20,579 bases of DNA from the IMG/VR virus record IMGVR_UViG_3300025437_000083, positions 1-20,579 of that record; one strand, 5' to 3'. How positions within the stretch are numbered: the stretch's first letter is position 1; each line of letters begins with the position of its first letter. A program made the translations under genes and the position numbers. Under the pieces are notes generated by a model. That model was not told the DNA's origin, did no database searches, and saw only the letters and a list, made by a program, of their open reading frames with translations. This document shows, in pieces, positions 1-20,579 of the stretch. The DNA is from a virus.

Positions 1-1614
1 AGCTTCATACTGTTCCGCCCTTTGTGGTTCATAGTATGTAGATGTTTCCTGAATTAGTGGTGATACCTGATTGACATAATTTGTAAATAGCGAAACATAG
101 CTTAAAGGTTTATAAGTTAAGCCAATATTCCCTCCTAGTCCAGTCTCATCCTTGTCGAATTTTTTTACATGGTTTAAAGATGCTGTTGGATTATTATAGT
201 CGTATCTTAATCCTGTATTGATTATGTTGTTTGCATACACGTTGCCGCTGACAGAGGCTAAGCTGGTATTAACATTACTAGCCGTAATATTTCCTGAGGT
301 GCTGATTGTGTTGCTACCAAACGAAGCTAAAAAAGTAGCCACATTTGAATTGCCATACAAGGCCGGCAATCCTGACAGTTGACTACCATTTCCCAAGATA
401 TAATTGCCAGTGACATTGCCTATTACACTGACTAATGTTCCTGTGAAATTAGTAGCAGATATGTTGCCGCCAGCATTGACATCTCCAGATATATGTAGTG
501 TGGCATTGGAATAGATGTTGGCTGAACTTGATATTATCCCAGCAGTCAAAATATTGCCACCTACCACGTTGCCAACTGTAGTTATGTCTCCAGTGGCGCT
601 AATTAGTCCGTTGCTGACAATATTACCGCCACGAATGTTACCTTGAGCAATCACAGTTGTGCCAGCATTAAGACTGCCTGTGGCGCTGACCAATCCGCTG
701 GTAAGCATGTTACCGCCAGTGATATTGGCAGCGGAAGTTACTGTTGACGTGGCTGAAATAAGTCCTACGGTCAAGATATTACCTCCAACAATGTTGCCTT
801 GTGCAGTGACCACACCTAATATAGAAAATGTATTGGATCCTTTGTTGTAGGTCATACCAGCCGCTGCATCAGCATTGCCATTGGTGTTGAAAATAACTTG
901 TGTATTTGCACCTGGAACTACGAAATTGCCTGTCACGTTCCCAGCAAAAGTTCCTACAAAATATCCAGTGGTCACAATATTGCCTGTGGCACTTACTATG
1001 CCTTGAGTGGTTATATTGCCTTGTGTTGACATTATTCCGGTACTCAGTAGATTGCCGCCTGAGACATTACTGGTAGCAGAAATATAGTCTGCAGAAATAT
1101 TGCCTGAGTAAACGGGTAAATAATTTTCTACATTGGCATTGCTATAAGTTGCTGGTAGTCCAGTTAAAAAAGCACCATTACCAAAAATATAATTGCCGGT
1201 GGAAATATTACCAGTGGCGCTGAGTTGGGTAACATAAACACCAGTATTAGCAAAAACTGCCACATTGCTGGTGCCGTTTATGCTAACATTAGCATTAGCG
1301 TTGGCACTAAGGATTTCAATGATGCTGAGACCATTTTGTATTTTGGTAGCTGATATATTGCCCGAAGATTGTATCTGCGCCCAAACTGCACTGTTACCTG
1401 TGTAATTTTCAAAACAGTAGTAAAAATAGTCAGCGTCTGATGCATACCATCCAGCTTGATCGCCAACATTACCTATCAGGGTTGTAGGAGGATTAACCTG
1501 TGCACGAGCATACAACTCAGTGAAATTTGTGTTGGTTTTTATAAAAGCTGTGCGTACAGGATCACCAGCACCGTCATTGGGTGCAGTGCCTACATTGATA
1601 ATCAATTGAGTCAT
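1..1614 (-). CDS. Repeat-rich tail-fibre-type structural protein (C-terminus outside window)
   Basis: An open frame runs from ATG at 1614 to the window edge without a stop (538 codons). The start is set by AGAGGA about ten bases upstream. The N-terminus (MTQLIINVGTAPNDGAGDP, then RTAFIKTNTNFTEL) is the pattern seen at the start of many tail or baseplate-associated proteins of marine and freshwater T4-like phages. From about residue 85 the chain is a long series of beta-type repeats rich in Gly, Asn, Thr and Ser, with recurring GNIxGGNILTxGLISATG units, and two copies of a GNYIxGNGxxLxGLPA segment. The last ~70 residues change to charged, aromatic sequence, suggesting a C-terminal domain that continues outside. 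Role as a virion fibre or adhesin is inferred from composition and family resemblance; the receptor is not predictable. Confidence 0.75.
   Translation of the reverse strand, partial: MTQLIINVGTAPNDGAGDPVRTAFIKTNTNFTELYARAQVNPPTTLIGNVGDQAGWYASDADYFYYCFENYTGNSAVWAQIQSSGNISATKIQNGLSIIEILSANANANVSINGTSNVAVFANTGVYVTQLSATGNISTGNYIFGNGAFLTGLPATYSNANVENYLPVYSGNISADYISATSNVSGGNLLSTGIMSTQGNITTQGIVSATGNIVTTGYFVGTFAGNVTGNFVVPGANTQVIFNTNGNADAAAGMTYNKGSNTFSILGVVTAQGNIVGGNILTVGLISATSTVTSAANITGGNMLTSGLVSATGSLNAGTTVIAQGNIRGGNIVSNGLISATGDITTVGNVVGGNILTAGIISSSANIYSNATLHISGDVNAGGNISATNFTGTLVSVIGNVTGNYILGNGSQLSGLPALYGNSNVATFLASFGSNTISTSGNITASNVNTSLASVSGNVYANNIINTGLRYDYNNPTASLNHVKKFDKDETGLGGNIGLTYKPLSYVSLFTNYVNQVSPLIQETSTYYEPQRAEQYEA
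541..797. repeat. Imperfect 69-bp tandem repeats inside the fibre gene
   Basis: Copies of a segment reading (plus strand) like GTMANNATATTRCCNCC begin near 541, 611, 698 and 767. Spacing is about 69, 87 and 69 bases: a 23-residue protein period, with one 18-base (six-residue) enlargement. On the coding strand each encodes a GGNxLTxGLISAT-like unit. A more diverged copy lies near 1040-1080. The frame is kept throughout, so the repeat is under protein-level constraint. Confidence 0.6.
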
Positions 1615-1634
1615 AGATGGTTGTCCTCTGCTGG

Positions 1635-1641
1635 TATTTAG
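1635..1641 (-). promoter_or_regulatory. Possible late promoter core CTAAATA before the fibre gene
   Basis: On the minus strand CTAAATA ends 20 bases before the fibre ATG, followed by an AGAGGA ribosome site. It resembles the T4 late core TATAAATA, and the same CTAAATA + SD + ATG arrangement occurs before the gene starting at 14535. The match is short and AT-rich, so it is only a candidate. Confidence 0.25.
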
Positions 1642-1669
1642 CAGATTTCCTACGCTCAATGATTAGGAA

Positions 1670-1996
1670 TCAGCCAGGACTAAAGCTACTACCGCAACCA
1701 CAAGTGGTCTGAGCATTGGGATTATCAATTACAAAACTACTACCGTGTAGGTCTTCTCGGTAATTTACTGTGGCCCCTGTAAGATACTGGCCACTCATTG
1801 AATCTACTAGAACTTTGACTCCGTCAAATTCAAGATTCCAGTCATCATCGTTAGCTACTTCATCAAATGTAAATCCATATTGCATACCGCTACACCCGCC
1901 ACCTTGTACAAAAACACGCAACTTTAATTCAGGATTGCCTTCTTCGGCAATGAGTTCTTGAAGCTTACTAGTAGCAGATTCTGTCAGTGTCATCAT
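1670..1996 (-). CDS. erpA: A-type iron-sulfur cluster carrier, ErpA-like
   Basis: The 108-residue protein matches the ErpA/IscA/HesB family along its full length. [15 protein letters not shown] holds the first cluster ligand, C35, and the C-terminal TTCGCGSSF gives C99 and C101; all three conserved cysteines are present. The wording ([26 protein letters not shown]) is closer to proteobacterial ErpA than to IscA or SufA. ErpA proteins accept [2Fe-2S] or [4Fe-4S] clusters from the Isc or Suf scaffold and pass them to client enzymes. The chosen ATG at 1996 overlaps the stop of the superoxide dismutase gene (ATGA). A longer form from TTG at 2011 is possible but less likely. A carrier without any scaffold nearby suggests it tops up host cluster delivery for phage or host enzymes, which is inference. 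Confidence 0.9.
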
Positions 1997-2535
1997 AGTC
2001 TTTCGTTGCAAACGTCCCAGTTAATAATTTTCCAAATGTTATCTAAATAACGTTCTTTATCCCATTGATAGTCAAGGCTCCAGGCATGCTCCCACCAATC
2101 AACAAGCACACATATATCTGTACGCACTGCATGGTTAGGTATGGTTTTGATAGTGCCGTTGGTACTCAAATATACCCACCCTGATCCTTGAATTTTCATC
2201 GCCGTTTCTTTAAACGCAATTTTAAAGTCTTCATAGGTCTTAAAATTTTCTTCTATCAAGGCCAACACTGCTCCTCGGGGACGGTTGGCACCTTTGGGTG
2301 CGTGTAATTGAGGGAAGAACTTGTTGTGTAAAAAACTACCAGCACGATTAAAATCTGGATTGCCTTCACCTGCATTGTATTTTTTAGCGTATCCCTTGGC
2401 CAAATGTTCAAAATGGTAATTGATAGTCTCTTTACTCATCACTGGTTCCAAGGCCTTTTCTGAATAGGGCAAAGGTGTAGTTTCCAGTTTGGCTGGTCGG
2501 GTAGAAGCTTCTACTAGATTAATTATTTCGCGCAT
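1993..2535 (-). CDS. Iron/manganese superoxide dismutase, divergent viral type
   Basis: The 180-residue product has the order of Fe/Mn-[24 protein letters not shown] (first ligand H41, gateway-type Y49), [13 protein letters not shown] (second ligand H70), GSGWVYL, and [11 protein letters not shown] with D146 and H150. The enzyme family converts superoxide to peroxide and oxygen. Two places differ from E. coli SodB: the second-shell His is replaced (H44 L45 where SodB has K H), and the FN-to-His stretch is one residue shorter. The protein is also shorter than typical SODs because a loop after Y49 is trimmed. The ATG at 2535 follows the previous stop by eight bases; an upstream ATG at 2580 would add 15 residues encoded inside the SGNH gene. 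Ends in an ATGA overlap with the ErpA gene. Metal choice cannot be read here. Confidence 0.85.
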
Positions 2536-2540
2536 ATGAA

Positions 2541-2548
2541 TATTTATA
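2541..2548 (-). promoter_or_regulatory. TATAAATA octamer just before the SOD start
   Basis: A perfect match to the T4 late-promoter core lies on the minus strand five bases before the SOD ATG, overlapping the last codons and stop of the upstream gene. Transcription from it would begin near or at the ATG, giving a nearly leaderless message. The region is AT-rich, so chance occurrence is possible. Confidence 0.25.
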
Positions 2549-3248
2549 TATTTAATGCTTTTGCATACTGATCCTGCCATAGCACAGATGCTGCAACATG
2601 TGCATCATCTAAAGGGTGCAATCCTGGGTCAGTTACTGCAAAGCCTTTTTGTTTGGACCAATCTAGAAAATTTTTTTCTTCAAACAACTGCATATTTGGA
2701 TAAATTAATTTTTGTAATTCATTAATGTAATCAGGCGTGAGTGCACTGTGTTTGCAGTCCATATCAAACATGTCGTAGTCCATGTATGTTTGTATACTAG
2801 TTATATTTTTTTCTTTTAAATATGATTGAGCTGCACATATAGTTTGCAAATTTCTGAACTTATTCCATAATATACTAGAATTAACTCGTGTGGAGTAAAA
2901 ATCAATCATGCCAATGGCCTGTGTTCGGCTTACAAGATTGTGTAATAATTCTGGTACACATGTAGGACCCAATGTGATCCACGTTTTGTGATCAACAATG
3001 TAACAATCCCACCGACTTGTCCAAGTCCAATTTATTACCGCCAATGTGTCTTTATGTGTGTTTGACGAAAACCAAGAATAAATTTGTTGTGCAATATAGT
3101 CGTTGCCGCATCCAGGTTTAGCATTACAATGATATTCGTAACCTAAATTTTTTGCAATTCTTCCAGGCCATCCCAATGAGCCATTGTTGTTGTTTTTTTG
3201 CTCTGATCCATAAAGAAAGCTATCACCAAAACCGACTATTTTTTTCAT
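2544..3248 (-). CDS. SGNH-like hydrolase-fold protein
   Basis: The 234-residue protein has the sequence blocks of the SGNH/GDSL fold: GFGDSF at residues 6-11 (nucleophile Ser10), GCGND at 46-50 (oxyanion Gly/Asn) and a C-terminal DDAH (214-217) in the place of the catalytic Asp-His pair. SGNH enzymes are esterases, lipases or O-acetyl esterases; in phages such proteins are common but mostly untested, and could act on O-acetylated surface sugars or on virion assembly. No signal peptide or membrane segment is seen. The gene starts at ATG 3248, sharing one base with the stop of IF-1 (TAATG), so its translation is probably coupled to IF-1. A second, unrelated-looking SGNH-type gene lies at 7744-8727. 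Confidence 0.65.
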   Translation of the reverse strand: MKKIVGFGDSFLYGSEQKNNNNGSLGWPGRIAKNLGYEYHCNAKPGCGNDYIAQQIYSWFSSNTHKDTLAVINWTWTSRWDCYIVDHKTWITLGPTCVPELLHNLVSRTQAIGMIDFYSTRVNSSILWNKFRNLQTICAAQSYLKEKNITSIQTYMDYDMFDMDCKHSALTPDYINELQKLIYPNMQLFEEKNFLDWSKQKGFAVTDPGLHPLDDAHVAASVLWQDQYAKALNI

Positions 3249-3466
3249 TATCGACGCCTTACTATGCGTCCACGAGTTAAATCGTAAGGACTAAATTCCA
3301 TTTCCACTGTGTCGCCGGCTAGCACTTTGATATTATTTTGACGCATGCGACCATTCAATGTGGCCAATACAGGTGATTCAAAATTTGATATTTTAATTCT
3401 ATATGTGGTGTTGCGTAAAACTTCTACTACTACGCCTTCCATTTTTATCACATCTTCTTTACTCAA
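3248..3466 (-). CDS. infA: Translation initiation factor IF-1
   Basis: The 72-residue product is the length of bacterial IF-1 and aligns end to end: SKEDVIKMEG at the start, NGRMRQNNIKVLAGD in the middle and SPYDLTRGRI at the end, the hallmark of the family's single S1/OB-fold. IF-1 binds the 30S A-site and, with IF-2 and IF-3, sets initiation fidelity and speed. The start is TTG at 3466, because the following SKED residues match the bacterial N-terminus; the next ATG would remove them. It overlaps the upstream gene by eight bases (TTGAGTAA) and has no strong Shine-Dalgarno, so it probably depends on coupling. A translation factor is rare in phages; the gene looks intact. It may bias host ribosomes towards phage messages (inference). 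Confidence 0.92.
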   Translation of the reverse strand: MSKEDVIKMEGVVVEVLRNTTYRIKISNFESPVLATLNGRMRQNNIKVLAGDTVEMEFSPYDLTRGRIVRRR

Positions 3467-3818
3467 TTGTGACCGCTATCTTTCGTAATCTGTCCCACCT
3501 AAAACTACGCCAACCATTGGCGTTGCAATCCCAAACTATACACGTTTCTTTTTTGTCTATAAGTTCTGGTTTATCTGTGGCTAGTTTATTTACCGGTTTG
3601 GCACCCAGTGATTCGTTTAACGTGCAGGTCATTGATCTATAAGACCCGTCGGCCTTGGTAAATTCAACTTGCAATTGAGTTTCTTTTAGTACACTGTACA
3701 TCCAATCTCGGAGTGCTTGTTGATCTGCTTCGTCGGCTTCTTGGTACCAGTTGCCTTTTTCACTTTGTAGCAACCGCCAAGTTTCATTTTTGTTAAATAC
3801 ATCTAGGTCAAATGTCAT
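3459..3818 (-). CDS. SH3-barrel protein resembling the phage WYL_2 family
   Basis: The 119-residue protein has a C-terminal half (residues 48-119) with the pattern VEFTKADGSYRSMTCTLN, a variable middle, then TCIVWDCNANGWRSFRWD. This fits the small Sm-like SH3 beta-barrel family (WYL_2/DUF2693) common in T4-like phages, where it is usually annotated without a function and is suspected to bind nucleic acid. The N-terminal half is acidic and Trp-rich with no known pattern. It starts with an ATGA overlap on the preceding gene and ends in an eight-base overlap with IF-1, so the three genes form one translational chain. Family assignment is from memory of the motif. Confidence 0.55.
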   Translation of the reverse strand: MTFDLDVFNKNETWRLLQSEKGNWYQEADEADQQALRDWMYSVLKETQLQVEFTKADGSYRSMTCTLNESLGAKPVNKLATDKPELIDKKETCIVWDCNANGWRSFRWDRLRKIAVTIE

Positions 3819-4207
3819 CGTCTCATCCTTGAAATATCAATGGCTTCTTCGTCAGAAAAAACAGGAACTGCATTTGACTTGTGCATGGTAGCAATGCCCT
3901 TGACCTTGGTACCTGTGTAAACCTTAGCCGGGGCCAGTGTAGCGACACCTGCACCAGAATTCAAACTGGGAATATGACGGGTATTACCACGTCCTACAGG
4001 CGCACTAAGTTTATATGTCAACGGCTCTGCTTTGAGCGCCCGGCTGCGTTTACGATCTTCTGCTTCAACACCTTGTGCTCGGAGCAATTTCTGCCAAGAC
4101 TCTTCTAGTTCGCGAGCCCGACGTGCTTCGGCGGCATTTCGGAATTTTGTTTTGCCTTTGCGCTTGCCGTTTAAATTGAGCCAAGGGCCTTCTAAATGCA
4201 TAGTCAT
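3815..4207 (-). CDS. Conserved phage protein of unknown function, basic
   Basis: The 130-residue protein is strongly basic in its first half (GKRKGKTKFRNAAEARRARE), suggesting nucleic-acid or ribosome contact. Its second half has KVYTGTKVKGIATMHKSNAV followed by PVFSDEEAIDISRMRR. This ending looks familiar from uncharacterised proteins of aquatic caudoviruses, but no function is known to me. ATG at 4207 is used; a second ATG lies two codons on. It is the first gene behind the perfect promoter at 4239-4267, and thus heads the chain that leads to the SH3-barrel protein, IF-1, SGNH, SOD and ErpA genes. Confidence 0.6.
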   Translation of the reverse strand: MTMHLEGPWLNLNGKRKGKTKFRNAAEARRARELEESWQKLLRAQGVEAEDRKRSRALKAEPLTYKLSAPVGRGNTRHIPSLNSGAGVATLAPAKVYTGTKVKGIATMHKSNAVPVFSDEEAIDISRMRR

Positions 4208-4238
4208 AATTTGTCCAGTGATTATGTTTCAATAGCTA

Positions 4239-4267
4239 ATTATAGCAAATACACAATTATATGTCAA
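4239..4267 (-). promoter_or_regulatory. Perfect sigma-70 promoter ahead of the IF-1/SOD/ErpA gene chain
   Basis: Minus strand: -35 TTGACA (4267-4262), 17-base spacer, -10 TATAAT (4244-4239), preceded by GG as in the other promoters of this window. Predicted start is near 4232, giving a leader of about 25 bases before ATG 4207. The spacer differs from the CAAAATGCC type found in the 11-14 kb cluster. Confidence 0.8.
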
Positions 4268-4839
4268 CCAGTAATTGATTTGTACCATATAGTATGCAAT
4301 TTTTGGGTTAGGTTTATGTCAATTTGGGCGTGAAGTTCTGATTCTATAAATTTTACTATTTGATCAACATCTTCTGTGAAAATATCCTGGGCATTTATGG
4401 TAAAAATATCGTGTTCATCAAATAATTTTTCTATATATTGAATAGAATATAAACTGCTTTGCTCGTAAAACCAATAATCTCTGGCCAAATAGGGACAAAA
4501 TTTTAACAGTCTATCATACGCTGCAGAAAATTTTTCTGGAAACGTTACTATTAAAAATTTACGATTGGTAAAAAATTTATCAATCTTTTTTTGTTGTATC
4601 CAAAGATATTCAGCCAGATGTCCGCACAATACGTTGCTTTGATTTTGCAATTGTGGTAAATTATCTAATAATAATTTTTCTTGCAAATTCATTATATTAG
4701 TTATATGCGCCGTTTTAATTCCAGGCTGATATTTTTCAAAATCAGCATGACGAGTAAATCTACTAGATAACCCTATCAAATTTGCTAAATGATTGCCGCC
4801 AAGGCCCGGTGCAAATATAACAAATAAATTTTCAATCAT
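4264..4839 (-). CDS. Unknown protein with glycine-rich N-terminal loop
   Basis: The 191-residue protein begins with a hydrophobic strand followed by a Gly-rich turn and helix (FVIFAPGLGGNHLANLI, residues 6-22). This layout resembles the start of P-loop sulfotransferase-like or nucleotide-binding folds, but a GKS/T Walker A is absent, so the resemblance is weak. The rest is Lys, Ile and Phe rich without recognisable motifs. ATG 4839 overlaps the stop of the holin-like gene (ATGA), so it is co-translated with the lysis pair. A similar opening (HADPGARSGFLAAWL) occurs in the gene at 5907-6581; the two may be distant relatives. Confidence 0.55.
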   Translation of the reverse strand: MIENLFVIFAPGLGGNHLANLIGLSSRFTRHADFEKYQPGIKTAHITNIMNLQEKLLLDNLPQLQNQSNVLCGHLAEYLWIQQKKIDKFFTNRKFLIVTFPEKFSAAYDRLLKFCPYLARDYWFYEQSSLYSIQYIEKLFDEHDIFTINAQDIFTEDVDQIVKFIESELHAQIDINLTQKLHTIWYKSITG

Positions 4840-5159
4840 TTAAACAATATCAATGCCATTAATCCAGCTTGTATCATAAAACCTACACCAATTGTGATGA
4901 TATTAAGGGCGTCTTTAAGTATAACAGCCCGGCCAAACATCAGTATAAGTCCAGCCCACATGAATAACACAATGTCTAAATTGGGTGTGCGATCGCTCAA
5001 CCCAGAAAGCAAACTCAACAAAGTAGGAATGGTAGCACAGTGGATAATAACTGTGGCCAACCATCCCAGCGTTTCAGCTGAAATGTTAGGTAAATGCTCA
5101 TCAATAAATTTTCTAATACCTTGCACAGCAGATTCAATGTTGGTTAATCCAAATGTCAT
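4836..5159 (-). CDS. Small three-helix membrane protein, holin candidate
   Basis: The 107-residue product has a short amphipathic N-terminus (about residues 1-28) and three hydrophobic segments near 31-53, 61-80 and 84-106, with short charged connectors. Its size and topology fit class I holins, which form lesions in the inner membrane to time lysis. The position supports this: its ATG at 5159 overlaps the stop of the SleB-type lysozyme gene (ATGA). An upstream start would run inside that gene and is rejected. No family name is recognised, and a non-lytic membrane role remains possible. Confidence 0.6.
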   Translation of the reverse strand: MTFGLTNIESAVQGIRKFIDEHLPNISAETLGWLATVIIHCATIPTLLSLLSGLSDRTPNLDIVLFMWAGLILMFGRAVILKDALNIITIGVGFMIQAGLMALILFK

Positions 5160-5734
5160 AGTCGTTCTCCGTAAAATATGTGATGCCCTATCTGAGCGAT
5201 TTCTGGTTTGTTCCATTGTACATGTATATAATCAGCATGATAGTACAAGGCATTTTTCATGCTAGGCAAACGAAAACCTTCTAGCAATACTTTTTTAGCT
5301 ACTTCTTCGCTTTCATGCCAAAGCACTCCGTACACTGGTTTTGTTTTGTAAGTTCCGTCGCAATACCATGAAAATTGGCAAATGACTTTTTCGTACACAA
5401 CATTTTTTTGGTATACCACTCCACAAACATCTGCGGCAAAATGTCCACTGGCCACACGATTCATTGTGACCTGAGCTACCGCTACTTTGCCTTCAAATGG
5501 TTCGCTGGCAGACTCCCAATAGATATTGCGAGTCAAACACTCCAGCTGACGTGTTTTTTCTTCTACACTGACATGTGCCAATTGCCAGGCTTGGTTTTGA
5601 TTTTTCAGTTCAGCAAACTGTTTGCTGGTAACAGAGACTACTACAGCCATGACCATGAGAAGACTTATTACTTTTACTATTCTGCTGCCCCACCATGCCA
5701 AGGTGGTGGCAATGCGGTTGGTTGATTCAGTCAA
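5156..5734 (-). CDS. SleB-type cell wall hydrolase with N-terminal membrane anchor (endolysin)
   Basis: The 192-residue protein has one hydrophobic segment near the N-terminus (IVKVISLLMVMAVVVSV, 19-35) and a hydrolase_2/SleB domain from about 63 to 190. Key pieces are NIYWESASEPFEGKVAVAQV, where E74 sits in the place of the catalytic Glu, then TMNRV, CQFSWYCDG and a C-terminal ALYYHADYIHVQW. SleB-family enzymes cleave peptidoglycan glycan strands. The anchor is rich in small residues, as in signal-anchor-release endolysins that wait in the inner membrane. The start is TTG at 5734, fixed by a strong AAGGAG seven bases or so upstream; no in-frame ATG precedes the domain apart from M27 inside the anchor. 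It is followed immediately by the holin-like gene. Confidence 0.85.
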   Translation of the reverse strand: MTESTNRIATTLAWWGSRIVKVISLLMVMAVVVSVTSKQFAELKNQNQAWQLAHVSVEEKTRQLECLTRNIYWESASEPFEGKVAVAQVTMNRVASGHFAADVCGVVYQKNVVYEKVICQFSWYCDGTYKTKPVYGVLWHESEEVAKKVLLEGFRLPSMKNALYYHADYIHVQWNKPEIAQIGHHIFYGERL

Positions 5735-5750
5735 CTTTTTCTCCTTTTAC

Positions 5751-5831
5751 CTAAATTGGATTAAGACGGTGCAGATTGAGATTGTGATCTATTGCCGATA
5801 CAAAATCAGCAGATGTGTTTTCTGCACCCAC
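5751..5831 (-). pseudogene. Possible decayed or very small reading frame upstream of the endolysin
   Basis: The 172-base gap 5735-5906 has no clear gene. On the minus strand a 26-codon frame from GTG 5831 reads protein-like (VGAENTSADFVSAIDHNL...). Immediately upstream, in another frame, a stretch reads TKYLGLDFDQVLSI. Joining them needs one frameshift, and the first ATG (near 5897) hits a stop after four codons. This could be a remnant or just compositional noise. A short inverted repeat ACCAAG/CTTGGT (5860-5874) lies inside it. Confidence 0.2.
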
Positions 5832-5906
5832 AAATACTTAGTACCTGATCAAAATCTAGACCAAGATACTTGGTATTTTGTTATGTTTTTGCCATTATGT
5901 ATATAC

Positions 5907-6581
5907 TTATTGATAATTTTGTTTTTGAATTTGAGTTTGAACACGTTCATAAAGATCCGTGGGCATAACTGTGTTGTAAATGTCCGGCACACTCCATAAT
6001 CGATTTTCTTCCTTGAGATTCAAATTAATTTCGGTACAGTACAACATGGCAGCTATGTTACATGCATTGTTTTGATCCATCCATATATTGTTTAGCTTGT
6101 TGTTTTTTTGTAAACAATTTATGTTGTCAATTGTGGGATATCGATCGTTGCATTTGACATATAGATCACTCAGCAGATCTACATCAAATGTATCACAAAA
6201 ATCAATCACATGATCATAATAAGAATAATTTAACAGGGCATCTTGTTCAAAACAGTTTTTAGCAAATATGTAAACTTTAGAAAAAGTTTCCAGACTGAAT
6301 TCGTTACGAGTAAAATTTGGCAGTTGAGTATACACATTTTTTCTTAAAAATAACAATAACTGTAAGTTTAATTTTTTAAAACTGGGTTTGATACGTATTT
6401 TGATTCCAGTAAAATTTACCAGTTGATCAATACTAGAAAGAGTGTGAATTTTGTAAAAATCTAAATTGGTTGTTGCTCCAACATCAAATCCAGAATATGC
6501 TAAATTATCAGTAAGCCATGCAGCCAAAAACCCAGATCTTGCACCAGGATCTGCATGTATTAGAAATTTAGTATTTTTCAC
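5907..6581 (-). CDS. Conserved phage protein of unknown function
   Basis: The 224-residue protein opens with FLIHADPGARSGFLAAWLTD, a strand-turn-helix motif, and later has TGIKIRIKPSF, FLRKNVYTQLPNFTRNEFS and VIDFCDTFDVD. This combination resembles uncharacterised proteins of aquatic T4-like phages; I know of no function. The alternating strand/helix pattern suggests a Rossmann-type alpha/beta fold. The start is GTG at 6581, since no ATG precedes the conserved opening; it overlaps the upstream gene by 14 bases. No signal peptide or membrane segment is seen. Confidence 0.6.
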   Translation of the reverse strand: MKNTKFLIHADPGARSGFLAAWLTDNLAYSGFDVGATTNLDFYKIHTLSSIDQLVNFTGIKIRIKPSFKKLNLQLLLFLRKNVYTQLPNFTRNEFSLETFSKVYIFAKNCFEQDALLNYSYYDHVIDFCDTFDVDLLSDLYVKCNDRYPTIDNINCLQKNNKLNNIWMDQNNACNIAAMLYCTEINLNLKEENRLWSVPDIYNTVMPTDLYERVQTQIQKQNYQ

Positions 6582-6987
6582 TATTGTGATCGGTGATAGT
6601 TTTGAGCATGGACCACATTTGAGATTTTTCTTTTAACTCTGCCTCTAAAGCACGATACTGCTCGCCTAATTTTCTAAGTTGATCCCATTCAGCTTCTAAT
6701 TCCGTGGCAGGGCGTAGAATGTTCAGGCGTTCTTCGATGTTTTTCAGCACACCAGTTAGACTGACGCCATTGATTCGGACATCAGCACCTTCGCCGCGAA
6801 GTTCGAGAGTTCCGCTTGGAGTTGAAGTGATAGGTGAGCTTGTGTATGTTCCATTGGTAGCATACACATACTGGTTGGATGCAGCCGAAATCTGTGTTGC
6901 AGCTCCAATGTTCATAGCGTTGGATTGGGGCAAGGTGCCCCAACCTGCTACTGTTCCTGTGCTGATAGTTAAATCATCATAATCCAT
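6568..6987 (-). CDS. Probable virion-associated protein with C-terminal coiled coil
   Basis: The 139-residue protein has a Ser/Thr/Ala-rich N-terminal half typical of structural or fibre-associated proteins, then GTLELRGEGADVRINGVSL, and a charged helical C-terminus (VLKNIEERLNILRPATELEAE...RALEAELKEKSQMW) likely to form a coiled coil. Similar VRINGxSLTGVLKNIEERL segments are familiar from phage proteins of unknown function that are probably structural. The ATG at 6987 follows the stop of the Hc1-like gene by one base, so translation is coupled. Assignment to the virion is inference. Confidence 0.55.
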   Translation of the reverse strand: MDYDDLTISTGTVAGWGTLPQSNAMNIGAATQISAASNQYVYATNGTYTSSPITSTPSGTLELRGEGADVRINGVSLTGVLKNIEERLNILRPATELEAEWDQLRKLGEQYRALEAELKEKSQMWSMLKTITDHNSEKY

Positions 6988-6988
6988 T

Positions 6989-7177
6989 TTACTTGGCAGT
7001 ACTCAATGCTTCTTTTTCTGCAGTGATTTCTTTACGACGCTCTTTGATGCCTTTGCTCATTTCTTGCAGGGCTTTTCTAGCACGAGCGGCAGCAGCTTTT
7101 ACACCTTTACCTGTGAATTTTTCATTTTCAGCAATGTATGTTTCATAAGCGGCTACGATTTGTTCATGTTGTGTCAT
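6989..7177 (-). CDS. Small basic Hc1/histone-like phage protein
   Basis: The 62-residue protein is helical and Lys/Ala/Glu rich (GKGVKAAAARARKALQEMSK, then GIKERRKEI). This fits the short proteins of T4-like and aquatic phages annotated as Hc1-like histone H1 family, though the match is based on composition and pattern only. A DNA-binding or packaging role is possible but not shown. It has its own promoter (7203-7230) and a good ribosome site (AAAGGA), and is followed at once by the coiled-coil protein. Confidence 0.6.
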   Translation of the reverse strand: MTQHEQIVAAYETYIAENEKFTGKGVKAAAARARKALQEMSKGIKERRKEITAEKEALSTAK

Positions 7178-7202
7178 TTGTGTTTCCTTTAAATGTATAG
7201 TA

Positions 7203-7230
7203 ATTATACGGCATTTTGCACACTTGTCAA
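7203..7230 (-). promoter_or_regulatory. Sigma-70 promoter before the Hc1-like gene
   Basis: Minus strand TTGACA (7230-7225), 16-base spacer, TATAAT (7208-7203). The spacer contains GCAAAATGCCG, part of the shared spacer motif of the 11-14 kb promoters. Predicted leader is about 19 bases with an AAAGGA site. Confidence 0.75.
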
Positions 7231-7237
7231 ATTTTGT

Positions 7238-7480
7238 TTAACCAGTTATGTGTCTACGATTCCATGTGTCCCATATGGTAACATCGTCCCAGTTGTGTTT
7301 CCATGTGACCATGAACAGGTTCAAGGTGTTGTGATCAAACAAGTGCATGCGTCCGTCATCAATTCGAGCGCGAGCATGTTTATTTGAGTTGATCCAGGCA
7401 GTGAATAAATTTTTGGCCTGAGGCGTTCTTAGTATTATTATAAACATGGCTTCGCCATGTTTATCTCGTGGTTGAGTCAT
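7238..7480 (-). CDS. Unknown small phage protein
   Basis: The 80-residue protein contains FIIILRTPQAKNLFTAWINS, then LFDHNTLNLFMVTWKHNWDD and a C-terminal WDTWNRRH. It is Trp-rich, with no motif of known function. ATG 7480 directly follows the previous stop (TAA-ATG). An internal ATG at residue 12 (MFIII...) is equally plausible as the start, as neither has a clear ribosome site. A perfect inverted repeat (AACATGGC, 7443-7461) covers the start region and the internal ATG. Confidence 0.5.
   Translation of the reverse strand: MTQPRDKHGEAMFIIILRTPQAKNLFTAWINSNKHARARIDDGRMHLFDHNTLNLFMVTWKHNWDDVTIWDTWNRRHITG
7443..7461. repeat. Perfect inverted repeat at the start of a small gene
   Basis: AACATGGC / GCCATGTT with a three-base loop TTC. 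In the minus-strand RNA it would form an eight-pair hairpin over codons 7-13 of the 80-residue gene, covering the internal ATG. It might hold back initiation at that internal start. Confidence 0.45.
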
Positions 7481-7750
7481 TTAATGTAGGAATTGGTTGG
7501 CAGGTTGAATTCTAGCAAACTCAGTCAACTGCTCAACATATTTAGCAAATTCTTCGTCTATTATGACTTCTTTGTCGTCATGCTCAGATGCAGTCTGGTT
7601 TGATATACCCATTAACCGCATGAGCCCGCCCATGTGTATTTTGGTAATACCTTCTCGATAAAGCACCAACATGAGATGCATGGTAGCTATACGTATTATT
7701 TCTTCTTGTGTGTCGTCGTCAAGCATATGTTTAATTATCTGTTTTACCAT
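7481..7750 (-). CDS. Unknown small acidic phage protein
   Basis: The 89-residue protein has a helical N-terminus (QIIKHMLDDDTQEEIIRIAT), then MHLMLVLYREGITKIHMGGLMRLMG and an acidic stretch (EHDDKEVIIDEEFAKYV). It resembles uncharacterised small proteins of T4-like phages but carries no catalytic motif. ATG 7750 lies inside the end of the SGNH-type gene (seven-base overlap), so it is read in the same chain as the dioxygenase and SGNH genes. Confidence 0.55.
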   Translation of the reverse strand: MVKQIIKHMLDDDTQEEIIRIATMHLMLVLYREGITKIHMGGLMRLMGISNQTASEHDDKEVIIDEEFAKYVEQLTEFARIQPANQFLH

Positions 7751-8727
7751 CTTTCTGGCAGACTGTCAGACTTATTCCAATAGTTGTTGAGTGATTGATT
7801 GTCATGTAGTAGTGCATCAATCTGCGCTATCCATTTTCTTGTAGCAGTGGTTACAGGGATTCCTATACAATCTAAATACATTAGGTACTCGTCAGGAGTC
7901 GGATGATGGTCTGGTTTTTGGGGTTTTATCAGTCTGGCTATTTGAGTTCCTACAAAAATTTTTAATTTTTTTGGCCAAGAGTAATCTGAATATTTTTTAA
8001 TATCAAGATTGAAAACTTCTAGACATTCTTTTTTAATATAGTCAGGCAACCTTTCAAATTCTTTGGCACTAGTACAAGGCGGCCAAGTTGGGTCTTTGAT
8101 TTTATTATAATGTTGTTGCAGAGTGTTGTGGTTTTTTGTATGGTATTTTATTTTTAATCTTCTTGGTCTGGTTTGCCAATCACCGTGAAAAACTGTTGCC
8201 AAGACACTGGGCTTTATTTTATCCAAAACTGGTTTATATGCAATCAATAAATCTTGAAATTTGTTATTGTTATTACTTGCACTAATATTTTTAGTTCCAA
8301 TTAAATCTTGTGGCAGTTCTATAGGTACTATAGACATCATGACCACACGACAACCTATACCGGTTAACAGTTGATCTATCATGTAGATAGTGGCCAAGTC
8401 TCTTATGTAGTAGCCCCTAATATCCGCAAATTTTTTAACATAACTTTTTGGATACACACCTTGTGTAAAAATATTTCCAGGGCTTAACCAAGATCCATTT
8501 ACATAACGATCTTCTCTGGTCATATTTGACCACATGATACACACAGTGTCTTGTTTGGTAAACTTTTTTTTGATATGACACTCAATGATACTGTTGGCTA
8601 TAAACTGATTGCCGCCTCCAGTTCTACCCCAATTTTCAAAAAAATCAAAATCTTTTGACAAGATATCAGCCCAGGTGGGCCAAGAATAACTGGTAAAACT
8701 GCAGCCAAATGTGAATAATCGTGTCAT
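7744..8727 (-). CDS. Large SGNH-like phage protein
   Basis: The 327-residue protein opens with RLFTFGCSFTSY (GCSF in place of GDSF, Ser10 the candidate nucleophile), has GRTGGGNQF at 35-42 (oxyanion-type Gly/Asn) and DHHPTPDEYL at 273-282 where the Asp-His pair is expected. This pattern is common among aquatic phage proteins and fits the SGNH fold, but its substrate is unknown. A basic insert around residues 185-215 separates the blocks. The start ATG overlaps the dioxygenase stop (ATGA), so the two products are made together; a joint role in modifying a surface or virion molecule is possible but unproven. Confidence 0.6.
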   Translation of the reverse strand: MTRLFTFGCSFTSYSWPTWADILSKDFDFFENWGRTGGGNQFIANSIIECHIKKKFTKQDTVCIMWSNMTREDRYVNGSWLSPGNIFTQGVYPKSYVKKFADIRGYYIRDLATIYMIDQLLTGIGCRVVMMSIVPIELPQDLIGTKNISASNNNNKFQDLLIAYKPVLDKIKPSVLATVFHGDWQTRPRRLKIKYHTKNHNTLQQHYNKIKDPTWPPCTSAKEFERLPDYIKKECLEVFNLDIKKYSDYSWPKKLKIFVGTQIARLIKPQKPDHHPTPDEYLMYLDCIGIPVTTATRKWIAQIDALLHDNQSLNNYWNKSDSLPERW

Positions 8728-9794
8728 GGTAATTTAAATCTTTCGCCAAGATCGCCGCCAATCAAATTCACAAACTCTCGTATTTTGACTTTGTACTGTT
8801 GATTAAATTCAGAGTTGTGCTGCCAAGGTAGCCAAGGAGAATCCAATACCGACGATAAATCAAATTGCATTCGGAATGCTTTTCGTTCAGCGTGTCCCCC
8901 GATTCTGCGATGCAATGTGACTGAATTTTCAAACAATACCAAGTCATTGTCTGACTGATAATGATGATCAAAAATCCATTTTTTGTTCAAAATTAAATTG
9001 TTCAATTGGGCAAATACTTGCTGTGATTCGTGTTCAGACATGTTTTTAATTTTGTGTCGAGTATTCATAGGATAATGGATTCCTGTCTTGCCATTGGGTG
9101 CAACACATATCAGTGGTGTTTCTTCGCCGTCTTCGGGACAAAATCCCATTTTTAAATGCAATGCCAACATGCCGTCGGTATTTTCTTCAGAGTTCACTTG
9201 ACCCTGAATGTATCGATGTACCAAGATCATTTCCTTTAATTCGCTTCGAAAACTGTCAGTGATTTCTTCATACAAGTCAATGGTCTGAACAAATCCAGTG
9301 GCGCTGCCTATCATGTGACTATGTCCCATTAATGCCACTGCTGGTGTAAACAACAAACTTGATGATTCGTCGCAATGCCAGTGTACCTCGCCGTGACTGA
9401 AATAACCCAGCATGTTTCCATGCTTATCTTTTTGTCCGTATATCCTAGTCAGATATCTACCATCACCACTGGGTTCCAATTGATGACTGCGAGACTCGGC
9501 CCATTTGCGATCAGTGGGATCCAGACTGTTCCAAGTAGACGGATTCATTGCATCAAATGTGGTTCCGTATTTTTTATAAAAATGCGCTCGTAGATTGGTT
9601 TTTAATGGACCAAATTTTGGAATCCAATCTAAGAATTGTGTTTTTGATATTTTGATATTTCGAAAAATCACCACTAGTTCTTTGACAAATAGCTGACCAA
9701 GTTCGTGCCATTCTGGCTCAGTCATGTGGTCCATGTCAATACCATCAACATAAACTCCAAAACTTCCCATCTGTCTAATAGGTGTAATTTTCAT
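8724..9794 (-). CDS. TauD/TfdA-type Fe(II)/2-oxoglutarate dioxygenase
   Basis: The 356-residue protein has the TauD/TfdA layout: PIRQMGSFGVYVDGIDM at the N-terminus, FVKELVVIFRN (37-46), the iron-binding HxD in EVHWHCDESS (H140, D142), and a distal TLHRRIGGHAERKAFRMQFD with H295 as third ligand and R308 as likely 2-oxoglutarate salt-bridge residue. Such enzymes hydroxylate or cleave small organic substrates such as taurine, or modify macromolecules. No substrate can be named from sequence. There is no Shine-Dalgarno before ATG 9794; a terminator (9831-9855) and AT-rich stretch lie upstream, so the unit probably has its own, possibly late, promoter. Followed by an SGNH-like gene in ATGA overlap. 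Confidence 0.82.
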   Translation of the reverse strand: MKITPIRQMGSFGVYVDGIDMDHMTEPEWHELGQLFVKELVVIFRNIKISKTQFLDWIPKFGPLKTNLRAHFYKKYGTTFDAMNPSTWNSLDPTDRKWAESRSHQLEPSGDGRYLTRIYGQKDKHGNMLGYFSHGEVHWHCDESSSLLFTPAVALMGHSHMIGSATGFVQTIDLYEEITDSFRSELKEMILVHRYIQGQVNSEENTDGMLALHLKMGFCPEDGEETPLICVAPNGKTGIHYPMNTRHKIKNMSEHESQQVFAQLNNLILNKKWIFDHHYQSDNDLVLFENSVTLHRRIGGHAERKAFRMQFDLSSVLDSPWLPWQHNSEFNQQYKVKIREFVNLIGGDLGERFKLP

Positions 9795-9830
9795 TCAAAA
9801 TAATTATTTGGGTTATATAATATATATCAT

Positions 9831-9855
9831 AAAAAATGGCACCGGAGTGCCATTT
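9831..9855 (-). terminator. Rho-independent terminator after the 117-residue gene
   Basis: Minus strand: stem AAATGGCAC / GTGCCATTT with loop TCCG, followed by further T residues (TTTTTT run overlapping the stem end). It sits 17 bases after the stop at 9873 and closes a one-gene unit that starts at promoter 10294-10322. Confidence 0.8.
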
Positions 9856-9872
9856 GCAAAATTATTCAGCAA

Positions 9873-10226
9873 TTAGGCTTCTACTGCTGTTTCTGTACTA
9901 ACAGTTTTAGCAGGAGCCTTGGCAGTTTTCACACTTGAAGCAGAAACTTTGAGCTCGCCTTTCTTGGCAATTTTAGTTTTTTCTGCCAACTTGTTGGCCA
10001 CTGCATAGCCAGCATCACCTTCTGTGATACCTTGCTCTTGCAAATATTGCAAGGCCTGCAATTTGGTCATTGCATGCGGAAGTTCAATTAAGTTGATATC
10101 TGTACAACCAGCCTTGTTCAAAATCTTGTGACGAGCTACCAAGTCGTTAGCGAAACGAGCCTTGGTTGTGCCATCTGGGTTAGTTGCTGTACCTGCTACG
10201 GAGAAAGTTTTTTCAGTTGTTGACAT
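9873..10226 (-). CDS. Conserved phage protein of unknown function, single-gene unit
   Basis: The 117-residue protein begins TEKTFSVAGTATNPDGTTKA, then RFANDLVARHKILNKAGCTD and LIELPHAMTKLQALQYLQ, a pattern I associate with uncharacterised proteins of aquatic T4-like phages. The C-terminal 30 residues are a low-complexity Ala/Lys/Thr/Val tail, probably unstructured. It is the only gene between a strong consensus promoter with a hairpin-capped leader and a good terminator, so abundant expression is likely. A site AAGGC precedes ATG 10226. Function unknown; small basic tail suggests nucleic-acid contact (inference). Confidence 0.65.
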   Translation of the reverse strand: MSTTEKTFSVAGTATNPDGTTKARFANDLVARHKILNKAGCTDINLIELPHAMTKLQALQYLQEQGITEGDAGYAVANKLAEKTKIAKKGELKVSASSVKTAKAPAKTVSTETAVEA

Positions 10227-10268
10227 AATAGTGTTGCCTTTTTAAGTTGCCTGTTGAGTTTAAAATTA

Positions 10269-10287
10269 ATGTTAGACTTGCTAACAT
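10269..10287 (-). promoter_or_regulatory. 5'-terminal leader hairpin of the 117-residue gene
   Basis: Perfect inverted repeat ATGTTAG / CTAACAT with a five-base loop, starting at the predicted transcription start of promoter 10294-10322. A stem at the very 5' end of a message can protect it from RNA pyrophosphohydrolase and RNase E, so this may stabilise an abundant transcript. Confidence 0.5.
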
Positions 10288-10293
10288 ATCTAA

Positions 10294-10322
10294 ATTATAA
10301 CACAAGGGAGTTTGAGTGTCAA
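10294..10322 (-). promoter_or_regulatory. Consensus sigma-70 promoter for the 117-residue gene
   Basis: Minus strand TTGACA (10322-10317), 17-base spacer, TATAAT (10299-10294), preceded by GG. Predicted start near 10287, leader about 60 bases. Confidence 0.8.
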
Positions 10323-10359
10323 CCATTTGTGTTATTTAGATTCTTCAATTTGCCCAAAA

Positions 10360-10485
10360 TCACTGTGCCAGTGACTGAGCTTGTGATTTGACTGTTGCAA
10401 TTCCATGGTCCATGATCCGAGCCACACCCGAAAATCCCACGGTTGCCACAATCAGTCCAAATACAAAACCGTAAATAAATTTCAT
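10360..10485 (-). CDS. 41-residue membrane protein
   Basis: ATG 10485 overlaps the stop of the preceding 40-residue gene (ATGA). The product starts MKFIYGFVFGLIVATVGFSG, a single transmembrane helix with a positive N-terminus, then a short polar tail with two QxxxxxQ-type repeats (SQAQSLAQ). The tandem, overlapping arrangement with another tiny membrane protein supports that it is real. T4-like phages carry many such membrane proteins of unknown function. A larger out-of-frame reading over the same DNA (10319-10525) is rejected. Confidence 0.6.
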   Translation of the reverse strand: MKFIYGFVFGLIVATVGFSGVARIMDHGIATVKSQAQSLAQ

Positions 10486-10604
10486 TTTTGTACATCCTGA
10501 ATTTGAGTTTTGGCATGATCTGCACGGTCGGCTACTTGCCCAATTCCCAGTGCTACGGCAATCACAATCACGGCTTCAATAGCCAATACAAATAAAATTT
10601 GCAT
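10482..10604 (-). CDS. 40-residue membrane protein
   Basis: ATG 10604 follows the stop of the 236-residue gene by nine bases with a clear AAGGA site. The product (MQILFVLAIEAVIVIAVALG, then an acidic/basic tail ADRADHAKTQIQDVQK) is one hydrophobic helix with an internal Glu and a charged C-terminus. It is translated together with the next tiny membrane protein, and the two may form a complex in the inner membrane. No family is recognised. Confidence 0.65.
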   Translation of the reverse strand: MQILFVLAIEAVIVIAVALGIGQVADRADHAKTQIQDVQK

Positions 10605-10613
10605 GATATTTCC

Positions 10614-11324
10614 TTAAGATAAAACTGTCACCCTGTTGAGTTGAGTGGTTGCATTGTCACGGTGAGCTTTGACAGTACCACGGATTTTCACGCCAGGTCC
10701 TAGATCGATAGGAGCACGATAGCTGAAAAACACACTGCGGTTTTCACTGTCTACCGCAGTCACAAACCATGTGTTGAAATTTTGACTATAACTAGTTCTC
10801 AACACTTCGATATCCAGAGTGATCTTGTCACCAACTTGTCCCACGTGCTGATTCACAGTTTGACGCAGACGTGAATCACTTTCTGCACGAGCTTGACCAC
10901 GTGCCTGGCTGGCTGGCAAGCATGGCACCACTGCCAAGGCCAACCGGTCTAGATTGCTGTCAAATTCTGACTCTACAGCCAAGACCTTTTGCACACTCAA
11001 ATCAAAATCGCCGAGTTGACCTTTTAAAGCTTTGACCGTGAAGTCGCCACGCACCCAGTCTAAACATTCTTGTCCGGCCTGGACGTCGCCAACATCCAAC
11101 CGATCAGGATTGGCCAGTAATTCTGCGAACACTTCGCGATTGGTTCTGTATTTTACCACAGGAGGCTCTGCTTGAGTATCCCATTCGGGAGTCTTGACAT
11201 AGCGATTGTCATTGATACGATGTGCTGCCACTGCCGCGGCCCAGACCATGGTGACTGGATACTTGGTACTGGGCTGAGCTACACGAGTTGATTTTGACGG
11301 ATATTTTGACATATAATATTGCAT
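10614..11324 (-). CDS. Unknown phage protein with possible C-terminal OB fold
   Basis: The 236-residue protein has a basic N-terminus (SKYPSKSTRVAQPSTKYP), an alpha-helical middle, and a C-terminal domain from about 165 reading GDKITLDIEVLRTSYSQNF, WFVTAVDSENRSVFFSYRAP, VKIRGTVKAHRD. The beta-rich ending resembles OB-fold segments and could bind single-stranded nucleic acid; this is a guess from strand pattern. ATG 11324 is chosen because of the CAGGAG site; an upstream ATG at 11429 would run through the promoter. It heads a chain with the two tiny membrane proteins. Confidence 0.55.
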   Translation of the reverse strand: MQYYMSKYPSKSTRVAQPSTKYPVTMVWAAAVAAHRINDNRYVKTPEWDTQAEPPVVKYRTNREVFAELLANPDRLDVGDVQAGQECLDWVRGDFTVKALKGQLGDFDLSVQKVLAVESEFDSNLDRLALAVVPCLPASQARGQARAESDSRLRQTVNQHVGQVGDKITLDIEVLRTSYSQNFNTWFVTAVDSENRSVFFSYRAPIDLGPGVKIRGTVKAHRDNATTQLNRVTVLS

Positions 11325-11354
11325 GAGTTGCTCCTGTTTTCTTACTATAACTCT

Positions 11355-11383
11355 ATTATAACAAATTGGCAATTTTGGGTCAA
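11355..11383 (-). promoter_or_regulatory. Cassette promoter before the 236-residue gene
   Basis: TTGACC (11383-11378), 17-base spacer CAAAATTGCCAATTTGT, TATAAT (11360-11355). The leader contains TAGTAAGAAAACAGGAGCAA, nearly the same as the leader of promoter 11986-12014. Confidence 0.8.
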
Positions 11384-11389
11384 CCAAAA

Positions 11390-11668
11390 TCACATGGTCC
11401 AATACAATTCTGAGGAAGGGTCGCAACAACGAGGAGTGTCCGCATCAATTTCAATCTCAATGCCACTCATGAGATTTGTGACCTTTTTAGTTGGTGCGCG
11501 ATAAGTTTCTCGGGTCACAATGTTCAGTTGATTTTCGCTCCAGCCTGCTTTACGACAAAGACGGGTGCGAGTTGCTTTGGCTGCACCAAAAGTCTTGTAT
11601 GCACGAGTTTTATTGGGACCGTCTGTAACGATTAAACCAGTACCTTTGCTAACGATTACATAAGACAT
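11390..11668 (-). CDS. Unknown small phage protein, cysteine-pair C-terminus
   Basis: The 92-residue protein opens SYVIVSKGTGLIVTDGPN, has a basic middle (RTRLCRKAGWS) and a notable ending DADTPRCCDPSSELYWTM. The ending, with a Cys-Cys pair and aromatic tail, looks conserved in phage proteins of unknown function. Its first strand resembles that of the 74-residue gene at 12041-12265 (FFVVYKVKTGKCVS), so the two may be early paralogues. AAGGAG precedes ATG 11668; promoter 11700-11728 lies just upstream. Confidence 0.6.
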   Translation of the reverse strand: MSYVIVSKGTGLIVTDGPNKTRAYKTFGAAKATRTRLCRKAGWSENQLNIVTRETYRAPTKKVTNLMSGIEIEIDADTPRCCDPSSELYWTM

Positions 11669-11699
11669 TTTTGAACTCCTTGTTACTTACTACGCTGTT

Positions 11700-11728
11700 A
11701 TTATAACAAAATGGGTATTTTTGGTCAA
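11700..11728 (-). promoter_or_regulatory. Cassette promoter before the 92-residue gene
   Basis: TTGACC (11728-11723), 17-base spacer AAAAATACCCATTTTGT, TATAAT (11705-11700). The leader shares GTAGTAAGTAAC and AAGGAG with the two neighbouring cassettes. Confidence 0.8.
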
Positions 11729-11733
11729 CCGTT

Positions 11734-11955
11734 TTATACAAAATCGTAAGTGTACTCACCTTGGACAGGGCCGTTCATTGTCACTTTACCTTGGCCAAAT
11801 TCCATGACCAATCTGTCAAAAATGTTATCAGCAGTGGCTTTGGAACAGGCGGCAAATAGTGTGCCTGTGTTCCCAAAAAATCCCACATGTTCGTTGTCAT
11901 TTAACAACGGACGGGTGATATAGCATACATTACTTTCAAATTCCAAATGCGTCAT
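11734..11955 (-). CDS. Unknown small phage protein
   Basis: The 73-residue protein reads LEFESNVCYITRPLLNDNEH, then VGFFGNTGTLFAACSKATAD and a beta-type end (KVTMNGPVQGEYTYDF). No motif is recognised. It is the only gene between two cassette promoters, with CAGGAG seven bases before ATG 11955. The monocistronic early arrangement is like that of small host-takeover genes in T4-type phages, which is only an analogy. Confidence 0.6.
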   Translation of the reverse strand: MTHLEFESNVCYITRPLLNDNEHVGFFGNTGTLFAACSKATADNIFDRLVMEFGQGKVTMNGPVQGEYTYDFV

Positions 11956-11985
11956 TTACTGCTCCTGTTTACTTACTATACATCT

Positions 11986-12014
11986 ATTATAGCAAAATGG
12001 GCATTTTTGGTCAA
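11986..12014 (-). promoter_or_regulatory. Cassette promoter before the 73-residue gene
   Basis: TTGACC (12014-12009), 17-base spacer AAAAATGCCCATTTTGC, TATAAT (11991-11986), leader with TATAGTAAGTAAACAGGAGC. The spacer is a near-palindrome. A perfect 13-bp stem-loop abuts the -35 on its upstream side. Confidence 0.8.
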
Positions 12015-12048
12015 CCAAATAGTGTTGCATAAAAACAACACTATTTGG
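12015..12048 (-). repeat. Perfect 13-bp stem-loop joined to a promoter
   Basis: CCAAATAGTGTTG / CAACACTATTTGG with an eight-base loop. The stop of the 74-residue gene lies in the stem, and the last stem base touches the -35 box of promoter 11986-12014. On the minus strand the U-run is in the loop rather than after the stem, so it is not a standard intrinsic terminator. It resembles the promoter-plus-stem-loop cassettes known between T4-type early genes. Confidence 0.65.
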
Positions 12049-12265
12049 CCTTGTAAGCCCTGTAAAAATGGGGTTCATAATCCATGTACGCACAATAAGC
12101 CCATTCAACTTTGCGGTCTCTCCACCAAAGATCTTTGTGCTCACCCCGTAATATATCCGTCATCATGGCCTTGTTATTGCGAGTGACCTGTGCTTTGGCT
12201 GAACTTTCGCGCTCGTATGCACTTACACACTTGCCGGTTTTGACTTTGTATACTACGAAAAACAT
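12041..12265 (-). CDS. Unknown small phage protein
   Basis: The 74-residue protein reads FFVVYKVKTGKCVSAYERES, then SAKAQVTRNNKAMM and WWRDRKVEWAYCAYMDYE. It is basic and aromatic with no known motif; the opening strand resembles that of the 92-residue gene at 11390. ATG 12265 lies one base after the stop of the small membrane protein gene. The longer start at 12307 is rejected because it lies inside that gene and lacks a ribosome site. Confidence 0.55.
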   Translation of the reverse strand: MFFVVYKVKTGKCVSAYERESSAKAQVTRNNKAMMTDILRGEHKDLWWRDRKVEWAYCAYMDYEPHFYRAYKAK

Positions 12266-12266
12266 T

Positions 12267-12467
12267 TTACTTTTTGAATGAAACTTTAAACACGTTGAAC
12301 ACACCACCTATCAACAACATGGCTAACCAAGTGTCAAAGGTGTAGGGAATAACCAGCACAGGAAAAAGAGTATTCAAGGCCCAGATGGTCACCAAGGGTG
12401 CCACAAATACCAGGCAAATCATGGCCAGTGCCAATATAATAATGGTTCGATCTGCGGTAGTCATCAT
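12267..12467 (-). CDS. Small two-helix membrane protein
   Basis: The 66-residue product has two hydrophobic segments (about residues 8-30 and 38-60) separated by LNTLFPVLVIPYTFDTWLA, a loop wording I have seen in other T4-like phage membrane proteins of unknown function, and a basic C-terminus (KVSFKK). It starts at ATG 12467 or the adjacent ATG 12464, overlapping the previous stop (ATGA). It could influence the host membrane or superinfection; nothing in the sequence decides. Confidence 0.6.
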   Translation of the reverse strand: MMTTADRTIIILALAMICLVFVAPLVTIWALNTLFPVLVIPYTFDTWLAMLLIGGVFNVFKVSFKK

Positions 12468-12736
12468 GCCACCTCCAACATGTTGGCAGGCACTCGATAT
12501 GTTCCAACAGCCGTGGCCACTGTGATGTACTTGATGGCAATCTTTTGCACTGTGCCAAGATAGGTGCGACCATTGCGACTGCTGGTAAACTTGACCTGTG
12601 TGCCAGGCACCATGGTTCGTTTGTTGTCTTGAACAATTTCTGCACGAGCAAACCTCACTGCAGACATAACCAAGTCCAAGTCTGCATTGGTAAGTTCGCC
12701 AAACTTGATGGCATGAGCAATTTCTTTAACATTCAT
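12464..12736 (-). CDS. Unknown small phage protein, beta-rich C-terminus
   Basis: The 90-residue protein has a helical N-terminus (NVKEIAHAIKFGELTNADLD) and a beta-type C-terminal half with VPGTQVKFTSSRNGRTYLGT, VQKIAIKYITV and YRVPANMLE, which looks like a small SH3/KOW-type barrel. It resembles conserved uncharacterised phage proteins. GAGGAG precedes ATG 12736, and the start shares one base with the previous stop (TAATG). Confidence 0.6.
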   Translation of the reverse strand: MNVKEIAHAIKFGELTNADLDLVMSAVRFARAEIVQDNKRTMVPGTQVKFTSSRNGRTYLGTVQKIAIKYITVATAVGTYRVPANMLEVA

Positions 12737-12918
12737 TACAGTGTCTCCTCTTGATTTCTTTGTTCCAAAAGTTGTTCCAAAAATGACTTGCGAATCTCAT
12801 CGCTCACACCTGAACTCTCAAGACTTTGATACAACTCTAGTTCTTGTTGTAATTCTTCAGTGGTACATGTATCGTACTTCTCTAAAAAATCCATAAACAA
12901 TGATTTCATCTGTCCCAT
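12736..12918 (-). CDS. Unknown small acidic phage protein
   Basis: The 60-residue helical, glutamate-rich protein (FLEKYDTCTTEELQQELELY) probably forms coiled-coil contacts. ATG 12918 is chosen for the AGGAG site and the one-base gap from the previous stop; a start at 12948 would lie inside the upstream gene. Function unknown. Confidence 0.55.
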   Translation of the reverse strand: MGQMKSLFMDFLEKYDTCTTEELQQELELYQSLESSGVSDEIRKSFLEQLLEQRNQEETL

Positions 12919-12919
12919 T

Positions 12920-13288
12920 TTACACTCCTGTTTTTCTAAAATAACCATAACTCAGTCCCAGCAAGAAACAAAGGTATTCATCGTCACCGTTTGAACCTTC
13001 AGCTTCGTGAATCCAACGCAAGGCCATGGCGCGATTCTTAGCACCTGTCTGCAACAAGCTCAAAACACGCATTTCAAAATCATGTGCGGCCTCTGCCTGT
13101 TGTTCTTTTTGCAGTTGATTATCAGCCTCAATGATTTTGCCCATGATCTCAAATTGCGAATTGAACTTGTCAAGAGTCCAAGTGCTGAAATCAAAGCGTG
13201 GGCGAAAGCCATAGGCATCTTTGTGCATGTCACTGTAGATTTCTTGTGCCTGCTCTAGTTCAGACAATTCTTCCCAGAATTTTAACAT
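12920..13288 (-). CDS. Conserved phage protein of unknown function
   Basis: The 122-residue protein opens LKFWEELSELEQAQEIYSDM, then HKDAYGFRPR, and ends with ALRWIHEAEGSNGDDEYLCF and LLGLSYGYFRKTG. This start and end are familiar from a widespread but uncharacterised family of phage and plasmid proteins. AAGGAG lies just before ATG 13288. Probably all-helical; no catalytic motif is seen. Confidence 0.65.
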   Translation of the reverse strand: MLKFWEELSELEQAQEIYSDMHKDAYGFRPRFDFSTWTLDKFNSQFEIMGKIIEADNQLQKEQQAEAAHDFEMRVLSLLQTGAKNRAMALRWIHEAEGSNGDDEYLCFLLGLSYGYFRKTGV

Positions 13289-13311
13289 ATCTGCTCCTTG
13301 ACTCTGCTATT

Positions 13312-13524
13312 TTACTCGTCGTAGGCTTCATCGCCCATTTCAGTTACTCTTTCTTCTACTACGCTCAAATCAACGATTCGAGCAGTCTGATCTTCATTGC
13401 TTACACCCTGGAAGGCTGTACGGAATGATTGACACTCGGCCAAAAAGTCGGACACATCCAACTGATCCCAGTCGTCTGGCACTTCAAGTTCTTGAGTCAA
13501 TAAAGTTTCAACAATGACTTTCAT
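13312..13524 (-). CDS. Unknown small acidic phage protein
   Basis: The 70-residue protein starts KVIVETLLTQELEVPDDWDQ and continues LDVSDFLAECQSFRTAF with an acidic tail (VTEMGDEAYDE). The high negative charge could make it a mimic or inhibitor, but nothing shows this. ATG 13524 has AAGGAG nine bases upstream; the longer start at 13596 lies inside the previous gene. Confidence 0.55.
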   Translation of the reverse strand: MKVIVETLLTQELEVPDDWDQLDVSDFLAECQSFRTAFQGVSNEDQTARIVDLSVVEERVTEMGDEAYDE

Positions 13525-13534
13525 AGTGTACTCC

Positions 13535-13795
13535 TTAAACTGTTGCTGATTGGTTGCGTTTCTCATCCATTGACTCAAACAAGATGAATTTGGCAATGTT
13601 CATATTGCAACGGATTAGCTCGTCTGTGAATGGAGCAGGGATGGTGGGGTTCTTCATTGCAATCAATTCTTGGCAATCAGAAAGAATACCAGCAACAACC
13701 ATTTCAAGACCCGAACACTTTGCAGTGATTGAATTCATGTAGCGATCACGAATTTGTTGCTCTGTCATTCCGTACATTTTAATTTCGTTTGTCAT
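13535..13795 (-). CDS. Conserved small phage protein of unknown function
   Basis: The 86-residue helical protein contains KMYGMTEQQIRDRYMNSITA, then GLEMVVAGILSDCQELIAM and MNIAKFILFESMDEKR. The pattern is familiar from uncharacterised phage proteins. AAGGAG precedes ATG 13795 and promoter 13825-13853 lies upstream. It heads the five- to eight-gene chain running down to 12041. Confidence 0.6.
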   Translation of the reverse strand: MTNEIKMYGMTEQQIRDRYMNSITAKCSGLEMVVAGILSDCQELIAMKNPTIPAPFTDELIRCNMNIAKFILFESMDEKRNQSATV

Positions 13796-13824
13796 CTTTG
13801 CTCCTTTTTGTTTAATATGCTGTT

Positions 13825-13853
13825 ATTATAACCAATTTGGCATTTTGAGTCAA
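13825..13853 (-). promoter_or_regulatory. Cassette promoter before the 86-residue gene
   Basis: TTGACT (13853-13848), 17-base spacer CAAAATGCCAAATTGGT, TATAAT (13830-13825). Carries the shared CAAAATGCC spacer. Predicted to drive the chain of small genes from 13795 to 12041. Confidence 0.75.
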
Positions 13854-13857
13854 GTGT

Positions 13858-14172
13858 TCAATGACTGTTGAGTGTGGGTTTTTGACTATTGATCAACTCA
13901 CGCTCCATGGCATGTGCAGGCTTTCTGCCACGCACAATGTCAACTAAAAGTACTACAAAAGCTTCTGCACCGTGTTGTCTAATGCTGTTGCACAAAGCCC
14001 ACGATTTGTTTTCAGTGAGTGCACGGCGTACATGCTTCTGAAAGCGAACTTTCAAAGCATTTCGCACTTGGCTACCACAAACAGTAATACCAATATATGA
14101 CTCGTTGGTGTTAGTATTCACTAACATATAAACTGCATGTTTGGTGTCTTGGCGGCGTTTTCTTGTCTTCAT
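13858..14172 (-). CDS. GIY-YIG endonuclease
   Basis: The 104-residue protein shows the GIY-YIG core: HAVYMLVNTNTNESYIGIT (VYM 14-16 and YIG 26-28), VRFQKHVRRA with R43, and a helix AHAMERELINSQKPT with the metal-binding Glu, ending in the expected Asn. The family cuts DNA with one metal ion; single-domain forms in phages are free-standing homing-type or recombination nucleases. No separate DNA-binding domain is present. The basic N-terminus (KTRKRRQDTKH) may bind DNA. The -10 of its promoter ends seven bases before ATG 14172, so the message would be leaderless or nearly so, unlike the neighbouring genes. It ends just before the next cassette promoter. Confidence 0.75.
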   Translation of the reverse strand: MKTRKRRQDTKHAVYMLVNTNTNESYIGITVCGSQVRNALKVRFQKHVRRALTENKSWALCNSIRQHGAEAFVVLLVDIVRGRKPAHAMERELINSQKPTLNSH

Positions 14173-14178
14173 GTTAGT

Positions 14179-14207
14179 ATTATAGCAAATTGGGCATTTT
14201 GGGTCAA
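14179..14207 (-). promoter_or_regulatory. Cassette promoter before the GIY-YIG gene
   Basis: TTGACC (14207-14202), 17-base spacer CAAAATGCCCAATTTGC, TATAAT (14184-14179). The predicted start falls at or next to the ATG (14172). A seven-base stem-loop (14217-14234) and a terminator lie directly upstream. Confidence 0.75.
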
Positions 14208-14216
14208 CCACGACAA

Positions 14217-14234
14217 TGTGGCATTTTTGCCACA
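14217..14234. repeat. Small stem-loop between terminator and promoter
   Basis: TGTGGCA / TGCCACA with a four-base loop, between the terminator at 14234-14262 and the promoter at 14179-14207. Together the three make a terminator-hairpin-promoter cassette. Confidence 0.45.
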
Positions 14235-14262
14235 AAAAAACCCTGTAAAATACAAGGTTTTT
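14234..14262 (-). terminator. Rho-independent terminator after the 83-residue gene
   Basis: Minus strand: AAAAACC-T-TGTA / TACA-G-GGTTTTT with a three-base loop and one mismatch, continuing in a run of seven T. It lies 22 bases after the stop at 14284. Confidence 0.75.
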
Positions 14263-14283
14263 GGTGTTGTTTTTCAGCAACAA

Positions 14284-14535
14284 TTAGCCAAGTCCTCGGC
14301 CACCGCCGCCTGAGGTTTGTTTATTGGTGTCGCACATGTTGCTTTGCACATCGCCATAATCGTACAAAATGTCGCTGACATTTAGATCGTCTGGAAAGGT
14401 CATTTGCCCGCCACCGTTGTCCGTGATAATACCACTTTGTGCACATTGCATCATAAGCCAGTGCAATTTTTTTTCTAACAATCTCAGTGCAGTATCATCG
14501 TCAATTCTAGTGTCGTGGCTTAGAAAGTTGTCCAT
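14284..14535 (-). CDS. Unknown small acidic protein, glycine-rich end
   Basis: The 83-residue protein has a helical centre (DDDTALRLLEKKLHWLMMQC) and an acidic stretch (TFPDDLNVSDILYDYGDVQS), ending in a flexible Gly/Ser tail (SGGGGRGLG). No motif is recognised. ATG 14535 is chosen for its GGGAG site; a TTG at 14565 would overlap the rubredoxin stop. A CTAAATA box lies 18 bases before the ATG. A terminator follows the gene. Confidence 0.5.
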   Translation of the reverse strand: MDNFLSHDTRIDDDTALRLLEKKLHWLMMQCAQSGIITDNGGGQMTFPDDLNVSDILYDYGDVQSNMCDTNKQTSGGGGRGLG

Positions 14536-14553
14536 TGATATCTCCCAGTTGGA

Positions 14554-14560
14554 GTATTTA
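14554..14560 (-). promoter_or_regulatory. Possible late promoter core CTAAATA before the 83-residue gene
   Basis: Same CTAAATAC, ribosome site and ATG spacing as upstream of the fibre gene. It overlaps the rubredoxin stop codon. Weak evidence on its own. Confidence 0.2.
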
Positions 14561-14698
14561 GTCAAGCACTATTTCGTACTCGTCTTTGCCGCACCCACAT
14601 TCAGGACAGGTGAAATCCTCAGGCAATTCAGACCATTTGCCTTCAAGTTCTTCTTCGTGCACGTGTCCACAAACTACGCATACATAAAATTCTTCCAT
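14558..14698 (-). CDS. Rubredoxin-like iron protein
   Basis: The 46-residue protein has two Cys pairs in rubredoxin positions: YVCVVCG (C7, C10) and CPECGCGKDEYE (C31, C34), with LEGKWSELPEDFT between, as in the KFEDLPDDWVCPVCG part of rubredoxins. The loop between the pairs is shorter than in standard rubredoxins (~52 residues), which matches the rubredoxin domain found at the end of classical rubrerythrins. Rubredoxins bind one Fe in Cys4 and pass single electrons. ATG 14698 has AAGGAG and lies ten bases after the rubrerythrin stop, so the product most likely feeds electrons to that enzyme. Confidence 0.85.
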   Translation of the reverse strand: MEEFYVCVVCGHVHEEELEGKWSELPEDFTCPECGCGKDEYEIVLD

Positions 14699-14708
14699 TA
14701 TAGTCTCC

Positions 14709-15185
14709 TTAAATTACTGGAAAAGTTATTGAATCCAATTTTTGTTGATATGCTTCTGCGTGTCGCTTTTCAATTTTTGTCAAGGCTGCAAAACGTTTTT
14801 CTGCTTTCTTCAAGATTGCAGCAAATTGTTCAGCATGCTCTTTGGATTCCTCAATTTGATGTTTGGCTTCGTGTGCAGCTTTTAGCTCGCCTTCGCGTAG
14901 GGCAAATTGTTCAAATTCAGGATACATTTCAGTGAACTCATAAGTTTCACCTTCAATGGCTTTTTCCAAACATTCTCGAGTGGTTGGTTTGCCTATCAAC
15001 AATTCCAGGTGTCCCCAGGCATGCATGAGTTCTTGATCAGCAGTGTGCTCAAAGTGTTGGGCAATATCTTCGTGACCTTCGGCCCGAGCTAGTTTTGCAA
15101 AGTAACGATATTTGGTATGAGCTTGTGACTCGCCAGCAAATGCTTTTTCTAAACTTACAATTGTGACTGATTTATTATTTGCCAT
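14709..15185 (-). CDS. Rubrerythrin (di-iron peroxidase) without rubredoxin domain
   Basis: The 158-residue protein is a ferritin-like four-helix domain with the rubrerythrin di-iron ligands: E19 in AGESQAHTKY, E52-x-x-H55 in DQELMH, GETYEFTEMY (E80/E83) and a last ExxxH (E113, H117). Rubrerythrins reduce hydrogen peroxide with electrons from rubredoxin. The usual C-terminal rubredoxin domain is missing and replaced by a charged helix; the rubredoxin is encoded by the next gene instead. ATG 15185 has AAAGGAG upstream and a promoter-like site at 15209-15237. With the SOD at 1993-2535 the phage encodes both superoxide removal and removal of the peroxide formed. Confidence 0.9.
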   Translation of the reverse strand: MANNKSVTIVSLEKAFAGESQAHTKYRYFAKLARAEGHEDIAQHFEHTADQELMHAWGHLELLIGKPTTRECLEKAIEGETYEFTEMYPEFEQFALREGELKAAHEAKHQIEESKEHAEQFAAILKKAEKRFAALTKIEKRHAEAYQQKLDSITFPVI

Positions 15186-15208
15186 GTATTCTCCTTTAAA
15201 AGTTTTAT

Positions 15209-15237
15209 TGTATAATAGTAATTATCTTTAAAATCAA
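15209..15237 (-). promoter_or_regulatory. Probable promoter for rubrerythrin-rubredoxin
   Basis: Minus strand TTGATT (15237-15232), 17-base spacer, TATACA (15214-15209). It is weaker than the other promoters here and lacks the GG and CAAAATGCC features, so this unit may be regulated differently. Confidence 0.45.
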
Positions 15238-15280
15238 TGATTAATAGTTTTTTACTGAAAATATTTTTATTGCAATAATA

Positions 15281-15302
15281 GAAAATTGCTATAGCAATTT
15301 TC
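15281..15302 (-). terminator. 22-bp perfect palindrome at the end of the glycosyltransferase gene
   Basis: GAAAATTGC / GCAATTTTC around TATA, spanning the stop codon at 15289. On the minus strand it is followed by TATTATTG, so it may work as a weak terminator. A perfect DNA palindrome could also be a protein-binding site. Confidence 0.45.
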
Positions 15303-16176
15303 CAGCTACCGCAATGTTTTTAATATGTGTCTTGACAAAATCAATTTCAAATGCTGAAAGCATAGGATTTAAATTTTGTCCAGCAACAGTGTTAATCTCA
15401 AATGTGTTTGTATCTATTGTAAAATCACTATTAAAAAATATATTGTTTCCTTGGCCATGATGCAATTGTGTTATTAATTCAATGAGACGATAGGACGACC
15501 ATGATAGTATCTCTTGTTCATCTTTGACAAAATAAGTTTTTGGATCCAAATGCAATTTATGAGGAACATAAAAAATATCAGGCTGTGGAATGCTGCCGTC
15601 CTCGTGATGATGCCACGGCATTATGATGGTAGGTATTGATAGCAAATGTGCAAGATGGCATATACCACCTTCGTAACCTATCACACAGTCACACAGTTCG
15701 TTTAGCATCCATATTTTTTGTTCGACACTTGTATCTACTAAATTAAATGTTATTACGTCGTAACCTGCTAATTGAATCAATTGAAAAACATCAGCCCAGA
15801 ATTCTTGTGAGTTGAATCGATTATAGGGAAATGCATTATGAGGAAATTCGTTGTAGAAATTGCCAGTGGCTAGTCCAATACAAGGTTTGCGTTTGTTGCT
15901 TATAGCATATTTTCTATCAAATAGTGTCAAATAATCAGTATCAAAATACGGACTAAAAAATTTGCTCTTGTCAGTACACTTTGGCCATATATCATATTGT
16001 AGTATTTCTTTATCAATAATGGTCAGCTGAGCCAGATTAAATATTTTTTTTAAATCTCTAACAGTTGTATAGTCAGTTGGGGCATACAACACAATGTCTT
16101 TGCCAGAGTGCAATAGCATAGACATTATTGATATGGTTGTACCAAGTCCAGTGGGCGATATTTCGTACTCTAGCAT
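15289..16176 (-). CDS. Glycosyltransferase-like protein, GT9/heptosyltransferase type
   Basis: The 295-residue protein has the GT-B layout of family 9: an N-terminal ISPTGLGTTISIMSM loop, a central CIGLATGNFYNEFP stretch, and CVIGYEGGICHLAHLLSIPT (164-183), which matches the nucleotide-sugar-binding motif 'DSGxxHLA' of heptosyltransferases, with Glu-Gly in place of Asp-Ser. The enzyme could add sugar to phage DNA bases, virion proteins or the host surface; the target is unknown. Neither start nor context shows a signal peptide. It is bounded by a terminator upstream and a palindrome at its stop, so it is probably a single-gene unit, with only a weak ribosome site (AAGAG). Confidence 0.65.
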   Translation of the reverse strand: MLEYEISPTGLGTTISIMSMLLHSGKDIVLYAPTDYTTVRDLKKIFNLAQLTIIDKEILQYDIWPKCTDKSKFFSPYFDTDYLTLFDRKYAISNKRKPCIGLATGNFYNEFPHNAFPYNRFNSQEFWADVFQLIQLAGYDVITFNLVDTSVEQKIWMLNELCDCVIGYEGGICHLAHLLSIPTIIMPWHHHEDGSIPQPDIFYVPHKLHLDPKTYFVKDEQEILSWSSYRLIELITQLHHGQGNNIFFNSDFTIDTNTFEINTVAGQNLNPMLSAFEIDFVKTHIKNIAVAGKLL

Positions 16177-16191
16177 TGCTCTTATTTAAAC

Positions 16192-16223
16192 AAAAGCCTA
16201 TTTGCTTTTACAAATAGGCTTTT
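16192..16223 (-). terminator. Rho-independent terminator, 13-bp perfect stem
   Basis: AAAAGCCTATTTG / CAAATAGGCTTTT with a six-base loop, then GTTTAAAT on the minus strand. The stop of the ATT-start reading frame (16208-16210) is in the loop. It closes the secreted-protein unit and is followed at once by the glycosyltransferase start. Confidence 0.75.
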
Positions 16224-16369
16224 CTATAGGCTTCTAGTGCTTTCAATCGAGCTATGAGCAATCTAATTTGCACATATTCAGAAAGTTTTTCTTCCTGCTC
16301 ATGTACAATTTGACCAAACTTGAAGCTACGACGATTGCGACCCAGTGTAATTGAATCGTCAATTACAAT
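16208..16369 (-). CDS. Small conserved-looking frame, probably starting at ATT
   Basis: From 16369 the minus strand reads as a protein of about 53 residues (DDSITLGRNRRSFKFGQIVH, then EQEEKLSEYVQIRLLIARLK, ALEAYRKAYL): amphipathic, helical and unlike a shadow frame. It ends inside a terminator hairpin, as expected of a real gene. No ATG, GTG or TTG lies in frame at a sensible place after the previous stop (16380), and ATT at 16369 is the best candidate. The alternative is a +1 frameshift from the upstream secreted-protein gene, or a sequencing indel. The longer open frame to 16549 is Lys/Leu/Pro low-complexity shadow of that gene. Function unknown. Confidence 0.45.
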   Translation of the reverse strand: MVIDDSITLGRNRRSFKFGQIVHEQEEKLSEYVQIRLLIARLKALEAYRKAYL

Positions 16370-16379
16370 GCTATTTGGA

Positions 16380-16562
16380 TTACTTGGTCTTGGTCTCTTT
16401 AGCTTCGACTTTCTTTTCACTTTTGACAGGCGCGGTGTCATTTTTGTGAGGAGCAGCAGGAGCAGTAGCTTCAACTTTTTTGGCTTCAGCGGCTTTGGGA
16501 GCATCGGCGGCCATGGCTGACATGGCAAATAAAGCAATGGTGATTGCAACGAGTTGTTTCAT
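16380..16562 (-). CDS. Small secreted Lys/Ala-rich protein
   Basis: The 60-residue product has a textbook signal peptide (MKQLVAITIALFAMSAMAAD), probably cut after AMA (about residue 19), leaving a ~41-residue basic, disordered tail of Ala, Lys, Glu and Thr. It would be exported to the periplasm of a Gram-negative host. Such proteins are usual in bacteria and rare among phages; a role at the envelope or in lysis timing is only a guess. AAAGGA precedes ATG 16562 and an inverted repeat lies just upstream. Confidence 0.65.
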   Translation of the reverse strand: MKQLVAITIALFAMSAMAADAPKAAEAKKVEATAPAAPHKNDTAPVKSEKKVEAKETKTK

Positions 16563-16578
16563 GATTAATCCTTTAGGT

Positions 16579-16602
16579 TATACGTATTTTTATCTACGTA
16601 TA
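16579..16602. promoter_or_regulatory. Operator-like inverted repeat before the secreted-protein gene
   Basis: TATACGTA / TACGTATA with an eight-base AT-rich centre, in the 63-base gap before ATG 16562. Each arm contains the palindrome TACGTA. It may be a dyad for a dimeric regulator or a leader hairpin. Confidence 0.4.
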
Positions 16603-16625
16603 TATATAACGCCTTGGCAGACTGA

Positions 16626-17792
16626 TCAGTTGACAAGTATACGCTTTTTGGTAAAAATATAAATGCCCTCGCTTTTGGTTGACTGCTCAGCACGATTGTT
16701 GCCCACGCCAGGACGTGTGGTCAGCAACATGTTCACTGTTTGGTGATATTCAAATCCCACTTGTTCACTTATGGCTTTCCAACGATCTACAATTTCAAAT
16801 TGTTCTTTGCCATTTTTATAATCTGCTATGTTTACAGCATACACACCATCAGACTCTAGACTGCGGTGTATCATTTGCAGCGTGGGGGCTACATACTGTT
16901 CAAACCAAGCGTCAAGGTTTCTATAGCGGTTCATGCACTGTGTGGGCTCATCACAGTAGGTCTCCAAGTTAAAATAGGGCGGACTTGAAAATGCAGCATC
17001 GTATGAGTCAGGCGCTGGACCCATTTCTTCACTGCCACAGTTGTACATTTCATATCCTGCACCCAGGCCCACATCAGTGATTAACTCGCCCAATGCTTGT
17101 AATCCTTGATAGGTACGAGTGTTGGGATCTATACCCGAATAGTGATAACGCAGATTGCTGGTCAGTGCGCCCAACATGCGTCCGCCGTAGCCTGAACTGA
17201 AATCCAACACACGGCCACGAAACACAGGGCAAATATACTCCCATACTGCACGAGCGTTCATGGGCTTGAAATTCTGTATGGTTCCGCCGTTGACCAATTC
17301 CAGTGCAGTTCTCAAACTCTTGGGATGCACTGCCAGATCACCGTTGTCACGGAACTTGTAACAGATTTTGATAGCACGTTTCAGCTTGTTGTCGTGATTG
17401 AATCTGGATCTAATACTCACAGTTGCATTGTCGTTCCACTTGGCATCCTGCATGTTAGGAAACCAAAAACGACCAAAAGCCGACCCTGCGGAACCACCAA
17501 TGGCCAGGGCATTGTTTTTCACAGACTTACGAGCCGCGGCCACTGCCAGGATCTGTTGTCTACATCCTTCAAGGCTGTAGTAGGTAACAGGAACAACACC
17601 AACTGATCTATATATATCAAACGCCGCTTGTTGAATGGCTTCTCGACCAGCATCGTCTGCTGCCGTCCATGCTTGTTTGCTTAGTGCTCGTAGTTGAGCA
17701 TCCACTGATTCATATCCAGTGTATTCATCAGAAGTGGGGGTGACCCCCCACTCTGCGCAAATACTATCGTAATAGGTCTGAATCAGTGACAC
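16626..17792 (-). CDS. DNA methyltransferase-like protein with SPPY motif
   Basis: The 388-residue protein carries a SAM-binding motif VLDFSSGYGGRMLGA (195-209) and a catalytic SSPPYFNLE (269-277), the S/N/D-PP-Y/F signature of amino-methyltransferases acting on adenine N6 or cytosine N4; SPPY more often goes with N4-cytosine enzymes. Motif order is I before IV. A 190-residue N-terminal region without known motifs may recognise the target. GTG at 17792 is the start, since it is the first codon before conserved-looking sequence; it overlaps the GIY-YIG-like gene by 29 bases. No restriction gene is seen, so the likely role is protection or modification of phage DNA. Confidence 0.75.
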   Translation of the reverse strand: MSLIQTYYDSICAEWGVTPTSDEYTGYESVDAQLRALSKQAWTAADDAGREAIQQAAFDIYRSVGVVPVTYYSLEGCRQQILAVAAARKSVKNNALAIGGSAGSAFGRFWFPNMQDAKWNDNATVSIRSRFNHDNKLKRAIKICYKFRDNGDLAVHPKSLRTALELVNGGTIQNFKPMNARAVWEYICPVFRGRVLDFSSGYGGRMLGALTSNLRYHYSGIDPNTRTYQGLQALGELITDVGLGAGYEMYNCGSEEMGPAPDSYDAAFSSPPYFNLETYCDEPTQCMNRYRNLDAWFEQYVAPTLQMIHRSLESDGVYAVNIADYKNGKEQFEIVDRWKAISEQVGFEYHQTVNMLLTTRPGVGNNRAEQSTKSEGIYIFTKKRILVN

Positions 17793-18141
17793 GTTCTATT
17801 CCGATAAATGTATTTTCTATTTCCCAGTGTACCCATGCATGGACCGCTTGATGATCGATTGTTTCATCGATCCATTCATATCTAAATCCCTTGGTGCCTG
17901 ACACAATGTGATCGTAAAAATCAGATTTGATTCTATTTTCTAGTTCACGTATAAGCCGTCCGGGACCAGTCCAAAGTCCTGTGAATTTTACCACATGCCC
18001 AACATGGCCCTCGTAGCCTTGAATGCGTCCTGTTGGGTTAATGGTAATGCCAAAACAAGTTCTTGCTAGAACTTGATCTGTGGCATCGTCAACAAAACGA
18101 TGACGCCACAAATAAAAGTAACAAGGCTTAGATTCCTGCAT
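17764..18141 (-). CDS. GIY-YIG-like nuclease, diverged
   Basis: The 125-residue protein reads YFYLWRHRFVDDATDQ, then CFGITINPTGRIQGYEGH and GPGRLIRELENRIKSDF. The spacing of a YxYxW strand, a FGIT strand, an Arg (R39) and an acidic helix (E66/E68) fits a diverged GIY-YIG domain, and a TxGFRYEWIDETI ending is like that of phage proteins of this type. The exact Tyr residues are replaced, so activity is uncertain. It overlaps the ParB-like gene before it (14 bases) and the methyltransferase after it (29 bases), suggesting one functional group. Confidence 0.5.
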   Translation of the reverse strand: MQESKPCYFYLWRHRFVDDATDQVLARTCFGITINPTGRIQGYEGHVGHVVKFTGLWTGPGRLIRELENRIKSDFYDHIVSGTKGFRYEWIDETIDHQAVHAWVHWEIENTFIGIERVTDSDLLR

Positions 18142-19318
18142 ACAAATTCATTCCGGGCACCACAGGCATATTTAACTTGCCAGCATACTTTTTACTGTCA
18201 AGATAATCCAACACCAAGATTGGAGTAAGGCAACTGTCACTCCAAGATTTGTTTAGATTGTTTTGATACTGAAATGTCTCTAACCTTTGCTTACAATCTC
18301 TGTGAAAGGCTTTGGGCGAGCCGTACAATGTTTTAAACATATCAAACAAGTCATTTTCTATTGCGGCATCCAATTTAATTGCTGGTTTGCTAGTACGAGC
18401 TGCATGATGTAGCCGACCAAATGCTAGAATAAAACCACCATCTACACCTTTTTCATTTGGGTAATAACGGTTGTGCCAGGCCAACGCCCAGTCCAAATCT
18501 TGCTTGGCAAGATCAAATACCTTTTGTTCTGTACCATGGCCAGCGATCAAATTACAACCATGCAAGTATGTGACCATACCAGGTGTGGCCTGATTGCGTT
18601 GTGCCGCACTGGCCTTGGCCGGAAACATACTGTTATTTTCAAGTATCTGCTGGATTTCTTCACTTTGCTTGTCTTCAGTGAATTCAGAATTATAAAGCCT
18701 AACACCGTTTACACGACTACGATGCAAGTGGAATGCATCGATGGGTTTGCGCATACCGCCATTGATTTGGCGGAATCCATAGTTGCCCACTGCTTCGCCT
18801 TTGAGATCAGAGCCAGGAACTTCCATGTCTTCATCAAATGCTTTGATTTGAATCAAATGCTCCGGACTGACTAATCCAGCCTGCATCAAGTGGAATATAA
18901 TACAAGAACTTTGTTGACCTTCCCAGGCACTGTATCTGCCATTGGCCAACTTGGTACACATCACTGGCATAATAATGCGTGGATCAAATCTTTCAAGAAT
19001 ATCTGCTTGATGTTCCGCTTCGGCATCACGTTGAATCTCAACGTTGATGTCAATTTCTCTGGCTGGTACCAACAAAAGCTCACCAAAGTGTTCTTGAGTA
19101 TATGTTTGTCCAGCAAGACGAGCTTTTAACTCAGCAACGGCTTTTTGAACTTTGGGATTGGCGTTGGCTTGTGCAGCTCTTTGAGTCAGTGGTACATAAA
19201 TGCTTTGAGCATTGTTGGGTGTAAGCCTGCGATTTTGTTGTAAAACAATAGGTGCAAACGGATTGGCACCTCTGTTCACAGAGCGAGGTAGAGTACCGGA
19301 ATTTACAGTTGTTGACAT
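18128..19318 (-). CDS. ParB/sulfiredoxin-like domain phage protein
   Basis: The 396-residue protein has a ParB-N-like domain at about 80-165: LLLVPAREIDINVEIQRD, a middle with FDPRIIMPVMCTKLANG, and YSAWEGQQSS (129-138) in the position of the YxVxDGxHR box. In plasmids ParB binds partition sites; in phages the fold is found in many nucleases and NTP-dependent regulators. The C-terminal 230 residues contain no motif I know. A strong ribosome site (AAAGGA) precedes ATG 19318 and promoter 19390-19418 lies upstream. It heads the chain with the GIY-YIG-like and methyltransferase genes, so a DNA-processing or modification role is likely. Confidence 0.65.
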   Translation of the reverse strand: MSTTVNSGTLPRSVNRGANPFAPIVLQQNRRLTPNNAQSIYVPLTQRAAQANANPKVQKAVAELKARLAGQTYTQEHFGELLLVPAREIDINVEIQRDAEAEHQADILERFDPRIIMPVMCTKLANGRYSAWEGQQSSCIIFHLMQAGLVSPEHLIQIKAFDEDMEVPGSDLKGEAVGNYGFRQINGGMRKPIDAFHLHRSRVNGVRLYNSEFTEDKQSEEIQQILENNSMFPAKASAAQRNQATPGMVTYLHGCNLIAGHGTEQKVFDLAKQDLDWALAWHNRYYPNEKGVDGGFILAFGRLHHAARTSKPAIKLDAAIENDLFDMFKTLYGSPKAFHRDCKQRLETFQYQNNLNKSWSDSCLTPILVLDYLDSKKYAGKLNMPVVPGMNLYAGI

Positions 19319-19389
19319 TTTAGTTTCCTTTATGAGTTAATTAAATTGTTTTTTAAAACAGCCCGGAGCCGTCTTATCAAACAGTTGTA

Positions 19390-19418
19390 AGTATACTTAA
19401 AAATCACTTGTTTGTCAA
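19390..19418 (-). promoter_or_regulatory. Sigma-70 promoter for the ParB-like/methyltransferase chain
   Basis: TTGACA (19418-19413), 17-base spacer, TATACT (19395-19390), preceded by GG. The 65-base leader includes a GC-rich stem-loop (ACGGCT/GGCTGT with two G-U pairs) followed by UUUU, which could attenuate transcription. Confidence 0.7.
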
Positions 19419-19420
19419 CC

Positions 19421-19582
19421 TCATGCGTTTATGATCTGGGAAAAACGTTGTAAAAATGCACCACTGAGACAAGAAAATTCTGCGCCATCACAGTGCCTAC
19501 GATAGTACACCCAGTCACGGTCAATCCTGACAATTTCATAGGTGCGCATGTCGCGGTCAAACCATTTCGATTCTGGTGTCAT
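19421..19582 (-). CDS. Unknown small phage protein
   Basis: The 53-residue basic and aromatic protein reads TPESKWFDRDMRTYEIVRID, then DWVYYRRHCDGAEFSCLS. No motif is recognised. ATG 19582 is chosen for its AAAGGA site; it overlaps the previous gene by 26 bases. Confidence 0.5.
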   Translation of the reverse strand: MTPESKWFDRDMRTYEIVRIDRDWVYYRRHCDGAEFSCLSGAFLQRFSQIINA

Positions 19583-19805
19583 GTTTTGATTCCTTTTTAG
19601 AACTAAATTCACGCTGGAGATAATAGTTGGCCAGCTTGGCTGAGATCATGGCAGGCAAATCATAATAGGGAGTTTCCAGCAAGAAATTTACATCAATGCC
19701 GCCCCATGTGCCGGTGCGAAGAAATTGCTCTACGGCTTTTCTATGTTCAACATTGGCAGCATTGAAAATCACAGTTGGGCGACGAGTTAGATCCAAACAG
19801 CTCAT
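19557..19805 (-). CDS. Conserved small phage protein of unknown function
   Basis: The 82-residue protein reads PTVIFNAANVEHRKAVEQFL, then RTGTWGGIDVNFLLETPYYD and LPAMISAKLANYYLQREF. The TGTWGxxxVxFxLExPYxDLP pattern is familiar from uncharacterised phage proteins. A GGAAATG site precedes ATG 19805, and promoter 19835-19863 lies directly upstream. Confidence 0.6.
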   Translation of the reverse strand: MSCLDLTRRPTVIFNAANVEHRKAVEQFLRTGTWGGIDVNFLLETPYYDLPAMISAKLANYYLQREFSSKKESKHDTRIEMV

Positions 19806-19834
19806 AACATTTCCAAAAAGTTAGTAATAGTGTT

Positions 19835-19863
19835 ATTGTAACAGAAATCCAGTCAAAGGTCAA
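19835..19863 (-). promoter_or_regulatory. Sigma-70 promoter before the 82-residue gene
   Basis: TTGACC (19863-19858), 17-base spacer, TACAAT (19840-19835), preceded by GG. Spacer lacks the CAAAATGCC motif. Confidence 0.7.
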
Positions 19864-19864
19864 C

Positions 19865-20101
19865 CTAGCGCCAACGCATGCTAAATGCCAGGTAATCTCG
19901 TTCTGAATCAAAATAAAAGATGTATTTGCCAGGAGTGCGTTCCGAACTGGTTTCTACCAGTTGCCAGCGCCATTCATCGTCCATTCCAGCCTTGCACCAT
20001 GCCAAGATATACTCAATTTCGCCAAATGGTTTGGCAATTTCGCAGGCATGTTTGAAACTCACTGCATCACGAAGCCAAGCAACTGGGGGATCTAATAGCA
20101 T
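19865..20101 (-). CDS. Unknown small phage protein
   Basis: The 78-residue protein reads LLDPPVAWLRDAVSFKHACE, then EIEYILAWCKAGMDDEWRWQ and KYIFYFDSERDYLAFSMRWR. It is Trp and Arg rich with alternating strands and helices. No motif is known to me. It follows the GGCT-like gene by two bases, so the two are translated together. Confidence 0.55.
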   Translation of the reverse strand: MLLDPPVAWLRDAVSFKHACEIAKPFGEIEYILAWCKAGMDDEWRWQLVETSSERTPGKYIFYFDSERDYLAFSMRWR

Positions 20102-20103
20102 GT

Positions 20104-20538
20104 TTAAGGTTGGGGGTATTCTTGATCGTAACGGGCGTACACACGCTCAATGGCTGCATCAAACAACTGTTCGGGCAGACGCCATTGATCATAGCTACGG
20201 CCAATATCATTCACATATTGTTCACTGGGATAACCTCCCAAGGGCGGGTTCATTTCGTAAATGAAAAACTGCCGTCCATTTTGAGTCAAGTTACGTTTGC
20301 TGTAGTAGTGCGGAAATCCTTCAAAGTGATCCAATTCTTCTTCACATTTAGGAGTCAAGTTCCACAACACGCCAGCACATTGAGCACCTGCTGTAGGCAC
20401 AACTGTGGCATGTGTGTAAAATTCCAACTGCCAGTTCTGCAATACCATCACACCCAATGGTCGTGAAGCAGGGCATCGTCGTTGCATCACTGCACGATTC
20501 ATGTTGGCGCCATAGGCAAAATAAAGACGATTACGCAA
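20104..20538 (-). CDS. Gamma-glutamylcyclotransferase-like (AIG2/GGCT) protein
   Basis: The 144-residue protein has the GGCT-fold signature: YFAYGANMN (6-14), the substrate loop, and LDHFEGFPHYYSK with E73 in the catalytic Glu position. Family members release 5-oxoproline from gamma-glutamyl compounds, or act on other gamma-glutamyl amines; T4-like phages often encode one and its role is not settled. The start is TTG at 20538, fixed by AAAGGAACA seven bases upstream and by the domain beginning at once. It overlaps the preceding frame by eight bases in the same TTGNGTAA pattern as IF-1. Confidence 0.8.
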   Translation of the reverse strand: MRNRLYFAYGANMNRAVMQRRCPASRPLGVMVLQNWQLEFYTHATVVPTAGAQCAGVLWNLTPKCEEELDHFEGFPHYYSKRNLTQNGRQFFIYEMNPPLGGYPSEQYVNDIGRSYDQWRLPEQLFDAAIERVYARYDQEYPQP

Positions 20539-20579
20539 GATACTGTTCCTTTATGTACTTATCTGCTCGAACAAGGTCT
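20531..20579 (-). CDS. C-terminal end of an upstream gene (partial)
   Basis: A frame enters from the window edge and ends in TAA at 20531 after 15 codons (DLVRADKYIKEQYLA). Its overlap with the GGCT-like TTG start mimics the other gene junctions, which supports it, but it is too short to identify. Confidence 0.35.
   Translation of the reverse strand, partial: DLVRADKYIKEQYLA

Follow-up and report, generated by a model that had tools for sequence, protein, structure and literature searches.

As judged from sequence comparisons, the window, that is the whole stretch of 20,579 nucleotides analysed (IMG/VR virus record IMGVR_UViG_3300025437_000083), carries an intact gene for translation initiation factor IF-1 (infA), which is lodged in a phage operon, begins at a weak start codon and is accompanied by a recognizable promoter anatomy. 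The weak start of infA, set against the ATG starts of its neighbours, suggests that the dose of the factor may be controlled at the very step where IF-1 acts. That the gene of an initiation factor should repeatedly have a weak start, in a near-pure ATG background, offers a direct handle on whether phages set the dose of such a factor at the factor's own step. Also at stake is a possible remodelling of host 30S initiation by phage IF-1 and ribosomal protein S21.

The phage IF-1 and its lineage

The infA gene spans 3248..3466 on the minus strand, the strand being missing from the first-pass annotation, whose claim of a full-length IF-1 of 72 residues is borne out by two profiles. The protein matches TIGR00008, the NCBIfam equivalog for infA, at 9.4e-26 and 89.6 bits (cut-off 61.15), with an alignment covering profile positions 1-68 of 69, hence full-length, and PF01176 (Pfam eIF-1a) with 66.3 bits (cut-off 30.2). 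In PHROGs the gene falls into phrog_30201, labelled there as of unknown function. The AlphaFold model (pLDDT 91.2) is a single OB fold, and compares to E. coli IF1 in the 30S-IF1-IF3 complex (9fco_I) with rmsd 1.0 Å and TMq 0.93. The phage protein is akin to bacterial IF-1 (TIGR00008/PF01176) in length, OB fold and conserved residues, among which G11, G38, M40, R41, I45, G50, D51, V53, E56, SPYD, GRI and R70 are retained according to the column table and the alignment; the C-terminal end reads ...SPYDLTRGRIVRRR. It differs from bacterial IF-1 at position 44 (E. coli numbering), where Y/F is mostly replaced by N/D, at position 69, where Y/F is replaced by R, in the 28-29 loop, which has one extra residue, F, and in the usually non-ATG start. 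The N/D and R residues at 44 and 69 may alter binding. PADLOC returned no defence match for infA, and a weak WYL match only for a neighbour gene; a defence role for infA was rejected on this basis.

On comparative grounds, the gene codes for a true IF-1, and the phages that carry it form a lineage of jumbo T4-like phages. Relatives of the window protein, at most 97% identical to it, reside in viral contigs, and make up 236 non-identical loci; the nearest bacterial IF-1 in the genome collection is at most 60% identical. In the protein tree 92 phage sequences group with one sequence from a bacterial MAG (support 0.97), and the group of the window (32/33) has a support of 0.92; the deeper branches are unreliable, because the protein has 72 residues. 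By sequence, the phage IF-1 clade is separate from bacterial IF-1. Bacterial infA lies in a secY-adk-infA-rpsM context, and the phage gene is found outside it. The usual order in the window clade (55 loci) is phrog_27048, with or without WYL_2, infA, SOD-ErpA, with cell-wall hydrolase and tail-fibre-like genes nearby, and the T4-type capsid gene gp23 was found in four relatives of 200-340 kb. A phrog_27048 gene neighbours infA in nearly all 55 loci. When loci were anchored on phrog_27048 instead of IF-1, 72 had room, and among these infA lies at most 4 kb downstream in 40, and is absent in 32, and is thus common, but not strictly required there. The window yielded no tRNA gene, and no close isolate was found.

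The conserved phage gene order and the hundreds of relatives in viral contigs exclude contamination. A host or chimeric contig was rejected on the synteny in 55 loci and the phage clade in the tree, and the phylogeny proposed at the outset as a check on a chromosomal origin gave the same answer. The accompanying remark that phages seldom carry initiation factors does not hold, since IF-1 occurs in hundreds of viral contigs, and has been published: as excerpts of the article indicate, the IF1 of huge phages was proposed to redirect host translation (Al-Shayeb 2020, PMC7162821), so that the bare observation is not new. Likewise, in the excerpted text of PMC12363816 a "translation initiation factor 1A" is listed as a core gene of Jug-phages. 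These IF1 proteins are phage-encoded as well, and in the same excerpts S21 is reported among the huge-phage genes; the excerpts of both articles make no mention of start codons, promoters or leaderless forms, and offer no hint as to the expression of the gene or the reason for a limit on it. A record filed as Acinetobacter phage MD-2021a (L166) has infA near truA and leuB, and resembles a host chromosome. IF-1 records labelled as "Listeria", "Enterococcus", "Staphylococcus" or "Acinetobacter phage" were left out of the phage evidence, and these matches were rejected, as the annotated one inspected looks bacterial and the others are unannotated.

The start codon of infA and its surroundings

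The first-pass annotation had infA start at TTG, and this assignment stands (3464..3466, minus strand). The in-frame space upstream of TTG amounts to three codons, none of which is a start codon, and in 42 non-ATG relatives pN/pS is 0.19 for codons 2-8 vs 0.17 for codons 9-72. Purifying selection thus acts on codons 2-8 just as on the remainder of the gene; they are therefore translated, which makes TTG the true start. An internal start at Met9, a residue conserved as ATG, was rejected because codons 2-8 are selected, and because Shine-Dalgarno (SD) sequences precede TTG or ATT, not Met9.

In the 55 loci of the window clade infA starts with TTG in 37 cases, ATG in 12, ATT in 3, ATC and ATA in 1 each, and is unclear in 1. 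The neighbour genes of the same loci (15 sense-strand families, n=374) start with ATG in 369 cases, GTG in 4 and TTG in 1. Non-ATG starts thus mark 42 of 54 infA copies vs 5 of 374 neighbours (Fisher p 1.5e-41, kinship ignored), a contrast which is strong but not exact, since the background was obtained by picking, for each family, the column richest in start codons, and this procedure can miss weak starts; applied to infA itself, it chose Met9. In three neighbour families checked, apparent non-ATG starts were mostly adjacent to an ATG or alignment outliers. Changes of start class on the infA gene tree number 14 by parsimony, and phage IF-1 clades other than that of the window have mostly ATG. 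In a bacterial sample (n=39, from one phylum plus named plasmid and chromid copies) infA starts with ATG in 35 cases. Many infA genes in Bipolaricaulota-like bacterial loci (L084-L160) have a TTG start behind a GGAGG-like SD; weak infA starts are hence not confined to phages. The cultured Sinorhizobium phage Phosso (469 kb) has an annotated infA with TTG at the aligned start, the protein being 52.9% identical to that of the window and the neighbourhood different.

It had been claimed that several phage messages use TTG or GTG, and that a phage IF-1 could favour them. Codon usage lends no support to either idea: SOD starts at ATG 2535, ErpA at about ATG 1993, and the odd start is mainly that of infA itself. 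A TTG/GTG preference among the other messages of the phage was rejected, given the ATG background.

The context of the start differs among infA copies. An SD of at least 5 bases stands 4-7 nt before the start in each of the five ATT/ATC/ATA copies, and also occurs in 17 of the 37 TTG copies, where its distance is always 10-12 nt; the median distance in neighbour genes is 5 nt. The SD of the window infA is weak. Its start overlaps by 8 nt the upstream gene (3459..3818, minus strand), which encodes a WYL_2/Sm-like fold protein (PF10902, 1.8e-11; phrog_1086). Since the SD is weak and the start lies inside the upstream gene, translational coupling may dominate. At the other end, infA meets the downstream gene at a TAATG junction, with the downstream ATG at 3248; the coupled arrangement described earlier on both sides is indeed present. 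The downstream gene (2544..3248, minus strand) encodes a protein with a GDS motif, SGNH hydrolase-like as judged by eye, which had no match in Pfam, and whose family occurs in about 11 loci of the 55-locus clade.

Promoters and predicted modes of expression

An extended sigma-70 promoter, TTGACA-17-TATAAT, matching at 12 of 12 positions, lies at 4239..4267 on the minus strand, and is the predicted driver of phrog_27048, WYL_2 and infA. The first gene of the operon is phrog_27048 (3815..4207, minus strand; 4.9e-27), whose function is unknown. Of 52 loci, 35 have a sigma-70 promoter scoring 11-12 of 12, which in most cases precedes phrog_27048 by some 60 nt. A perfect sigma-70 promoter at the head of the operon predicts early expression. 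Sigma-70-like TTGAC-N18-TATAAT repeats recur on the minus strand of the window at 14207, 13853, 12014, 11728, 11383, 10322 and 4267. They are similar to one another, reside upstream of small genes and, when translated, themselves yield recurring "VDPKCPICYN" ORF stretches.

A different signal precedes the Fe/Mn superoxide dismutase gene (1993..2535, minus strand, from ATG 2535; PF02777 1.1e-21, PF00081). The T4-late-type promoter TATAAATA (2541..2548, minus strand) is located 5 nt before the SOD ATG, and the message is predicted to be leaderless; the spacing between T4 late promoters and the transcription start is the basis of this prediction. In relatives a late-type promoter is arranged likewise before SOD. 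The same motif distinguishes the infA copies. In the window clade, it ends 5-6 nt before the infA start in 10 of 12 ATG copies vs none of 42 non-ATG copies (p 2.8e-9, kinship ignored); across all clades, 47 of 148 ATG copies have it vs none of 68 non-ATG copies, kinship again ignored. In E. coli leaderless mRNAs largely require AUG (PMC9031893), so that the association between ATG and the late promoter is the one to be expected if expression were leaderless. Most ATG-type infA copies of the clade are accordingly predicted to be expressed as leaderless mRNAs from a late promoter, while the operon-type copies keep TTG or ATT/ATC/ATA. SOD is followed by a gene for an ErpA-type iron-sulfur insertion protein (1670..1993, minus strand, start at about ATG 1993; NF010147, 169.5 bits). 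SOD and ErpA (1670-2535), together with a rubrerythrin (14709-15185), are redox/iron genes carried by the phage.

Proposed role and competing explanations

We consider it probable, although far from settled, that the gene provides a functional IF-1 which is made early and in limited dose, and whose target is the host 30S subunit. The conserved positions, the fold match and the S21 genes of most relatives make a role at this subunit plausible. S21 has been identified in 13 of 19 relatives' records, IF3 in none of 20, a distribution which fits a 30S-directed role; an IF3 companion was rejected on the latter count. According to the proposed model, early in infection the sigma-70 operon would supply a limited extra dose of IF-1. 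Bound at the A site on host 30S subunits, this IF-1 would, together with the phage S21 that most relatives have, tune initiation and the cycling of subunits in favour of phage mRNAs. The weak infA start would cap the dose, possibly with feedback, because the stringency of initiation, exerted by IF1 and host IF3, acts at that codon.

Autoregulation through the weak start, in the manner of infC, is plausible by analogy. Tentatively, IF-1 and host IF3 might sense stringency through the TTG/ATT/ATC/ATA start of infA, making the early dose self-limiting, and sister lineages might escape by way of a leaderless ATG mRNA from the late promoter. As cited in the excerpted text of PMC9845219, the AUU start of infC, the gene for IF3, serves autocontrol (Butler 1987), and in plastid infA, which starts with UUG, translation rose about 300-fold once this codon was made AUG (Hirose 1999). 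Plastid infA is the same gene with the same weak start, but belongs to an organelle, and the excerpt shows low translation and no further regulation for it; infC is an initiation-factor gene with a rare conserved start, and a few phage infA use ATT/ATC/ATA, but infC encodes IF3, not IF1. Under infC-type autoregulation, relatives should share a rare start codon more often than the background does, and infA agrees with this. Such autoregulation also predicts a start discriminated by IF3, and here the window and most relatives have TTG, ATT/ATC/ATA being found in 5 of 55 loci. TTG counts as canonical in this respect, since AUG, GUG and UUG are not discriminated by IF3 (PMC4611024). The ATT/ATC/ATA copies are thus better candidates for an IF3-type feedback than those with TTG, that of the window included, and simple dose limitation stays a serious rival.

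In its simplest form, dose limitation means that the weak start keeps IF-1 at a low, constant level, excess being harmful or unneeded, with no feedback involved. This is a possibility to be taken seriously, if short of an even chance. A non-ATG start and a distant SD each lower initiation, the lack of discrimination of TTG by IF3 is in line with it, and the overlap with the upstream gene leaves room for coupling in the window. However, ATG with a poor SD would suffice for the purpose, as in other genes, and ATT/ATC/ATA, codons familiar chiefly from infC, appear repeatedly behind a good SD. In an open-access literature search no paper on the start codon of phage infA was retrieved, and the manner in which infA starts, among neighbours starting with ATG, seems to be the new element.

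In vitro, IF1 enhances the translation of leaderless messages (PMC9031893). The phage IF-1 may accordingly serve putative leaderless late mRNAs of the phage, IF1 stimulating both leaderless and 70S-scanning initiation, and late-type promoters lying 4-7 nt ahead of a number of ATGs in these phages. In keeping with this, 222 sampled ORFs of relatives gave 15 instances of the late-type motif at 4-8 nt from a candidate ATG, and SOD and ATG-type infA bear it as well, but the prediction of leaderlessness is drawn from motif spacing alone, and most phage genes have no such motif; the explanation is unlikely. Quite improbable is a host shut-off in which the protein, as a modified IF-1, would take the place of the host factor and thereby block or skew initiation in the host. 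The changes at 44 and 69, the extra F in the 28-29 loop and the early promoter could be so read, but strongly conserved positions are kept under strong purifying selection, as fits a working factor, and phage mRNAs depend on the same ribosomes.

RNA chaperone and antitermination activities have also been described for IF1. The phage protein might on that account have its function away from the ribosome, where its OB fold would serve RNA chaperoning or transcription antitermination, but conservation of the whole IF-1 signature, and the S21 of relatives, which points to the 30S subunit, make this very unlikely. An artefact is hardly credible: some public "phage" IF-1 records do look bacterial, with infA between truA and leuB, and Met9 is a conserved ATG, but the gene order shared by 55 loci, the distance from bacterial IF-1, the selection on codons 2-8 and the placement of the SD all speak against a host or chimeric contig, or a start at Met9.

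Other translation genes of these phages may have weak starts too, as one hint suggests. S21 starts with GTG or TTG in 4 of the 13 genes read (L433, L434, L565 and L568), above the ATG-dominated background.
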